Part shown: piece by piece, positions 1-64,000 of the stretch
How positions within the stretch are numbered: the first letter of the stretch is position 1
Layout of the letters: each line of letters opens with the position of its first letter
From: Pseudomonas asplenii
GTDB lineage: Bacteria > Pseudomonadota > Gammaproteobacteria > Pseudomonadales > Pseudomonadaceae
Direction of reading: 5' to 3'
Length of the DNA: 64,000 bases
NCBI RefSeq assembly: GCF_900105475.1
Contig: NZ_LT629777.1
Span: 496,001-560,000 of the forward strand
Program-made: the position numbers and the translations under genes
The notes under the pieces: model-generated
What the model was told of the DNA's origin: nothing
Databases searched by the model: none
The model's input: only the letters and a program-made list of their open reading frames with translations

Positions 1-90
1 CCGCGCACTGATGTCATCCAGGTTGCCGATGGGCGTCGCCACCACATAAAGCGAGCCCATCGCGGAATTCAAAGCACCTGGAGCAGTCAA
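1..90 (-). CDS. rsmI: RsmI, 16S rRNA 2'-O-ribose methyltransferase (N-terminal fragment)
   Basis: Only the first 30 codons lie in the window; the gene runs off the left edge. The encoded segment contains LYVVATPIGNLDDIS, the hallmark N-terminal strand and loop of the RsmI/YraL SAM-dependent methyltransferases that modify C1402 of 16S rRNA. A TTG at 90-88 is taken as the start because GAGGTG lies 6 nt upstream of it; an internal ATG at 60 is an alternative. The gene is divergent from lpoA, as in other gammaproteobacteria. Confidence 0.85.
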   Translation of the reverse strand, partial: MTAPGALNSAMGSLYVVATPIGNLDDISAR

Positions 91-287
91 AGCGCACACC
101 TCAAGAAGAACGAAAAACCCATTGTAGCGCGTAGAAGCCCTGCCGATACGCTCCACAAGGGCCCGGTAGAGCCCGCTGACACGCTTTGTACGACCTAAAT
201 TAACGGTTTCACGCCAGCAACATCGCGCCCCGGCCAGTGCTTGGGTACAATTCCACGCTAATTTGATCGAGTATCAGGAACACTTAC

Positions 288-2099
288 ATGATCGCTTGCC
301 TGCGGCTGTTCTCTGCCCTCTGCCTCGCTGCCTTGCTGGCGGCTTGCGCCAGCTCGCCCTCCTCCAGCCTTGGCGAACTTCCACGGACCCCGGATGCCAG
401 CATCGAGCAACTGCTCGAACAGGCCTCTTCCAGCAAAACACCGGACCAGGCCGCCCTGCTGCGCCTGAGCGCCGCCGACCTGGCCTATCGCCAGAAAGAC
501 AACGGTCGCGCCTCGCAGATTCTTGCCCAGGTGCAACTGGACCAGCTCAAGCCGGCCCAACAGGTATTCGCCAGCACACTGGCCGCCGAACTGGCGATGA
601 GCCGCAACCAGCCCAAGGCCGCGCTCGCCGCCCTGAGCCATCCGAGCCTGGAACACCTGGGTGAACTGCCAGTAGACCAGCAGATCCGCACCCAGACCGT
701 CCGCGCCCGCGCCCTCGAAGCCGACGGCCAGACCCTGGCTGCCGCGCGCGAGCGCATTTTCATCGCACCGCTGCTCAGTGGCGACGCCGCTCGTGCCAAC
801 CACGAGGCGATCTGGGCACTGATAGCCGCCCTGCCGACCGACCAGTTGCAACCGACCGGCAACGACGACCTCAGCGGCTGGCTCAGCCTGGCTCTGACGG
901 TGAAGACTTCCGGCACGCTGGAGCAACAACAGGCCGCGATCGATACCTGGCGCGCACAGAACCCCAAGCACCCTGCCGCCGTGCAGTTGCCACAGGCTCT
1001 GGTGAAACTCAAGGAACTGGCCAGCCAGCCGCTGAACAAGATCGCCCTGCTGCTGCCTAACGACGGCCAATTGGCCTCGGTCGGCAAGGCGCTGCGCGAA
1101 GGGTTCATGGCCGCCCAATACCAGGCACAACAGGCCGGCCAGAAGCCACCAGCGATTGAGTTCTACGACAGCTCGCGCCTGACCTCTCTCGACGATTTCT
1201 ATCGCAAGGCCCAGGCGGCCGGCGTGCAACTGGTCATCGGCCCGCTGGAGAAACCGCTGGTCAAGCAGTTGAGCGCTCGCGCGCAACTGCCGATCACCAC
1301 GCTGGCACTGAACTACAGCGAAAGCGCACAAAACCCACCACAGCTGTTCCAGTTCGGTCTTGCCGCCGAAGACGAAGCCCGCGAAGTCTCGCGTCGTGCC
1401 CGCGCCGACGGCCTGCACCGCGCCGCAGCCATGGTACCGAAGGGTGAATGGGGCGACCGCGTACTGAAAGCCTTCCGCCAGGACTGGGAAGCCAACGGCG
1501 GCACCGTGATCGGTGTCGAGCGTGTCGACCAGCCGGTAGCCTTGGCCCAGCAGATTGCCGACCTGTTCCAACTGCGCCAGAGCGAAGGTCGCGCCAAGAG
1601 CCTGCAGAGCACCGTCGGTGGCCAAGTTGCCGCGCAACCTTCGCGCCGCCAGGACATCGAGTTCATCTTCCTCGCCGCCACCCCGCAGCAGGCCCAGCAG
1701 ATCAAACCGACCCTGAACTTCCAGTACGCCGGTGACGTCCCGGTATACGGCACCTCCCACCTGTTCAGCGCAACCGGCGACATCAACCAGTACAACGACA
1801 TGAACGGCATTCGCTTCTGCGAAACGCCATGGCTGCTGGACGCCAACGACCCCCTGCGCCAACAGGTCACCGCCCAATGGCCACAGGCCGCCGGCAGCCT
1901 CGGCCGCCTGTATGCCATGGGTGTCGACGCCTATCGCCTGGCTCCGCGCCTGGGCCAGCTCAAGGCACTGCCAGACAGCCGTATCGACGGCCTCTCCGGC
2001 AGCCTGAGCATGGACCAGGGCCAACGGGTAGAACGCCAGCTGCCATGGGCACAATTCGTCAACGGCCAGGTCCAGCGCCTGCCGAATACCCCACGCTGA
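288..2099 (+). CDS. lpoA: LpoA, outer-membrane lipoprotein activator of penicillin-binding protein 1A
   Basis: The protein has 603 residues and starts with a lipoprotein signal peptide ending in LLAAC (lipidated Cys near residue 20), so it should be anchored in the outer membrane facing the periplasm. The N-terminal half is helical and TPR-like (about 35-240). The C-terminal part from about residue 250 (NKIALLLPNDGQLASVGKAL) is the LppC periplasmic-binding-like fold. The LpoA family stimulates the synthase PBP1A during peptidoglycan growth. It is shorter than the E. coli protein (about 680 aa), as is usual in pseudomonads. AGGAAC lies just upstream of the ATG. The stop overlaps the yraN start (TGATG), so the two are translationally coupled. 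Family assignment is firm; the partner is inferred from homology. Confidence 0.93.
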   Translation: MIACLRLFSALCLAALLAACASSPSSSLGELPRTPDASIEQLLEQASSSKTPDQAALLRLSAADLAYRQKDNGRASQILAQVQLDQLKPAQQVFASTLAAELAMSRNQPKAALAALSHPSLEHLGELPVDQQIRTQTVRARALEADGQTLAAARERIFIAPLLSGDAARANHEAIWALIAALPTDQLQPTGNDDLSGWLSLALTVKTSGTLEQQQAAIDTWRAQNPKHPAAVQLPQALVKLKELASQPLNKIALLLPNDGQLASVGKALREGFMAAQYQAQQAGQKPPAIEFYDSSRLTSLDDFYRKAQAAGVQLVIGPLEKPLVKQLSARAQLPITTLALNYSESAQNPPQLFQFGLAAEDEAREVSRRARADGLHRAAAMVPKGEWGDRVLKAFRQDWEANGGTVIGVERVDQPVALAQQIADLFQLRQSEGRAKSLQSTVGGQVAAQPSRRQDIEFIFLAATPQQAQQIKPTLNFQYAGDVPVYGTSHLFSATGDINQYNDMNGIRFCETPWLLDANDPLRQQVTAQWPQAAGSLGRLYAMGVDAYRLAPRLGQLKALPDSRIDGLSGSLSMDQGQRVERQLPWAQFVNGQVQRLPNTPR

Positions 2100-2470
2100 T
2101 GCCGCAAGGCTCACACCTGGAGAGCGGCAAGGATGCCGAGAGCCTCGCGCTCCGGCATCTCGAACAACAGGGGCTGCGCCTGCTGGCGCAGAACTGGTCA
2201 TGTAAACGCGGCGAGCTTGATCTGGTCATGCTCGACGGCGATACAGTAGTATTCGTCGAAGTTCGTTATAGAAAAAACACCCAATGGGGTGGCGCCGCGG
2301 GCAGCATCGATGCCCGCAAGCGCAAGAAGTTAATATTCGCGGCGCAGTATTTTCTGCAACGCGAGTCACGCTGGGCCAATAGCCCCTGCCGTTTCGACGT
2401 GATCGCCATAGAGGGCGCACTGGATGCAGCACCCCGGCTGAACTGGCTACGGAATGCCTTCGACAGCTGA
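2099..2470 (+). CDS. yraN: YraN (UPF0102) nuclease-like protein
   Basis: This 123-aa protein belongs to the UPF0102/YraN family, which has a Holliday-junction-resolvase/PD-(D/E)XK-like fold. Recognisable motifs are GKDAESLALRHLEQQG near the N-terminus, then RGELDLVMLDGDTVVFVEVR, which carries the Glu, the Asp and the E-V-R strand of the nuclease core. The exact role is unknown in any organism. The ATG overlaps the last base of the lpoA stop, and the order lpoA-yraN-SIS-BON matches that of E. coli. Confidence 0.9.
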   Translation: MPQGSHLESGKDAESLALRHLEQQGLRLLAQNWSCKRGELDLVMLDGDTVVFVEVRYRKNTQWGGAAGSIDARKRKKLIFAAQYFLQRESRWANSPCRFDVIAIEGALDAAPRLNWLRNAFDS

Positions 2471-3783
<1,313 letters not shown>

Positions 3784-3808
3784 GGGCTTTCCCACCAAGC
3801 GGACTGCC

Positions 3809-3858
3809 CCCACGAAAAAGCCCCTGTCATCTTTCGGTGACAGGGGCTTTTTCGTGGG
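3809..3858. terminator. Bidirectional intrinsic terminator between dolP-like gene and sspB
   Basis: Perfect 21-bp inverted repeat with an 8-nt loop. The core arm is AAAAAGCCCCTGTCA, giving an A-tract on one side and a T-tract on the other, so it can stop transcription from both convergent units. Confidence 0.9.
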
Positions 3859-3872
3859 CACCTGAATGGCTG

Positions 3873-4274
3873 TTACTTCACAACCTTCAGGCTCGGACGA
3901 CCGCTGGGGCGCGGCGGCTCCGGACCATCATCATCCGACTCGACTTCTTCCTCGTCCTCCAGTGGAGACTCGAGGTCGAACACCATGCCCTGGCCGTTTT
4001 CCCGGGCATAGATCCCGAGAATGGCACCAATGGGCACATACAGCGTATGAGCCACACCACCAAAGCGCCCTTCGAAACTGACGGCTTCGTTGTCCATGTG
4101 CAAGTGACGCACGGCACTTGGCGAAATATTCAGGACGATCTGCCCGTCGCTGGCAAAACCTTGCGGCACCTGCACTGCAGGTGCTTCGGAATTGACCAGG
4201 ACGTGCGGCGTGCAATCGTTATCCACTATCCATTCGTACAAGGCACGAATCAAATAAGGACGGCTGGAGTTCAT
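3873..4274 (-). CDS. sspB: SspB, ClpXP protease specificity-enhancing factor
   Basis: The 133-aa protein matches SspB, the adaptor that delivers ssrA-tagged proteins from stalled ribosomes to ClpXP. Visible features are the N-terminal [15 protein letters not shown], the substrate-binding core ([40 protein letters not shown]), a long acidic linker, and the C-terminal LKVVK tail that docks on the ClpX zinc domain. The ATG overlaps the sspA stop (ATGA), making a two-gene operon transcribed leftwards. Confidence 0.95.
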
Positions 4275-4903
4275 TGAACAGCTCCTTGGCGCATATCGCG
4301 TTCGACACCAGACAGGCTCGTCTGGAAAGCCTCACGCGCAAACTGGCGCTCCATATAATCGAGCAGCGGCTTGGCTGGCCGCGGCAATTCAATACCCAGC
4401 ATCGGCAGACGCCAGAGTATCGGTAATAGACAGCAATCGACCAGACTTTGCTCCTCACTGAGGAAGAATGGCTTGTCGGCGAACAACGGCGAAACCCCGG
4501 TCAGGCTCTCGCGCAACTCTTTACGGGCCTGCACACGCGCCGGTTCCTTGGTTCGCGAATCCAGGATCAGGTCGACCAGCCCGCACCAATCGCGCTGGAT
4601 GCGATGCATCAGCAAACGACTGTTGGCCCGCGCCACCGGATAAACCGGTAGCAGCGGCGGATGCGGATAGCGCTCATCCAGGTATTCCATCACCACAGTC
4701 GACTCCCACAACGCCAGGTCGCGATCGACCAGGGTTGGCAGGCTGCCGTAAGGGTTCACTTCGGTCAGCTTGGCGGGCTGGCGTCCAGCTTCGACACTGA
4801 TGATCTCGGCACTGACACCCTTTTCCGCCAACACAATACGCACACGGTGGGAATAGTGGTCGGCGGGGTCGGAGTAACAGGCCAACCGATTGGTCACGCC
4901 CAT
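4271..4903 (-). CDS. sspA: SspA, stringent starvation protein A (GST fold)
   Basis: A 210-aa glutathione-S-transferase-fold protein. The N-terminal thioredoxin-like domain starts [24 protein letters not shown], and the C-terminal helical domain follows. SspA binds RNA polymerase with sigma70 and affects stress survival and virulence; it is not a catalytic GST. The ATG at 4903 is chosen because GAGGAGG lies about 8 nt upstream; the longer in-frame extension lacks family resemblance. The gene is first in the sspA-sspB operon, directly downstream of the bc1 operon in the same direction. Confidence 0.95.
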
Positions 4904-5090
4904 GGCGGTCCTCCTCGCTTGTTTAAAATTATCGAAACGCAAAAACGAGCGCGCCCAAGGAAAGCCTCCCGTAGCCACTGGACTGACAGCCGGCAAAGCC
5001 CTTCGGTTTCGCCTTGTCACACCAGCCTGCTACGTCTTCAGAGGCACCCTTGGGCGCGCACGATTGACTGACAGCTATATTACAACGTTA

Positions 5091-5873
5091 TCAGTGCACA
5101 TCCTTCCAGTATTCGCGCTTGAGCAGATAAGCGAATACGAAGAGGAAGGCCAGGTACAGCAGAACGTAAGTACCGATGCGCTGATGCTGCAGCTTCACCG
5201 GGTTGGCCGAGTAGGCCAGGAAGGTCACCAGGTTCTTGACCTTCTCATCGAACTGCTCCTGAGTCAGCGTCCCGCTCTTGGGCACGATGGTCAGTTGATC
5301 ACACGCTTCATGAGTCAATGGCGTGCCGGTCAGAGGATCATATTGCTTCTTGCCATCCTCGACGACCTGAACCTGCTTGCAACCCACCACCTGGCGGCCT
5401 TGCAGGCCCACCAGCACGTTCGGCATGCCGACGTTCGGGAAGACCTTGTTGTTCACGCCCCATGGACGCGCAGGATCTTCATAGAAGGACCGCAGGTAAC
5501 CGTAGAGCCAATCGGTGCCACGCACTCGCGCCACCAGAGTCAGATCAGGCGGAGCTGCACCGAACCAGGCCTTGGCATCCGCCGGCTGCATGCCGATGCT
5601 CATGTGGTCGCCGATCTTGGCGCCGGTGAACACCAGGTTCTTGAGCATCAGGTCATGAGGAATGCCCAGGTCGTCGGCGACCCGCTCGTACCGTTGGAAC
5701 TTGGCACTGTGGCAACCCATGCAGTAGTTGGCGAAAGTCCGCGCACCATCTTGCATGGCGGCCTTGTCGGAAACGTCGATGTCGACGCTCTCAAGCTCGG
5801 GGCCACCATGCTCGGCAGCGAAGGACAGTACCGGCAGAGCCGCAAGCAACAAAACAGCAAATAGTTTTTTCAT
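5091..5873 (-). CDS. petC: Cytochrome c1 subunit of the cytochrome bc1 complex
   Basis: The 260-aa protein has a signal peptide (KLFAVLLLAALPVLSFA), a haem c attachment motif CMGCH (about 51-55), the region IGMQPADAKAWFGAAPPDLTL with the axial Met and PDL motif, and a C-terminal membrane anchor (YVLLYLAFLFVFAYLL). It passes electrons from the Rieske centre to soluble cytochrome c in the periplasm. Its start overlaps the petB stop (TGATG), so the three subunits form one coupled operon petA-petB-petC. Confidence 0.97.
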   Translation of the reverse strand: MKKLFAVLLLAALPVLSFAAEHGGPELESVDIDVSDKAAMQDGARTFANYCMGCHSAKFQRYERVADDLGIPHDLMLKNLVFTGAKIGDHMSIGMQPADAKAWFGAAPPDLTLVARVRGTDWLYGYLRSFYEDPARPWGVNNKVFPNVGMPNVLVGLQGRQVVGCKQVQVVEDGKKQYDPLTGTPLTHEACDQLTIVPKSGTLTQEQFDEKVKNLVTFLAYSANPVKLQHQRIGTYVLLYLAFLFVFAYLLKREYWKDVH

Positions 5874-7084
5874 CAGCCAGTCACCCTTTCCGGAACCGGT
5901 TTGGTCTTCTCGAGCCGGGTATAGAACGGCATCAGAATGAAGTAGGCGAAATACAGCACGGTGCATACCTGCGACAGCAACGTACGACCCGGAGTCGGCG
6001 CCATCACGCCCAGCCAGCCAAGGATCAGGAAGGAAACACAGAAGATCACCAGCCAGATCCGGCTCAGCCAGCCCTTGTAGCGCATCGACTTGACGGGGCT
6101 GCGATCCAGCCACGGCAGCACGAACAGCAGGGCAATCGAGGCACCCATGGCGACAACCCCCATGAGCTTGTCCGGCACCGCCCGCAAGATCGCGTAGAAC
6201 GGTGTGAAGTACCAGACCGGGGCAATGTGCTCAGGCGTCTTGAAGGCGTTGGCCACTTCGAAGTTCGGTTTTTCGAGGAAATAACCGCCCATTTCCGGGA
6301 AGAAGAACACCACGGAGCAGAACACGAACAGGAACACCACTACGCCGACGATATCTTTCACGGTGTAGTAAGGATGGAACGGAATGCCATCCAGCGGTAT
6401 GCCGTTTTCGTCCTTTTTCTTCTTGATGTCGACACCATCGGGGTTGTTCGAACCCACTTCGTGCAACGCCAGGATATGCAGAACCACCAGGCCGAGAATG
6501 ACGATCGGCAGGGCAACCACGTGCAGGGCGAAGAAGCGGTTCAGGGTGATTCCGGAAATCAGGTAGTCACCGCGAATCCACTGGGTCAGGTCGTCACCGA
6601 TAACCGGAATCGCACCGAACAGCGAGATGATCACCTGCGCGCCCCAGTAGGACATCTGACCCCAAGGCAGCAGATAACCCATGAAGGCCTCAGCCATCAG
6701 CGCCAGATAGATCAGCATGCCGAACAGCCAGACCAGCTCACGCGGTTTCTGGTACGAACCGTAGAGCAGGCCACGGAACATGTGCAGGTAGACCACGATG
6801 AAGAACGCCGAAGCGCCGGTGGAGTGCAACAGACGCAGGATCGCGCCGTATTCGACATCCCGCATGATGTATTCGACGGAGGCGAACGCCTCTTCTGCCG
6901 ACGGGGTGTAGCTCATTGTCAGCCAGACACCGGTGACGAGCTGGTTGACCAGTACGAGCAGCGCCAGGGAGCCGAAGAAATAGAAGAAGTTGAAGTTCTT
7001 CGGTGCGTAGTACTTGCTGAGATGGTCTTCCCACATCTTGGTGGCGGGGAAGCGTGCATCAACCCAATCCATGAACTTGCTCAT
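5873..7084 (-). CDS. petB: Cytochrome b subunit of the cytochrome bc1 complex
   Basis: This 403-aa integral membrane protein carries the quinol oxidation and reduction sites. It has eight or so hydrophobic helices, two haem b ligand pairs (LLHSTGASAFFIVVYLHMFR and ALHVVALPIVILGLVVLHILALH) and the Qo-site PEW-type region (APVWYFTPFYAILRAVPDK). The ATG at 7084 overlaps the petA stop; a GTG one codon upstream is an alternative, and AGGAG precedes both. Length is normal for proteobacterial cytochrome b without fusion to c1. Confidence 0.97.
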   Translation of the reverse strand: MSKFMDWVDARFPATKMWEDHLSKYYAPKNFNFFYFFGSLALLVLVNQLVTGVWLTMSYTPSAEEAFASVEYIMRDVEYGAILRLLHSTGASAFFIVVYLHMFRGLLYGSYQKPRELVWLFGMLIYLALMAEAFMGYLLPWGQMSYWGAQVIISLFGAIPVIGDDLTQWIRGDYLISGITLNRFFALHVVALPIVILGLVVLHILALHEVGSNNPDGVDIKKKKDENGIPLDGIPFHPYYTVKDIVGVVVFLFVFCSVVFFFPEMGGYFLEKPNFEVANAFKTPEHIAPVWYFTPFYAILRAVPDKLMGVVAMGASIALLFVLPWLDRSPVKSMRYKGWLSRIWLVIFCVSFLILGWLGVMAPTPGRTLLSQVCTVLYFAYFILMPFYTRLEKTKPVPERVTG

Positions 7085-7677
7085 CACGCTTTCTCCTGAT
7101 CGACGCCAACGACAATGACCGTGTCGGACTCATAGGAATGTGGCGGAACCGGCAGGTTCAGGGGCGCGGGCTGAGCCTTGTAGACGCGACCGGCCAGATC
7201 GTAGTGGGAACCGTGGCAGGGGCAGAAATAACCGCCGACCCAGTCCTTGCCGAGATCGGCAGGCGCCACTTCAGGACGGAAGGTTGGCGAGCAACCCAGG
7301 TGGGTGCAGATACCGATCAGCAGAAGGACCTCTGGCTTGATCGACCGCGTCTGCGGATTGACGTAGGTGGGTTGTACCGAGTTCTTGGAGGATGGATCGG
7401 AGAGCTGCCCCTCGATCTTCTTCAAGTTCCCCAGAATCTCCTCGGTCCGGCGAACAATGAACACCGGTTGACCCCGCCACTCGGCAATCATCTGCTGCCC
7501 TGGGTCGATCTTGGCGATATTCACTTTCACCGGTGCACCGGCGGCTTTCGCCTTGGCACTGGGAAACCATGACCCCACGAACGGGACCGCAGCCCCCACC
7601 GCTCCTGCAGCTCCTACCACGGATGTGGCTGCTACGAGAAAGCGACGCCGGCCTGCATTCACGCCGTCATTGCTCAT
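7084..7677 (-). CDS. petA: Ubiquinol-cytochrome c reductase Rieske iron-sulfur subunit
   Basis: The 197-aa protein has an N-terminal Tat-like segment (GRRRFLVAATSVVGAAGAVGA) that also serves as the membrane anchor. Its C-terminal Rieske domain has the two 2Fe-2S ligand boxes CTHLGC and CPCHGSHYD. It is the first gene of the bc1 operon; the upstream 195 bp, AT-rich near 7735-7760, should hold the promoter. Confidence 0.97.
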   Translation of the reverse strand: MSNDGVNAGRRRFLVAATSVVGAAGAVGAAVPFVGSWFPSAKAKAAGAPVKVNIAKIDPGQQMIAEWRGQPVFIVRRTEEILGNLKKIEGQLSDPSSKNSVQPTYVNPQTRSIKPEVLLLIGICTHLGCSPTFRPEVAPADLGKDWVGGYFCPCHGSHYDLAGRVYKAQPAPLNLPVPPHSYESDTVIVVGVDQEKA

Positions 7678-7872
7678 TCAGTCCTCTCCCATCAGCTTTG
7701 TGGCCTGTTAAATCAGGCGTCTAAGTAAAAATCTATCGTTATAAAAATTTTGCCGAATGGTAATGAAAAGCCCCACCTCTGACAAGGTAATTACCGGACC
7801 CACATTGCCCCAGGCCTTGTAGTATAGGGGGTCTACGGATGTGGCAAGTTGTCACAGCAAATATTCGCCCAT

Positions 7873-7912
7873 AAAAAAAGCCCGGTTCCACAAGGGAACC
7901 GGGCTTCTTTTT
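7873..7912 (-). terminator. Intrinsic terminator of the rplM-rpsI operon
   Basis: A 12-bp perfect stem (AAGCCCGGTTCC with its complement at 7895-7906) is followed on the minus strand by a run of T residues, 16 bp after the rpsI stop. Confidence 0.85.
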
Positions 7913-7927
7913 GAAGCTGGGAGCGAA

Positions 7928-8320
7928 TTAACGCTTCGAGTACTGCGGACGCTTACGCGCTTTACGCAGACCAACTTTCTTACGCTCGACTTCACGAGCG
8001 TCGCGGGTTACGTAACCAGCTTTACGCAGGGCGCTGCGCAGAGTTTCGTCGTAATCCATCAGAGCACGAGTGATACCGTGGCGGATTGCACCAGCTTGAC
8101 CACTCACACCACCACCAACGACGGTGACGTAGATGTCGAATTTCTCGACGGTCTCGGTCAGTTCCAGCGGCTGACGAACTACCATGCGGGCAGTTTCGCG
8201 ACCGAAGAACACGTCCAGGGAGCGGTTGTTGATGGAGATATTACCGGTACCAGGACGCAGGAAAACGCGTGCGGTTGCGGTCTTGCGACGGCCAGTGCCG
8301 TAATTTTGAGTCGCCGACAT
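7928..8320 (-). CDS. rpsI: 30S ribosomal protein S9
   Basis: A 130-aa S9 with the typical start [20 protein letters not shown] and the basic C-terminal tail ending KRPQYSKR that reaches the P-site tRNA. It lies 14 nt downstream of rplM in the conserved rplM-rpsI operon. Confidence 0.98.
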
Positions 8321-8334
8321 AATGAACTATTCCG

Positions 8335-8763
8335 TTAAATCTTCAGTTCTTGGGGCTGCTGAGCAGTATGAGGGTGTACAGCGCCCGCATAGACTTTCAG
8401 CTTACGGTACATGTCGCGACCCAGCGGGTTCTTAGGCAGCATGCCTTTTACCGCGGTCTCGATCACACGCTCAGGGGCTTTTGCGATCAGCTTTTCGAAG
8501 TTGATCGACTTGATGCCGCCCGGGAAACCGGAGTGGGAGTAGTACATCTTGTCAGTGCTTTTAGCACCGGTCACACGAACCTGCTCGGCGTTGATGACAA
8601 CGATGTAGTCACCGGTATCGACGTGCGGGGTGTACTCGGCTTTGTGCTTGCCACGCAGACGGCTCGCGATTTCGGTGGCCAGACGACCCAGGGTCTGACC
8701 AGCAGCGTCGACGACAAACCAGTCGCGCTTAACTGTTTCCGGTTTAGCAGTAAAAGTTTTCAT
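8335..8763 (-). CDS. rplM: 50S ribosomal protein L13
   Basis: The 142-aa L13 starts [15 protein letters not shown] and includes the family signature around [16 protein letters not shown] and [17 protein letters not shown]. It is the first gene of the operon. In E. coli L13 represses its own operon through the mRNA leader; a hairpin in the leader here (8781-8801) could serve the same purpose. Confidence 0.98.
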
Positions 8764-8780
8764 TCTTTATAGCCTCAGGG

Positions 8781-8801
8781 GCCGTCTGTAAATAAGACGG
8801 C
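8781..8801 (-). promoter_or_regulatory. Leader hairpin upstream of rplM
   Basis: Perfect 7-bp inverted repeat GCCGTCT / AGACGGC with a 7-nt loop, starting 18 nt upstream of the rplM ATG, between the predicted transcription start and the ribosome-binding region. It has no U-run after it, so it is not a normal terminator. A role in L13 autoregulation is inferred from position only. Confidence 0.45.
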
Positions 8802-8803
8802 GG

Positions 8804-8832
8804 ATCTTACTGAATAGTGCGTACTTTGACAA
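8804..8832 (-). promoter_or_regulatory. Sigma70-type promoter of rplM-rpsI
   Basis: On the minus strand a TTGTCA box (8832-8827) is separated by 17 nt from TAAGAT (8809-8804). An alternative -35, TTGACC, lies slightly upstream. The spacing to the ATG leaves a leader of about 35-40 nt. Confidence 0.6.
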
Positions 8833-9008
8833 GGTCAAAGGCAGCCGGATACAGACGCTTTCGGGGGCTCGGGTCGGCGCGTCCGTTCAACGGCAAGATT
8901 CTTTGGCGGCGGCGCATCACTTCCACTGCATAAAGAGGTGCGCAATTATGCAGATTGCGAAAAAAAATTCAACCTGCTTTTATGAGTGTTTTCCCACAGG
9001 AGCAGCCA

Positions 9009-10049
9009 ATGGAATACCGTCAGCTAGGCCGGACCGATCTGAACGTGAGCGCAATATGCCTGGGCACCATGACCTGGGGCGAGCAGAACACCGAGTCCGA
9101 GGCCTTTGCCCAGATCGAACACGCCAAGGCCGCCGGCATCAATTTCATGGACACCGCCGAGATGTATCCGGTGCCGCCCAAGGCCGAAACCTACGCCAGC
9201 ACCGAACGCATCATCGGCAACTGGTTCAAGCAGCGCGGCGACCGCGACCAGTGGGTCCTGGCGAGCAAGATTGCCGGTCCGGGCAACGGCATCAGCTACA
9301 TTCGCGACGGCAACCTCAAGCACAACCGTCGCCACATCGTCGAGGCCCTGGACGCCAGCCTCAAACGCCTGCAGACCGACTGGATCGACCTGTACCAACT
9401 GCACTGGCCGGAGCGCAGCACCAACTTCTTCGGGCAACTGGGCTACAAGCACAAGGCCGACGAGGCGTTCACGCCGATCGAGGACATCCTCGAAGCCCTG
9501 GACGAACAGGTCAAGGCCGGCAAGATCCGCCACATCGGCCTGTCCAACGAAACGCCGTGGGGCACCATGAAGTTCCTGCTCGAAGCAGAACGTCGCGGCT
9601 GGCCGCGGGCGGTATCGATCCAGAACCCCTACAACCTGCTCAACCGCAGCTTCGAAGTCGGCCTGGCAGAAATCGCCCTGCGCGAGCAGTGCGGGCTGCT
9701 GGCCTACTCGCCGATGGCCTTCGGTTTTCTATCGGGCAAGTATGAAGGTGGCGCACGGCCGGACAAAGCCCGCCTGAGCCTCTACAGCCGCTTCAGCCGG
9801 TACTTCAACCCACAGTCGGAAGCCGCTTGCAGCCGCTACGTTGCCCTGGCCCGCGAACACGGCCTGGACCCGGCACAGATGGCCCTGGCCTTCGTCACTC
9901 AACAACCGTTCGTCACCAGCAACATCATTGGCGCCACGACCCTGGCACAACTGGAGAGCAACATTGCCAGCGCCGAACTGAAGCTCTCGGATGACGTGCT
10001 GGCGGGAATCGAGGCGATCCACAAGGATCATCCGAACCCGGCGCCGTAA
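9009..10049 (+). CDS. Aldo/keto reductase (Tas-like)
   Basis: This 346-aa NAD(P)H-dependent oxidoreductase of the aldo/keto reductase family is close in length and sequence to E. coli Tas. The start reads MEYRQLGRTDLNVSAICLGTMTWGEQN. The catalytic tetrad is visible as D and Y in FMDTAEMYP, K in LASKIAG and H in YQLHWPERS. A C-terminal cofactor segment (IIGATTLAQLESNI) is present. The ATG is chosen for AGGAG about 6 nt upstream. The substrate is unknown. It stands alone and is followed by about 230 bp without a gene. Confidence 0.9.
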   Translation: MEYRQLGRTDLNVSAICLGTMTWGEQNTESEAFAQIEHAKAAGINFMDTAEMYPVPPKAETYASTERIIGNWFKQRGDRDQWVLASKIAGPGNGISYIRDGNLKHNRRHIVEALDASLKRLQTDWIDLYQLHWPERSTNFFGQLGYKHKADEAFTPIEDILEALDEQVKAGKIRHIGLSNETPWGTMKFLLEAERRGWPRAVSIQNPYNLLNRSFEVGLAEIALREQCGLLAYSPMAFGFLSGKYEGGARPDKARLSLYSRFSRYFNPQSEAACSRYVALAREHGLDPAQMALAFVTQQPFVTSNIIGATTLAQLESNIASAELKLSDDVLAGIEAIHKDHPNPAP

Positions 10050-10283
10050 ACGCACACTCAAATCGGCCCACGCTGTCTGGCGAGTGGGCGTGCCCGCTCG
10101 CCACTTCTTCGAACCGTCGTGAACGCTGCCCGTCACGACGCGCCCACCATGATGGCTCCCCGCCCCTGCCCCTGCCACGCCCCTCAGAGCCCATGCCCGC
10201 GTTTTAACGCGAAGCACTGGACACCTACGACAAAAAATAAGACGATCCAGCCGTCTGTTGACCACTTTACCTTATAAGAATAA

Positions 10284-11285
10284 ATGATTATGGCTAACAC
10301 TTCCTCGACGCCCTTGCGGCGCGTCAGCATCCTGGCTATCGATCGGGTCTTCGCCTCGACCCTCATGCAAGCCAAGGATTTTTTCCACCTGGCCAGCCTG
10401 CGTTACGGCAAGCAACTCGGCCAGGGCCTGACCCCGGCCTTCGAGACACGCCTGGTCAGCCCCGACGGCAATCCCGTGCGCAGTTTCAGCGACGTGATCA
10501 TGCCGGTGGACGGCGCCCTCGCGAACACCGATGTGATCATCCTCCCGGCGTTCTGGGACGACTTCGACAACCTCTGCCAACGTTACCCGCAGGTCCTGCC
10601 CTGGCTGCGCGAGCAGCATGCCCGTGGCGCGGTGCTCTGCGGCGAGGCAACCGGGGTGTTCTGGCTGGCCGAAGCCGGCCTGCTCGACGGCAAGGAAGCC
10701 ACGACCTACTGGCGTTTCTTCAACGCCTTCAGCGAACGCTTTCCCGCTGTCCAACTGAACCAGGGCAAACACCTGACCGACGCCGACAACCTGTACTGCG
10801 CCAGCGGCACCACCTCGGCCTGCGACCTCTACATCTACCTGATCGAGCGTTTCTGCGGCGCCAACATCGCCCAGGCCGTAGCCCGCGACATTCTCTATGA
10901 GGTGCAGCGCAGCTACGCGCCGGGCCGCATCGGCTTCGGCGGCCAGAAGCTGCACCAGGACGTGATCATCCTGCAGATCCAGCAGTGGCTCGAAGAACAT
11001 TTCGCCGACAAGTTCCGCTTCGAGGATGTCGCTCGCGAGCACGGCATGAGCATCCGCAACTTCATGCGCCGCTTCCAGACCGCCACCGGTGACAAGCCGC
11101 TGCATTACCTGCAACGCCTGCGCATCGAGACGGCCAAGGGCTTGTTGTCCGGTACCCGCAAAAGCATCAAGACCATCAGCTACGAGGTCGGCTACGACGA
11201 TGCCAGCTTCTTTGCGCGGTTGTTCCGCCAACACACCGAACTGTCACCGAACCAGTATCGGCAACAGTTCCAGCAGGCGGCCTGA
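10284..11285 (+). CDS. GlxA-type transcriptional regulator (DJ-1/PfpI + AraC HTH)
   Basis: The 333-aa protein has an N-terminal DJ-1/PfpI-like amidotransferase domain (about 10-190, nucleophile-elbow Cys in VLCGEATGVF) and a C-terminal AraC/XylS double helix-turn-helix (about 225-325; FRFEDVAREHGMSIRNFMRRF, then IKTISYEVGYDDASFFARLF). GlxA-family regulators such as GbdR and CdhR in Pseudomonas control catabolic genes. No co-oriented catabolic operon lies beside it, so its target is unknown. Two in-frame ATGs (10284 and 10290) are possible. Confidence 0.88.
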   Translation: MIMANTSSTPLRRVSILAIDRVFASTLMQAKDFFHLASLRYGKQLGQGLTPAFETRLVSPDGNPVRSFSDVIMPVDGALANTDVIILPAFWDDFDNLCQRYPQVLPWLREQHARGAVLCGEATGVFWLAEAGLLDGKEATTYWRFFNAFSERFPAVQLNQGKHLTDADNLYCASGTTSACDLYIYLIERFCGANIAQAVARDILYEVQRSYAPGRIGFGGQKLHQDVIILQIQQWLEEHFADKFRFEDVAREHGMSIRNFMRRFQTATGDKPLHYLQRLRIETAKGLLSGTRKSIKTISYEVGYDDASFFARLFRQHTELSPNQYRQQFQQAA

Positions 11286-11342
11286 GCCGCAGCGGACTTC
11301 GGGAAGGCTGAAGGGGCGCCGAATGGCACCCCGCAGGCGTTG

Positions 11343-12437
11343 CTAAGGCTTGTGCGCCCGCGACAGGAACTCGTGGGATTGCATCTCCAGCAGACGGCTG
11401 AGGGTCCGCTGGAATTCGAAGTTCAGGCGACCGCCGGTGTAGAGATCCTTGAGCTCGACTTCCGCCGAGATGATCAGCTTGACGTTGCGGTCGTAGAACT
11501 CGTCGACCATGTTGATGAAACGTCGGGCGATGTCGTCGGTGGTGACGCTCATCTGCTCGACGCCGCTGAGCAGCACCGCGTGGAAGATCTTGCCCAGTTC
11601 GATGTAGTCGTTCTGGCTGCGTGGACCATCACACAGTTCGCGGAAGTCAAACCAGGCCACGTCGTCGCAAGTGCGCAGGGCACGAATCTGCCGGTTCTCG
11701 ATGATCAGTACATCGTTTTCCACCGCCTGGGTGCATTCCGGCGTCAGCGCGCGGAAACTCTTGCGCAGGCTCTCATGAGCCGCTTCGTTGAGCGGGAAGT
11801 GGAACAGTTCGGCCTGCTCCAGGTGACGCAGGCGATAATCGACGCCGCTGTCGACGTTGACGATCTCGGTGTTCTGCTTGATCAGCGCGATCGCCGGCAG
11901 GAAACGCGCACGTTGCAGGCCGTCCTTGTAGAGGCCGTCCGGCACGATGTTCGAGGTCGCGACCAGGGTCACGCCGTTCTTGAACAGCTCTTCCATCAGA
12001 GTGCCGAGAATCATCGCATCGGTGATGTCGGAAACGAAGAACTCATCGAAGCAGATCACCCGGGTCTCGGCAGCGAAACGCTTGGCGATGAGGGTCAGCG
12101 GGTTCTTCTCGCCGCCCAGGGTCTTCATTTCCTCGTGCACCCGCTTCATGAAGCGGTGGAAGTGCGTACGGGTCTTTTCCTTGAACGGCAGGGCTTCGAA
12201 GAAGGTATCGACCAGATAGGTCTTGCCACGGCCCACACCACCCCAGAAGTACAGGCCCTTGACCGGCGTCTGGTCTTTCTTGCCGAACAGCTTGCCGAGC
12301 AAGCCCGGCTTGTTCTGCGAGGCTGCGATCAGGTCGTCGTACAGGCGCTGCAAGTGACGCACAGCCGTTTCCTGGGCCGCGTCGTGAAAGAACTCGGGGC
12401 GTTTCAGATCAGCTTGATATCGTTCTAGGGGCGTCAT
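11343..12437 (-). CDS. zapE: ZapE, AFG1-family cell-division ATPase
   Basis: A 364-aa AAA+ ATPase of the AFG1/ZapE family, which destabilises FtsZ bunches during constriction, especially under stress. It shows the Walker A GGVGRGKTYLVD (about 71-82), the following HFHRFMKRVHEEM, and Walker B CFDEFFVSDITDAM. The start MTPLERYQADL is typical; sequence further upstream lacks family resemblance. It follows trpS in the same direction, with a hairpin terminator between them. Confidence 0.93.
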   Translation of the reverse strand: MTPLERYQADLKRPEFFHDAAQETAVRHLQRLYDDLIAASQNKPGLLGKLFGKKDQTPVKGLYFWGGVGRGKTYLVDTFFEALPFKEKTRTHFHRFMKRVHEEMKTLGGEKNPLTLIAKRFAAETRVICFDEFFVSDITDAMILGTLMEELFKNGVTLVATSNIVPDGLYKDGLQRARFLPAIALIKQNTEIVNVDSGVDYRLRHLEQAELFHFPLNEAAHESLRKSFRALTPECTQAVENDVLIIENRQIRALRTCDDVAWFDFRELCDGPRSQNDYIELGKIFHAVLLSGVEQMSVTTDDIARRFINMVDEFYDRNVKLIISAEVELKDLYTGGRLNFEFQRTLSRLLEMQSHEFLSRAHKP

Positions 12438-12456
12438 AATTTCGTTAGCGAGGTAA

Positions 12457-12490
12457 CAAAAACGGGCCGTCACTGTAGCGACGGCCCGTA
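12457..12490 (-). terminator. Intrinsic terminator after trpS
   Basis: A 10-bp perfect stem ACGGGCCGTC / GACGGCCCGT with an 8-nt loop, followed on the minus strand by TTTTG. It separates trpS from zapE. Confidence 0.75.
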
Positions 12491-12527
12491 GGAATGGCAA
12501 TCAGCCCTTGATCGGGCCGACCGTTAG

Positions 12528-13880
12528 TCAGTCCTGAACAGGCGTCAGGGCTACCCGCAGGGCCTCGATGGCTGCGTCACGGGCCGCGTCGTCGGCAAAC
12601 TCGGGACTGTCAGCGACACACGCACCGTCCAGCCAGACGCTGAAAGCGCGGGCCTCGGGACGGATATCCAGGGCCTGGCCCGACTGCAGTTGCTTGGTCA
12701 CCGCACCCGCGGCCTTGCCGTCGGCAAAGTTGCGCGACAGCAACAGCTGCTCGCCGTCGGCCGCCAACAGGCGGAAACGGAAGCTGTCATCTTCACGGAA
12801 GCTGACAAAACGCGCGGCCTTGGCGGCTTTCTTCTTGCCCGTCTCAGCCACCTGCACCTGGTTGACGAACGAACGCAGGCCGACCGCTTCGCGCAATTGT
12901 GCGAGGAACGGCGTCGCCACCTTGCGGGCTTTCTGCGCGCCAGTCTGGAGGATGTCTTCCAGGTCTGCCGGACGGGCAATCAGCTCGTGATAACGCTCGC
13001 GTTTCTCGCCCAGCTCGCCGTCGAGCAACTGGAACAGCCGGTTCTTCGCCTCGCCCCAGCCCAGGCCACCCAGCAGCTCGTCGCGGAAACCGGCCGCCTG
13101 TTCGGACGTGGCAAACGCCTGGTACAGGGTGAACAGGTGAGAATTGTCCGGATCCTTGGCTTCGCCTGGCGCACGGGAGTCAGTGACGATCCGCGAAATG
13201 GCGTCTTTCATGTCCTTGGCGCTGGTGAACAACGGAATGGTGTTGTCATAGCTCTTGGACATTTTCCGGCCATCCAGGCCCGGCAGGGTCGCCACGCTTT
13301 CCTCGATCAGAGCCTCGGGCATGGCGAAGAACTCCTTGCCCTGGCCAAACAGGTGGTTGAAGCGCTGGCCGATATCGCGGGCCATTTCCACATGCTGGAT
13401 CTGGTCGCGACCGACCGGCACCTTGTGGGCGTTGAACATCAGGATGTCCGCAGCCATCAGCACCGGGTAGCTGTACAGGCCCATGGTGATCCCGGCATCC
13501 GGGTCTTCACCGCCCTCGACGTTCTTGTCCACCGAGGCCTTGTAGGCATGGGCGCGGTTCAGCAGGCCCTTGGCCGCGACGCAGGTCAGCAGCCAGGTCA
13601 GTTCGGGGATTTCCGGGATGTCCGACTGGCGATAGAACGTCACGCGGTCCACATCCAGGCCACCGGCCAGCCAGGTCGCGGCGATTTCCAGGCGCGAACG
13701 CTGGATGCGCAGCGGATCATCGCACTTGATCAGCGCGTGGTAGTCGGCCAGGAAATAGAAGGAGTCGGCATTGCTGTCGCGGCTGGCCAGGATCGCCGGG
13801 CGGATGGCGCCGGCATAGTTGCCCAGGTGCGGCGTGCCGGTGGTGGTAATGCCGGTGAGGATACGCGTACGAGTCGTCAT
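12528..13880 (-). CDS. trpS: Tryptophanyl-tRNA synthetase
   Basis: This 450-aa class I aminoacyl-tRNA synthetase has a HIGH-type motif in [12 protein letters not shown] near the N-terminus and the KMSKS loop in [11 protein letters not shown] (about 205). It is about 110 residues longer than the compact TrpS of E. coli. The extra C-terminal region (about 345-450; [16 protein letters not shown]...) is seen in pseudomonad TrpS, and its role is not established. Confidence 0.95.
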
Positions 13881-13905
13881 GGGTAATCGCTTAGTCAGAC
13901 TGCTA

Positions 13906-14541
13906 TCAGTTCGAGAGGCGCGGCAGGAGCAGATCCTTCAGATCGGTCAGCTTGCCATGAAAAAAGTGTCCGCATTCTGCCACTTTCAGCAGCTCATGGG
14001 GGCGTTGGAGGGCAGCGGACCAGTCATAGACCACTTGCGGGTCGATCACTTCGTCGGCTTCCGGCTGGATCAGGGTCAGGGGGCAGCCTTCAGGCAGACG
14101 GTCCTCGGCACGCAGGCGCATCACCGCCGCCGCCACCATGAACAGATGCTTGAGCGACTGACCACGGGCCTCCAGACGCCCCCCGAGGGTCGCTGCAACG
14201 AAACCGCCGAAGGAAAAACCGAACAGTGTCAGCGGCAGGTTCGGGTGTTTTGCCAGCAACCACTGTGCGGCGGCCTCGGCATCATCGACTTCGCCACTGC
14301 CCATGTCATGGCTGCCGGCGCTGGCACCGACACCCCGATAGTTGAAACGCAGGGTGATCAATCCGGCATCGCGAGCCGTGCGCTGCAGGGTCGAGACGAC
14401 CTTGTTGAGCATGGTTCCGCCTTGTACCGGATTGGGGTGACAGATCAGCGCCAGCCCACGCGGTTCGGGGTTTTCGAGGTACAAGGCTTCCAGTTGACCG
14501 ACCGGGCCGTCGATGAAAAAAGCGGTTTCACGCATAAGCAA
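13906..14541 (-). CDS. Alpha/beta-hydrolase fold protein (dienelactone-hydrolase-like)
   Basis: The roughly 210-aa protein has the alpha/beta-hydrolase nucleophile elbow GFSFGGF (Ser near residue 106), an oxyanion region [16 protein letters not shown], and a late Asp and His ([16 protein letters not shown]) completing the triad. The family includes small esterases of unknown substrate, often beside trpS in Pseudomonas. A TTG at 14541 is preferred because GGAG lies 8 nt before it; the ATG two codons later is too far from this site. It ends 26 nt before trpS and is probably co-transcribed with it. Confidence 0.8.
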
Positions 14542-14683
14542 GGAATGAACTCCGTGACCTCTCTGAGGGTCGACTCGTCTAGCTAAAAGTCTGTGCCTGA
14601 CAGCTTGCGACCCGAAGATCGCGGTATACAGCGCAGGTCCGAGCCGTTAACGTAAAGCAAAGCCGTTTATAGAGGAAGGACTC

Positions 14684-15121
14684 GTGGAACACTCGCTCTT
14701 AGTTTGGTTGTTGCCGACTCTTGCCCTGGTTGCCGGTGTCGCCATCGGTTTCCTGGTCGCCCGTCTGGTCCCGAGTGCCGCTCCCAGCAGCACACAGCGT
14801 CAGTTGGACGATATCCAGGAACGTTTCGACAGTTATCAGAATGAAGTGGTCACCCACTTCAACAGCACCGCCGCTCTGGTCAAGAAACTCACCCAGAGCT
14901 ACCAGGAAGTGCAAGACCACCTCGCCGAGGGCGCCAATCGCCTGGCCCTGGACGAGCTGACTCGCCAACGCCTGCTGGCCGCCCTGCATTCCGAAGCCCC
15001 GCAGTCGCCACGGGAACGCCTGACCCCACCACGGGAAAACCAGGAGCCGCCGCGTGACTACGCGCCCAAGGCGCCGAACTCGCCTGGCATGCTCGACGAG
15101 CATTACGGCCTGAAGAAATAA
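14684..15121 (+). CDS. zapG: ZapG / YhcB (DUF1043) inner-membrane protein
   Basis: A 145-aa protein with one N-terminal transmembrane helix (LLVWLLPTLALVAGVAIGFL), then a coiled coil (about 40-85), then a proline-rich tail. This matches DUF1043 (YhcB/ZapG), linked to cell division and envelope synthesis. The start is GTG with AGGAAGGA upstream. It is divergent from the hydrolase gene and followed by a strong terminator. Confidence 0.88.
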   Translation: MEHSLLVWLLPTLALVAGVAIGFLVARLVPSAAPSSTQRQLDDIQERFDSYQNEVVTHFNSTAALVKKLTQSYQEVQDHLAEGANRLALDELTRQRLLAALHSEAPQSPRERLTPPRENQEPPRDYAPKAPNSPGMLDEHYGLKK

Positions 15122-15137
15122 GCCGACTTCAGTCCTA

Positions 15138-15177
15138 CAAAAAAGCCCGCCCGATCTGTGATCGGGCGGGCTTTTTC
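15138..15177. terminator. Bidirectional intrinsic terminator
   Basis: Perfect 15-bp stem (AAAAGCCCGCCCGAT and its complement) with a 5-nt loop and A/T tracts on both sides, lying between the convergent zapG and OmpA-family genes. Confidence 0.9.
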
Positions 15178-15200
15178 ATGCCTGGGGTTCAGTCAGGCAT

Positions 15201-15980
15201 TCAAGGGTATTGCTGGACCGGCTGACCGTACTGCTGGCCCTGTTGCTGATACTGACCTTGCTGCTGATACTGGCCCTGTGGCTGACCGTACTGCTGACCA
15301 GGAATGGCGCGCAGGTTGACTTCCACCCGACGATTCTGCGCCCGGCCATTGACGTCGGCGTTGCTGGCGATCGGATTGTCGGGACCGGCACCACGGGCCG
15401 ACAGGTTGGCTCCGTTGACACCTTGCGAGGTCAGGTAATTGGCCACGCTTTGGGCACGGCGTTGCGACAGGTCCATGTTCAGCTGACGGCTACCGGTGCT
15501 ATCGGTGTAGCCGACGATCTCGATCTGGTTCTGGTTGAACTCCTTGAGGGAATTGGCCAGGTTGTTCAGCGGCTGATAGAAGCTGCTGGCAATCGCATCG
15601 GAGTTGGTGGCAAACGTGATATTGCCCGGCATGATCAGCTTGATCTGATCACCCTGGCGCTGCACCTGAACACCGGTGTTGGCCATGCTTTCACGCAGTT
15701 TCTTTTCCTGCTGGTCGGCGTAGTAACCATAACCGGCAGCACCGGCACCCGCGACCAGGGCACCGATCAGCGCGCCCTTGCCACGATTGTTGTGGTCGAT
15801 GGCGGCACCGGCGACGGCACCGGCCAGGGCGCCAAGGCCGCCATACTTGGCGGTTCTGCTCATACCCGAGGAGCCGCCTTGCTCCATCTGTCCCTGGTTG
15901 TCATAAGGGTTTTGCGAAGCACAGCCGGACAACATGGCAACGGCAGTAGCGACGATAATCAAACGGCGCGAGGTGAACAT
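15201..15980 (-). CDS. OmpA-family peptidoglycan-binding lipoprotein
   Basis: The 259-aa protein has a lipoprotein signal (lipobox LSGC), a glycine-zipper region (GGLGALAGAVAGAAIDHNNRGKGALIGALVAGAGAAGYGYYADQQE, about 48-92, given here as one domain), and an OmpA C-terminal domain (about 115-225) with the diaminopimelate-binding signature GYTDSTGSRQLNMDLSQRRA. A low-complexity tail of Q/G/Y repeats follows. It should be an outer-membrane lipoprotein bound to peptidoglycan. A diverged paralogue is carried inside the integrated element (45655-46341). Confidence 0.88.
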   Translation of the reverse strand: MFTSRRLIIVATAVAMLSGCASQNPYDNQGQMEQGGSSGMSRTAKYGGLGALAGAVAGAAIDHNNRGKGALIGALVAGAGAAGYGYYADQQEKKLRESMANTGVQVQRQGDQIKLIMPGNITFATNSDAIASSFYQPLNNLANSLKEFNQNQIEIVGYTDSTGSRQLNMDLSQRRAQSVANYLTSQGVNGANLSARGAGPDNPIASNADVNGRAQNRRVEVNLRAIPGQQYGQPQGQYQQQGQYQQQGQQYGQPVQQYP

Positions 15981-16077
15981 GGATCTAGCTCCTACTCAAT
16001 AAAGGTGCAGAGGCCGTTGGCAATAGACCTGTGCTGGCGTTTGAACACGACGAACGGTAAAAATTCCATGAAACATT

Positions 16078-16722
16078 TCAACCGCGAACGAATGGATTTT
16101 CACGTATCTCATCGCCCAGTCGGGTGTCAGGACCGTGGCCGGTGACCACTGTTGCCTCTTCATCCAGCGTATACAGCCGTTGCTTGATCGAGCGCACGAT
16201 AGTCGCCTGATCACCGCCCCACAGGTCGGTACGGCCGATACCCCGGCGAAACAGCGTATCTCCGGCAATCAACAGTCTAGCCTCGGAAAACCAGAAGCTC
16301 ATGGAGCCTGGGGTATGTCCCGGCGTATGCAGGGCCACGCCACACCCACAGGCCAGTTCCTCGTCATCGGCCAGCCATTTGTCCGGCGACGGCACCGGCG
16401 TGTAGGGCACGCCGAACATATTGCACTGCATCTCCAGGTTGTCCCAAAGGAACTGGTCGTCCTTGTGCAGATGCAGGGTCGCGCCGGTTTTCTCCTTCAA
16501 TTGGCCGGAGGCCAGGAAGTGATCCAGATGCGCATGGGTATGGATGATGCTGACCACCTTCAGGCCCAGGGCGTCGAGCCGGGCCAGGATCAACTCATGA
16601 TTGCCGCCCGGATCGACGACGATGGCTTTTTTCGTCAGCGGATCGCCAATGATCGTGCAGTTGCACTGCAAAGGGCCTACAGGGAAGGTTTCGCGGATAA
16701 GGTTATATTTTGCGGCTTCCAT
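16078..16722 (-). CDS. MBL-fold metallo-hydrolase with element-supplied 5' end
   Basis: A 214-aa metallo-beta-lactamase-fold hydrolase of the glyoxalase-II-like YcbL type. It shows the metal motif HTHAHLDH (about 61-68) plus His in HTPGHTPGS, Asp in IAGDTLF and His in VTGHGPD. The first 22 codons lie at the element junction: codons 1-15 differ from the original chromosomal version, which survives at 51317-51424. The gene therefore reads MEAAKYNLIRETF where the original reads MDSAKPALIRETF. AGGA lies 7 nt before the ATG, and the promoter must now come from the element. Function is likely retained, but expression may differ from the uninterrupted gene. Confidence 0.9.
   Translation of the reverse strand: MEAAKYNLIRETFPVGPLQCNCTIIGDPLTKKAIVVDPGGNHELILARLDALGLKVVSIIHTHAHLDHFLASGQLKEKTGATLHLHKDDQFLWDNLEMQCNMFGVPYTPVPSPDKWLADDEELACGCGVALHTPGHTPGSMSFWFSEARLLIAGDTLFRRGIGRTDLWGGDQATIVRSIKQRLYTLDEEATVVTGHGPDTRLGDEIRENPFVRG
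16656..16677. repeat. attL core, 22-bp direct repeat
   Basis: Identical over 22 bp to 51358-51379. It contains the interrupted palindrome TGCAG-TTGCA-CTGCA, the usual shape of a tyrosine-recombinase core. It lies within codons 16-22 of the MBL gene. Similarity between the two junctions continues at lower identity toward the MBL start codon (to 16722 and 51424). Confidence 0.85.
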
Positions 16723-16733
16723 AGGTGTTCCTA

Positions 16734-16761
16734 TATAATTATTGGCACAATTTTGTCACAC
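16734..16761. promoter_or_regulatory. Divergent promoter and possible operator between MBL gene and integrase
   Basis: The 50-bp gap has a plus-strand TATAAT (16734-16739) suitable for int. On the minus strand GTGACA and TATATA 16 nt apart are suitable for the MBL gene. Overlapping them is TGGCACAATTTTGTCACAC (16743-16761), an imperfect palindrome. It recurs with one mismatch at 51214-51232 near the other end, so it may be an integrase arm site or an operator. Confidence 0.5.
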
Positions 16762-16772
16762 CGAGAATAAAA

Positions 16773-17888
16773 ATGGCGACACTTCGAAAGCGTGGCCCGT
16801 CTCAGTGGCAGGTTCAGGTCAGACGAAAAGGATGGCCCCTGCAAACCAAGACATTCAATACCCAGGCTGAAGCAAAGACATGGGCGACCATGATCGAGCG
16901 CGAGATGGACGCGGGCGCGTTCGTCAGCCGAAATGAGGCCGAATCCACCTCATTCTCTACGGCTCTGGAGACGTATGCTAGCGAAGTAACAAGCAAGAAG
17001 AGGAGCAGTGCCTCGGAACTTTCTAGGATTCAGGCCATGCAGCGACATCCGCTAGCCATGAGATCGCTGGCCAGCATTCGTGGCGCCGATCTGGCCAGCT
17101 ACCGTGATAGTCGGCTCGCTGAGGGCTTAGCTCCGGCAACTGTGCGCCGAGAGCTAGCTTTGATCTCTCACGTCTTTACCATTGCCCGCAAAGAATGGCG
17201 CATGGAATCACTAAGCAATCCCGTCGAACTGATACGCCAACCGAGCGTCGACGACGCGCGCGATCGCCGTATCCTTAGCGCAGACGTCTGGACGCTCGAA
17301 GCTGGAAAGCTCGTAAAAGAACACCTCGACGAGCTAGAGATGATTCGACGCTACTCTCGATCAACCGAGCTGCCCCAGATTGTAACTTTCGCAGTGGAGA
17401 CAGCCATGCGCCGGGGGGAAATCTGCAGCCTTCTGCGCACCAATGTAAATTTGGAGAAACGGGTCGCTCTACTCCCGATGACCAAAAACGGATCTGCGCG
17501 AGGAGTGCCGCTGTCTAGCAAAGCAGTAGAGGTACTTAAAAGCCTGCCCGAACGCGATAGAGAGGATACCTACTTCAAGAGCAGACCTGACACCATCACC
17601 AAGGCATTCGCTGACGCTATCGAGGACGCTCGCCAGGCGTACCATGGATTATTGGAGCGCCACATGAAACAGAAGAAGTTACCCAAGGATAAGATCGACA
17701 AGCGAATTGCCGAAGACCCGTTCTTGGTTAACCTTCGCTTCCACGATCTACGCCACGAGGCGACATCACGCCTAGCTGACATTTTCCCGCTGCACGAACT
17801 AACCAAGATCACCGGACACCAGGACACCCGAATGCTGATGCGTTACTACCACCCAAAAACAGAGGATCTCGCAAAAAAACTGGCTTAA
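16773..17888 (+). CDS. int: Site-specific tyrosine integrase
   Basis: A 371-aa phage-type tyrosine recombinase. It has an N-terminal AP2-like arm-binding segment (WQVQVRRKGWPLQTKTF), a SAM-like core-binding domain (about 60-160), and a catalytic domain with Arg in AMRRGEICSLL (about 212), HDLRHEA (His and Arg at about 324-327), the GHQ His, and the nucleophile Tyr in MRYYHPK (about 357). The ATG at 16773 is chosen because the protein begins with the family-like MATLRKRGPSQWQV. It is adjacent to attL and reads into the element, as usual for integrating islands. Confidence 0.95.
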   Translation: MATLRKRGPSQWQVQVRRKGWPLQTKTFNTQAEAKTWATMIEREMDAGAFVSRNEAESTSFSTALETYASEVTSKKRSSASELSRIQAMQRHPLAMRSLASIRGADLASYRDSRLAEGLAPATVRRELALISHVFTIARKEWRMESLSNPVELIRQPSVDDARDRRILSADVWTLEAGKLVKEHLDELEMIRRYSRSTELPQIVTFAVETAMRRGEICSLLRTNVNLEKRVALLPMTKNGSARGVPLSSKAVEVLKSLPERDREDTYFKSRPDTITKAFADAIEDARQAYHGLLERHMKQKKLPKDKIDKRIAEDPFLVNLRFHDLRHEATSRLADIFPLHELTKITGHQDTRMLMRYYHPKTEDLAKKLA

Positions 17889-18064
17889 CCCCGTTTTCGC
17901 GATAGCAAGGGATTGGGGGAGCAACGGAACAGAAAGTGCACTTAAGCCCCCCTCTGCCTGCCCCGCAAAAAGCTTGAATAGCCCGCAACCTCAGCCTCGT
18001 AAGATCCTCCGGCAAAGCGATGTCAAGCTTTATGTGGTAGTCTTGGCACAAATGAGGTGTTCAC

Positions 18065-18475
18065 ATGACCGATAAATCGAAGTCCCAACCAACCGCAAAA
18101 GGCCAACCCCTGTTTCAGGAAGCTGGCAGTGGTCGCTTTGTGACGCTCGCATTTTCTGGTGACCCCTCGAAGCACGAAGAGGTCAAGACTACTCATGCAG
18201 CACGAGTGAAGGCTTTCCGACGCTTTCGAGGCTGGACAAAGGTCAAGCATGTTGAAAAGCCGTCCATGGCAGCGATGCAGAAGGAGATCAAGGAGCTGCA
18301 GCAACAGATGCAGGCCCTGATGGATGGTATTGTGCGCAGCCAACAAGAAGCCGTGATCGTTGACTTGGTGGATCTGGAAGGCCTCACCGTTATGAATTCG
18401 GCTGTCGCTCGTGAGATGCTCGACAACCCCCCTCCGCCAAACGCCAAACTCCAGGCCTTGCTCGCACTGCGCTAA
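18065..18475 (+). CDS. Putative antitoxin of a GNAT toxin-antitoxin pair
   Basis: This 136-aa protein lies 11 nt upstream of a GNAT-toxin gene in the same direction. Its last part ([18 protein letters not shown]) resembles the C-terminal toxin-wrapping tail of DUF1778/TacA-type antitoxins, which have prolines and an NxxLxxLL pattern. The N-terminal part is not an obvious ribbon-helix-helix. It has a basic region (about 40-62) followed by a coiled coil (about 66-92). The antitoxin role is inferred from position, the tail and the toxin's identity. Confidence 0.65.
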
Positions 18476-18486
18476 GGCTTTAGGAA

Positions 18487-19011
18487 ATGGAATTCAGCAC
18501 TGTCCCGTACGACAAGTCGATAGACCGCAAAACTTTTGATTGCGGTCTTCACCCAGCCCTTAATACCTATATCGCCCAACAGGCCACCCAAGACGAAAAG
18601 CGTAACGTCTCCAGGACGTTCATGCTTGTTGAGGATGGCCAGCTGATAGGCTACTACACGCTGGCCAACGCCTCCGTCGTGGAGTCCGACCTCAGCGAAG
18701 AGCAGATGAAAAAGATGCCCCGCTACCCAATGCCGGCAGTGCTGCTCAGCCGTTTGGCTGTTGACAAAGGTCAGCAAGGCAAGGGCGTCGGCAAGCGACT
18801 AATGGTCGATTTCTTCCGACGTGTGTACGCGATCTCCAAGCATTCTGGCGTGGCTTTCATCCTCGTCGATGCCAAGGACGAAAAGGCAGCAAGCTACTAT
18901 CGCGACCTAGACTTTGTAGAGACCAACACAAGCCCTCTACGCTTGGCACTCTCGACAGGCACCATCATCCAGGGCTTCAAAGCTCTTGAGGCTGCACAGC
19001 AGCCATCCTGA
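18487..19011 (+). CDS. GNAT-family acetyltransferase toxin (TacT/AtaT-like)
   Basis: The 174-aa protein has a single GNAT domain. It starts with the motif seen in TacT-class toxins (FDCGLHPALNTYI followed by an Ala/Gln-rich helix) and has the acetyl-CoA loop QQGKGVGKRL (about 97-106) and a late SYYRDLDF. TacT/AtaT toxins acetylate the amino group of charged tRNAs and stop translation. Together with the preceding gene it would form a type II toxin-antitoxin pair that stabilises the element. An ordinary acetyltransferase role cannot be excluded from sequence. Confidence 0.8.
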   Translation: MEFSTVPYDKSIDRKTFDCGLHPALNTYIAQQATQDEKRNVSRTFMLVEDGQLIGYYTLANASVVESDLSEEQMKKMPRYPMPAVLLSRLAVDKGQQGKGVGKRLMVDFFRRVYAISKHSGVAFILVDAKDEKAASYYRDLDFVETNTSPLRLALSTGTIIQGFKALEAAQQPS

Positions 19012-19127
19012 CGGGGCAGCAGTTGGGCTTATGTTCCGTTACTCCCAAAACCCCGTTTATGCGCATCTAGAACCCTGGGCGATTCAAGCATCGTGACCGA
19101 GAGAAAGACAGGGAGACTAACCACTGG

Positions 19128-19337
19128 TTATTCAGTAAATCCATGATAAAAACCGACTGATACGACCGCTTCAACAAATCGTTTGGCAGTTGCTCGATCC
19201 ATTATTACCAATTTTCCATCGACATTAATGTAGATGCTGTCTTCTGGGTAGAAAGAAGATCGACCGATTTCTACGTCCATTGAGGTTCTGTTACCTTGAT
19301 CCTTGATCGTTTCTTCAAAGTACATGGTAGTTGCCAT
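19128..19337 (-). CDS. Small hypothetical protein
   Basis: A 69-aa acidic protein, start MATTMYFEETIKDQG, with AAAGGA 7 nt upstream of the ATG. It contains two strand-rich stretches (SIYINVDGKLVIMD) and a helix (ATAKRFVEAVVSVG). No signal peptide or known domain was recognised. It may be a small regulatory or immunity-type protein, but nothing in the sequence proves this. Confidence 0.5.
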   Translation of the reverse strand: MATTMYFEETIKDQGNRTSMDVEIGRSSFYPEDSIYINVDGKLVIMDRATAKRFVEAVVSVGFYHGFTE

Positions 19338-19602
19338 AACAATATCCTTTTGTGTGTGGGGGGTCGGCACAGATCGATGTATTAACCATCCAGCCCTTCG
19401 TGTGTGCCGATTCGAGCTCGCTCAGGCTAGCGTCCGTGAAGATTGGTATCAATACCCTGAGCCATGATCTTCGCAAGCTTCCCAATTAGTTGGACAGCAA
19501 TCGGCGGGTGCGAATGCTGAATCGGCTTCCTCTAGGCACATCCAGCGGCCGATCCCGACCAGCCGCGATTTGTGTCTGAGCTCATCGCATCGCGGTGTGC
19601 CA

Positions 19603-20166
19603 TCAATACCCTTGGCATACGCTCCGATCAGGCATGATTTCGCCTGCATTGTGCTTTTGGGCGCATACAGCAACATCCACACCGAATGGAAGCGGCAGAT
19701 GCACGACCTCCCCATAGGCCACCTCGATCTTTTTCGAGATCGCCTGGTTGGCCTGCAGTGCCTGCACATCAGTCGGCACCGCCAGCTTGAGTTGCTGACC
19801 GTTAGCATTGAACGAGTAGTTGCGGCCCACCTGGTAGTTCAGATTGATTGCCACTGTAGCGCCGGTTGCGCTCGACGAAATGATCTCAGCGGTGCCATCG
19901 ATCACCCCAATACCCAGTGAACAGGTTGTGTTGGATTGGTTGCAAGCACGTACATCCATAGGTGGATAACTGAGTTTGGTTGCCCCTCCGGAAGACTCTC
20001 GGACATCCAAGCGCCCTCCGACACCATGCGCGTGCTGACCGAACAGATCCGGACCGTACGCGGAAACAGTGACAACTGCCGAATCTCTCGGGACAGATTT
20101 TTCACCTGCACAACCAGCAACCATCGCGAAGGCACACAGGGCAGCGAATCCAAACACCATTTGCAT
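19603..20166 (-). CDS. Hypothetical lipoprotein
   Basis: The 187-aa protein has a signal sequence ending VAGC (Cys near residue 19), so it is a predicted lipoprotein. The rest is beta-rich with four further cysteines (RACNQSNTTCSLG; VAVCAQ; RSVCQ). No family recognised. AAGGA precedes the ATG at 20166. The reading frame that overlaps its last 70 codons remains open to 19449 and looks protein-like, so a frameshift shortening the C-terminus is possible. Confidence 0.55.
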   Translation of the reverse strand: MQMVFGFAALCAFAMVAGCAGEKSVPRDSAVVTVSAYGPDLFGQHAHGVGGRLDVRESSGGATKLSYPPMDVRACNQSNTTCSLGIGVIDGTAEIISSSATGATVAINLNYQVGRNYSFNANGQQLKLAVPTDVQALQANQAISKKIEVAYGEVVHLPLPFGVDVAVCAQKHNAGEIMPDRSVCQGY

Positions 20167-20330
20167 GTAGCGAAATCCTTTAAATTGATTGGTTACGCCT
20201 ACCTTGATGTTCGGCGCGTCGAGAAAACATATCTGGCCAGTAGACAAAATGCATTCCAACTACGTGTCATTTTGAGCGAACAAAACCGACGTCGACATGA
20301 AGCGATGCATTTATCCCAGGAGAGGTGACG

Positions 20331-20966
20331 TCAGCTCAGGCTTGCTGACGCAGGTGACGCAGGTGACGCCGCGTATTGAGCGATCGTCCGCTCGACATGA
20401 GCATCGGCGCGGCGATAGATTACCGGGAGCTCTGCGTCGAATGCTCGCGCAACGTCTTCAAATGTCGGCGTCGCTTGCCCGTCGCAGCCGCGACGCAGGC
20501 GAGCTTTCACTTTGTCGTACACCTTTGCTAGCACTTGGCTCTGCTCGACATAGCGGCGCAGGCTCGACAGCTTGTAGGGGTCAGAGAAGTTTTTAGCAGA
20601 CGCGTCGATCAGCGCCTCGTATTTAGACATGTCCACGGCGAAAGCAGGTTCAGTGTAGAAGTAGTGATAACAAGCTGTCCTGATTCGTTCGTCCGCTTCG
20701 TACTGCTGCTGCCGCAGCAGATCCTCTTCCTCCTCTGCCTCCTCGTCAGCTTGAATTTTCCTCGTGACCAGCATTTCTGCTTTTGAAGCAATGGCCAGTA
20801 GCTCCATGTCGTCCCCTTCAAAGGCGATCTGCTTAAGAAAGGTCGCTACGCCCAGCAGTTTGTAGTCCAGGAAAAAATCGTGATCAAGATAATCCCCGTC
20901 GATGTTTTGTTGTGATTCCAGTTTCTCGACCCATGCTTCGAGGTTTGCTTTTATCGCTTTGCGCAT
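20331..20966 (-). CDS. Hypothetical helical protein
   Basis: A roughly 211-aa, highly charged, alpha-helical protein with an acidic patch (DEEAEEEEDLL, about 78-90). A short tandem 9-bp DNA repeat near the stop encodes ASPASPASA. The ATG at 20966 is preferred because AAGGG precedes it; an ATG at 20999 would add 11 residues but lacks a ribosome site. No signal peptide or known domain; probably cytoplasmic. Its function is unknown. Confidence 0.5.
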   Translation of the reverse strand: MRKAIKANLEAWVEKLESQQNIDGDYLDHDFFLDYKLLGVATFLKQIAFEGDDMELLAIASKAEMLVTRKIQADEEAEEEEDLLRQQQYEADERIRTACYHYFYTEPAFAVDMSKYEALIDASAKNFSDPYKLSSLRRYVEQSQVLAKVYDKVKARLRRGCDGQATPTFEDVARAFDAELPVIYRRADAHVERTIAQYAASPASPASASLS

Positions 20967-21189
20967 CCAATTGCCCTTATTCAAATCCAGTCCGTACATG
21001 CTGTGTGTTTCTACAGATAAGGCACTATGCTATCAGGTCGCTGGTAGTCCTAGCCCCCTGCAACAGTGGACTGGAAGGCGCGAGAAGCCAAACACAGCAC
21101 CGGCGACACAAGGGCATACCTTCTGACGTAGATGCCTACGGTACGATTTTCCCCGTACTCTGAGGGCTCCACTTATTCACGGTGACCGG

Positions 21190-21714
21190 ATGATTATTCG
21201 TTGGCTGTTGGCATCACTTTTACTGGTGATAGCACAGGGTGTTTCTGCTGAGCCAAGTACGTATGTCTGTGCCGTCGAGCAGTCTGTTGGACTGCATTTC
21301 GACAGCCAGACAACCACATGGGTACCCACAACGTTCAAGCCGGGTCATGAATATGTGCTTCGTCGCTTGAGTGAAGACGATCTAAAAAACAACAAATACC
21401 GTAGTTTTTTAAATCGCGACCCGAAACCAAACTGGGCCTTTTTCGACGGAGAGATGCCGATAGCGACATGCGTCGAGAATGCTATCAACGTCACGGTGTG
21501 TCGGCATGTGACGGCGGATGCCAGCTTTGACAAGGATTCACGCAGATTTGAGATCGTTTATCACGGTGGGTATGTAGACCAAGGCTACTGGCAACAACTG
21601 AAGCGGGAAGACCCAAAACAGTACGAATCGCTTCTGTCTTCAGGTGACGGAGCGGATGCCCTGCATCCCGATGATCTGGTGATTAACATTGGCAAGTGCA
21701 ACCCAGATCGCTAA
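21190..21714 (+). CDS. Hypothetical secreted/periplasmic protein
   Basis: The 174-aa protein has a cleavable signal peptide (IIRWLLASLLLVIAQGVSA, cut after about residue 21) and four later cysteines that could form disulfides. No known domain. It lies between the unknown genes and the Hachiman operon and is transcribed in the same direction as the latter, but 205 bp upstream of it. Confidence 0.6.
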   Translation: MIIRWLLASLLLVIAQGVSAEPSTYVCAVEQSVGLHFDSQTTTWVPTTFKPGHEYVLRRLSEDDLKNNKYRSFLNRDPKPNWAFFDGEMPIATCVENAINVTVCRHVTADASFDKDSRRFEIVYHGGYVDQGYWQQLKREDPKQYESLLSSGDGADALHPDDLVINIGKCNPDR

Positions 21715-21919
21715 CAGAACGAGTCCTAAGCCACAAGCGGCCTGTGTTGTCTCACGTGCAACCAAGGACATGATTAGGGACAGGGATCACTCGTGTCGAC
21801 TGATTGCTTGCCGGTCGAAGGAGCGATAGCAAGCACTGTACAGGTGAAAGGGTTATGGCAATATGACCCCATGCGTCGTTGAGAAATGCCTTCATGCTGG
21901 CGCACACATAGGACGTGAA

Positions 21920-22732
21920 ATGACATCGCTGGCAGCCCATCTCTCCTGGCTTGAACCCAAGGGCACGTATACCTCAGCGTGTGGGCGCTCAATCCCGGTT
22001 TATCGATTCAACCACAATGCATTAGATACTTCCATAATGTCCGGCTGGGCGAGACATTTTAGAAATCACTACTGTAGCGACCAAGAACTGCGCTACTTAA
22101 AAAACCCCACAAAGACTAATTCAGAATATCTGATCACGGAAAAATTCCCTAGCGAATCGATTGCGCCAGGCCCAAGCATTCGGGCCGGGGATTTCGCAGA
22201 GATTCTAATAGCTGATTACCTTCAATATATTAGAAACTACGCAGTCCCTCGAACGCGCTATGATCGAAAGATCATCGCGAATGAATCCAGCAAGGGATCA
22301 GACGTAATAGCTTTCAAAAAAAATCCGAATGTAATCAGTGAAAAAGATGAATTATTGATATTTGAAGTAAAGGCAAAAGCAACTGAAAAGACAAAAATCA
22401 ACGTCCTTCAGAATGCAATTGATGACTCTATTAAAGATGAAATCCGGATTGCAGAGTCTTTGAACGCGATGCGTCAGAGGTTATATGATCGACAAGATTT
22501 CGATGGAGTCGACTTGATAGAGCGTTTCCAGCGCGAACCTGACTATCCTTGCAAACGCAAGTATGGCGCGGCTGCGGTTTACACAGAGTCATCGCTACAC
22601 GAGAGCGTGGTATGTACCTCACATGCAGGCAATCACCCTAGTGCCGACAGCCTGGAACTACTCGTGGTGAGTGGGGTTGAACTGATGTCACTGATTCACG
22701 AGCTTTATCGGAGAGCCGCAGATGAGGCTTGA
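21920..22732 (+). CDS. hamA: HamA, Hachiman anti-phage defence nuclease (DUF1837)
   Basis: A 270-aa protein with the DUF1837 signature: AGDFAEILIADYLQYI (about 87-102), then the PD-(D/E)XK-like catalytic core KGSDVIAF (Asp near 125) and LLIFEVKAKA (Glu and Lys near 148-150). In Hachiman, HamA is the effector nuclease held in check by the helicase HamB. AGGA lies 6 nt before the ATG at 21920; an upstream in-frame ATG at 21863 is a possible earlier start. It overlaps hamB by 11 nt. Local base composition is clearly more AT-rich than the flanking chromosome. Confidence 0.85.
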   Translation: MTSLAAHLSWLEPKGTYTSACGRSIPVYRFNHNALDTSIMSGWARHFRNHYCSDQELRYLKNPTKTNSEYLITEKFPSESIAPGPSIRAGDFAEILIADYLQYIRNYAVPRTRYDRKIIANESSKGSDVIAFKKNPNVISEKDELLIFEVKAKATEKTKINVLQNAIDDSIKDEIRIAESLNAMRQRLYDRQDFDGVDLIERFQREPDYPCKRKYGAAAVYTESSLHESVVCTSHAGNHPSADSLELLVVSGVELMSLIHELYRRAADEA

Positions 22733-25700
22733 AAACAAAGGTCGTGAAATCCTTGATATTACACGCGCGAAAGCAAAACAGTATGAGTTTGGAATCGAAG
22801 AGGAATATCACGTTGAGCTTCCTCAGGACCCTAAGCGATTGCTAGTGTTCACGATTGGAGTGCTCGGAGAGTTGGCTGCACTTGAATCCCGCCCCTCAGA
22901 TGAGCGCGAAGAACACAAACAAGTACTGAAGCAACAATTAGTGCTAGCTGGACAATTTTTTGAATCTTTGAGTCTGTCTCGCCTAACAAGCGAAATAGAT
23001 GAATATCTAAAAATTTTGAGCTCGGCCTCTTATTATCTTGCCGACATGCCAGGCAGTTCATTGGTCCTAGCCAGAGCGGTTTCAAAAACTCCCTCAGAGC
23101 TGACAGCCAGTAGACTCGAAAGCTTGTTAGTGTGGCTACTAAAATCCGAGCTGAATGAAAACTTTTCTCTCGCTTCATCAGGGAGCTATAACGACCAGAT
23201 TCGCAAAACAGCAATGGCTTATCGCGCTTTTATGAATATGGAGGCGGATCTATCAGACGTAGAAGACGAGTTACATGAGTTCAGAAGTACCGTCTATGCG
23301 AGCGGCTCAGATCGTGAGGTGCTGCTGGCCGACACTATCAATGCTCTAATTAAAAGAAAAATCAATAATTCGTCATTGGTCTGCCTACCCAAATACACCG
23401 GCTTGGAACAGAGTCGTTGGCACCCAGCTCTTGCAAACGACAAGTTTATGAAGGAGTTCTGGCCTGCCCAGCGCTTGGTGGGAAGACTGGGCGTGCTGAA
23501 GGGTGAGTCAGCAGTTATGCAAATGCCCACCAGTGCGGGTAAGACCAAGTCTACCGAGCTTATCATTCGGAGCGGATTTCTCTCAGGTCGTGCAAAACTA
23601 GCTGTGATTGTCGCCCCCTTCCGTGCATTGTGCCGGGAAATAACTCAGGGCTTCATGGCATCTTTTGAGCACGACTCCGTCAACATCAACGAGCTTAGAG
23701 ATGTTACAAGTGTGGATGAGGATGAGCAGGAATTTCTAAAATTTTTGCTTGGTGAAGATTTCAAAGGCAAATATGATCATACTGTAATTGTTTCAACTCC
23801 AGAAAAATTAGTTTACTTACTTAGGCATGAACCTTCTCTGGCCAAAAAAATTGACTTGCTGATATTTGACGAAGGCCATCAATTTGATAGCGGAAAAAGG
23901 GGAGTAACCTATGAGCTTTTGATTGCTTCGCTGAAGAAAACAATACCTGAGCAGGCGCAAAAGGTGTTGATTTCAGCGGTTATGTCAAATGCAGAAACAA
24001 TTGGCGACTGGCTGAATGGAGAGTCCAGCCTAAGCATCCAGGGTAGTAATTGGCTGCCATCTATCAAAAGCGTAGCCTTTCTCAGCTGGTTTCACGATAT
24101 GGGTCAACTGAGTTACCTCGGGCAAGACAATAAACGCGACAGCGGCTTATATGTCCCCAAGATCATCCAACAGTCAAGCCTTGAGCTGCGAGGGAGAGAA
24201 AGCAAAGCTCGGTTTTTTCCAACAAAGACCGAAGTGCAATCAATTTCCTGCTACTTGGGACTTCGATTGTGCCAGCAGGGACCAACAGCTATATTTTGCG
24301 GGGACAAGAGAACAGTCATAAGTCTGTGTTCAACCATTGTAGATGTGTACAAACGAGGATTGTCACTTCCAACGCCAAGCTCAGTCTCAGACACCAATGA
24401 GCTTCAGAAAATTGCGTTTCTATCACATCTACACTTTTCCGATCAGCACATTTTTTCTGAAGCTATTCCCCTAGGAGTCTTGCCTCACAGTTCAGCCATT
24501 CCAAATGGTCTCAGAATCGCGGTTGAATGGGCCATGGATAAGGGTGCTGGACATCTCGTCATATGCACCTCGACTCTCGCTCAGGGTGTAAATCTTCCAA
24601 TTAAATACCTGCTAATCTCAAACTTGATGCAGGGTGGTAAAAGGATTTCCACTAGGGAATTCCAAAACCTGATTGGTCGCGCTGGACGATCAGGCTATCA
24701 CACTGAAGGTGGAATAATTTTCACTGACCCCAAAATTTACGACAACCGTTTTCACTGGAGAGGACGTGAAAAATGGGCGAGAACTCTCAAACTGTTAAAC
24801 TTTAGTAACGCCGAAGAGTGCCTGAGTAGCTTGATGGAAATAGTTCAGCCATTCCCTCTGATAAAAGGTGAAAATGACGTTCTAAATTTTATCTCTAACC
24901 CGTTTAGGGAAAGAGAATTGTGGCGTGAATGGTGCGAGGAAAGCGGAATCCCTGAGGAAAGCTTTACTGAACTGATGCAAGATTTGGATAAAAAGGAGCA
25001 AATCCTTCATTCTATTGAAAGCTATTTCATGTCAATTTTGAAGGATGACAGTTCCTTACTATCAACAGAATACTTTCTAGACCTAGCTTACGAAACTCTT
25101 GCCTACCATCTTGCAAACGACGACGCTAAAGATCAGTTAGTGGCAGTATTTACTGCCATCCACACAAGGTTAAGCGTGATACCTGTAGAAAAATTCTCCT
25201 ATTATGGAAGGACCCTACTTGGACTTGATGAGCTTATTTATATCGAACACTGGATAGCATCTCAAATATTCGAGCTTGAATTTTGTGATTCTCCTCAGGA
25301 TCTACTCGAAGTATGCTGGCCCTTAATCACGATATTTGCCAGAAAGAAAATCACCTCTAACATTTATCCACAGGAGCAAGCGGTAAACATTGCCACTCAA
25401 TGGTGCAATGAAACCAGTTACGCAGAAATTTTAACTTATGCCAAACTAAACAATTTTTCCGTCAAGGCAAAAAGCACTTATTACTCGATTACTCAAGAGC
25501 ACATTGTAGATTTCTGCTCCGCTCTCTCTTACGATGGAATGTTAATAATTGGAGCTATCGGCGATATTGTCGAAGGCAAGGCCTTGAATGAAACATTGCT
25601 TAACCATGCCAGATCACTTCAGAATCAGCTGAAACTCGGCCTATCAGACGAATTCAAAATTTGGATACACGGACAAGGATTCCCGGATAGAGAGGTGTGC

Positions 25701-25841
25701 AAGTTCATCAGCCTGCAATTTGAAAGCGTTCGAGAAAACAAAAACATTATTGACTACAAAATATTCAAGAATAATAAGCAACTGCTAAAAGAAACTTTAT
25801 CGAGACTACCTACTGCGTTTTCATTGCCAAAATTTATTTAA
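22722..25841 (+). CDS. hamB: HamB, Hachiman anti-phage defence SF2 helicase
   Basis: A 1039-aa superfamily 2 helicase. It has Walker A in PTSAGKTKSTE (about 269-276), a DEAH-like box DEGH (about 384-387), and motif VI in QNLIGRAGRSGYH (about 648-658). N-terminal (1-240) and C-terminal (740-1039) helical regions show no obvious known domain. HamB senses DNA and controls HamA, which is encoded just upstream. The ATG lies inside the end of hamA, with GGAGAG 7 nt upstream, so the two are translationally coupled. No further gene belongs to the unit; a small hairpin-like AT-rich stretch follows. Confidence 0.87.
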   Translation: MRLENKGREILDITRAKAKQYEFGIEEEYHVELPQDPKRLLVFTIGVLGELAALESRPSDEREEHKQVLKQQLVLAGQFFESLSLSRLTSEIDEYLKILSSASYYLADMPGSSLVLARAVSKTPSELTASRLESLLVWLLKSELNENFSLASSGSYNDQIRKTAMAYRAFMNMEADLSDVEDELHEFRSTVYASGSDREVLLADTINALIKRKINNSSLVCLPKYTGLEQSRWHPALANDKFMKEFWPAQRLVGRLGVLKGESAVMQMPTSAGKTKSTELIIRSGFLSGRAKLAVIVAPFRALCREITQGFMASFEHDSVNINELRDVTSVDEDEQEFLKFLLGEDFKGKYDHTVIVSTPEKLVYLLRHEPSLAKKIDLLIFDEGHQFDSGKRGVTYELLIASLKKTIPEQAQKVLISAVMSNAETIGDWLNGESSLSIQGSNWLPSIKSVAFLSWFHDMGQLSYLGQDNKRDSGLYVPKIIQQSSLELRGRESKARFFPTKTEVQSISCYLGLRLCQQGPTAIFCGDKRTVISLCSTIVDVYKRGLSLPTPSSVSDTNELQKIAFLSHLHFSDQHIFSEAIPLGVLPHSSAIPNGLRIAVEWAMDKGAGHLVICTSTLAQGVNLPIKYLLISNLMQGGKRISTREFQNLIGRAGRSGYHTEGGIIFTDPKIYDNRFHWRGREKWARTLKLLNFSNAEECLSSLMEIVQPFPLIKGENDVLNFISNPFRERELWREWCEESGIPEESFTELMQDLDKKEQILHSIESYFMSILKDDSSLLSTEYFLDLAYETLAYHLANDDAKDQLVAVFTAIHTRLSVIPVEKFSYYGRTLLGLDELIYIEHWIASQIFELEFCDSPQDLLEVCWPLITIFARKKITSNIYPQEQAVNIATQWCNETSYAEILTYAKLNNFSVKAKSTYYSITQEHIVDFCSALSYDGMLIIGAIGDIVEGKALNETLLNHARSLQNQLKLGLSDEFKIWIHGQGFPDREVCKFISLQFESVRENKNIIDYKIFKNNKQLLKETLSRLPTAFSLPKFI

Positions 25842-25988
25842 CTGCTTGTCGTAGTTATAATATTGCAAACCTTGCTCTCACTGCATTATTTTCACATCGA
25901 TGCGGCAAAATATAGGAAACCAGCCGTATGAACGGCTGGGTATTTCGACCGAAATAGAAAACTACTCCAGACTTGATTATGGGCGGCA

Positions 25989-26255
25989 CTACCCTCGGGC
26001 ATCTCTTCCTGGTTCGTCTTCATCTACGCGGAATCGCCAGTAGCGATCAGGCTTGACCCACACAACAGTCGAATCTGTGAGTTTTCGAAATGAGGTCAGC
26101 ACATTCCTTCCCAGAACCTGATTCCCGTCAGCATTCTCTACCAAGAGGACTTCCTGATTGTTCTTAACCAAAAAGTCAACGACGTCGTCCTGATAGATAC
26201 ATGACTCATTTCGAATCTTGTCTAGCATCCAAAGCGCAACGGAATCTGGAGTCAT
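25989..26255 (-). CDS. Small hypothetical protein (possibly DUF6953)
   Basis: An 88-aa protein, start MTPDSVALWMLDKI with GGAG 8 nt upstream. Its layout (ALWMLDKI..., YQDDVVDFLV, VLTSFRKLT, VVWVKPDRYWRFR) resembles small proteins I recall as DUF6953, but this is not certain. It begins 5 nt after the stop of the upstream small gene and is probably co-transcribed with it. Its function is unknown. Confidence 0.55.
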   Translation of the reverse strand: MTPDSVALWMLDKIRNESCIYQDDVVDFLVKNNQEVLLVENADGNQVLGRNVLTSFRKLTDSTVVWVKPDRYWRFRVDEDEPGRDARG

Positions 26256-26260
26256 CAATG

Positions 26261-26440
26261 CTACTCCGCTTTCGGTTTGATTAACTCCAAGGTTTCAGCG
26301 CGAAAGCGTCCACTGTCCAGCTTCTTGCCCGCGAACCATTGACAGTTAATCCACTTGCCATCTACGTAAGAGACGACCATGTCAGGACCACCAACGATTA
26401 ATCGCACCTGTGCACCTGTTACCGCGTCCTCTATTTGCAT
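26261..26440 (-). CDS. YodC-like small protein (DUF2158)
   Basis: A 59-aa protein with the DUF2158 pattern GGPDMVVSYVDGKWINCQWFAGKK followed by FRAETLELI, a small beta-barrel family of unknown role found widely in plasmids and islands. The ATG at 26440 has GGAG 9 nt upstream; an ATG five codons earlier (26455) lacks one. Confidence 0.65.
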   Translation of the reverse strand: MQIEDAVTGAQVRLIVGGPDMVVSYVDGKWINCQWFAGKKLDSGRFRAETLELIKPKAE

Positions 26441-26971
26441 GAGCTGCTTCTCCATGGTGGCTGGGTTTATTTCCCAAGGTAGCGAAATGGTGGCAGAAAA
26501 AGCTATTTCAAGGGGCTTTCAGCAGGCTAGTGTCTCGTCCTACCCCCACTCAAGCGCTGCCGGCACACTGGCCGAGCGCACTGTGCACCGCCCGTATTGC
26601 TGTTTATCTGGTCCATTACTCTCATCAGCCGATCACAGACTACCGGCTGAGCGAGCGGAGCCATAGCAAACGCCTGGTCAAGTGGAGTGCAATTTCGCAA
26701 AAACGCCAACGCATGCATTGATGCTGCCATCACGTTCACGGAAGCTCACAAATGCGTGATTTACCGTACATGAAGATGCGTCATGCGAGGATGGTGTTCT
26801 CGGACAGAACGCAAACGAGTGTTTTGAGTCCGTGGTGTGCAGACTCCCTGGCGGCGTATTTCAAGTTGACGAGGAGAGTCGTCATGCGAGGTACTACTGG
26901 TGACCTATGCACCGTGCATAGGTTCGCCCCAATATCAGCACCGGCACCCTAAATTTACTACGTCATTCTGC
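26441..26971. other. Region without a confident gene
   Basis: About 530 bp. A 70-codon minus-strand frame at 26527-26739 looks partly protein-like but has no ribosome site or recognised family, and may be a decayed gene. No repeat, RNA gene or terminator stands out. Confidence 0.4.
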
Positions 26972-27175
26972 TTACCGACATTCGCCATCTACATCCGCTA
27001 TAGCAGCAGCCACACAATCTGCCATTTCGATCAACACATCGACAATGCGCGCATGCTCCCAAGGGTCATTTGGAGCAACCGCCACCGCGACTGCTCTAGG
27101 GTTTGCCAATACGGCTTGTAGAGCATCAAGGTCATTTGCGTTCAGGTCTAGGCTGAAGCTCAAGCGTTTAGTCAT
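26972..27175 (-). CDS. Small hypothetical protein downstream of relaxase operon
   Basis: A 67-aa protein (MTKRLSFSLDLNANDLDALQ...) with GGAG 7 nt upstream and an 8-nt overlap with the preceding gene. It is the last member of the accessory-relaxase operon. No known domain. Confidence 0.6.
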   Translation of the reverse strand: MTKRLSFSLDLNANDLDALQAVLANPRAVAVAVAPNDPWEHARIVDVLIEMADCVAAAIADVDGECR

Positions 27176-27605
27176 GATGTAACTCCAAAAGAGGGATCTG
27201 GATGCCGACGGCCATCGCCTGTCCTAGATACCCAGCATGTTTGATGTAGCTGAATACTTCGAATCGACTGGCTACCGAGCGAGGGCCGTCGTCGAAAAGG
27301 CGATTACGAAGATTGAGTAAGCCGATCTCATCAGGGGCGTTTTCCGAAAATAGCGCCAGGTGCCAACCACCACTTCCCTCCCAGCATTTCTCATCGGATA
27401 GCGGATGGGGAACGACGTACGCCTCTTTGATCGGCAACACCTGCTGAGCGATAGCTAACATGAGTACGAAAGGACCTGCGTTTTCGTTGGTAAGCGAAGC
27501 GCGAAGCTGTTCAAGTTGGACCGCGAGATTGGAGATCTCTAAAGCAAGCATCTGCTTGCCAAGAGCTTGGATCTGATTAAGGAATTTTTCATGATCCCTA
27601 GACAT
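27168..27605 (-). CDS. Hypothetical protein in relaxase operon
   Basis: A 145-aa soluble protein. The N-terminal third is a coiled-coil-like helix (EKFLNQIQALGKQMLALEIS); the rest is mixed. Its start overlaps the relaxase stop (TAATG), so it is coupled to it. A role in DNA processing is possible only by position. Confidence 0.6.
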   Translation of the reverse strand: MSRDHEKFLNQIQALGKQMLALEISNLAVQLEQLRASLTNENAGPFVLMLAIAQQVLPIKEAYVVPHPLSDEKCWEGSGGWHLALFSENAPDEIGLLNLRNRLFDDGPRSVASRFEVFSYIKHAGYLGQAMAVGIQIPLLELHHD

Positions 27606-30600
27606 TAGATCGATCTCCTGTGGCTATAAGTTGCTTCACCTTCGTCATACGAAGGTTGGGTTTCTGGCTGGGCAGCCGGCCTTGTTGTCGGTTCTGCCGG
27701 AGCAATGGTTTCAGAATTCTGCACTTCTCGCTGGGCGCTCATCGCTTCGATACGCTTCAGGGCTTCGTTGGGATCTTCGCCAAGCTGCAGACCAATACGC
27801 TCGCGAACATCCTCGATCTGCGCATCAGCGAACTGGCTGACGAGTCGAGCATGACGCTTCACCGTAAGGCTATCGCCGCCTTGGTCACGATCATAAGCAA
27901 GCGAAAAGCGCTGAATTTTATAGCGCTCGGCCAGGGCGATGATTGCCGCCTCAGTGTTTGGACCAGGTTCGCCAGTTGTGCCGATGAACAGGATTCGCTG
28001 CCGCTCTTCTGGGCTAGCCAACTGGTAGGTGCTCAGGGTGTCGACACCGCCCTCGCTGAAGCGGATTTCGGTGGGGTTCGCGCATTTCGGGTTGGCGAGG
28101 TAGACACCTTTTTCAGTTTCTGTCGTAAAACCCTTGAACTCACGTCGTTCGCCATTGATAACCTGAGCGCCGCGGTACTCATACCCGCAGAACTTGGCAT
28201 TAGCATCAATGTGAGGAAACACAGCGGAGCCATGCCGGCTCGTACGCCAGCGCGTTTCGGCCAACACTTCGGACGAGATACCTCGCTCTTGGCTCAGATA
28301 GCTATCACGGCGAGACATGAAACCGAAAGTGCGGTAGTGGTTTTCCGTGCTGGTTGCGATTGTCTCTAGGCGCTCGCGTTCCTTCCTCTGTCGCGACTCT
28401 TCGCGTGCCCGATCAATACGGGCCTGCTCTTCCGCTGATTTACCCAGCGAAGGCAGAACGCCCCCCTGAAACGCACGAATATCGTCCTTGGCCTGGATGA
28501 AGGTGCCGCCACTGGCTTCCTGATAGAGCTTGAAGATGTCACCGCTCTTGCCCGAATGGCGGTCATGCCAGACCCAATTGTCATCAGCAGCTTGGTAAAT
28601 GTCGTATTTCCCTGAGGCGTGGCGGAAAACAGCATGTCCTTTGTACGAGGCCTTCTTGTCGTACTCCATGCCCAGGTGAGCAGCGTAGTCGGCCAAGTCA
28701 ACGTCGCGTTTCATCGCGGCGACTTCGCGGGCGTCTGATGCTTTGTCGTATTTCATCGAGCGTGCTAAAGCAGTACCAGGAACCTGCCGTCGCACTCGAC
28801 CAAGAGGCTGTCGATCAGCGAGTGTGTTATCGGGCAATACACCCTCACGTCCCCTTCCGGGACCTGCTGCCAGATCGCATGTGGACAACGTACGCAGACA
28901 GTCTGAGGGAGCTCGCCCTGCAGGGCGTTTAAAGTTGCCGAGCGGACGGGAGAAGGCTTCTTCGTTTGCTGCGTCACCGGCGCCGGCGGCGCGGTCAAAT
29001 TGGCCGAGGCTGCCGGCGACTCGCTGGCCTGCGGCGCCGGCTCGGGATTCGGGTCGGGAAACTCCATCGGCGGCGGCGACAGGTCGTCCATCAACGCGGG
29101 GGTATCGGCCGAGGCCGGCAAGGGTGGCAGGTCGGACAGGATCAATTCGGACATAGCGGGCCTCCTGAGGCTCAGGCTTGATCAGTTTCAGCTTCGTGGT
29201 GAATAAGGCGGTCTTCATTCCCTGAAGCGTTTCGCAAAGGTCGCGGCGCTGCTCTGGGGGAACGGATGAGCCGGGGTTTGTCCATCGCGCAACTTCTGCA
29301 CCTGGAGCGGGGTTTTCTGCAGCTACAACGGCAACGCGGCGGGCATCAGCCGGCCAGGTTTGTTCGTCGATGCGAAAGTCGACGATTTCAGCGCCGAAGG
29401 CCTTGGCGTGCTCGATCTCAACCTCTATGGGCGGCAGGACGGTGACGGACTGGCGGGGTTGTTCTTGGGGCTGTTCCTTCGCCTGGCCGGGGAACTGGAA
29501 AAGTGGAGAGGCCCCCTGGAGACGATCGAGGACGGAAAGTTTCTGAGGGGTCAGCCTGAACGGCTGGCCGGTGTGCACGGATGCGCGAATAGCTTCGCGA
29601 GCCTGAGGCATCAGGTCGAGAGCGTTCTCTTTATAGACGAATTCCGCCGTCGACTTCTTGAATGGGAGCCAGTTGGCTTCACTCAGGTACGTTTTGCACC
29701 CGTGGACTCCGCGGGTATAGGCGACATACCAAGCCTGCAGAGAAGCGTAGGATGACGGCAGGTAGTAAGACTGCATAACAGTCATGCCCTGCGCTTTATG
29801 GCCGGTCATCGTATAGCCGTGCTGCAGCGACTCGTATTCACTGGCATTGATCTTGACCGTCCTCCCATCGTCCCGGGTGATCGTGAACAGAATGTCCTCG
29901 ATCCGCTCACCGTCGACTTCGCGGGTGACTCGCTCGATACCCAGCACGGTGCCAAGGTCCCCGTTGTAGATCGGTTCATTCTGAGAGTCCTTGGCCGTTT
30001 TGCGTAAAAGCAGGCGGTCACCAATCGCAACCTGAATCGTGAATCGCTCGCCGGGCAGTACCTCGGTTTCGATGCTTACGCTGCCTACAGCACTCAATTC
30101 ACCACGAGCGAATCGGGCATCACGAATTTTGTCGTTGAGCGCCCGTACCTGTTCGTTCGTATCAGTGAGGACAAGAATCTGGGACCAGTCCAACTCACGG
30201 ACAACGCTATCCTTCCCTGGCAGACCAGCTTTCATGTCAGCGAAAACATCGCCAACCAACTCGTCAGCTTCGTTCACGCCGTCAGCGAAAACCTTGAGCT
30301 GATCATCGCGCTGCATGTGGCGGACCGCATCGCTCACCTTGCCTTCATAAAGGGCCTGAGCAGTAGGCCTGAACTGGTCGACTTGGCGGGCGATCGTTTC
30401 GATCTTGGCGCAGCGATCCCCAACAACGTCGTGCAGAAGGCCGAACAATGCGGCGGTCTCCACTGCGTCATGCTGGTTTCTATCACCAACGCAGATCAGG
30501 CGGGCGCCTGCCTGGTGACAAGCCACCACCAGGTTATGCATCTGGTAGGTGTCCAGCATGCCGGCTTCGTCGCACACGACGATATCGCCGCGTCCGATGA

Positions 30601-32497
30601 GATCCTGCTGTTTGAAACGCTGCCCAACCTGCTGCGCGGCAAGCGCGTTCTGGTGCTTGATCAGTAGTGAATGGACAGTCTGGGCCTGAATACCGGTCGA
30701 CTTAGCCAGCTCCGTTGCCTGCTTGTTTGCAGGCGCAACGCCAATTACACGGCGCCCCTGCGCCTTGAAAACTTCGGCGTATACGCGGAAGGTCGGCGCC
30801 AGAGTGGAAGACTTACCAACGCCAGCGGCCCCCTTAAAGAATGTGTACTGACCTAGTCCAGTCAGATCGTAGGCAGCTTGGCGCTGCTCCTGAGTGAGCC
30901 GAAAAGGCTTTTCGCCTGGCTTCTGGGTCGCCTGTTTTTCCTTCTCATAGTCGTCAATCACCTGGTCAACAAAGGCACGGCCAACATTCCAACTCGGATC
31001 ATCGAGACCAGCATGCACCGCCTTTACGCAGTCGGCTTCAAGGGTGAAGAGCTCCTTCGTCGTGTAACGCTTCGACGGCATGCGGCCGTTTTCGTCCGGC
31101 TGCTGGGGAATTTCGATGAGGCCGAGTTGTTTGTAAATCTCCGACTTGGTTGCTTCGATTTCTTCAAGGCCACCTTTGCCAATGGTCAGGTGCGCGGCCG
31201 CGGAATCGATCGCGAATTCATCGATCACGGTGGATCCGCGGAACACCATACGCTGCAGCTCAGCGAGACTCGGTGCCTGGAGATCTTTGGTGGTTGATGC
31301 CTTCAGCTCGACAGTGGGAATCGCTTCGCGCCAATGACCATCCAGGCTGTCGCCTAGCTCGATGTCCTTCGCATCGCGGCTTCGGACGGCGATAGCCTGA
31401 GCTGCAGCTTGGCCAGCGGTGGCCATAGTCTTCTTCTCTGCCTGGATCTGCTCGCTGCGCTTGGAAAACTCGGCGACGAGTTCCTTCGAAACTGAAGCAT
31501 CGTTGAGACGCAGGCCATGCCCGCTCCAATCAACGACCATCGCAGAAGCCAACTCAGGGAGGCGTGCCTGGAGACGCTGATAAAAGGCCACGTCGACGAC
31601 TGCACCAAACTCCTTCTGGCTCTTGTACAGCCATCCCGCATCGAGGGTCAGGAACTTGCCGTCGACGGTGCGAACGAAATTCGGCCGTTCCAGGTGTACG
31701 TGAAGCTGAGGATCAGGGAAATCCTGGCCGGGGGCGCGACGTGCTGTGCAATGGGCATATGTCAGAGTGACGCACTCGCCGGTTACAGATTCTGCGCCCT
31801 GAGCGCCTTCACGTCCGCGAATCCGGCCAGTACGGTGCTCGCGCTCGATCGCATCGTTCACAGCCCCCATCATGCATTCCTGGATCACGCGACGGGTTTG
31901 GTCGTCGGCCTGTGCCCAGTAGATGCTGATGGACTTCTGCAGGCTCACACACGAGCTGAAGCCGAGAACAGGATCCTTTGCCGATTTTTCTTTCCCGTCC
32001 TTCTCCAGTCGCTCCAGGTCGCCGGCGTTTAGCTGCTTTTTCGAGGACGGGTTTGCCTTCTTCGATTCAGCTTCCTGAATAGCCTTGTCGATGGCCTTTT
32101 GGCGCTTCTCATCAAGGAACGCCTCTCCGGTGCGTGGGTTGATTCCACGGAAAAGAGCTAGGTAATCACCGTCCTGGGGATGCTCACCGAGGCCCAGCTT
32201 GTTGGCCAACGGTCCTGCAATACCCGATGCCAAAGTGTCGTTGCCGGACTTGTGGTAGTAGTCCTCTCGTCCTGTGCCCTGGTCGCCCTCCACCTGACTG
32301 ACGATAGCGGCGATCTCGGCGTCGACTTTCGCCAGTTCGGCAGCCATGACCTCATCTGTCACGCCACGCTCTGCGCCGAGATCAATGCGCTTCTCACGTA
32401 AGGCCTGGAGCTCCTTCAGCTTCTTTTCGAAGTAGGAAGCCTTGGCCGCAAAATTACCGGCCGTGGTCTTCTGGTTGCTCATCCCGTAGTGACTCAT
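27605..32497 (-). CDS. MobF-type relaxase/helicase (TrwC/TraI-like) fused in frame to a DUF3991/TOPRIM primase-like region
   Basis: One open frame of 1630 codons. Residues 1-80 form a coiled-coil-rich start. The TrwC relaxase region has a tyrosine pair (EDYYHKS, about 80) and the metal His triad HCTARRAPGQDFPDPQLHVH (about 250-268). An SF1 (RecD-like) helicase follows with Walker A GAAGVGKSS (about 553-561), DEAG (about 641) and a late YTMTGHKAQGMTV. From codon 1248 (MKYDKASD) a primase-like DUF3991 and TOPRIM region follows, with Glu in FSEGGVDTLS (about 1482) and DRDQGG (about 1537). Codons 1115-1245 are low-complexity, and here another gene lies in a different frame (28765-29154). So the product may be a true fusion, or the last part may be made from its own ATG at 28756. 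The start overlaps the upstream stop (ATGA). Confidence 0.88.
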   Translation of the reverse strand: MSHYGMSNQKTTAGNFAAKASYFEKKLKELQALREKRIDLGAERGVTDEVMAAELAKVDAEIAAIVSQVEGDQGTGREDYYHKSGNDTLASGIAGPLANKLGLGEHPQDGDYLALFRGINPRTGEAFLDEKRQKAIDKAIQEAESKKANPSSKKQLNAGDLERLEKDGKEKSAKDPVLGFSSCVSLQKSISIYWAQADDQTRRVIQECMMGAVNDAIEREHRTGRIRGREGAQGAESVTGECVTLTYAHCTARRAPGQDFPDPQLHVHLERPNFVRTVDGKFLTLDAGWLYKSQKEFGAVVDVAFYQRLQARLPELASAMVVDWSGHGLRLNDASVSKELVAEFSKRSEQIQAEKKTMATAGQAAAQAIAVRSRDAKDIELGDSLDGHWREAIPTVELKASTTKDLQAPSLAELQRMVFRGSTVIDEFAIDSAAAHLTIGKGGLEEIEATKSEIYKQLGLIEIPQQPDENGRMPSKRYTTKELFTLEADCVKAVHAGLDDPSWNVGRAFVDQVIDDYEKEKQATQKPGEKPFRLTQEQRQAAYDLTGLGQYTFFKGAAGVGKSSTLAPTFRVYAEVFKAQGRRVIGVAPANKQATELAKSTGIQAQTVHSLLIKHQNALAAQQVGQRFKQQDLIGRGDIVVCDEAGMLDTYQMHNLVVACHQAGARLICVGDRNQHDAVETAALFGLLHDVVGDRCAKIETIARQVDQFRPTAQALYEGKVSDAVRHMQRDDQLKVFADGVNEADELVGDVFADMKAGLPGKDSVVRELDWSQILVLTDTNEQVRALNDKIRDARFARGELSAVGSVSIETEVLPGERFTIQVAIGDRLLLRKTAKDSQNEPIYNGDLGTVLGIERVTREVDGERIEDILFTITRDDGRTVKINASEYESLQHGYTMTGHKAQGMTVMQSYYLPSSYASLQAWYVAYTRGVHGCKTYLSEANWLPFKKSTAEFVYKENALDLMPQAREAIRASVHTGQPFRLTPQKLSVLDRLQGASPLFQFPGQAKEQPQEQPRQSVTVLPPIEVEIEHAKAFGAEIVDFRIDEQTWPADARRVAVVAAENPAPGAEVARWTNPGSSVPPEQRRDLCETLQGMKTALFTTKLKLIKPEPQEARYVRIDPVRPATLAGLGRYPRVDGRPVAAADGVSRPESRAGAAGQRVAGSLGQFDRAAGAGDAANEEAFSRPLGNFKRPAGRAPSDCLRTLSTCDLAAGPGRGREGVLPDNTLADRQPLGRVRRQVPGTALARSMKYDKASDAREVAAMKRDVDLADYAAHLGMEYDKKASYKGHAVFRHASGKYDIYQAADDNWVWHDRHSGKSGDIFKLYQEASGGTFIQAKDDIRAFQGGVLPSLGKSAEEQARIDRAREESRQRKERERLETIATSTENHYRTFGFMSRRDSYLSQERGISSEVLAETRWRTSRHGSAVFPHIDANAKFCGYEYRGAQVINGERREFKGFTTETEKGVYLANPKCANPTEIRFSEGGVDTLSTYQLASPEERQRILFIGTTGEPGPNTEAAIIALAERYKIQRFSLAYDRDQGGDSLTVKRHARLVSQFADAQIEDVRERIGLQLGEDPNEALKRIEAMSAQREVQNSETIAPAEPTTRPAAQPETQPSYDEGEATYSHRRSI
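28765..29154 (-). CDS. Nested cysteine-rich protein overlapping the relaxase frame
   Basis: A 129-aa protein encoded within the relaxase frame, shifted by one base. A perfect AGGAGG lies 6 nt before the ATG. The first 75 residues are Pro/Ala/Ser-rich and acidic (SELILSDLPPLP...). The last 45 hold the metal-binding-like pattern CVRCPHAIW...VYCPITHSL...ECDG. It stops 8 nt before the ATG (28756) that opens the primase-like part, the spacing expected of an operon gene. In the relaxase frame the same DNA reads as unstructured R/A/G-rich sequence, which supports this frame as the selected one. Confidence 0.7.
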   Translation of the reverse strand: MSELILSDLPPLPASADTPALMDDLSPPPMEFPDPNPEPAPQASESPAASANLTAPPAPVTQQTKKPSPVRSATLNALQGELPQTVCVRCPHAIWQQVPEGDVRVYCPITHSLIDSLLVECDGRFLVLL

Positions 32498-32928
32498 CGC
32501 TCAATCTCCATGCCTGTCTGCTCGGCAATGAGGCGATCCATAACCATCGGCACGAGCCGATTGAGCATCGGCTCGATGGTGTCAGCGAGCAGTTCAGGCC
32601 GACGCTCGGCCTGGCTGGCGAGAACCTGCAACAGCAGATCAGGAAGAGCAGAGCCCAGAAGGGAAGAAACGGATTGGGTAATTGCGCCTGCAATCGAAGC
32701 CACAACCGGGCCATCGAGCAGAACAGGTACCGGACGAGACGGCTCGGCACAGAAGCGCTGCGCCTCTAGGAAGCCCGCGATCTCTTCGTCTGTACGCTGG
32801 GACATGAGGGCATCGAGTACGCGGCCTTGAGCAACGCCCAAGCGTGCCGAAAGGCGCTCCAAGCGCACCGCTGCAACTTCATTCAGGTACTGGGTCGAGG
32901 TCTTTGCCCCAGCCTTTTTCCGCGCCAT
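32494..32928 (-). CDS. Relaxase accessory protein, predicted DNA-binding
   Basis: A 144-aa protein encoded just upstream of the relaxase with a 4-nt overlap. The basic N-terminus followed by TSTQYLNEVAAVRLERLSARLGVA looks like a ribbon-helix-helix or a short HTH. The remainder is helical and hydrophobic. Position and size match TrwA/TraJ-type oriT-binding accessory factors; this is inference. An inverted repeat 15 bp upstream of its start could be its own operator. Confidence 0.6.
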   Translation of the reverse strand: MARKKAGAKTSTQYLNEVAAVRLERLSARLGVAQGRVLDALMSQRTDEEIAGFLEAQRFCAEPSRPVPVLLDGPVVASIAGAITQSVSSLLGSALPDLLLQVLASQAERRPELLADTIEPMLNRLVPMVMDRLIAEQTGMEIER

Positions 32929-33271
32929 TTTCCTTTTCCCTTCTGAGAACGCTTCTCAGGTAGACGGCTTTAGCCGGCGTACCTTGCTTTTGCTTTGTTG
33001 GCTTTACGGCTTGGAGTCCGCGAACTGCGCGGGATCCGGGCCGACGCGAAGCACCCGAAGGGTGCAGATGTGTTAACGAAAGCTGTATATATACAAGCAT
33101 CTCGCATCACTTTAAGCAAGTTTTGCTTGACTCGCATTAGTTTACAACTAATATGAGCCTCAAGCGGCCTACCTTTGCAGCTTGTTTGCAACAAACCGCC
33201 AACTAGAAGCCGAACCTTTGGTAGAGTTAGCAAGCAGTTTTAAACAAACGCAGCGACCATAGGTGAATGCC
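32929..33271. other. Intergenic region with inverted repeats, candidate oriT and divergent promoters
   Basis: About 340 bp between the relaxase operon and the rightward transfer operon. It contains CTGAGAA-CGC-TTCTCAG (32943-32959), AAGCAA-GTT-TTGCTT (33114-33128) and ATTAGTT-TAC-AACTAAT (33136-33152), a palindromic TGTATATATACA (about 33084-33095), and a direct repeat CTCGCAT at 33101 and 33131. Such a cluster between divergent mobility operons is the usual setting for oriT. The nick site cannot be assigned from sequence alone. Confidence 0.5.
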
Positions 33272-33805
33272 ATGTTTGACCGACGCACAGACGCCGAACG
33301 CGCCCGTGATGAGCAGGACCAGCTGGAGTGGATGCGGATGCAGCAGGAAGAGGCCGATCGCAAAACGGCGGCATTGAAAGCCGAGCTGGAGCGTATGAAG
33401 GCCGCCGCTGAATCTGGCAGTGGCCAGAAGAACGTAAGGGGAAGTGTCACGAAAGCTTTGCTGCCGAGGATCGAAATCCTCCGCGAAGCAACGCGCTTAG
33501 GAACACCGATCACTCAACAACAGGAAATGCTGGAAAGGGCTGGGATCGTTGTTAGCTACAACAGCCTGCGCAAGTTCATCCAGAAATTCTTGGCTCGCGA
33601 GTACCGAGAGTTTCTGGCGAACGTACGAACGACCGGAGCTGATCCTGATTTTGGGCGTGAGTTACACCCTGAAGTCATCAGCAAGAACACCCCTGAAGCC
33701 TTCGATAAGCGACCAGCAGAAGTACCGAACGCTAACGAAGAGCGCGGTTCAACCGCAGGAAACCTTGACTTAGAGCGGGCGGCAACCCCTCGAAAGTTTC
33801 TCTAA
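33272..33805 (+). CDS. Coiled-coil/HTH protein at head of transfer operon
   Basis: A 177-aa protein with an N-terminal coiled coil (about 8-50, rich in Q/E/R) and a middle segment (about 60-108) that looks like a helix-turn-helix (GTPITQQQEMLERAGIVVSYNSLRKF). The tail is polar. It is the first gene of a seven-gene rightward unit and precedes the ParA-like ATPase by 18 nt. It could be the DNA-binding partner of that ATPase. AGGTG precedes the ATG; an in-frame GTG three codons earlier is possible. Confidence 0.65.
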   Translation: MFDRRTDAERARDEQDQLEWMRMQQEEADRKTAALKAELERMKAAAESGSGQKNVRGSVTKALLPRIEILREATRLGTPITQQQEMLERAGIVVSYNSLRKFIQKFLAREYREFLANVRTTGADPDFGRELHPEVISKNTPEAFDKRPAEVPNANEERGSTAGNLDLERAATPRKFL

Positions 33806-33823
33806 AAATCAACGGGAAAACCC

Positions 33824-34660
33824 ATGAGCAAGAAGGAAGAGAAAATGGCAAAAGTAGCAGCCGTTGCACACTTGGTGGAGATGGACGACCTTAACCTCGA
33901 TTCATCGTGGCTCACTGCGTCGCGGATCCGCCCGCTGCAACTCCCAGTTGGTAGTGACCCTGGCGCGTCGATTGAACACCTTATCTACGGCAGCGGGTTG
34001 GACAGCTTCGTTTTGGACATCGGTGGCAATGAGACAGCGAGCAAGACCATCATGGCCATCGGTGAGCAGATGCTACTGCGTCACTTCGACCTGACTCTGA
34101 TTCCCGTACGCGACGAAGGCCAGGATGTTGATAACGCCTTCAAAACCATCAAGCTGATCCGCGAATTCGATAAGCAAACCCCGATTGCCATCCTTCTCAA
34201 CGACATCACCAGTCGCACCCAGGACACCACGGATCTCGCGCTGCGCGAAGCGTTTGCCGAAGTGTTCGATTTGGCTGAGCAGACCGGCACCGAGCTCCTT
34301 GTCATGCCTCGAATCGAACGCTATGGCCGTAGTCGGCGCATCGGTCTGACTCAGTGGGAGATTTCCGAAGAGCGCGAAGCGATCGCTGATCGCCTACGCA
34401 GCATCATCATCGAGGCCGAACAGGCTGGTGACCTCGACCGCGCCAAGCTCAATACCCGCCTGATGCGTGCCGTGACCGGCTCGAAAACCGTGCGTGAAAT
34501 GATCAATGTGGTGTTCAAGCGCCTCGATCAGATCCTCGGTCAACGCGATCGCCTGCGCATGATGGTCGTTTCGACCAAGGGCGGGGTCGGCAAATCGTTT
34601 ACCTCACAGCAGCTGATCGCGCCGTACCTGCTCCATTCGCTGGGTGGCCGCCATGAGTGA
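33824..34660 (+). CDS. ParA/StbB-like ATPase with C-terminal P-loop (apparent circular permutation)
   Basis: A 278-aa protein. Near the N-terminus is the strand that normally follows the P-loop helix (HLVEMDDLNLDSSWL, about 17-31). Then come the Walker B-like FVLDIGGNETASKT (about 61-75), a strand-helix LTLIPVRDEGQDVDN, and the adenine-side VLN-type strand IAILLND. The deviant Walker A STKGGVGKSFT is at residues 250-260, only about 20 residues before the end. In ordinary ParA/MinD/StbB proteins it is the first element. Joining the last residues (YLLHSLGG) to the first (VAHLVEMDD) gives a normal ParA order. A second start at 33845 has a better ribosome site (AGGAA). It overlaps the next gene by 8 nt. 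Confidence 0.8.
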   Translation: MSKKEEKMAKVAAVAHLVEMDDLNLDSSWLTASRIRPLQLPVGSDPGASIEHLIYGSGLDSFVLDIGGNETASKTIMAIGEQMLLRHFDLTLIPVRDEGQDVDNAFKTIKLIREFDKQTPIAILLNDITSRTQDTTDLALREAFAEVFDLAEQTGTELLVMPRIERYGRSRRIGLTQWEISEEREAIADRLRSIIIEAEQAGDLDRAKLNTRLMRAVTGSKTVREMINVVFKRLDQILGQRDRLRMMVVSTKGGVGKSFTSQQLIAPYLLHSLGGRHE

Positions 34661-35318
34661 CATTGGCGGCGCAATCCGCTCGATTGATGAGCTCGTTGAT
34701 GAAGTGACGCGACTCCACGTTCTCCTGCGCGGCAATCGCGATTATCCAGGCATCCTGGAAGAGTCTGTGAAACTCATCGATAGGCTGGACGGTGTTGCTG
34801 GCCATCTTGCCAGCGCCTCCCTGTTGAGCGAACAACTGGGGGCCTTGCCTGACCGCCTGCTGCGGTCGGCAGATGACATTCAGTTCAGGGCGGCCTTGCG
34901 TGAGTCGATCGCGCAGGTACTGGCTGACTCGATCGTTGACGCCAAACGCCATGTGGAAGACGAAGCGGCTCAGATCGCGATCGATGAGTTGAGCATGAAG
35001 ATCAACCTTGCCATGGCCAATGTAGGTGAGAGCTCGGCAAATCTGTTTGCCGAGCGGAATCAGCTGAAAGGCAAATTCGAAGCAGAGAGAGAAAAGAACG
35101 CCGTGCTGGTCCAGCGAATGAAGTACTTCGAGCAGGACAAAGACAACGCACTTCGCTTGATCTCGGCCGACTTTGCCGCCGCGAGCAATCGCGCCGGCAA
35201 GGCCCGATTGCTCGACCTATGCATCGGCCTGGTTATCGGTGTCGTTGTATCTCTGACCACGCTTGTGCCGGCGGCTGAGCAGTACCTCAAGCAATCTACC
35301 CAAAACCACCACCAATAG
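34653..35318 (+). CDS. Coiled-coil protein with C-terminal membrane anchor
   Basis: A 221-aa protein. Residues 1-100 are helical, residues 110-165 a coiled coil (FAERNQLKGKFEAEREKN), and residues 190-215 a single transmembrane helix (DLCIGLVIGVVVSLTTLV), leaving a short outside tail. Start and stop overlap with the ATPase gene (ATGAGTGA), so the two are likely partners. No family recognised. It could tether the ATPase or DNA to the membrane. Confidence 0.7.
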   Translation: MSDIGGAIRSIDELVDEVTRLHVLLRGNRDYPGILEESVKLIDRLDGVAGHLASASLLSEQLGALPDRLLRSADDIQFRAALRESIAQVLADSIVDAKRHVEDEAAQIAIDELSMKINLAMANVGESSANLFAERNQLKGKFEAEREKNAVLVQRMKYFEQDKDNALRLISADFAAASNRAGKARLLDLCIGLVIGVVVSLTTLVPAAEQYLKQSTQNHHQ

Positions 35319-35354
35319 CGCTAACGCGCAACCACTACTGACGGAGAAAATCGC

Positions 35355-35690
35355 ATGACCAACCATAGCGATGACGGGGATTTTCGTGCCCGAAAAAAGA
35401 AGGTGAGTTTGCTTGGCAGTGACGCGGAGGCGTTTATCCGTGCCCGACGCGAGGAGCGCGAAGAGTTCAAGCGCCTTGAGGGGCGCGACCTTGATGAGCT
35501 GGACACACTGGCCAAGGATCCGCGCATGGAGGAGTTACATAAGCAACATCAGCAGCGGGACGACGCTCCAGCATCCCACGCTGAGCAGCGAGAAGATGCC
35601 CAGGAGGTGGTCCAGGAGGAGCAAAAAAAGCTGACTGATCAGCAGGTCAACCAGGAAAAACAGAGCGAACACGCCGGGAGATCAATGTGA
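35355..35690 (+). CDS. Highly charged coiled-coil hypothetical protein
   Basis: A 111-aa soluble protein, almost entirely E/K/R/Q/D, with predicted helices throughout (AFIRARREEREEFKRLEG; EVVQEEQKKLTDQQV). It belongs to the transfer operon; its stop overlaps the next start (TGATG). Confidence 0.65.
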   Translation: MTNHSDDGDFRARKKKVSLLGSDAEAFIRARREEREEFKRLEGRDLDELDTLAKDPRMEELHKQHQQRDDAPASHAEQREDAQEVVQEEQKKLTDQQVNQEKQSEHAGRSM

Positions 35691-36184
35691 TGGATAACAG
35701 AACCCTCATTGCAGCATCGGCACTGGTCGCAGTGTTTACTGGCCAGGTGGGCGCTTGCCCTCTTGAAGATTGCCTGCCTGGATTGAGCGAGCCTCATTTT
35801 AAGTCTCGTGACCAAGACATGCTCGGTGTGTATGACCTGAAGCAGTCTGGACAAGCGGCAATGCACGTTGGGCTAATCGCCGCTGATTTCAGAATCGCAC
35901 TACTCGAAACTGAGAATCGCGCTCTTCGTCTGGCCTTGGCAACTGGTACTCCACCTGACGTCAGCAGCCTCAAGCTTTATCCGAGCCTGAACAGTTTTCT
36001 AGACGCGATGAAATCGGACCTGATTCAGACAGAAACAACTGGCCGGATGCCGCAATTACGTCATTTTGAGCAACGGGTCCGCAATGCGGACACCCGAGCA
36101 AAAATTGCTGATGGGGCGCGGGCGCTGGTAATCGAGAGCGCTCAAATTGCTGCGGCGGCGAACGCAACCAAGCAAGCGAATTAA
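35690..36184 (+). CDS. Hypothetical exported protein of transfer operon
   Basis: A 164-aa protein with a signal peptide (IAASALVAVFTGQVGA) and an adjacent Cys pair (CPLEDC). The mature part is helical. It could be a periplasmic component of the transfer apparatus. No family recognised. The ATG overlaps the previous stop; a GTG just before it is less likely. Confidence 0.65.
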   Translation: MDNRTLIAASALVAVFTGQVGACPLEDCLPGLSEPHFKSRDQDMLGVYDLKQSGQAAMHVGLIAADFRIALLETENRALRLALATGTPPDVSSLKLYPSLNSFLDAMKSDLIQTETTGRMPQLRHFEQRVRNADTRAKIADGARALVIESAQIAAAANATKQAN

Positions 36185-36260
36185 AAGGGTGGCTCACCTG
36201 AGCGGCAACTCAGGTGAGCCGGTTTCGCGGCAGGAAAAACCCACGAAAGGAAGAAATTGT

Positions 36261-38810
36261 ATGGTAACGCAATTCCGTAATTACATGGAAAATCTGCTTC
36301 TCTGGGTTACAGATCCAGAAGCAGCAAAACGCGCCTGGCGCGATCGCCGCACGCTGGCGATTCGCGAAGCGCTTGGTCCGCAACTGAGCGCGGATACTCG
36401 CGGCTGGCCGGTCGGTCAGATTCTGCATGACGATGTGATCGAGGCCCTCCCATCGGATCGTGCGTCCCTTACGCGCCGCGCCTTCTATGGCCGCGCTGCA
36501 TTCCACGCGGGCGCTCGACTCCAGAAGCGCCTACGCGCCCGGAATTTCGCGCTGAGCGTCGGTGCGCTCTTCCTGGTATCCGCTACGGCCTACCTCTTGG
36601 GTCACAACGGTTCCAGCCTCGCCTGGCAATGGGGTTCGATCGCTGCCGGTCTCTGCATCGCTGTGGCGGGGGGGTACATTTTCCGTTGCTCGCTCGGTCT
36701 GACGCCTGCGGCTTGGCGCCTGATGGTACCTGCCGGCCCGCTGCTGACTGAGGATGAAATTCAGGACGTGAAAGAGTTCGGCGCTCGCGTGTTGCTGCGC
36801 GTAACTCCGCCTCGGACGCCTGCCGATCTGGTGGGCTCGTATCGATCATGGACGTACGATCGCGACGGCAATCCTGTTGATGGCCAGATCGTGCCCGATG
36901 ACCTATCGGTGTCCTACTTGCGCAAAGCCCTGGTTGATGAGTCGATGCCAATGGCTGTCGCCGGAATCGCCATTCTGCTGGCCGGTCTATTCGTGGCTTC
37001 CGATTCCCTGAGCTGGTTCATCGCGCCGGTCGCCGCCGGCGGCGCTGCAGCTTGGTCGTTCCTGGCGATCTTCGATCTGTCCTCGATCGCTAAGACCAGA
37101 GCTGCGGCGGCCCGCGAGGCCCTGGCGGTCTCTGCCTATCCCAAACTCATTGAGCAGGAAGGTAAGAGCAAATTCGCGGACTTCGATCGCGCATTGAATG
37201 AACAGATCGAACGATCAATGAGCGAAAAGTCTTCGTTCATCAACCTGGGCACTGCAACTGATCTATTTGCTGAACGACGTGATCCGTATAGCCCCGCCCA
37301 AGCGGGCATGCCTTTCGGCCTGTCTGTGGGGGACCTTTCGACGCACATGCTTGTACTGGGCCAAACCGGGACCGGTAAAACGGCAGCGGTGATTCGGCCA
37401 GTGGTCTGGCAATGGCAAGAGGCAAAAGCAGGTGGCCTGCTGGTACTGGACGGCAAGGGTCAACTTCCGAAAGAGCTCGCCGGCCTGCCCGGTTACCGGG
37501 TTATCAGCCCAGAATCGTCGAACTTCAACGCCATCCAGAATCTCCAGCCGGATGAAGTCGCCGATACTCTTTTCCAGCTATTCAGCTCCGATAAAGGTAA
37601 TGCGGGCGACGTTTCGGGCAGCGAGTGGGAGCAATTCGCCCGTGAGTTGCTGCGCAGCACGGCGAAAGTTCTGGCCCTCATGAATGCCTTGGAGCCGGTC
37701 GAGTGGCCATGGAATCTCAGCTCAATCTACAAACTCGCATTCGAGCCAAGTAGCCGTGATCGAGCAAAAGAACTGATCGAAGGCGATTGCATGCATCTTC
37801 TCCCTGGACACCTGCATCGTGCTTATAACTCGTTCATGGTGCGCCACCTGCAGAAAGCCACCGAAACCCGTTCGTCCATCGAACTCAATTTGGAAACCTG
37901 GCTCGGTACTCTCATCAATGATCAAGAGCTTGGTGCGTGGGCTGACTGTGTTGAAGGTGTCGAGATCGAGGACTGCCTCTACGGCGCAATGATTGGGCTG
38001 GCTCTACCTGATACCCAGAGTGGCGTTGCCATTTCGGCGCTGGCTAAGCGTCGCTTCTATAGCGCGATCAAGCGCCGTGGCGACAACTGGAAAACCGAAG
38101 GTCAGGAGCCTGTGCTCCTGGTAGTCGACGAGGCACAGGATCTGGTTTCGCATGAAGAGCTGGCGATCCTGCCTAAAGCCCGCTCGCTCGGTCTGTGCGC
38201 GTTGTACTCGACTCAGGGCCTCGATGGTCTGCAGGTTGCACTGCAGGACGAGCAGGCCACGATCATGCTCCTAGATCAATATCGTTCTGTGGTGAGCATG
38301 CAAGTCGGCTCTGAGATGACCCTCGACTACGTTTCCCAGCGCCTGGGGGCTGCACCTCGCGTGGTGTTTTCTGAGGTCGCTGCGAACACAACTGATCCGG
38401 TGGCCACGGCAAACCTTTACGGCGCAAATGCGGGCGGTTACTCCACTGGAACCTTGGCTGCCAAAGCGCAGACATCAGACGAGATGATCAACGTGGGGCG
38501 TTCGTATAGTCATGTCGGCCAAGCGATTAGCACTGTCTCTGAGTTAGCGAAGAAGCTGGGCGCTGAACAGGCATGGCAGCAGCTGCCTGCCGCAATTCGT
38601 AGGGAGCGGCCGGCTGGCAGCGTAAAAATTGGCGAGATCCCGCTCGTGTCGCCGGAGGAGATCCGGTCGCTGACGATGAAAAAATTCACGGCCCTGGCTG
38701 CGGTGAATCGTTGCGGCACCGTCCGCCGCGCCCAGATCCGTCTCAATCCGATGTTCACATTCCCAACCGAGCAGCAAATTGAACAGCCCGCTGAGGAGGT
38801 AGCAGCATGA
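36261..38810 (+). CDS. Type IV coupling protein (TraD/VirD4-like ATPase)
   Basis: An 849-aa protein. The N-terminal part has two pairs of membrane helices (about 94-139 and 229-273). The ATPase domain has Walker A GQTGTGKTAAVIRP (about 366-379), LVLDGKGQLPKEL with the conserved coupling-protein loop, and Walker B LLVVDEAQDL (about 618-627). A helical tail follows. Coupling proteins recruit the relaxase-DNA complex to the secretion channel. Here no channel is encoded nearby, so a helper would be required. AAAGGA precedes the ATG. It overlaps the next gene by 4 nt. Confidence 0.87.
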   Translation: MVTQFRNYMENLLLWVTDPEAAKRAWRDRRTLAIREALGPQLSADTRGWPVGQILHDDVIEALPSDRASLTRRAFYGRAAFHAGARLQKRLRARNFALSVGALFLVSATAYLLGHNGSSLAWQWGSIAAGLCIAVAGGYIFRCSLGLTPAAWRLMVPAGPLLTEDEIQDVKEFGARVLLRVTPPRTPADLVGSYRSWTYDRDGNPVDGQIVPDDLSVSYLRKALVDESMPMAVAGIAILLAGLFVASDSLSWFIAPVAAGGAAAWSFLAIFDLSSIAKTRAAAAREALAVSAYPKLIEQEGKSKFADFDRALNEQIERSMSEKSSFINLGTATDLFAERRDPYSPAQAGMPFGLSVGDLSTHMLVLGQTGTGKTAAVIRPVVWQWQEAKAGGLLVLDGKGQLPKELAGLPGYRVISPESSNFNAIQNLQPDEVADTLFQLFSSDKGNAGDVSGSEWEQFARELLRSTAKVLALMNALEPVEWPWNLSSIYKLAFEPSSRDRAKELIEGDCMHLLPGHLHRAYNSFMVRHLQKATETRSSIELNLETWLGTLINDQELGAWADCVEGVEIEDCLYGAMIGLALPDTQSGVAISALAKRRFYSAIKRRGDNWKTEGQEPVLLVVDEAQDLVSHEELAILPKARSLGLCALYSTQGLDGLQVALQDEQATIMLLDQYRSVVSMQVGSEMTLDYVSQRLGAAPRVVFSEVAANTTDPVATANLYGANAGGYSTGTLAAKAQTSDEMINVGRSYSHVGQAISTVSELAKKLGAEQAWQQLPAAIRRERPAGSVKIGEIPLVSPEEIRSLTMKKFTALAAVNRCGTVRRAQIRLNPMFTFPTEQQIEQPAEEVAA

Positions 38811-39607
38811 AAAACTCTTCCGCACATCTCCTCTCCCAGCATGGCGACCTGCTCCAGGTCGGTTCGGTTATCGTCGGCGAGCCGCTACAACTCAAGTCTG
38901 GCCGGTTAATGAAAGCGATCGGTGTCGCGGCGCTCTGCATCGCAGTTGCCGCCGGCGCGGGGCACTTCACCCAAGGTGTTCGGGAAGAGTCTGCTCGTAT
39001 CGCTGCTGCCGAGAAGGCAAAGGCTGCACGGGGGGCCGAGGAAAAGCGCATTGCGGCCATCCAGGTGGTGGGCCTACAACAACGTCTGACGGCATTGCAA
39101 TCTCGGATCAGTTCTAAGCGTGATGCCTTACTGGAACGCTTCGGGCCGCTACTAGCCAATCGAGAAACAGATCCTGACGTGGATTATCTGCTTCAGCGCT
39201 ATCCAGCACCAATCAAGCCCCTTCAGGGCATTGATCCAGCTGCATTCGAGGTCTTCATCGAACTCGATCGCGACAGCTGGGTTGCGAATGGAACCAGTCC
39301 GAAACTGGATGAGCATTATCAAACCGAAAACGCAAAGATCCAGGAAGGCATGAACTACCTGGACAAAATCAACCGCGAGCTACTGCTGATTGCGCAAGGC
39401 ACAACGGCCACAGGCTCAAAAACTGAGACGCGGGAGCTGAAAGATCCCGCGTCCCAAGCGAAGCCGGCAGCTTCTCGCTCTATGCCGGCCGCGCCGGCAG
39501 CACCCGAGCCGCTCATGCCGCTGGAAACTTCAGCACCCGCGCCGGCGGCAAAGCCTCGCGCGGCGCCCACGGGCGTGCCTAGCAAGGTCCAGGTCCTGGA
39601 CTGGTAG
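38807..39607 (+). CDS. Membrane-anchored coiled-coil protein downstream of coupling protein
   Basis: A 266-aa protein. One transmembrane helix (IGVAALCIAVAAGAGHF, about 38-55) is followed by a coiled coil (about 58-105), a folded middle part and a Pro/Ala-rich tail (about 220-260). It overlaps the coupling-protein stop (ATGA), which suggests it works with it. No family recognised. It is the last gene of the operon. Confidence 0.7.
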   Translation: MKNSSAHLLSQHGDLLQVGSVIVGEPLQLKSGRLMKAIGVAALCIAVAAGAGHFTQGVREESARIAAAEKAKAARGAEEKRIAAIQVVGLQQRLTALQSRISSKRDALLERFGPLLANRETDPDVDYLLQRYPAPIKPLQGIDPAAFEVFIELDRDSWVANGTSPKLDEHYQTENAKIQEGMNYLDKINRELLLIAQGTTATGSKTETRELKDPASQAKPAASRSMPAAPAAPEPLMPLETSAPAPAAKPRAAPTGVPSKVQVLDW

Positions 39608-39770
39608 TCTTGTCGGCTCGCGCCTTAAAGGATCCCAGCCTCGGCCGGGATCTTTATGCCCGCTGCGCGGGCCGAGCCCAGAAGGGAAGACGGTGAGCGC
39701 CGGGCGGGACATGTCCTTGCGCACCAGGGGGAGGCTTTGAAGGATTGCTGGTAAATTCGGCGCCAGAAAC

Positions 39771-39800
39771 GAAAAAACCACCGTGAGGTGGTTTCTTCGT
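39771..39800. terminator. Intrinsic terminator after transfer operon
   Basis: An 8-bp stem AAACCACC / GGTGGTTT with a 4-nt loop and A/T tracts on both sides, 165 bp after the operon end. A weaker hairpin with GGATCCC and GGGATC lies at about 39630-39655. Confidence 0.65.
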
Positions 39801-39904
39801 TAAGCACTTTCATATGTCCGCGGGTGGAGGCTTTCGCCCTCGTTTCCCTCGGCTACTGGATTCAATCTAAGGATATTCGCGGTTGTCGTCAATGCTTGCT
39901 CAAC

Positions 39905-40393
39905 CTATCGCGCCTCGATTGCGAATCTGCTCAGTAGCTGGACCATTTGCTCCTGGTACTCGCTGTACTCGTCCAGGAGCACTGGGTCGCCGGCTAACCC
40001 TGGTAAATAATCAGGCCCGTACTCAGCCGCAAGAGCACCTTGAAGCATCCAGTCCAGATACAAGGGGCGCAGCACCCTCTCAGCCAGCCCGGGTTTGCCG
40101 TGCGCCCAATAGAATCGATGCTCGGGGGTAGAGACGAAAGCGCAGCCTTTCGCCCATGCAACATAGTCAACTTCCCAGTAAATTCCGATCGCATCAAGGT
40201 GGATCGCGAACCAAAGTGAACCACTGGGTTCTTTCGATGCCTTGGCTCTCCAGGATTGCGGGTAGGCGTTGCAGGCCAAGCCGGCGAAAGCAGAGCCCGG
40301 GTAGTAGACCATTCGATCACGGCCGATCTGCAAAACGGGCACGGTGTTAACTATGTGATCTACTACGAGATCAGATAAGTGAGGGGGGATCAT
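39905..40393 (-). CDS. Hypothetical protein
   Basis: A 162-aa, aromatic-rich soluble protein (GSLWFAIHLDAIGIYWEVDYVAW is typical). No signal peptide or recognised domain. It is convergent with the transfer operon. The start ATG at 40393 lacks a strong ribosome site, so the 5' end is uncertain. Confidence 0.55.
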   Translation of the reverse strand: MIPPHLSDLVVDHIVNTVPVLQIGRDRMVYYPGSAFAGLACNAYPQSWRAKASKEPSGSLWFAIHLDAIGIYWEVDYVAWAKGCAFVSTPEHRFYWAHGKPGLAERVLRPLYLDWMLQGALAAEYGPDYLPGLAGDPVLLDEYSEYQEQMVQLLSRFAIEAR

Positions 40394-40597
40394 GGTAACG
40401 ACCTTAGAGTTTCACAAGGTTGACAATGACTACAAGCTAGGTGATCTTACGCTGGAGCACCCGGTAGGTGCTTGCCGACCCGAATTGGCATAGCCTAGTG
40501 CAACTACCTGAACTTCACTCCTGAAATGCTTGTGCATCTCAACCAGCTGATTTCTCTGATCGGGTCCTGGAAATCCTCACTGGAAGGAGATTCACCG

Positions 40598-41221
40598 ATG
40601 AGCATTTCTATTTCTTTGGCAGACATCGCCACCGCAAAAAAGATGGCCAAGCAATCAAAGGCCATGCTACCTCACCTGACTTACAATCAAAGACTGAATG
40701 AGGCTGCAAAGGATTTTTTCAAGCTGCGGAATTATCACGAACTCGTACAGTTGCGTGGGGCTACGATTATGTCTCATGTCAAAATATGCGACAGCATAGG
40801 AAGCTGCGCCTACTGCGGCTTTACGTTCGCTCCAGACCTCCACGAAGATGTATCCCTCCATCAAGAGCATCATGATCAGTACGAAGCGGCAGTCACTGCC
40901 CTCGGCTACAAACCAGACTTGCACAGAGAGCGAGAACAAATGAAGAGCGATGGTTACTCCGCTGCATATAGTGGAAAAACTATCGAAGATCGTGTTGAAG
41001 GAGCTCTTGCAGCAATGAAGGGGCAGTTCGACCGTTCACTTGAATACGCCATTCATGGTGAATATTGGAAGGAACATCCTTCTTTCGGAAGCTTCGTCGC
41101 TATGATGAGTAACCACTACTACCATTTTGCCGACGATACAAAGGCCGAGCTAGCTCGGCGCTTTGGCGTAATTCATGGTGAAATAGGCGAAGAAAGGGCT
41201 TACTGGCGGCCACAACGGTAA
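40598..41221 (+). CDS. Hypothetical protein with metal-binding cysteine/histidine cluster
   Basis: A 207-aa protein. Residues 6-50 (LADIATAKKMAKQSKAMLP...NYHELVQL) resemble the short helical domain found in glyoxalase-superfamily-associated island proteins. A CAYCGF knuckle (about 68-73) is followed by HEDVSLHQEHH, a possible metal site. AAGGAG lies 8 nt before the ATG. Role unknown. It stands alone between the two membrane-gene clusters. Confidence 0.6.
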   Translation: MSISISLADIATAKKMAKQSKAMLPHLTYNQRLNEAAKDFFKLRNYHELVQLRGATIMSHVKICDSIGSCAYCGFTFAPDLHEDVSLHQEHHDQYEAAVTALGYKPDLHREREQMKSDGYSAAYSGKTIEDRVEGALAAMKGQFDRSLEYAIHGEYWKEHPSFGSFVAMMSNHYYHFADDTKAELARRFGVIHGEIGEERAYWRPQR

Positions 41222-41264
41222 GTTACAGATATAAGCAAATCAAACTACAGCAATAATAACTTCA

Positions 41265-43451
41265 TTATTCGCCGCCACCTTGAGGAGGCGGCTGTCTTCC
41301 TGGTGGATTGATCATTCGACTGATAGAGCCCGTCAGAATCTGGCGGGTACTCATCGAAAGCCCACCCATGATTCCTTGCATGCTGTTCTCGTACGGATTC
41401 AGGCCTGGCTCAGAAAGGCTTATCATGTTGAGGACACTGCGGGGGAAACTTGTGATTAGTTGAGCACTGGTGACGACCACGTTCCATGACAGCAAGATGA
41501 TGACTATGACCATCAGCAAGCCACCAATCAGGATCCCGCCTAGGCTTTCCAATGGGCGCCCGACTTCAGCCACGCCTGGATCAAACATGCCCCAGAGTCC
41601 CATGGCCATCGCCTGGACCATCGCCAGACCGACTGCGCTGATCACGATCGCTGCTGCCAGCCCCCCCACGGCCAAAGCAGGATAGAGGAAGATGAAAATG
41701 AAGGCGTTATACCCTTTCGCCGACAGCTGGGAGGTGTGCTCTTCGCCTTTCGGTGCGGCCATACCAGCCGACCAGAGCGTCACTCCGAAAAACGTCGTCG
41801 CAACTGCGACGAGCCAGCTAATTGCCCCCATCAGTCCATAGATCGCGAAAAGCAGAGGCATCACGTAACCGAGCAACCCGCCGGAGATAATCATTACTCC
41901 GCCGATTGCTTTTGGCAGCGTCCCATCGGTGATTGAGCTCAAACCTGGAATATATTGGGCTATCGTCCCACCCGCAAAAAAGCCAATGCCAGTGCCAACG
42001 AGTGAGCGTCCCCAGGCCGCGATGTTGTGGATATTCTGATTCGAGGGCCCGGTCGTGGACTTGAGGATGTCGAGCGAAAAAACTCTAGCCAGCAGCGACT
42101 TTTCAGAACCAGTATTACCAGGTTGAAGTTGAGCCAGGGCTTCATTCTCGACCAGCTTTGATAAGTCGTCACCTGGCGTCAGCGTAGACAATGCCGACTT
42201 TGGCATCATCTGAGCTGTAGCTCCTTCCGAGTAGCTCGCGGCACGAGAGAAGTCACTCGCTGCGCGCAGCACGAAAGTGCCACCAAGCATCCAACCCCAA
42301 TTTTTTACTTCATTAAAATACTCCTCACTGCGAGCAGCCTGGTCGGTAGCAATTGTGGTGGCGATGGTTTGCTCAACCACTTTTTTGTACCAGTCCGCGG
42401 ACTGACTAGCCCATGTGATGCTGTCTTCAAAAAACTTCTTCGCGTCCCCTGCCCCCACAGCCCCGTCTCGGGCCGAAATTGCCTGCTGGACGGCATGCTC
42501 AACCAGACCGATCCAGATTTGACGCTGAGCTGAGGCTATACCGGCCTCAATAGAGGCAGCGTTGTTTTTCTTGACCTGTGCGTACTCATCGCTGCAAGTC
42601 ATTGAAGACAACCAGCCGGCTTGGCAAAACCACCCCTCGGTTTCCATCTCCCTTTCGACCGTGCCAGTAACAGCGTCCGGTTCGATCAGTCCCTGGACAC
42701 CCATGCTGGCAGCTCGGGCCAATTCGTCACTCGGCGGGATTAACGGTATCTGCAAAGATCGGCCAGCGTTTGCGATATACACGTCTGCAGCAGCCGTTTC
42801 AGTCGAGCCTGCAGCGGGATATTTACTGCCGTAAACCTGATTCCATCTGATTTTCAGAGCCTCTTCCGCAAGGTCGCGACTCGAAAGCGAGATCATCTGA
42901 TCGTTAGGATCTCGAAAAATCTTTAGACCGGCGAGTTGAACCGCTGAGATTTTCCAGCTGTTTAACATGTCCAAAGCGACTTTCGCGTCAACTTCAACTC
43001 GAAATTTCGGATCGCTAAACAGGTTATGGCGATGCATAAGCTCAAAAGCATTGTGCTGCATAGTGTCGCCAAATTCTGCCGCAGACTTGGAGATACCTGC
43101 GACAAGTGCGTGTCCCGGCGTCAAAGTGATCGGAATTCCGCCAGCACTAGAGACAGGGATAACTGGTGCAATTAAAGACAAGGCGACGATGACCCGCAGC
43201 GGGTAGAAAAACGCCTCGTTTCCATCTTTTGCACCGAAAAAATTACCGTTGTTTTTGAGTCGAAAAATACCTAGAAACATGGCCCAGGCCGCAAGAGCGC
43301 CGAACATCGCGAGGCCAAGTGTTGCGAATGCGGACGCAAAAATTGTCAGTGGTGTTACGTCTTGGGCAACGAAATCAGTAACTTCTGACGGGTGAAATAT
43401 CCAACGCCCAAACATCCAGGACAAAACCAGCTGTGAAAAACTGTTCATCAC
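41265..43451 (-). CDS. DotA/TraY-like conjugal transfer membrane protein
   Basis: A 728-aa polytopic inner-membrane protein. Helices are at both ends (about 33-65, 85-105, then several between about 495 and 680), with a large periplasmic loop of about 350 residues. This architecture and motifs such as FYPLRVIVALSLIAPVIP and the late Gly-rich helices match DotA of Legionella and TraY of IncI plasmids. TraY is a component of the type IVB system and the target of entry exclusion. No other type IVB core gene is present in the window. The start overlaps the upstream stop (ATGA). Confidence 0.78.
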   Translation of the reverse strand: MMNSFSQLVLSWMFGRWIFHPSEVTDFVAQDVTPLTIFASAFATLGLAMFGALAAWAMFLGIFRLKNNGNFFGAKDGNEAFFYPLRVIVALSLIAPVIPVSSAGGIPITLTPGHALVAGISKSAAEFGDTMQHNAFELMHRHNLFSDPKFRVEVDAKVALDMLNSWKISAVQLAGLKIFRDPNDQMISLSSRDLAEEALKIRWNQVYGSKYPAAGSTETAAADVYIANAGRSLQIPLIPPSDELARAASMGVQGLIEPDAVTGTVEREMETEGWFCQAGWLSSMTCSDEYAQVKKNNAASIEAGIASAQRQIWIGLVEHAVQQAISARDGAVGAGDAKKFFEDSITWASQSADWYKKVVEQTIATTIATDQAARSEEYFNEVKNWGWMLGGTFVLRAASDFSRAASYSEGATAQMMPKSALSTLTPGDDLSKLVENEALAQLQPGNTGSEKSLLARVFSLDILKSTTGPSNQNIHNIAAWGRSLVGTGIGFFAGGTIAQYIPGLSSITDGTLPKAIGGVMIISGGLLGYVMPLLFAIYGLMGAISWLVAVATTFFGVTLWSAGMAAPKGEEHTSQLSAKGYNAFIFIFLYPALAVGGLAAAIVISAVGLAMVQAMAMGLWGMFDPGVAEVGRPLESLGGILIGGLLMVIVIILLSWNVVVTSAQLITSFPRSVLNMISLSEPGLNPYENSMQGIMGGLSMSTRQILTGSISRMINPPGRQPPPQGGGE

Positions 43452-43978
43452 TTAGCCCTCATCCGTACTTGGTAATCAGCCGGCAATTTTTTACCGACCA
43501 GCAAACTCGGATTACGGATAACATCCCTCATAAATTTAATTACTGGTGGAGCGCTTTGCGAATAGGCCATGTTCACGCGATATGCATTTTGGAAAAGCAT
43601 CATGCACACCATGTTCAGAAAGGCCAAATTTGCAAAAATCACCAGACTACCTCGGTCCCAACTTGCAACCAAATTGCCGAGCACCCCAGCTATGCCGAGA
43701 ACAAGAATCGCGTTCACGAATAAAAGTGACTTATAGGCACGCCGCAATGAATCATTAGTAATTGTGCAATCTGTGCACATTTTATCCCAGAGCAGGCGGT
43801 CATCAGTTTCCGCCAGTTCACGATCAGTTTTCGCCTGGTCACGAATAGCCTTGAACCAGCGGTAACCCCCTTTAATAAAGTAGATCGGCAAGCTAACTGA
43901 ATATTTCAGCTCGCGTGCAGCATTCTTCGTCTGGCTGTAGCCGGTCAAATAACCTGCGACTGTTTTGAGCTTACTCAT
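43448..43978 (-). CDS. Inner-membrane protein paired with the TraY-like protein
   Basis: A 176-aa protein with two central transmembrane helices (about 90-140; FVNAILVLGIAGVLGNLV and LVIFANLAFLNMVCMML). In IncI plasmid R64 a similar-sized membrane protein (its TraX) is encoded directly before traY. Equivalence is inferred from position and topology only. ATG at 43978 overlaps the previous gene by 8 nt. Confidence 0.65.
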   Translation of the reverse strand: MSKLKTVAGYLTGYSQTKNAARELKYSVSLPIYFIKGGYRWFKAIRDQAKTDRELAETDDRLLWDKMCTDCTITNDSLRRAYKSLLFVNAILVLGIAGVLGNLVASWDRGSLVIFANLAFLNMVCMMLFQNAYRVNMAYSQSAPPVIKFMRDVIRNPSLLVGKKLPADYQVRMRAK

Positions 43979-44156
43979 GATCAGCCTCTCTGGTATAAAC
44001 TGGTGGAACTGGAACCGGCGGAACCTGTATGTCAGCGAATGTATTTGGGTGAGGTATTGGTGTCGCTTCACGCCCTGGAACAACAAGGCCAAAGTAGATA
44101 ATTAAGCCAATCCCAATCGCCCGCGGAATTATCACTGAGGCCTCTTTAAGCAGCAT
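43971..44156 (-). CDS. Small single-span membrane protein
   Basis: A 61-aa protein with one transmembrane helix (IIPRAIGIGLIIYFGLVV) and a proline-rich tail (VPPVPVPPVYT). AGGAG lies 7-8 nt before the ATG. It overlaps both neighbours, so it is coupled to the TraY-like operon. Confidence 0.6.
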   Translation of the reverse strand: MLLKEASVIIPRAIGIGLIIYFGLVVPGREATPIPHPNTFADIQVPPVPVPPVYTREADHE

Positions 44157-44313
44157 TTTTAATCTCCTCACCTAAGATTATTTCTACAGTCCCAGCCAGG
44201 GCCGCTATTACGTGAGCGTCGTGCTCACAGATTTCAGGTAATTCGCCCGCCTTGACTTGGATCTCACGGAGAGCAGCCAAAGCGCGGTTAAGTTTATCCG
44301 CTGTAATGCTCAT
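44146..44313 (-). CDS. Very small hypothetical protein heading the TraY-like operon
   Basis: A 55-aa helical protein (MSITADKLNRALAALREIQ ... ILGEEIKNAA) with AAAGGA before the ATG at 44313 and an 11-nt overlap with the following gene. It is too short for routine gene calling, but the ribosome site and overlap support it. No known domain. Confidence 0.6.
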   Translation of the reverse strand: MSITADKLNRALAALREIQVKAGELPEICEHDAHVIAALAGTVEIILGEEIKNAA

Positions 44314-44508
44314 ACTCTTTCCTTTCGAATTTCTAATGCTAAATTTTAAGAGCCGGCACCAAAACCTTCCAATTGCATATTTCTAATCAGGCAAATATTT
44401 TTGCAATTCCGTCAGCATATAATAATCAAACACGAAGAAGAATTTAGCGCCCACAACCCTCAAACTAATAGCTATAAACTATGGCTTGATTATTTATATC
44501 CCACCCAC

Positions 44509-44531
44509 AAAAAACCCCCTCATTGAGGGGG
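44509..44531 (-). terminator. Intrinsic terminator after the 44.5-46.3 kb operon
   Basis: ACCCCCT / AGGGGGT stem with a 5-nt loop, followed on the minus strand by TTTTTTG, 18 bp past the stop of the lipoprotein gene. It would separate that unit from the downstream TraY-like unit. Confidence 0.8.
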
Positions 44532-44548
44532 TAATTTGCGAAGTTTGA

Positions 44549-44974
44549 TCAGTACCGGCGAAGTATTCCGGTCATCTCGTTATAGAACTCCTGGGGATGC
44601 TCACCATGGGTCTCAATATCCTTCTCAGCTACATATGCCCGCCAAGTGCCATTCTCAAAGACAAACTTAAATCCATCAGTGCTTGCTGTTCGGCGATTGA
44701 CGCCACCGTAGTTGTCAATGGGACGGACTTTTTCGACGCCATCGACGACCAAGGATAAATAGCCGGTGTCTGGATTGCTTTTCTCATTCCAGAAGGTCAG
44801 TTCGATTTTTTTTGCCTTGGGTGTGCCGAGTGCATCCTCCAGATATTGCGAGGCTTTCGCACTGTAAACTGCGTCAGTAGTCGCAGCTTTCGGCATGACC
44901 TGATTCAACTTCTGTTCGCCACACCCAACCAGGGCGACCAGAGCCAGCACTAGTATGGCGATTTTGATTTTCAT
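44549..44974 (-). CDS. Small hypothetical lipoprotein
   Basis: A 141-aa protein with the lipoprotein signal MKIKIAILVLALVALVGC (Cys near 18). The mature part is beta-rich and ends in EFYNEMTGILRRY. No family recognised. ATG at 44974 is chosen because the signal peptide starts there; upstream in-frame sequence overlaps another gene. It is the last gene of a four-gene unit. Confidence 0.65.
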   Translation of the reverse strand: MKIKIAILVLALVALVGCGEQKLNQVMPKAATTDAVYSAKASQYLEDALGTPKAKKIELTFWNEKSNPDTGYLSLVVDGVEKVRPIDNYGGVNRRTASTDGFKFVFENGTWRAYVAEKDIETHGEHPQEFYNEMTGILRRY

Positions 44975-45036
44975 GATTTCAGTCCTCTTTACTTCGCAAT
45001 TTTCAACCGGATCGCATGATTTGTGTATCAGCGGGC

Positions 45037-45369
45037 TCATTGCTTGATCAGCTGAGGAGTGAGCAAGGCCAAGTAAGCGGCTGCAGTCACGTACAGCATG
45101 CCCAGGACAGCAGATCCAGATGTCGTTTGACCGGTGTGAGCGGCGTACGTCAGGCCGGCGATCGCAAACGGCCAGGTCATCGCTGCAGCGCCGCAACCGA
45201 ACACCAGAGCAAACATCACGAGAGCGGCGAGCCAGCGGAAACCAGGGATCGAAACATCACGACCAAAGTCGACACAGGCCTCCAGGCCGGCGACCAGAAA
45301 GCGCACTGGACTGCGAGCGATCCGGCGAGCGGTCGTGAATCCGGGCCAGAAAATACTAAGTGTGTTCAT
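45037..45369 (-). CDS. Hypothetical integral membrane protein
   Basis: A 110-aa protein with about three transmembrane helices (about 44-65, 66-80 and 87-106). A positively charged N-terminal part should face the cytoplasm. No family recognised. It lies between two small genes of the OmpA-lipoprotein unit. Confidence 0.6.
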   Translation of the reverse strand: MNTLSIFWPGFTTARRIARSPVRFLVAGLEACVDFGRDVSIPGFRWLAALVMFALVFGCGAAAMTWPFAIAGLTYAAHTGQTTSGSAVLGMLYVTAAAYLALLTPQLIKQ

Positions 45370-45421
45370 CGTTTATCTCCCGCACCAGGTCCTGCTGCGC
45401 TTCGCGCCAGGCCTGGATCAT

Positions 45422-45655
45422 CTATTTAACCTCAACAGAGCCGTGATGCAGTTTTTCGCGTGTACCTGGAGCAAGCCGGATCCTCGTGCTGGAACCAATC
45501 TCGGCATATACGCCAATTTTGATCTTCAGTTCCTCAAGCTCCATCAGGTCAACAGCACCGGACTCAACCAACAGTGCGACCGCTTCCAGGTGCTCGCCCT
45601 GCATCAGGAGCAGGGCGACATCCAGGCTTGGCGGTGAAGCCAGGCGCAGGCTCAT
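45422..45655 (-). CDS. Small hypothetical protein downstream of OmpA-family gene
   Basis: A 77-aa acidic protein whose ATG overlaps the preceding stop (TAATG). It has an amphipathic helix (MQGEHLEAVALLVESG) and a beta-rich tail. The function is unknown. Confidence 0.55.
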   Translation of the reverse strand: MSLRLASPPSLDVALLLMQGEHLEAVALLVESGAVDLMELEELKIKIGVYAEIGSSTRIRLAPGTREKLHHGSVEVK

Positions 45656-46341
45656 TACTGAGCCTTATCCATGGCCACGGGCTGGATCGGTGCCTTCAGG
45701 CGGATCTCGACCCGGCGGTTTCGTGCCCTGCCCTCCTCCGTGCCGTTGCTTGCGACCGGCTGGGACGGGCCAGCACCGTAGATCTGGATGCGAGTTTTAT
45801 CGATGCCTTGGGCGATTAGGTGTTTGCCGACGCTGATAGCGCGCTTCTGGCTCAGCTCAATGTTGTTGGAGTTGCTACCAATGCTATCGGTGTGGCCAGT
45901 CACCTCAATGTTGTTTTCTCCGTACTGCTTGAAGGAACCAGACAGCTTGTCCAGGTTAAATTGGGCAGCAGGAGACAGTTCGGTCGAGCCATTAGCGAAC
46001 GTGATCGCACCAGGCATCACCAGCTTGATGTCATCGCCGTGGCGCTGTACGTCGATGCCAGTACCAGCAGTGGCTTTACGCAGTTCCGCTTCTTGGCGGT
46101 CGGCATAGACGCCGTAACCAGCGCCGGCCAGGCCACCGACACCCGCGCCGATGAGTGCGCCCTTGCCGCGGTTGTCTTTATTGATCAGCGCACCTGCGGC
46201 TGCTCCTGCGATAGTGCCGATGGAGCCCCAGGTCAGGGTCTGGTTGCGGGATCCATCCTGATCCTGCAACCCAGTACCAGCGCAGCCAGTGAGAGAGAGG
46301 AGAATGCTGGTAACCAGCACGGAGGTAATAACTTTTTGCAT
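45655..46341 (-). CDS. OmpA-family peptidoglycan-binding lipoprotein (element-borne)
   Basis: A 228-aa lipoprotein (lipobox LTGC) with a glycine-zipper region (about 40-85) and an OmpA domain (about 100-215) carrying GHTDSIGSNSNNIELSQKRA. It aligns throughout with the chromosomal protein at 15201-15980, sharing NRGKGALIGA and YADRQE/YADQQE-type blocks, but lacks the Q/G/Y tail. It may help place transfer proteins or protect the envelope during mating. It is the first gene of a leftward unit. Confidence 0.85.
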   Translation of the reverse strand: MQKVITSVLVTSILLSLTGCAGTGLQDQDGSRNQTLTWGSIGTIAGAAAGALINKDNRGKGALIGAGVGGLAGAGYGVYADRQEAELRKATAGTGIDVQRHGDDIKLVMPGAITFANGSTELSPAAQFNLDKLSGSFKQYGENNIEVTGHTDSIGSNSNNIELSQKRAISVGKHLIAQGIDKTRIQIYGAGPSQPVASNGTEEGRARNRRVEIRLKAPIQPVAMDKAQ

Positions 46342-46650
46342 GTCGAGGCCTCTAATTGTTAGTCGTAGAATGGAGAAAGAGCGTCCGAGCCAGTTGATAG
46401 AGTCAACCGGATATATACGAATAACAGCGAGCACCCGACCGGGCTATTTTAGTTTTTGCCTCCCTACCCCTATCGCTGCTCGGGGGTAGTTCGGTATGCA
46501 GCCAGAGCTGCTAGTTACATCCTAGACATAATTATCTACCAGCGCTACCGTACACACAAGTAACAAACCAACAGTATTTTCATGATAAATATATATCACG
46601 AGAGCAGAAGCAATATATAATTAACAACTAATAGCCACTACAGACCAACG
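46342..46650. promoter_or_regulatory. AT-rich divergent intergenic region
   Basis: About 310 bp between the OmpA-type unit and the TraX-family gene. It is AT-rich near 46560-46625 with a small palindromic TGATAAATATATATCA (about 46582-46597). It probably holds both promoters; no exact boxes are assigned. Confidence 0.4.
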
Positions 46651-47385
46651 ATGAAAAATTTCGAAAGAAACAGCTCGATAGATCTAATTAAGTGGGTCGC
46701 ACTATTTACAATGATCATCGATCACACCTGGTTTGTGCTACCAAATGAAATTCAGGAAAATCTGTACTGGATGCGGATTATCGGTCGGTTTGCATACCCT
46801 TTATTCTGCCTGGCGATTGCGGCAAACGTTGTCCGGCAGCAGGTCGGTTATCCAGGCAGGTGGAAGTACCTGGGTGGGATAATTCTGTTCGCAATGCTGA
46901 GCCAATGGCCTTATTCGAGATTTTTCGACAATGGAAATTTAAACATTTTTTTCACTCTCGCACTCGGCTTGTGTATAGCCCAAGCTGCACATCATAGATC
47001 GCCAAGGCTAATTGCAGGCGGGTTACTCGCCTTTGCGCTCGCGATAGCTTACAGACCGGTGCTTGGATATGGCGTGACAGGGGTGCTGCTGCCTGTTGCC
47101 TTAATGTTTGCGCTCAAGGCGCAGGGGCTTGAGTCCAAGATTGCGAGCTGGTCAATGGCCGCACTCCTAGCCGTTTTAGCAAACGGCGGCCTACAAATAC
47201 TGCTGCTATCTGATCAGCAGCTCAGCGATCAAACTGTGATTGCTGTTGCTGCTATTGCACCGCCGCTCGGCCTGTTACTCCTACAGGTCCGTGTGCGGCC
47301 GCTACGACCAGTCGGTAGTTGGCTATACCCCCTCTATCCAATCCACCTGATGATACTCAAATCACTGTCGACAGCCTGGACTTGA
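46651..47385 (+). CDS. traX: TraX-family membrane protein
   Basis: A 244-aa protein with about eight transmembrane helices and the TraX/acyltransferase-like N-terminus (DLIKWVALFTMIIDHTWFVLP, then GRFAYPLFCLAIA). In F-type plasmids TraX is needed for N-acetylation of pilin. Here no pilin gene was found, so its substrate is unknown. It is alone in its direction with a 100-bp gap to the next gene. Confidence 0.8.
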   Translation: MKNFERNSSIDLIKWVALFTMIIDHTWFVLPNEIQENLYWMRIIGRFAYPLFCLAIAANVVRQQVGYPGRWKYLGGIILFAMLSQWPYSRFFDNGNLNIFFTLALGLCIAQAAHHRSPRLIAGGLLAFALAIAYRPVLGYGVTGVLLPVALMFALKAQGLESKIASWSMAALLAVLANGGLQILLLSDQQLSDQTVIAVAAIAPPLGLLLLQVRVRPLRPVGSWLYPLYPIHLMILKSLSTAWT

Positions 47386-47488
47386 TGCGCCCTTACAATC
47401 TACGGCAAGAAGAGTAAATGCTGTACATTTCCAAATATTACGACATCGCCCGGCAAGGCAGGGCCGGGCTTCTAAGGAGAGATTTGCC

Positions 47489-47893
47489 GTGAGTCAAGGC
47501 GAGACCTGGACATGTGGAGATTGCGGTGAGCCGTGCATCCCCATCCGCGTCGGCGAGGAAAAAGCTCCGTGTAGTCGATGCGGGAGCTTTGCGAAGCATA
47601 TCCACCTAGTGTTCGTCGACGAGGCTAACCCGACGGTGACAGACTTTTTAGACGTTCAATCCAAAAATGTGAACGTAACGGGCAAGCGGAAAATCCGACG
47701 ACACCTTCAGACGGGAAGCCAATGGAGCGTTTCCCAGGAAAAATTTGTTGAAAAGGTGCGAGATATTGATCGAGATGCTGACACTTACTACGAGCGCGTC
47801 GTAGATCCCGAGACCGGGGAGGTGCTTAGGCACTGCGAAGAGCCGTTAAGCGAACATTTCGGACGTGGGTCGGCGAAGCCCCGATCTGAGTAG
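47489..47893 (+). CDS. Zinc-knuckle hypothetical protein
   Basis: A 134-aa protein. Two knuckles CGDCGEPC and CSRCGS form a likely zinc ribbon (about 9-33). The C-terminal part has ERVVDPETGEVLRHCEEPLSEH, a pattern I have seen in phage and island proteins of unknown function. The GTG start has AAGGAGAG 8 nt upstream. Confidence 0.6.
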   Translation: MSQGETWTCGDCGEPCIPIRVGEEKAPCSRCGSFAKHIHLVFVDEANPTVTDFLDVQSKNVNVTGKRKIRRHLQTGSQWSVSQEKFVEKVRDIDRDADTYYERVVDPETGEVLRHCEEPLSEHFGRGSAKPRSE

Positions 47894-47991
47894 CATCGCG
47901 AACGACGGAGCGATCGAGCCTTCGTGCGCTCTCCGCTCCGAGGCTTGTCAAGAAACTGAAACTTTGACGCCAACAAGATAAGGAAGGAACT

Positions 47992-48645
47992 GTGGACTCC
48001 GGCATCGTTTATGTCAAAAGCTACAAGGAAGGATTAGATTTTGTGGACTTTCTCAAAGAGGTCCACAAACATCCAGAGTTCTCGCATTTTCTCGTAACGA
48101 GATTCGATGCGATCAACGCTCGCGATTACTTTCGAGAATATATTGTTGAAAATGGATTTTCCTCGTTATTTAATTTTTCGCTGGCTTGCGATGCTGTAAT
48201 GCATGGGGGTATTCATGTGAATGAAATCGCGGACGTCGTTCTTCAATTCGTTGAAAAATTGAAAGGTGTAAGGGATCTTTTCATTATTGATCCCTATTTT
48301 TATTCAGATGATCCTGATTGCGTTGCCCTCTTCGAAAAAATGATGTCCGCACTTTCCGACCAGCTTAACTCCGTGACATTCTTCACGAACGGTAGAACGG
48401 CTAATAAGAGGTCGACTATGCATTCGGCCCTGAAGGCAGTCGCGCCAAAGGTTTCGATCAAGGACGTTGTTACCGACGAATTCCATGATCGTTTTTGGAT
48501 AGATGCTGAAAACATGGCCGGCATTGTTATGGGCACCTCCTTAAACGGGATCGGAAAAAAAATCGCGCTTATTGATCACCTGTCCAAACTTGATGCGTGC
48601 GAGATCGCCAAACTGGCGCGCCAATTAATCAAGCCCACAACATAG
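47992..48645 (+). CDS. Hypothetical protein with phospholipase-D-like C-terminal motif
   Basis: A 217-aa soluble protein. The middle has DLFIIDPYFYSDDPD. The C-terminal part has EFHDRFWIDAENMAGIVMGTSLNGIGKK, resembling the single HxD/K-type motif of PLD-like domains in defence and regulatory proteins. Only one such motif is visible, so if active it would need to dimerise. GTG start with AAGGAA just upstream. Function uncertain. Confidence 0.55.
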   Translation: MDSGIVYVKSYKEGLDFVDFLKEVHKHPEFSHFLVTRFDAINARDYFREYIVENGFSSLFNFSLACDAVMHGGIHVNEIADVVLQFVEKLKGVRDLFIIDPYFYSDDPDCVALFEKMMSALSDQLNSVTFFTNGRTANKRSTMHSALKAVAPKVSIKDVVTDEFHDRFWIDAENMAGIVMGTSLNGIGKKIALIDHLSKLDACEIAKLARQLIKPTT

Positions 48646-49419
48646 CGCGCTAACAGGCACCGACAGCAATGAGGCACATTGCAGCCTGTAGGCCGTTCTC
48701 TGCCAATTATGGTTACAACGCGTGTTGGTCAAATCCGATGCAATCACTGGTCAGGTCGAATGCACCGAGTGGTCCACTGGAGCGAAATTTCGCACACCGC
48801 CCTCCAATCCGCATCCTTCCCTTCCGGGGCCTCTCAAGCGCCTCTGGCGCTTGATCAAAAATTGGGCATCCCGTCTCGTAGGCGCGCAGATACCCCGACG
48901 ATAAGCACTCCTATGGGTCGATAGAGAATACGAAAAAATCGTACGCTAAGCGTGCGGCCTGTCAGGTTGAGTCCATAGAGCTTGAAGCCTTGAGGGCTAC
49001 GGCTATTCAGGAAATCGGGGGCCAGAAACGGCGAATCCCTCTCTAGGAGGGACTCTCAGCCGTCGACTGCATGCGTTCGACGGGGCAGGTCGTTCTTGCG
49101 TCGCGCTGGGCGAACTGCTTTCGCAGTAACGGGGTGCGATCCTTTCGGATCCCTGTGACCACCCTGTGGTACACGACTAAGGCGCAAGTTAATTATGCAA
49201 GGATCTACAAGCGTCCAAAAGGCCCATTGATCATTTTTGTTCATCCTGCTCCACGCTGAATAATGGCCCTTGCCTTGCTCAAAGCTCGCAGCCACGGACT
49301 TCAACTCATAGGGCAGGGTCGCTGGCCTAGTCGGCTCACGCAGCGCCCCAACCTGACAGGCCGCATGGTATTTCCCCTGTCGAATTCCTCTACCTGAGTC
49401 GTAATGCATCCAGGGCTAG
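48646..49419. other. Long non-coding stretch upstream of the replication origin
   Basis: About 770 bp with no convincing gene. A minus-strand frame (49056-49409) has no ribosome site or domain. Hairpin-capable sequences occur, such as GAATCCCTCTC / GAGGGACTC (about 49032-49054) and GATCC / GGATC (about 49138-49151). A lone iteron copy lies at 48884-48898. It may hold a regulatory RNA or be replicon leader. Confidence 0.4.
48884..48898. repeat. Isolated iteron copy
   Basis: GCGCAGATACCCCGA, identical to the four clustered iterons about 620 bp away. The 8 bp that follow (CGATAAGC) also nearly match the spacer of the first cluster copy (CGATGAGC). Confidence 0.8.
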
Positions 49420-49595
49420 ATGTTAAATTCATGTTAAAAGCATGTTAGGCAGCTCGAACGCGTCTAGAGCCCACGTTCTCCGGGCCTTCCAGATATCGCC
49501 CCGCGCAGATACCCCGACGATGAGCGCAGATACCCCGAAGGGCCGCGCAGATACCCCGAAGCACTCTGCGCAGATACCCCGATGCCTGTGGATAA
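49420..49595. other. oriV: Plasmid-type replication origin: 11-bp repeats, iterons and DnaA box
   Basis: Three copies of ATGTTA occur at exact 11-bp spacing (49420, 49431, 49442) in an AT-rich stretch suitable for strand opening. Four identical 15-bp iterons GCGCAGATACCCCGA follow at 49503, 49524, 49545 and 49568 (spacings 21, 21 and 23 bp, two helical turns). A perfect DnaA box TGTGGATAA is at 49587-49595. The block lies directly after the initiator gene. The layout matches iteron plasmids with a TrfA/RepA-type initiator. Confidence 0.82.
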
Positions 49596-49598
49596 AAA

Positions 49599-50513
49599 TC
49601 AGGAGCGTCGCTTGCTTTTCGCGTGTGCGATTCTTGTCCAATTCACGACCTCATCCCTGATGCACCACTGTTCGATGACTCCCACTCCTTCTAACTCACG
49701 TAATGCTGGCGGCAAAGCCCTGGTCTTGAAGTCTCGTGCACGCCCACGGGACCCACTCCACTTTCGAAGCGATTCCCAAGCCACCCTATGCACTCCAATA
49801 GAATGCCCCGAAATATAGTTCTGCAGATATTTGGAAAGTGGACTCTTAAGACGCAACCGGATCTCCATATCGATAAATGCGAGGTAGCTATTTGCAAAGA
49901 GTGAAACGACCATAGGATCCATCATTATCCAATAATTATTTTCCTGCCCCCACTTAAGCTTATCAATCAATCGAAACGTCTCCCCACCACTATTAGCATC
50001 AACAAATATAGTAGCGCTCGCCAATCGCTCAATTGACTCATGCAGGCGACAATAGCTCTCTGCAGATAGATCGCTCCCCCTGCCTATAGCTCGCAAAAAT
50101 GCAGCGCGCTCAAAATATACTGGCTCACCTACTGACAGTCCTTGAGCCAATTGAACCGCATGAAGAAAAACGTCATTATCATACATATCGAGTTCTTCTC
50201 CTGACATTCGCACTCGATAATCCGATCTACCCTCAAGAATTTCATTTTTTAATATGCGACGTTCTCCTTTCTTCACATTGGAAAACAATCCAGTTCTCGT
50301 CCACTGAGTGGGCATTGCGGATGCTAAGGGAGGAAAAAAAGGAAATTGCTCTTGAATACATACTTCCTCCACACATGGCATCGTAAGTTCGTTCTGCAAC
50401 TGTGCTTTAAAGCTGTCACGCTCGATTGCCTCACGAAGGCGTCGGTCCAGAATTATTTGGATCTTTGAAATGTTTTTTTGAGCTGCCGTTCCCGGCGATT
50501 GGGACTCAAGCAT
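49599..50513 (-). CDS. TrfA-like plasmid replication initiator
   Basis: A 304-aa protein resembling TrfA of IncP plasmids: MSGEELDMYDNDVFLHAVQLAQG (about 102-125), VYFERAAFLRAIGRG, the winged-helix stretch RLHESIERLASATIFV, and the late KYLQNYISGHSIGVHRVAWESLRKWSGS with the second DNA-binding helix region. Such proteins bind iterons and recruit host DnaA/DnaB. The iterons and DnaA box sit just past its stop. Its ATG overlaps the end of the AlpA-like gene by 8 nt. Lower GC than the chromosome. Confidence 0.82.
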   Translation of the reverse strand: MLESQSPGTAAQKNISKIQIILDRRLREAIERDSFKAQLQNELTMPCVEEVCIQEQFPFFPPLASAMPTQWTRTGLFSNVKKGERRILKNEILEGRSDYRVRMSGEELDMYDNDVFLHAVQLAQGLSVGEPVYFERAAFLRAIGRGSDLSAESYCRLHESIERLASATIFVDANSGGETFRLIDKLKWGQENNYWIMMDPMVVSLFANSYLAFIDMEIRLRLKSPLSKYLQNYISGHSIGVHRVAWESLRKWSGSRGRARDFKTRALPPALRELEGVGVIEQWCIRDEVVNWTRIAHAKSKRRS

Positions 50514-50802
50514 ATCGAGCCCCTACAACAGAATTTCGAACAAATTGTTCTGATTTTCGAGGACGCCCAGGTTTTCGTTTAACCATTGGGTCTACGAGCT
50601 CAATCGTATCGAGTTGAACAACGTGCCGTTGCAGCCAGCACTCAACATCTTCTTGTCGCCAGAGAAGTCGCTTTGCACCAGGAATTCGGCAAACAGGTGG
50701 TAAACGAGAGGGATTTCTCGAGTGCTGGTTTTTGATAGTGCCGGCGGTGCGACCTAAGATTTGAGCCAAGTCATCAACGGTAAGAAGCTTTGCGAGAGAC
50801 AC
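50506..50802 (-). CDS. AlpA/excisionase-type HTH protein
   Basis: A 98-aa protein with a MerR/AlpA-like winged helix (LLTVDDLAQILGRTAGTIKNQHSR ... LLWRQEDVECWLQ) and a basic AT-hook-like KRKPGRPRKS. The GTG at 50802 is preferred (GGAGG 8 nt upstream); a TTG six codons earlier is possible. It is close to attR, the usual place for an excisionase, and overlaps the initiator gene, so excision and replication may be co-expressed. Confidence 0.7.
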   Translation of the reverse strand: MSLAKLLTVDDLAQILGRTAGTIKNQHSRNPSRLPPVCRIPGAKRLLWRQEDVECWLQRHVVQLDTIELVDPMVKRKPGRPRKSEQFVRNSVVGARYA

Positions 50803-51316
50803 AATGACATCCTCCCCCAATCCGGTTAAACCGGATCAGGATTGGATGGGTCCGCGGCAGCGCTGATAATTGACCGCTTGGGGCTGCTGGCTCAGCACAT
50901 CAAGCGGGATCTATTCATACGCAGGGTTGTGCCCTCAACTTCTTCTCGTTCTCCCCCGCACCTCACCGTTTTGAATCCGACCCCATCGTAGTCGGCGGCT
51001 GGTGACATCAGGCGATTGCTCTCAGGCATCCTTTCTTCCACGCGGGCTACTTCCGCTTTTCGCCTGCGTGGCACTGGACCAAGGCACCCTGCGACTCATC
51101 ATCAATGCCTCACAGCGCCAACTGTTAAACATCTAGAGACCAGGGCCATTTTCGGACCTTGCCAGTACGATTGCCTTCAGCTTAATCATCATCGGTAATC
51201 AACTCAACCACCCTGGCACACTTTTGTCACACTCACGCTGTGACTATGGATGATTAAGGATGATCATCGATGATCGAGAAAACGCCTAAAACCCTTGTAT
51301 TGATAGATCTTCAGCC
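50803..51316. other. Non-coding right end with repeats
   Basis: About 510 bp without a gene. It holds TGGCACACTTTTGTCACAC (51214-51232), a near copy of the left-end site, and three 10-bp-spaced GATGAT repeats (51248-51277), with a further ATCATCATC at about 51186. These are candidate binding sites for integrase or excisionase. Confidence 0.6.
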
Positions 51317-51424
51317 TTAAAAGCCCGTTCGGAAAGGCTTCCAGCGAGACCTCATTTTGCAGTTGCACTGCAAAGGGCCGACGGGGAAGGTTTCGCGGAT
51401 CAGCGCGGGTTTTGCGGAGTCCAT
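51317..51424 (-). pseudogene. Original 5' end of the MBL-hydrolase gene, cut off by integration
   Basis: A 35-codon remnant. Codons 1-22 (MDSAKPALIRETFPVGPLQC...) are the original chromosomal start of the gene now at 16078-16722. After the att core the frame enters element DNA and stops at 51317. GGAG lies 8 nt before its ATG, so the old promoter and start still serve this fragment only. Confidence 0.85.
51358..51379. repeat. attR core, 22-bp direct repeat
   Basis: Identical to 16656-16677; see attL. From here toward the chromosome the sequence differs from the left junction at scattered positions, as expected when the element carries its own version of the target's 5' end. Confidence 0.85.
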
Positions 51425-51466
51425 GGGCTGCTCCAGAAACAGGCTCGACAAACAATAAAAAGCCCC

Positions 51467-51504
51467 TGGCGATTCGCGTGCCGAAGCTCGAAAACCACCA
51501 GGGA
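51467..51504 (-). terminator. Possible terminator of the sensor kinase operon
   Basis: A CCCTGG / CCAGGG stem with an 18-nt loop, followed on the minus strand by GGCTTTTTATTG. Stem is short; moderate support. Confidence 0.45.
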
Positions 51505-51543
51505 CCGTGTTGTGAAAAGTATAAGGACTCGTTCAAGCCCCCA

Positions 51544-54500
51544 TCAAGAACGCGGTCCGGTTGCCACATCCCGGATTGGGTCGCCTCGATAGCCGTTGCC
51601 GAACGCCTCCTGCAACTGTTCGACACTGCGCACCAGCAAATCCTTGAGTTCGGGCAGCCACAGCGGGTCGTCGAGCACCCGGGCAACGGCAGCGCTGTCG
51701 CCATACAGCAACTCACGCTCCAGGGCACCGGCACGTTGCGACAGGATCTGGGCGCCCATGGTCCCGGAACTGCCCTTGATCGCATGCAGGACCGCAGCCA
51801 CCGCCGGGCCGTCACGATCCTGCACATGAGCGGACAACAAGGACAACTGCTTGTCCAGCTCAGCCCCGAAACCGTAGAGGACGGTACATATCAATTCGAG
51901 GTTGCCGCCAAAACGCGACATGATCGAATGACGCGCTTCGAGCACCGTGTCCGCAGGCTCCGTCGCTGTGTCGCTCGCCAGCGGTTGTGGAGCTTCTCGC
52001 CCGGCCTGGAAACGCAGGGTCAGTACCAGTTCTTCGAGGTCGATCGGCTTGCTCACATGGTCGTTCATGCCTGCCGCCAGACATGCCTCGCGGTCGCTGC
52101 TGGAGGCATTGGCGGTCATGGCCACGATCGGCAGTTGGGCCAGACCGGGCTGCTGCCGAATGCGTCGGGTCGCTTCCATGCCATCGATATCCGGCATCTG
52201 GATATCCATCAGCACCACATCGAATGGCGTCGTCGCCGTCAGTACCTGGCTGACCCCCTCCAGTCCACCCTCGGCGAGGATGACCTGAGCGCCCTCGCCC
52301 CTGAGCAGTTCGTCGGCGACCTGGCGATTGAGTGCGTTGTCTTCCACCACCAGCAGACGCATGCCAGCCAGGCGCTGTTCGCGGACAGGTGCCGGCCGGG
52401 TTTCGGGAATCACCTCTGTGGCACTGAACGCACGCTGGACCGCATCGGCCAATTGCCAGGGCGTCACGGGCTTGGTCAGGAAGCCGACGAAGGGGGCATC
52501 GCCCTCCTGATGCACATCCGCCAGGACTTCGCGTCCATAGGCGGTGATCATGATCACCATCGGCGGTGGCACGCTCTGCTCCTGCCGGCTGATCAGTCGG
52601 GCTGCGCTGAGCCCGTCCAGATCCGGCATGCGCCAGTCCATCAGCACCACGTCATAGGGTTCACCGCGTATCTGCGCGTTGCGCACGCTTTCCACCGCCT
52701 GCGTGCCGCCGTTCACAGTGTCCGCCGTCCAGCCCAGGGCACGCACGGTACGTAACAGCAGCTCACAGGCCATGGAGTTGTCGTCGGCCACCAGCAGGCG
52801 CATCTGCGAGTCCACGCCAGGACAGGACAGACGCAGCGGTTCGATATGCGCCACCTGCAGATCGATATCGAACCAGAACCGACTGCCGACACCCACCTCA
52901 CTGTGCACCTGCAACTCGCCACCCATCAGCCCCACCAGCCGCTTGCAAATCACCAGCCCCAGCCCGGTGCCACCAAAGCGGCGAGTGGTCGAGGCTTCCG
53001 CCTGGGTAAAGCCCTCGAAGATCCGTTGCAACTGCTCGGCATTGATTCCGATGCCGGTATCGAACACCTCGATCCGCAGCCTTACCGAACCCTCCAGATG
53101 CTGCAACTGGCGAATACTGACCACCACCTGCCCCTGCTGGGTAAACTTCAAGGCGTTACCCGCCAGGTTGATCAGCACCTGTTGCAGACGCAGGCTGTCG
53201 CCCACCAGACTGCCCGGCAGTTGCGAGTCGAGGTCGAACATCACCTCGACTTCCTTGCTGCCCTGATTACCGGCCAGCACCACCGCCAGATCGCGCATCA
53301 GCGGCTCAAGCTCGAAGGGATGCAGGTCCAGGCGCAACTTGCCGGCTTCGATCTTGGAGTAGTCGAGAATGTCGTTGAGCAGTCCCAGCAACGACTTGGC
53401 TGCCGTCTGGGCCTTGACCACATAATCGTGCTGGCGGGCATTGAGGTCGGTGTGCTGTACCAGTTGCAGCATCCCCAGCACCGCGTTCATCGGCGTGCGG
53501 ATCTCGTGGCTCATGTTCGCCAGGAAGAACGACTTGGCTGCACTGGCGCTGTCGGCGCGGTCCCGGGCCTGAAGCAGATGCGCTTCCAGCTCGCGCTGGC
53601 TGGTGATATCCCGATTGATGCCGGTCACACGCAATGCCTGCCCTTCGGCGTCGCGCTCGATCTGCGCTCCGGCCTGAATAATACGGACCCGACCATCCGG
53701 AGCGAGCACCCGGAACACCGGATCGTAGACGCCCTCCCCCGCCACTGCTGCGGCCAGTTGCGCGGCCACGGCCTCGACGTCATCGGGATGCACGCGCTCA
53801 TACCAGTGGGCATAGCTCAGGCCATTGTCCTGGAGGCTCAAGGGCTGGCTATAAAACTCGAACATCCGCTCGTTCCACTGCAGCTTGTCGTCCGCCAGGG
53901 TCCAGGTCCAGATCCCCAGTTCCGCCACATCGGCGGCCATCAGCAACTGGTCGCGAATCACCCGCGTCGCCTGCAGGCTCAATTCCAGTTGATGCTCGGC
54001 GGCCTTGCGCTGGGTGATATCGACTGCAATCCCCAGGAAGCCGGTCAACCGACCGCTCTCATCACGCAGCGATGTCACCACCAGGCTCACCGGCACATGG
54101 AAACCATCCTTGTGCACATAGGTCCATTCGCGCACTTCCGAGTGTTCGAACTCCGGCTTGTGGGCAAAGACCCTGAAGCCTTCGATGACTTGCCCATATT
54201 CCTCACTCAGCTCGCGGCCACGCAGGATGATCTCCTGCTCGACATGCAGGATCGCCGGAGTGGCCTTGCCGACCAGTTCTTCGGCGCGATAACCGAGCAT
54301 CTGCTCGGCCCCCTCGTTGAACAGGCTGATGACACCCTCGAGCCCGGTGGCGATGATCGACACCTTGGAGGCCGAACGCAGCACACTGCTGAACAGCAGG
54401 TTGAGGCGCTGCAACTGCGAGGTACGCTCGGCCACCTGTTCCTCGAGGCTGGCATTGAGTTCAAGAATCTGCGCCTCGGCGGCCTTGTGCGCGGTAATGT

Positions 54501-55869
54501 CGCGCAGAATCTTCGACGAACCGATCACCGTGCCGCTTTCGTCGCAGATCGGCGAAACATTTGCCGAGACATTGATCAGACGACCGTCCTTGCAGCGCCG
54601 TACGGTTTCGAGGTTGACGATCGCCTCGCCGAGCGCGATGTGCCTGAGTATGTCGCTCTCTTCTGAGGCCAGCTCAAGCGGCACAATCAGCTTCGACAAC
54701 GGCAGGCCAACCGCTTCCTGAGCGGTATAGCCCAGCAGCTTGCGCGCCCCCCGATTCCAGTTGGTCACGACACCGTCCAGGGTCGTACCGATGATCGCGT
54801 CCGCCGAACTCTCGACAAGCAGCGCCAACCGGCCCTGTTCGGTGATCACCTGCAGACGCCGCTGGGCGCTGACCCCGGCAATGGCGGCCAGCGCCACCAG
54901 CAGCACGCTGGCCAAGACTCCCAGGACAAATACCAGCGTCGGCGAGACCTGGTGCAGGCGCTGCGTGAACAACGGCAACGCTTGCAACTCGATCTGCCAG
55001 CGTCGTCCGTAGACGTCCAGGTCAAGGGTCTGGGTCATCGCCCCGATCGCCGGTTCTTGCGCGCCATGGCCCGTCTGGTAGAACTCCACCGCAGGCCCTG
55101 GCCCGGTGATATCGCGCAGGCGCAGACTGACGGCCTCGCGTTCCGGCAACAGACCATTCAGAACGCTCTCGATCATCAGCGGTGCATAACTCCAGCCGAT
55201 CACCGCCGCCTCGCGCTCCGACTCGGTTTGCGGCACCAAACCACCCTTGTAGATCGGCAACAGGATCAGGAAAGACTGCTGTGGCTTGCCCACCGCCTGC
55301 ACCAGGGTGATCGGTGAGGTGAGCCGCACCTCGCCAGTACGCGCTGCCATCCGCGCGGCTTCGGCCCGGTCCGGCTGCGAGGCGATATCCAGGCCGAGGG
55401 CCACCGCCTGGTCGCGGTTAGGCTCCAGGTACTGGATGACATACAGATCGCCCTCATGGGGCGCGAACTGGCGCAGGTTGAAATTGGGCACGTTATCGCT
55501 GCGCACACGCTGCAGGAATGACTCCAGATCCTTGGCCGGAACCCGCCGGATGAAACCGAAGCCACGGGCACCGGGAAACTCCGTCGGTACATCGCGGGTC
55601 AGGCTGTAGCGATGAAAAGTCTCGCGACTGACATTTTCTTCACCGCTTGCGACGATCGCGCCACGCGCGCCGCGCAGCCCGTACTGATACTGCTGCATCC
55701 GGCCCATCACTGCCTCTACCGCGTCCTCGGCCACACTGGCAAGGGCTTCCCGGGCACGTCGTTCATTGACGTTCTGCAGGGCCAGGCCGCCCGCGACCGT
55801 CGCCACCAGGCCGATGACCAACAGCACGATGGCGCGCCGACTCACGGCATACAGGCGAAATGGTTTCAA
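51544..55869 (-). CDS. Hybrid sensor histidine kinase (CHASE-PAS-HK-REC-REC-Hpt)
   Basis: A 1441-aa inner-membrane kinase. After a transmembrane helix (about 14-34) comes a CHASE domain (about 60-260; PTEFPGARGFGFIRRVP) and a second membrane helix near 315. Then come three or more PAS/PAC units (about 345-745), HisKA with SHEIRTPMN (His near 783), and the HATPase (GTGLGLVICKR). Two receiver domains follow (phospho-Asp in VLMDWRMP near 1076 and VLMDIQMP near 1220), and an Hpt domain ends the protein (HAIKGSSG, His near 1363). The start is a TTG at 55869 with GGGAG 6 nt before it. It follows the GGDEF-EAL regulator in the same unit, so a phosphorelay to that regulator is likely. The CHASE ligand is unknown. 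Confidence 0.88.
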   Translation of the reverse strand: MKPFRLYAVSRRAIVLLVIGLVATVAGGLALQNVNERRAREALASVAEDAVEAVMGRMQQYQYGLRGARGAIVASGEENVSRETFHRYSLTRDVPTEFPGARGFGFIRRVPAKDLESFLQRVRSDNVPNFNLRQFAPHEGDLYVIQYLEPNRDQAVALGLDIASQPDRAEAARMAARTGEVRLTSPITLVQAVGKPQQSFLILLPIYKGGLVPQTESEREAAVIGWSYAPLMIESVLNGLLPEREAVSLRLRDITGPGPAVEFYQTGHGAQEPAIGAMTQTLDLDVYGRRWQIELQALPLFTQRLHQVSPTLVFVLGVLASVLLVALAAIAGVSAQRRLQVITEQGRLALLVESSADAIIGTTLDGVVTNWNRGARKLLGYTAQEAVGLPLSKLIVPLELASEESDILRHIALGEAIVNLETVRRCKDGRLINVSANVSPICDESGTVIGSSKILRDITAHKAAEAQILELNASLEEQVAERTSQLQRLNLLFSSVLRSASKVSIIATGLEGVISLFNEGAEQMLGYRAEELVGKATPAILHVEQEIILRGRELSEEYGQVIEGFRVFAHKPEFEHSEVREWTYVHKDGFHVPVSLVVTSLRDESGRLTGFLGIAVDITQRKAAEHQLELSLQATRVIRDQLLMAADVAELGIWTWTLADDKLQWNERMFEFYSQPLSLQDNGLSYAHWYERVHPDDVEAVAAQLAAAVAGEGVYDPVFRVLAPDGRVRIIQAGAQIERDAEGQALRVTGINRDITSQRELEAHLLQARDRADSASAAKSFFLANMSHEIRTPMNAVLGMLQLVQHTDLNARQHDYVVKAQTAAKSLLGLLNDILDYSKIEAGKLRLDLHPFELEPLMRDLAVVLAGNQGSKEVEVMFDLDSQLPGSLVGDSLRLQQVLINLAGNALKFTQQGQVVVSIRQLQHLEGSVRLRIEVFDTGIGINAEQLQRIFEGFTQAEASTTRRFGGTGLGLVICKRLVGLMGGELQVHSEVGVGSRFWFDIDLQVAHIEPLRLSCPGVDSQMRLLVADDNSMACELLLRTVRALGWTADTVNGGTQAVESVRNAQIRGEPYDVVLMDWRMPDLDGLSAARLISRQEQSVPPPMVIMITAYGREVLADVHQEGDAPFVGFLTKPVTPWQLADAVQRAFSATEVIPETRPAPVREQRLAGMRLLVVEDNALNRQVADELLRGEGAQVILAEGGLEGVSQVLTATTPFDVVLMDIQMPDIDGMEATRRIRQQPGLAQLPIVAMTANASSSDREACLAAGMNDHVSKPIDLEELVLTLRFQAGREAPQPLASDTATEPADTVLEARHSIMSRFGGNLELICTVLYGFGAELDKQLSLLSAHVQDRDGPAVAAVLHAIKGSSGTMGAQILSQRAGALERELLYGDSAAVARVLDDPLWLPELKDLLVRSVEQLQEAFGNGYRGDPIRDVATGPRS

Positions 55870-55926
55870 CTCAGACTCCCTCTTGAGTAACACGATGATG
55901 CCAGCCAAGGCCTGCCCATCGGCTCC

Positions 55927-57621
55927 TCAACGGGCCTGAGACCATGAAGCCAGCAGCGTACGGATCTGGGCGAACGGCACGGGTCGGCAGTACAGGTAGC
56001 CCTGCATGACACGGCAACCGAGTTCCAACAGCAGCTCGGCCTGTTGCAGGGTTTCCACGCCCTCGGCCACCAGTTCGAGGCCCAATGCCTGGCCCAGCTT
56101 GATGATTGCCTCGACAATCGCCAGGTCGCTCTTGTCGGTGAGCATGTCGCGCACGAAGCTCTGGTCGATCTTCAACACGTCGATGGGGAAACGCTTGAGG
56201 TAGGCCAGGCTCGAATAGCCCGTGCCGAAATCGTCGATAGCTACGTGCACGCCCAGCGCCTTGAGCGCCATCAGGGTTTCACGGGCATTGTCGGTATCTC
56301 GGGCCAGTACGCCTTCAGTGATTTCCAGCTCCAGCCACTGCGGGGCAAGGCCGGAATCGCGCAGGATGTCCTTGACCATCCCCAGGAACGACGCTTCTCG
56401 GAACTGCACGACACTGATGTTCACGCTGATGCAGATGGGGAAACCCTCTTGGTGCAGTTTGCGCGTTTCCTTGCAGGCCTGGAGCATCACGTATTTGCCG
56501 ATGGGGATGATCAGCCCGGTTTCCTCGGCCAGCGGAATGAAGTCAGAGGGCGAAACCAGATTGCCACCGCCATCGCGCCAGCGAATCAGCGCCTCCATGC
56601 CCGCCACCCGGTGTTCGCGGACGTCGACCTTGGCCTGATAGAACACCTCGAAGACGCCATCGTCGATGGCTGCGCGCATGTGCCGCTCCAGCAGATGCCG
56701 GGCACGCATGCCGCTTTCGATGGCCGGAGAAAAGAACTGGTAGCGGTTACGCCCGGCCTGCTTGGCCTGGTACATCGCGGAATCGGCATGGCGATAGAGC
56801 GATTCCAGGTCATCGCTGTCCTCCGGGAACACCCCGATGCCGATGCTGGCACTGAGGTCGTAGCGATTGCCTTGCAGCGAGAACGGGTTGGAGATGCTCG
56901 CCAGCACCTGGTCGGCAAAGTCGCCCACCGCCTCGAAGCTGTCGACTTCCGACAACAGAATGATGAACTCATCGCCACCCTGGCGGCTGAGTGTGTCCAT
57001 GCTGCCGAGGATCATCGACAGGCGCGTGGCGACGTATTTGAGCATCTGGTCACCGACCGAATGCCCCATGGCGTCGTTGATGGCCTTGAAGTTGTCCAGG
57101 TCCAGCAGCAGCATCGCCAGCCGCCCGTGATTGCGCCGGGCCATTTTCAGCGCCTGTTCCGCGCGGTCCCGCAGCAGCATGCGGTTGGGTAGCCCGGTGA
57201 GGGAGTCATGATTGGCCAGGCGCTTGGCTTCGTTGCGCAGAGTGAGATGGGCGTTGATGTGGGCCCGGGCCACGGGCAGGTTGAGGGGTTTCTGGATGAA
57301 GTCGATGCCGCCGTAGCCCAGGGCCTGCAGCTCGTAGTCGGCCTGGGCGTGGGAGGTGACGAAAATCACTGCGGCGTCGGACAGTTTGGGGTCGGCTTTC
57401 AGCGCCTTGCAGACCTCAAAGCCACTCATGTCCGGCATGACGATATCGAGCAGGACCACATCCGGACGAAACTGGCGGGCCACCCGCAAGGCTTCCTCAC
57501 CGCTGCTGGCAACATACACCTGCGCCAGGTCCCGGACCGACTCACTGAGAATCAGCGCATCGGTTGTCTGGTCATCGACAATCAGGACAACTGGAGCGGG
57601 GTTGAAGGAGTTTTCACGCAT
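55927..57621 (-). CDS. Response regulator with receiver, GGDEF and EAL domains
   Basis: A 564-aa cytoplasmic protein. The receiver (about 10-125) has phospho-Asp in VVLLDIVMPDMSG. The GGDEF domain has an intact RQGGDEFI (about 217) and the EAL domain has an intact MEALIRW (about 343) with late DDFGTGYSSL. It can therefore make or degrade cyclic di-GMP; the balance cannot be read from sequence. It is encoded 57 nt upstream of the hybrid kinase, which probably phosphorylates it. Confidence 0.88.
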   Translation of the reverse strand: MRENSFNPAPVVLIVDDQTTDALILSESVRDLAQVYVASSGEEALRVARQFRPDVVLLDIVMPDMSGFEVCKALKADPKLSDAAVIFVTSHAQADYELQALGYGGIDFIQKPLNLPVARAHINAHLTLRNEAKRLANHDSLTGLPNRMLLRDRAEQALKMARRNHGRLAMLLLDLDNFKAINDAMGHSVGDQMLKYVATRLSMILGSMDTLSRQGGDEFIILLSEVDSFEAVGDFADQVLASISNPFSLQGNRYDLSASIGIGVFPEDSDDLESLYRHADSAMYQAKQAGRNRYQFFSPAIESGMRARHLLERHMRAAIDDGVFEVFYQAKVDVREHRVAGMEALIRWRDGGGNLVSPSDFIPLAEETGLIIPIGKYVMLQACKETRKLHQEGFPICISVNISVVQFREASFLGMVKDILRDSGLAPQWLELEITEGVLARDTDNARETLMALKALGVHVAIDDFGTGYSSLAYLKRFPIDVLKIDQSFVRDMLTDKSDLAIVEAIIKLGQALGLELVAEGVETLQQAELLLELGCRVMQGYLYCRPVPFAQIRTLLASWSQAR

Positions 57622-57809
57622 TCCTTGCTCCCAGGCAATTCCTTGCTAACTCATGATCGAAGGACGCCGACGGCCTCCCGCCCCCGGAGCCAGCGCAAGG
57701 CCTGCGGCACCTCTGGCGCGGCAAGGCAAATCACACATTTATTGGTTATAGCGCAGACAAGGTAGATAGCCACCCCGGAAGCTGGGATTGCGCTGCAAAA
57801 AATGATCGC

Positions 57810-60551
57810 TCAGCGCGCTTCGCCCAGCAGCCCCAACTCCTGCGCACGCGCCACGGCCTGAGTCCGCCGCTCCACACCGAGCTTGCTGTTGATATGACTG
57901 GCATGGGTTTTCACGGTATGCAGCGAGATGAACAACTGGTCGCTGATTTCCTGGTTCGAACAGCCCTGGGCAATCAGGTGCAGCACCGCCAGCTCACGGG
58001 TGCTCAGTTGTTCGGTCGGAGGCATAGGCTCGACCGGCCCGCGCACCGTCTGAACCGGAAGCCGCTCCAGCAGGCTCTGGCGCAGGAGCGTATCCGGCCC
58101 CGATAGCAGTTGTTCACGCATCCAGTCGGGATGGTTCAAGAGCAGGGCCTGGAACGGCAGCAAGGCGCCCCCTCTGCCCGCTTCGACGGCACGGGCGAAC
58201 AGCGACCGGGCCAAGGACTCCTGCCGCTCGGCCAGGGCCAGCATGACCCGTTGATTCCAGGCCTGGATGCAGAGCAGTTGCCCGCCACTGGCCTGGCCCT
58301 GCGCTACCAACTGGTCCAGGCGCTGACAGGCCGCATCGGACTCGCCCTGGTGTACATCGAGTTGTGCCTGCTGCAGTTCGATATGCGCTGGCAACTGCGG
58401 CTGGAACTCCGGTGCGGCGGCCGGCTGGCCGCCGTTGTAGGTCTGCCCCAGGCGGGCGAGCCAGGCTTCGGCCAGATCGATACGCCCCTGGGCCAGCCAC
58501 AACTCGCATTTGACCAGGGTGATCATCGCCAGGTAGTAGATCGGTGGCACATCCCAGATATGCATCAGGCGCTCGGCTTCGGCGAGTTCGGCGAAGGCCT
58601 TGGCGAAATCGCCCTGGCTGCCCTCCTGGCTGGCGATCACGCAATAGCCGATCAGCACACTGATATCGCGGCAGGCCCGCGCCTCATGCAAACCGGCCAA
58701 CAGACGCTGACGGGCCTGCTCAGGTTGCAGACGCAGGTTCAGCAGATAGCCTTCGTAGAGTGTCAACCGGGCCCGGGCCGCATACAGCCGCTGCGCAGGC
58801 AGGCCCTGCAGGCGCTGCAAGCCCTGGCGCACCTCATCGAGTGCGCGCAGCACCTCGCCGCGGGCCTGCAGCACGCGCGCGCGGTCGTAATGGGCCAGCG
58901 CCTCGAACAACGGATTGCCGACCCGCTGGGCCAACTCCAGGGATTCGCGGTTCAAACTCCGGGCGCGCCACAGGTCACCTTCGGCAATAGCCAGGTTGGA
59001 GAGGGTCGACAGGCACACCAGGCGTTGACCGTAGCGTTTGGGCGGCAGGCTGAGCAGGGCTTCACCGCAATAGGCCAGGGTCCGCTCGCGGTCGCCACGC
59101 CCACGGGCGATGATGCCGCTCAGGGCCAGCCATTGGGCCAGCATGGATTTCTGCGCACTGGCCGACGGGGCCGGCAGGAAGTGGCTCAGGTTGCTGGCCA
59201 ACTCCTGCGCTGCGTCCAACTGACAGGCCAGCCCCAGCGCCCAGGCATACAACACGATCAGTCGTGGCGAACTGATCAGCAGGCTGTCGGGCAGGTCCAT
59301 CTTCCAGCGCAGCAGCATGCCGATATTCTGTTCGGCCAGCAGTTGCTCTTCGGAAAGGTTCTGCACCAGATTGGCCGCGACATCCAGATGACCGGCGCGC
59401 AGGGCCTGCTCCACCGCCTCATCGAGCAGGCCCTGGGCACTGAACCAGCGGCAGGCACGCAAGTGCAGGCTGGCGGGCGGGGCCAGGGTGTTGGCGGCAG
59501 GACGGCTGCGCAACAGATCGGAAAACAGGTGGTGGTAACGGAACCAGTGCCCGTGCTCGTCCAGTGGTACGAGGAACACCTGGTGCGATTGCAGGTAATC
59601 GAGAATCTGCCCGCTGTCATGGATCTCACGGATCGCATCGCACAGTTCGCGGCAAAACCGCTCCTGAGACGCAGTGTCGTAGAGAAAGGCCTGGACGTGC
59701 GTCGGCAGGCAATCGAGCACCTCTTCCAGCAGATAGTCGCGGATCAGTCCCTCCCCGCCATGCAGGACCTGGGGCAAGGCCTCGTCATTGGCCTGCGCCG
59801 CCAGCAACCACAAGCGCAGCCCGGCAACCCAGCCTTCGCTGCGCTCGATCAGGGCCTGCAAGGTTTCGTCGCTCAACGAATTGCGGTGCCGGTCGAACAG
59901 GGACATGGACTCGCCTGGCGTGAGTCGCAAGTCCTGCTCGTTCAGCTCCAGCAATTGCCGCGACAGCCGCAGGCGCGCCAGGTGCCATTCCGGTCGCTGG
60001 CGGCTGGTGACCAGCACCAGCAGTCCCGGCGGCAGGTGGTGAAGGAAGAACTGCAGACAACGGTCCAACACCGGGCCCTGGGCCAGGTGATAGTCGTCAA
60101 GCACCAGCAACAGGGGGGCGTGGCTGGAAAGATGAACCGCCAACTCATCGAGCAGGCCGTCCAGCCACTCCTCGAAGGCGAACGGCTGATGACGCTGGCG
60201 CATTTTCAACAAACCCAGCGCACGACCGCCCAGGTTCGCAAAGCACTGCTGCAGACCATCGAGCAGACGCTCAAGGAAGCGCCCCGGATCACTGTCACGC
60301 GGGCTGAGCCCCAGCCACAGGCTTTGCCACTGGCCCGGCAGGCTCTGACAGAACTCCACTGCCAACGAACTCTTGCCGAAACCGGCGGGGGCGCTGATCA
60401 GCAGCAGTCGACCTTCCAGGCCGGCGCCCAGACGCTCGCACAGACGTGGCCGCAGCACATAGCCGTCAGGCAATGGCGGTCGGTAGAAACGTCCTTCCAG
60501 CGCGGGTATGGCCGGGCTCACGGGCCCTTGCATACGGAACAGATCAGTCAT
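57810..60551 (-). CDS. LuxR-family transcriptional regulator of MalT/LAL type
   Basis: A 913-aa protein. An N-terminal STAND ATPase with Walker A SAPAGFGKSS (about 53-62) and Walker B-like LLLVLDDYHLA (about 145) is followed by a TPR-like helical middle. A LuxR HTH lies at the C-terminus (LSTRELAVLHLIAQGCSNQEISDQLFISLHTVKTH). Such regulators sense small inducers. It lies upstream of, and in the same direction as, the sensor operon, and just downstream of the DUF1329/DUF1302 pair, which is a plausible target. Confidence 0.88.
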   Translation of the reverse strand: MTDLFRMQGPVSPAIPALEGRFYRPPLPDGYVLRPRLCERLGAGLEGRLLLISAPAGFGKSSLAVEFCQSLPGQWQSLWLGLSPRDSDPGRFLERLLDGLQQCFANLGGRALGLLKMRQRHQPFAFEEWLDGLLDELAVHLSSHAPLLLVLDDYHLAQGPVLDRCLQFFLHHLPPGLLVLVTSRQRPEWHLARLRLSRQLLELNEQDLRLTPGESMSLFDRHRNSLSDETLQALIERSEGWVAGLRLWLLAAQANDEALPQVLHGGEGLIRDYLLEEVLDCLPTHVQAFLYDTASQERFCRELCDAIREIHDSGQILDYLQSHQVFLVPLDEHGHWFRYHHLFSDLLRSRPAANTLAPPASLHLRACRWFSAQGLLDEAVEQALRAGHLDVAANLVQNLSEEQLLAEQNIGMLLRWKMDLPDSLLISSPRLIVLYAWALGLACQLDAAQELASNLSHFLPAPSASAQKSMLAQWLALSGIIARGRGDRERTLAYCGEALLSLPPKRYGQRLVCLSTLSNLAIAEGDLWRARSLNRESLELAQRVGNPLFEALAHYDRARVLQARGEVLRALDEVRQGLQRLQGLPAQRLYAARARLTLYEGYLLNLRLQPEQARQRLLAGLHEARACRDISVLIGYCVIASQEGSQGDFAKAFAELAEAERLMHIWDVPPIYYLAMITLVKCELWLAQGRIDLAEAWLARLGQTYNGGQPAAAPEFQPQLPAHIELQQAQLDVHQGESDAACQRLDQLVAQGQASGGQLLCIQAWNQRVMLALAERQESLARSLFARAVEAGRGGALLPFQALLLNHPDWMREQLLSGPDTLLRQSLLERLPVQTVRGPVEPMPPTEQLSTRELAVLHLIAQGCSNQEISDQLFISLHTVKTHASHINSKLGVERRTQAVARAQELGLLGEAR

Positions 60552-60692
60552 GGCCGGCTCTTGTCAAAGGCGGTTGTCGGCAAGGCACATCAATGCAGAC
60601 TAACGAGAAATATCAGCGTACCGAAGGCTTTTTTATCACAAATGTATCGAAATGCCTTCATCTCGAAATATCTAGCCACAGTTTTGCCAGAC

Positions 60693-60722
60693 AAAAAAAC
60701 GCCCCGAACCAGTCGGGGCGTT
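60693..60722 (-). terminator. Intrinsic terminator after DUF1329 gene
   Basis: AACGCCCCGA / TCGGGGCGTT stem with a 5-nt loop, then a run of T on the minus strand. Confidence 0.85.
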
Positions 60723-60756
60723 CTGACAGAGGATGCGTCTTTGTCTTACAGGAAAC

Positions 60757-62121
60757 TCAACGAACGCCGTCCTGACGCAGCGCAGCGGGCGTGAAGTCGC
60801 TGGTGCTGGCGGTGAAGCCGAAGTCGTAGGCCTGCTTCTCTTCGTTCTTCATGCCCAGCGCCAGGTACCGGCCGGACTGCAGGTCGTAGAGGGTTTCCAG
60901 GGCGTACCACGGCACTTGCTTGTCGTAGTAGTTCTCAGCATGGGCCTCGGCCACGCGCCACAGTTGACCACGACCGTCGTAGTGATCGATCACCGCGGCC
61001 TGCCAGGTGTCTTCGTCGATGTAGAAGTCACGCTTGGCATAGATATGACGCTGGCCTTCCTTCAAGGTCGCGACCACATGCCAGACCCGACGCAGCTCAT
61101 AGCGCGCCAGGTCCTGGTTGATATGACCCGCCTTGATGATGTCGGCGTACTTGAGTTTCGGATCGTCGAGCTTGTAGCTGTCGGAGGCGATGTACATTTC
61201 CTTCTTGCCTTCGAGCTTCCAGTCGTAGCGATCCGGCGCACCGTTGTACATGTCGAGGTTGTCGGAAGTACGCAGGCCATCGGCCGCAGTGCCCGGGCCG
61301 TCATAGGAAACCTGCGGCGCACGCCGTACGCGACGCTGACCGGCGTTATAGACCCACGCCGAACGCGGCTCCTTGACCTGATCGAGGGTTTCGTGGACCA
61401 GCAGCACCCCACCGGCCAGGCGCGCCGGTGCGGTCACTTTCTGCTTGAAGTAGAACAGGATGTTGCCTGGGTTGGCCGGATCGAAATCCTTCATCTTGTC
61501 GCGGAACACGAACTGATCCTGGAAGTACACCAGGCTGTAAGAGCCATTCGCCTGCGGCGTGGCCTGAGTCACCAGGCGCGTCACACTGCCGCCACGATAA
61601 CGGGTGATGTGGTTCCAGATCACCTCGACACCGCTTTTCGGAATGGGGAACGGGACCGCCGTCTTGAAATTTTCCAGGCCGTTGCCGCCGCTGACCAGGT
61701 TGGTCTTGGTGGCGTTTTCCTTGATGGCCGCGAACACATCGTCCGGCACGGTGGCGCCGCGATGGGACGGATACACCGGCATCTTGAAGGTGTCTGGATA
61801 GCGTTTGATCATCGCGTACTGACCGGGCGCCAACTGGTTCTTGTACTGCTCGACGTTCTGCGCGGTGATGGTGAACAGCGGTTTCTCACTGGCATACGGG
61901 TTGGACAGGAAGCCCTTGCTGTCCACTGTGCCGGCATTCTTCGGCATCGGTGTCCAGGCCGGAATGGTACCGGCGGCGTTAGCGGCTTTTTCCGCGCCCA
62001 TTGGAGTCAGGGTGGTGCCCAGCTTGGCGGCTTCATCGGCCGTCACGGCGGCCATCACGCTGCTCGCCAGCAGAGACAGTCCGAGTACGCCGACCTGCAA
62101 CAGATTCTTGGTTATCTTCAT
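60757..62121 (-). CDS. DUF1329 periplasmic protein
   Basis: A 454-aa protein with a signal peptide (LLQVGVLGLSLLASSVMA). The mature part is a DUF1329 protein (LolA/LolB-like lipid-binding fold). Its start AVTADEAAKLGTTLTPMGAEKA is typical. DUF1329 and DUF1302 genes are nearly always adjacent in pseudomonads and are thought to move hydrophobic substrates across the outer membrane. The downstream MalT-type regulator may control it. Confidence 0.87.
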   Translation of the reverse strand: MKITKNLLQVGVLGLSLLASSVMAAVTADEAAKLGTTLTPMGAEKAANAAGTIPAWTPMPKNAGTVDSKGFLSNPYASEKPLFTITAQNVEQYKNQLAPGQYAMIKRYPDTFKMPVYPSHRGATVPDDVFAAIKENATKTNLVSGGNGLENFKTAVPFPIPKSGVEVIWNHITRYRGGSVTRLVTQATPQANGSYSLVYFQDQFVFRDKMKDFDPANPGNILFYFKQKVTAPARLAGGVLLVHETLDQVKEPRSAWVYNAGQRRVRRAPQVSYDGPGTAADGLRTSDNLDMYNGAPDRYDWKLEGKKEMYIASDSYKLDDPKLKYADIIKAGHINQDLARYELRRVWHVVATLKEGQRHIYAKRDFYIDEDTWQAAVIDHYDGRGQLWRVAEAHAENYYDKQVPWYALETLYDLQSGRYLALGMKNEEKQAYDFGFTASTSDFTPAALRQDGVR

Positions 62122-62150
62122 ATTCTTGTTCTTCCTGAAATTCAGCGTAC

Positions 62151-64000
62151 TTAGAAGTTCACACCGACGCTCAGCGCGACGAAGTCACGGTCATCCACCG
62201 TGCTGTAGTCACCGCCGAAGAAGTTGGTGTACGCCAGGCTCGCGGTGTAGGTGTTCTGGTATTCGGCATCGAGGCCCAGGCTGACCGCCTTGCGGCCTTC
62301 CTCGAAGTTGCCGCCAGGGCCTGGCGAATAACCTTTCACATCGTGGGACCAGGCCACGTTCGGCTTGAGGTTGATCCCGGCGAAGACATCCGGGTATTCC
62401 CAGATGGCCCGGGCGCGGTAGCCCCAGGAGGTGGCGGTGGTGAAGCCGTCGTTGTTGCAGTTGGTGTTCAGGCCATTGGCGTTGGCAAGGCCTGCGCCTT
62501 GGGCCGTGGACGTATTCAGCGCGGCGCAGGCGCCGTTGGGCAAAGTGCCCGGACCAAACACCGGGTCACGACCATATCGCACATCTGACTTGCTCTCCAG
62601 ACCGCCCACATGGGTAACACCGACTTCGCCCACGAGTGTCAGGCGACTAGCCCCCATGACCTGGTCGAAAAAGTGGGTGAACGTCGTCTGGAATTGAGTG
62701 ATTTCCTTACGGCGATAACCATTCAGATCCTGACCAGGCGCACCAGTGAGCACCGAAGCGTTGCCCAATACCGGGCCGCCCAGAGGCTTCACGCCCGCAT
62801 ACAGGATATCGGTAGTATTCAATTGAACCGGAGCGTTCGGGCGGTAACTCAGCTCACCACTCCAGGCAGTGCCTGTAGGCAGCGTGGTCGAAAAACTCAG
62901 ACCATATAGACGAATATCCTCCGGATATTCGACGAAATAACTGGAGTTACCCGCGACATAGACCGGGGCCAAAGTGCCGAATGCGGGGGCGGTAAGAAAC
63001 GCCGCGCGGTTTGCAGCCGTGGCGCTGAAGATCGGCGCGCGACTATGGTAGTTCATGAAATAGGCGCCGAACTCAGTATCCAGCGGCTCATAGTTATAGT
63101 GGAACGCGACACCGAACTGACCACTGTCACGCGCATCGCGGTCGCCGGTACGACGAACCAGGGTACCTTCCTCATTGATATCCAGGCCCCGTGCAGTCAA
63201 CCCCGCGAGGGCAGCCGGACTGGCCGAAGCGATCGTCGAGCGTTTGGCCAGCAGGCGCAGGTTGTCTTTGCAACCGTCCGAAATCACATCAGGCTGCGAG
63301 AAAAATGTCCCGCAGTTATCCGTTACCGTCTGGTCCCATTCCAGTTGGTAGAAAGCCTCGGCCGACAGGTTGTCGGTCAGGGTCTGGGACACATAGAACA
63401 TGTTGACCGGGATCAGGCCTTCCTTGATCTCGGCACCCGGACGGCGGAATGCCGACACATCGACCGGGTTGATGGAGTTGATGCCGCCGCCGATGAAGGT
63501 ACTTTCCCCCCAGCTCACCACCTGCTTGCCGAAACGCACGGAACCCGGCTGATCGGCAATTGAGTAGTTGTGGTAGACGAAGGCGTCGAGAATCTGCCCG
63601 CCGGAAGACTTGGCGCCTTCCTTGCGGTTGTCGTTGCTGACGTTCTTGAAATCCAGATCTTCGTCCTGCAACTTGAAGTCATACCAGTACTTGCCACGCA
63701 CGAACACACCGGTGTCGCCGTACTTCAGTTCCAGATCATGGATACCCTTGAAGATCTTCGAGAAGGTTTGCCCTGCCTTGAAGTTCAAGTGACCGTCATC
63801 GGAGGTCTGCGACAGGCCCTTACCCCCGTTATTGGCACCAATCAGGTTCTTGTTCGGATTCTGGGTCGACCAACTTGCCCCCAACGACAGCGATGAGTCG
63901 AAACTCCCCTCGATTTCACCGATGTTGAAACTGACACCAAATGCGGGGCCAGCAAGCGTAGAGGCGAGACTGACGGCCAGGGGCAGCTTCGCCCGGCGCC
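62151..64000 (-). CDS. DUF1302 outer-membrane protein (5' end beyond the window)
   Basis: Over 616 codons are visible; the start lies just past the right edge. The visible N-terminus is a signal-peptide end (KLPLAVSLASTLAGPAFG), then GVSFNIGEIEGSFDSSLSLG, typical of DUF1302. The rest is beta-strand-rich and ends in an aromatic-type outer-membrane signature (DRDFVALSVGVNF). It is encoded 29 bp upstream of DUF1329 and forms an operon with it. Confidence 0.87.
   Translation of the reverse strand, partial: RRAKLPLAVSLASTLAGPAFGVSFNIGEIEGSFDSSLSLGASWSTQNPNKNLIGANNGGKGLSQTSDDGHLNFKAGQTFSKIFKGIHDLELKYGDTGVFVRGKYWYDFKLQDEDLDFKNVSNDNRKEGAKSSGGQILDAFVYHNYSIADQPGSVRFGKQVVSWGESTFIGGGINSINPVDVSAFRRPGAEIKEGLIPVNMFYVSQTLTDNLSAEAFYQLEWDQTVTDNCGTFFSQPDVISDGCKDNLRLLAKRSTIASASPAALAGLTARGLDINEEGTLVRRTGDRDARDSGQFGVAFHYNYEPLDTEFGAYFMNYHSRAPIFSATAANRAAFLTAPAFGTLAPVYVAGNSSYFVEYPEDIRLYGLSFSTTLPTGTAWSGELSYRPNAPVQLNTTDILYAGVKPLGGPVLGNASVLTGAPGQDLNGYRRKEITQFQTTFTHFFDQVMGASRLTLVGEVGVTHVGGLESKSDVRYGRDPVFGPGTLPNGACAALNTSTAQGAGLANANGLNTNCNNDGFTTATSWGYRARAIWEYPDVFAGINLKPNVAWSHDVKGYSPGPGGNFEEGRKAVSLGLDAEYQNTYTASLAYTNFFGGDYSTVDDRDFVALSVGVNF

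Follow-up and report, generated by a model that had tools for sequence, protein, structure and literature searches.

The window analysed here is a stretch of 64,000 nucleotides of Pseudomonas asplenii DNA (contig NZ_LT629777.1, positions 496,001 to 560,000). The gene under study encodes a 278-residue protein, hereafter P0001, and lies in a stb-like operon that diverges from a relaxase operon. The genes and features at this locus are as follows.

27605-32497, minus strand: MOB_F (TrwC-type) relaxase-helicase (PF08751, 7.9e-36)
32494-32928, minus strand: 144-aa gene between the relaxase and the intergenic region (ORF list, locus comparison)
33140-33249, no strand: three direct repeats of 13 nt (77-100% alike, GTTTnnAAC-like) in the region from which the relaxase and stb-like operons diverge
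33263-33805, plus strand: HTH-like gene, 180 aa, in the StbA position (assigned by position; no Pfam match of note)
33824-34660, plus strand: circularly permuted ParA/StbB-like ATPase, 278 aa (ORF, homologue search, HMM order test)
33866-33895, plus strand: beta2 strand and E-M-D-D-L-N motif, residues 15-24, the first structured element, which follows the P-loop helix in conventional relatives
34013-34030, plus strand: Walker B / switch II-like LDIGGN, residues 64-69 (function labelled by analogy)
34538-34555, plus strand: putative short linker, residues 239-244, between the former C-terminal helix and the former N-terminus (AlphaFold model)
34556-34642, plus strand: relocated P-loop module, with beta1 at 245-249, Walker A KGGVGKS at 252-258 and helix alpha1 at 257-273 (AlphaFold model, HMM, motif scan)
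34653-35318, plus strand: 224-aa gene in the StbC position, with a coiled-coil look and a C-terminal hydrophobic segment (features by eye)
35355-35690, plus strand: 111-aa operon gene with no assigned function (ORF list)
35687-36184, plus strand: 165-aa operon gene, with homologues next to the conventional genes of L004, L005, L010 and L023
36147-38810, plus strand: TraD/TraG-like type IV coupling protein (T4CP; PF12696, 1.9e-7)

The StbC-position gene can begin at an ATG at 34653, which overlaps the ATPase stop codon; the ORF list gives a GTG at 34644. By position, the layout (a 180-aa gene, the ATPase gene and a 224-aa gene, facing away from a TrwC relaxase and accompanied by a T4CP) matches that of the stb region of R388, with the flanking genes as putative counterparts of StbA and StbC. 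The 13-nt repeats are possible candidates for partner-binding sites or an oriT and may be due to chance. The window also encodes a tyrosine integrase (16725-17888) and a TrfA-like replication gene (49599-50513); together with the relaxase, the T4CP and an HTH_17 gene, these occupy 16725-50820, which suggests that this interval is an integrated mobilisable element or plasmid. Pfam recognised no mating-pore gene among 18 window proteins, which represent only part of the window. A 728-aa protein without a Pfam match at E ≤ 0.01 (41265-43451, minus strand) has apparent membrane segments when inspected by eye.

Segment order in P0001 and its relatives

The first-pass annotation, made from the letters and translations of this DNA, had read the gene as intact rather than as two fragments, had placed a deviant Walker A motif, STKGGVGKS, at residues 250-258 of 278, and had proposed an apparent natural circular permutation. 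We found the reading frame whole, overlapping its neighbour and carrying the motif at these residues. The deviant Walker A KGGVGKS is C-terminal, and the chain begins with beta2, the strand that normally comes after the P-loop helix; the P-loop is not N-terminal and before the rest of the domain, as it is in the ParA/MinD family.

Library profiles recognised parts of P0001, in each case below the curated cut-off. Pfam recognised only residues 247-265, equivalent to positions 2-20 of CbiA (19.6 bits), the NCBIfam profile ParA_partition aligned its positions 44-156 with residues 28-144, and the NCBIfam profile StbB (NF041292) aligned its positions 68-231 with residues 61-232 (21 bits, E 1.8e-4, against a curated cut-off of 200 bits). 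When the C-terminal 35 residues were searched alone, they matched the starts of profiles (CbiA 2-20, StbB 2-26). As the C-terminal part matches profile starts and the body matches later positions, the two halves of P0001 match the same families in the wrong order. Conventional relatives likewise score only 22-35 bits against StbB (P0058, L004, P0099 and P0130), and one of them, P0057, gave no match to this profile at E ≤ 1.

AlphaFold models (pLDDT 87 and 93) predict a ParA-like alpha/beta fold and place the cut between alpha1 and beta2; in the model of P0001 a helix ends at residue 238 and a strand starts at residue 245. ParF, the ParA protein of TP228, was the best-ranked solved fold for these models and matched them across the body, with the unaligned part lying where the P-loop has moved. 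The segment order of ParF differs from that of P0001, in that nothing in the body aligns with residues 1-28 of ParF, whose counterpart is expected to be the P0001 C-terminus. A Foldseek search of the PDB gave no match at E ≤ 0.001, with aldolases and reductases in the top rows, which we attribute to the use of a sequential method on a chain in permuted order and do not take as evidence about the fold. The first-pass annotation had named two outcomes that would speak against a permutation, a fold unlike that of ParA and an N-terminal 240 residues belonging to an unrelated family. Neither was observed. The models have a ParA-like fold, and the best, if weak, matches of residues 1-243 searched by themselves were ParA_partition (4.7e-4) and StbB (0.013); the one unrelated match was poorer (0.035), and Pfam gave nothing at E ≤ 1.

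In a set of about 5.8 billion proteins (clusters at 90% identity), we found 57 homologues including the query, with near-copies making up many of the first dozen. The P-loop lay within the last 70 residues in 55 of the 57, one of which (P0045) lacks the N-terminal part. The pseudomonad permuted family comprises 12 representatives at less than 80% body identity. None of the 57 rows carried a precomputed Pfam domain, and those with a source name were called hypothetical protein, so permuted proteins are easily overlooked. A scan of 398 genomes from the genus of the window gave matches in four; the matched gene is permuted in three of these, among them the window's own genome, and conventional in the fourth. 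In a first set of 38 relatives, the sole match was in the window's own genome. P0001 had no match in the plasmid and phage collections, nor did P0065 in the plasmid collection. The conventional P0058 matched two weak partial records in the plasmid collection, and viral contigs contained one conventional locus (L010) as well as two ordinary, non-permuted ParA genes (L055 and L056).

Two homologues fell outside this position rule. P0055 has the permuted core followed by a C-terminal extension; at 411 residues, with an extension of about 130, it is an unusual protein that may reflect read-through or a contig artefact. P0057, a hypothetical protein of Pseudomonas sp. MWU12-2037, is the sole homologue in ordinary order and the closest conventional relative found (46-50% identity to P0001), with its Walker A from residue 6. 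It starts with MTVSTKGGVGKS and reads MTVSTKGGVGKS...SRLG-QANLIELDDLNLDSAW...LDEIL, which shows where the ends were joined and cut. The earlier suggestion that closing the ends of P0001 restores the usual ParA order was borne out by this protein, in which the P-loop helix runs straight into QANLIELDDLNLDSAW, so that the joined ends reproduce the order of a real protein.

The segment order was tested with HMMs built from conventional-order relatives only (7 pseudomonad-type and 17 Campylobacterota-type proteins), which were run on 88 permuted proteins (54 pseudomonad and 34 from the Campylobacterota family described below, with P0045 and P0055 excluded) and on 89 conventional ones. On P0001, the pseudomonad-type HMM aligned its positions 32-254 with residues 13-240 (1.5e-64) and, in a second match, its positions 3-32 with residues 245-274 (1.7e-8). 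Across the permuted set, this HMM gave 78 swapped, no collinear, one body-only and eight P-loop-only results and one protein without a match at a domain E ≤ 0.05; at E ≤ 1, 87 were swapped and one had no match. The Campylobacterota-type HMM gave 87 swapped, no collinear and one P-loop-only result at both limits. Every one of the 89 conventional proteins (24 of them training proteins) was matched, and with neither HMM did any depart from the collinear order. When profiles were compared with hhalign, the pseudomonad permuted profile aligned with conventional ones over the body only. These results indicate that the swapped order is not due to chance, a broken gene or an assembly error of this genome, and, given the swapped order in 87 of 88 proteins, we describe the family as a circularly permuted derivative and not as an ordinary member of ParA/MinD. 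From the conservation of the order in 55 of 57 homologues, relatives in the same operon slot (next section), the swapped HMM matches and the structure prediction, we conclude that the circular permutation proposed in the first-pass annotation for this 278-residue ParA/StbB-like ATPase is real and is conserved in the family.

The motifs of the nucleotide site have been kept in the rearranged chain. A Walker A KGGxGK[ST] with the signature lysine is present in all 54 pseudomonad and all 34 Campylobacterota permuted proteins, as are the DDxN/DxNN motif after beta2 and DxGG[NG], and none of the 88 has a second GxxGK[ST] in its body. Over 229 body codons, nearly all changes among close alleles are silent: the window gene differs from those of L002, L003 and L020 by 17, 23 and 18 synonymous and 0, 1 and 1 nonsynonymous changes, respectively; the comparison with the distant L022 gave 89 synonymous and 74 nonsynonymous changes, with synonymous sites saturated. 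The P-loop segment (30 codons) differs from that of L002 by one synonymous and one nonsynonymous change, too few for an estimate of selection, and from that of L022 by 10 and 7. In P-loop folds the alpha1-beta2 loop is remote from the nucleotide. As the new ends lie in this loop, the rearrangement probably makes little difference once the protein is complete, and ATP-dependent dimerisation and hydrolysis would be kept.

Conventional counterparts in the same operon slot

Conventional-order relatives occur at loci that resemble the window. In L004, L005, L010 and L023, P0001 residues 17-239 matched downstream of residues 234/244-274 by tblastn, and the encoded proteins are about 37% identical to P0001 over the body. 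Their genes are flanked by homologues of the 180-aa (34-37% identity) and 224-aa (28-31%) window genes, with a homologue of the 165-aa gene (50-67%) beyond the latter; a relaxase of about 33% identity is present in L004, L005 and L010, and L023, which ends early there, has 36% identity over 107 residues. As the same neighbours surround both, we regard the permuted and conventional genes as positional counterparts.

In the permuted Campylobacterota loci L007 and L009, a short gene of the coiled-coil/membrane type is followed by the permuted gene, an HTH-like gene and, further downstream, a TrwC relaxase; the shorter stretches L027 and L028 have a coiled-coil/membrane-type gene upstream and an HTH-like gene downstream. 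A MOB_F relaxase lies near the gene in the window, L007 and L009, and the window and L009 also have a T4CP. Between the two phyla, the profiles of the HTH-like genes matched weakly (E 6.7e-5, 45 columns, probability 64%), and homology was not found between the membrane-type partners (hhalign probability 8%). The HTH-like gene is downstream of the ATPase in all four permuted Campylobacterota genomes. Among conventional Campylobacterota loci, it is upstream in L017, L029-L032, L036 and L039 and downstream in L033-L035, L037 and L038; the small HMM found no such gene, or a doubtful longer one (L044 and L045), in the rest. Separately, conventional ParA-like ATPases of the same superfamily are encoded in apparent Campylobacterota chemotaxis clusters in L006 (9983-10807) and L008 (840-1676), judging the neighbours by eye.

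A second permuted family in Campylobacterota

The larger point, missed in the first-pass annotation, is that a second, independent permuted family exists in Campylobacterota. The genome scan recovered permuted ATPases in loci L007 and L009, and a profile search found 34 permuted Campylobacterota proteins among the best 120 of 209 matches, one of which is Suden_1625 of Sulfurimonas denitrificans (source name). Some match was obtained in 361 of 397 Campylobacterota genomes, most often to a conventional gene or to the P-loop stretch of another ATPase; at least four (G043, G041, G706 and G743) had a match that was both full-length and in permuted order, and the loci of these four are all permuted. 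G043, a Sulfurimonas MAG, carries permuted (L009) and conventional (L017) StbB-like ATPase genes together. The two permuted families are collinear over 235 columns (E 1.1e-17), which indicates the same cut site, the alpha1-beta2 loop.

Trees were built from the shared body only, leaving out the P-loop module. In a tree of 110 representatives, two changes of order were needed, starred branches forced two, and the Campylobacterota clade had an SH-aLRT support of 93. A careful tree of 69 proteins supported the pseudomonad (97/97) and Campylobacterota (98/92) permuted families and placed P0057 as sister to the former (96/82); a single origin appeared in none of 200 bootstrap trees, and forcing one permuted clade was rejected (dlnL 182.3, p-AU 6.6e-37). 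A third tree, with 24 locus-derived rows added, again required two changes, with supports of 99/96 and, lower, 91/93 for the Campylobacterota clade. The tree program flagged long branches that meet near the base and an odd composition of the pseudomonad rows; we do not think that the split is due to these features, as P0057 and Stutzerimonas-type proteins fall between the pseudomonad family and all else. From these body trees, the same rearrangement appears to have arisen separately, at the same place, in Campylobacterota.

Origin, role and known systems

Given the conventional genes with the same slot and neighbours, and a linker that resembles a conventional N-terminus (RLRIMVV versus MIRILCV), we propose that the permutation may have arisen from a gene duplicated head to tail, whose two copies fused before the first P-loop and the second body were lost and both ends were trimmed. 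The chain has its cut in the alpha1-beta2 loop, with about six residues, the putative linker, between the old C-terminal helix and beta1. A methionine lies at most five residues before STKGG in 50 of 54 pseudomonad permuted proteins and in none of 34 from Campylobacterota; the methionine and the likeness of the linker are only suggestive, and would suit fusion of a duplicated gene. A strictly in-situ origin is less clear in Campylobacterota, as the order of neighbours at permuted loci differs from that at many conventional ones. We found no duplication intermediate directly ancestral to either family, and no direct repeats of at least 20 nt, as a duplication scar, in 33200-35400. A tail match upstream of the conventional L023/L024 gene (profile 218-271, with stops) was rejected as a duplication remnant, as the likeness is short and falls at the end of the HTH-like gene. 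Tandem conventional StbB-like ATPase genes, 11 nt apart, are present in L042 (662-2187) and L043 (1483-3011), the first gene having an altered Walker A (KGGVGTT) in L042 and an intact one in L043. Such arrays therefore exist, this pair being diverged and in another clade than the permuted families.

Other explanations of the chain order were weighed against this one. The C-terminal P-loop might be an unrelated or new motif on a body that had lost its own nucleotide site, in keeping with the lack of a Pfam match to residues 1-243 alone; this is highly improbable, as HMMs of conventional proteins match the relocated segment as their own N-terminus, no other GxxGK[ST] occurs in the 88 bodies and AlphaFold gives one confident model. 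A sequencing, assembly or gene-calling artefact, for which nothing speaks beyond the oddity itself, is of negligible probability given many separate contigs in two phyla and an intact reading frame that overlaps its neighbour. The cut loop common to both families and their collinear alignment would also suit one ancient permutation, with ordinary order regained later in P0057, Stutzerimonas-type proteins and many Campylobacterota lineages. We consider this very unlikely, if less so than an added motif: the body-only trees place the families in different conventional clades, a single clade costs 182 log-likelihood units, all outgroups taken have conventional order, and a shared cut site is expected if a single loop tolerates the cut.

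With regard to function, the relaxase, coupling protein, HTH-like and membrane-type neighbours make an StbB-like role in transfer plausible, and by analogy P0001 is likely an ATP-driven switch of a MOB_F transfer module. A dimer switch driven by ATP would have two partners, the HTH-like protein acting on DNA and the membrane-type protein in the envelope, and would position the DNA of the element for transfer driven by the relaxase and T4CP, as StbB of R388 is thought to do. The same permutant might instead serve in plasmid or element partitioning, or in control of the coupling protein or relaxosome. ParF as the best-ranked solved fold, the TrfA-like gene in the window and the mixture of stability and transfer roles in R388 stbABC (passages of PMC3098194) lend this some weight; the nearby MOB_F relaxases and T4CPs point to transfer, and R388 StbB, in the same passages, is required for transfer in the presence of StbA and dispensable for stability. 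We therefore regard these other roles as possible but not probable. Taken as a whole, our best explanation, which we hold with high confidence, is that P0001 is a circular permutant of a ParA/MinD-fold StbB-like ATPase, with an origin, a retained ATP mechanism and a transfer role that we infer.

That a ParA/MinD-type ATPase was permuted twice at the same loop suggests that beta1, P-loop and alpha1 form a separable unit and that the fold tolerates the cut. The occurrence of both chain orders in one operon slot offers a ready-made natural experiment on nucleotide binding, dimerisation and the order of folding. A more doubtful and speculative idea is that permutation of transfer-module ATPases of this fold recurs at a single favoured loop because it brings a benefit: a P-loop translated last might hold back ATP binding and the sandwich dimer until translation has ended, or partners might dock at the new ends, with tandem genes as the raw material.

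To our knowledge, natural circular permutation of a P-loop domain is known only for GTPases. Among the papers listed by our full-text searches on permutation and StbB, which leave priority uncertain, none is an earlier report of a permuted ParA, MinD or StbB protein; a term search of a ParA review (PMC9178275) found neither the stem "permut" nor StbB, and permutations in Rossmann folds are mentioned in a sentence of PMC7758060. R388 StbB, TraL of RP4 and VirC1 are, according to passages of PMC3098194, likewise deviant Walker A ATPases encoded beside a MOB region and a DNA-binding partner gene. P0001 differs from R388 StbB in its permuted chain and in its KGG motif, in place of the SGxxGK of R388 StbB. 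P0057 and the proteins of L004, L005, L010 and L023 have the ordinary order, unlike P0001, and the latter four share its operon slot and neighbours. The YawG/YlqF (YRG) and cpRAS GTPases are natural circular permutants of the P-loop NTPase domain, with motif orders G4-G5-G1-G2-G3 and G3-G4-G5-G1-G2 (passages of PMC2430557). The cut points and motif orders described there are not those of P0001, a ParA-type ATPase that is cut between alpha1 and beta2, an arrangement found twice.
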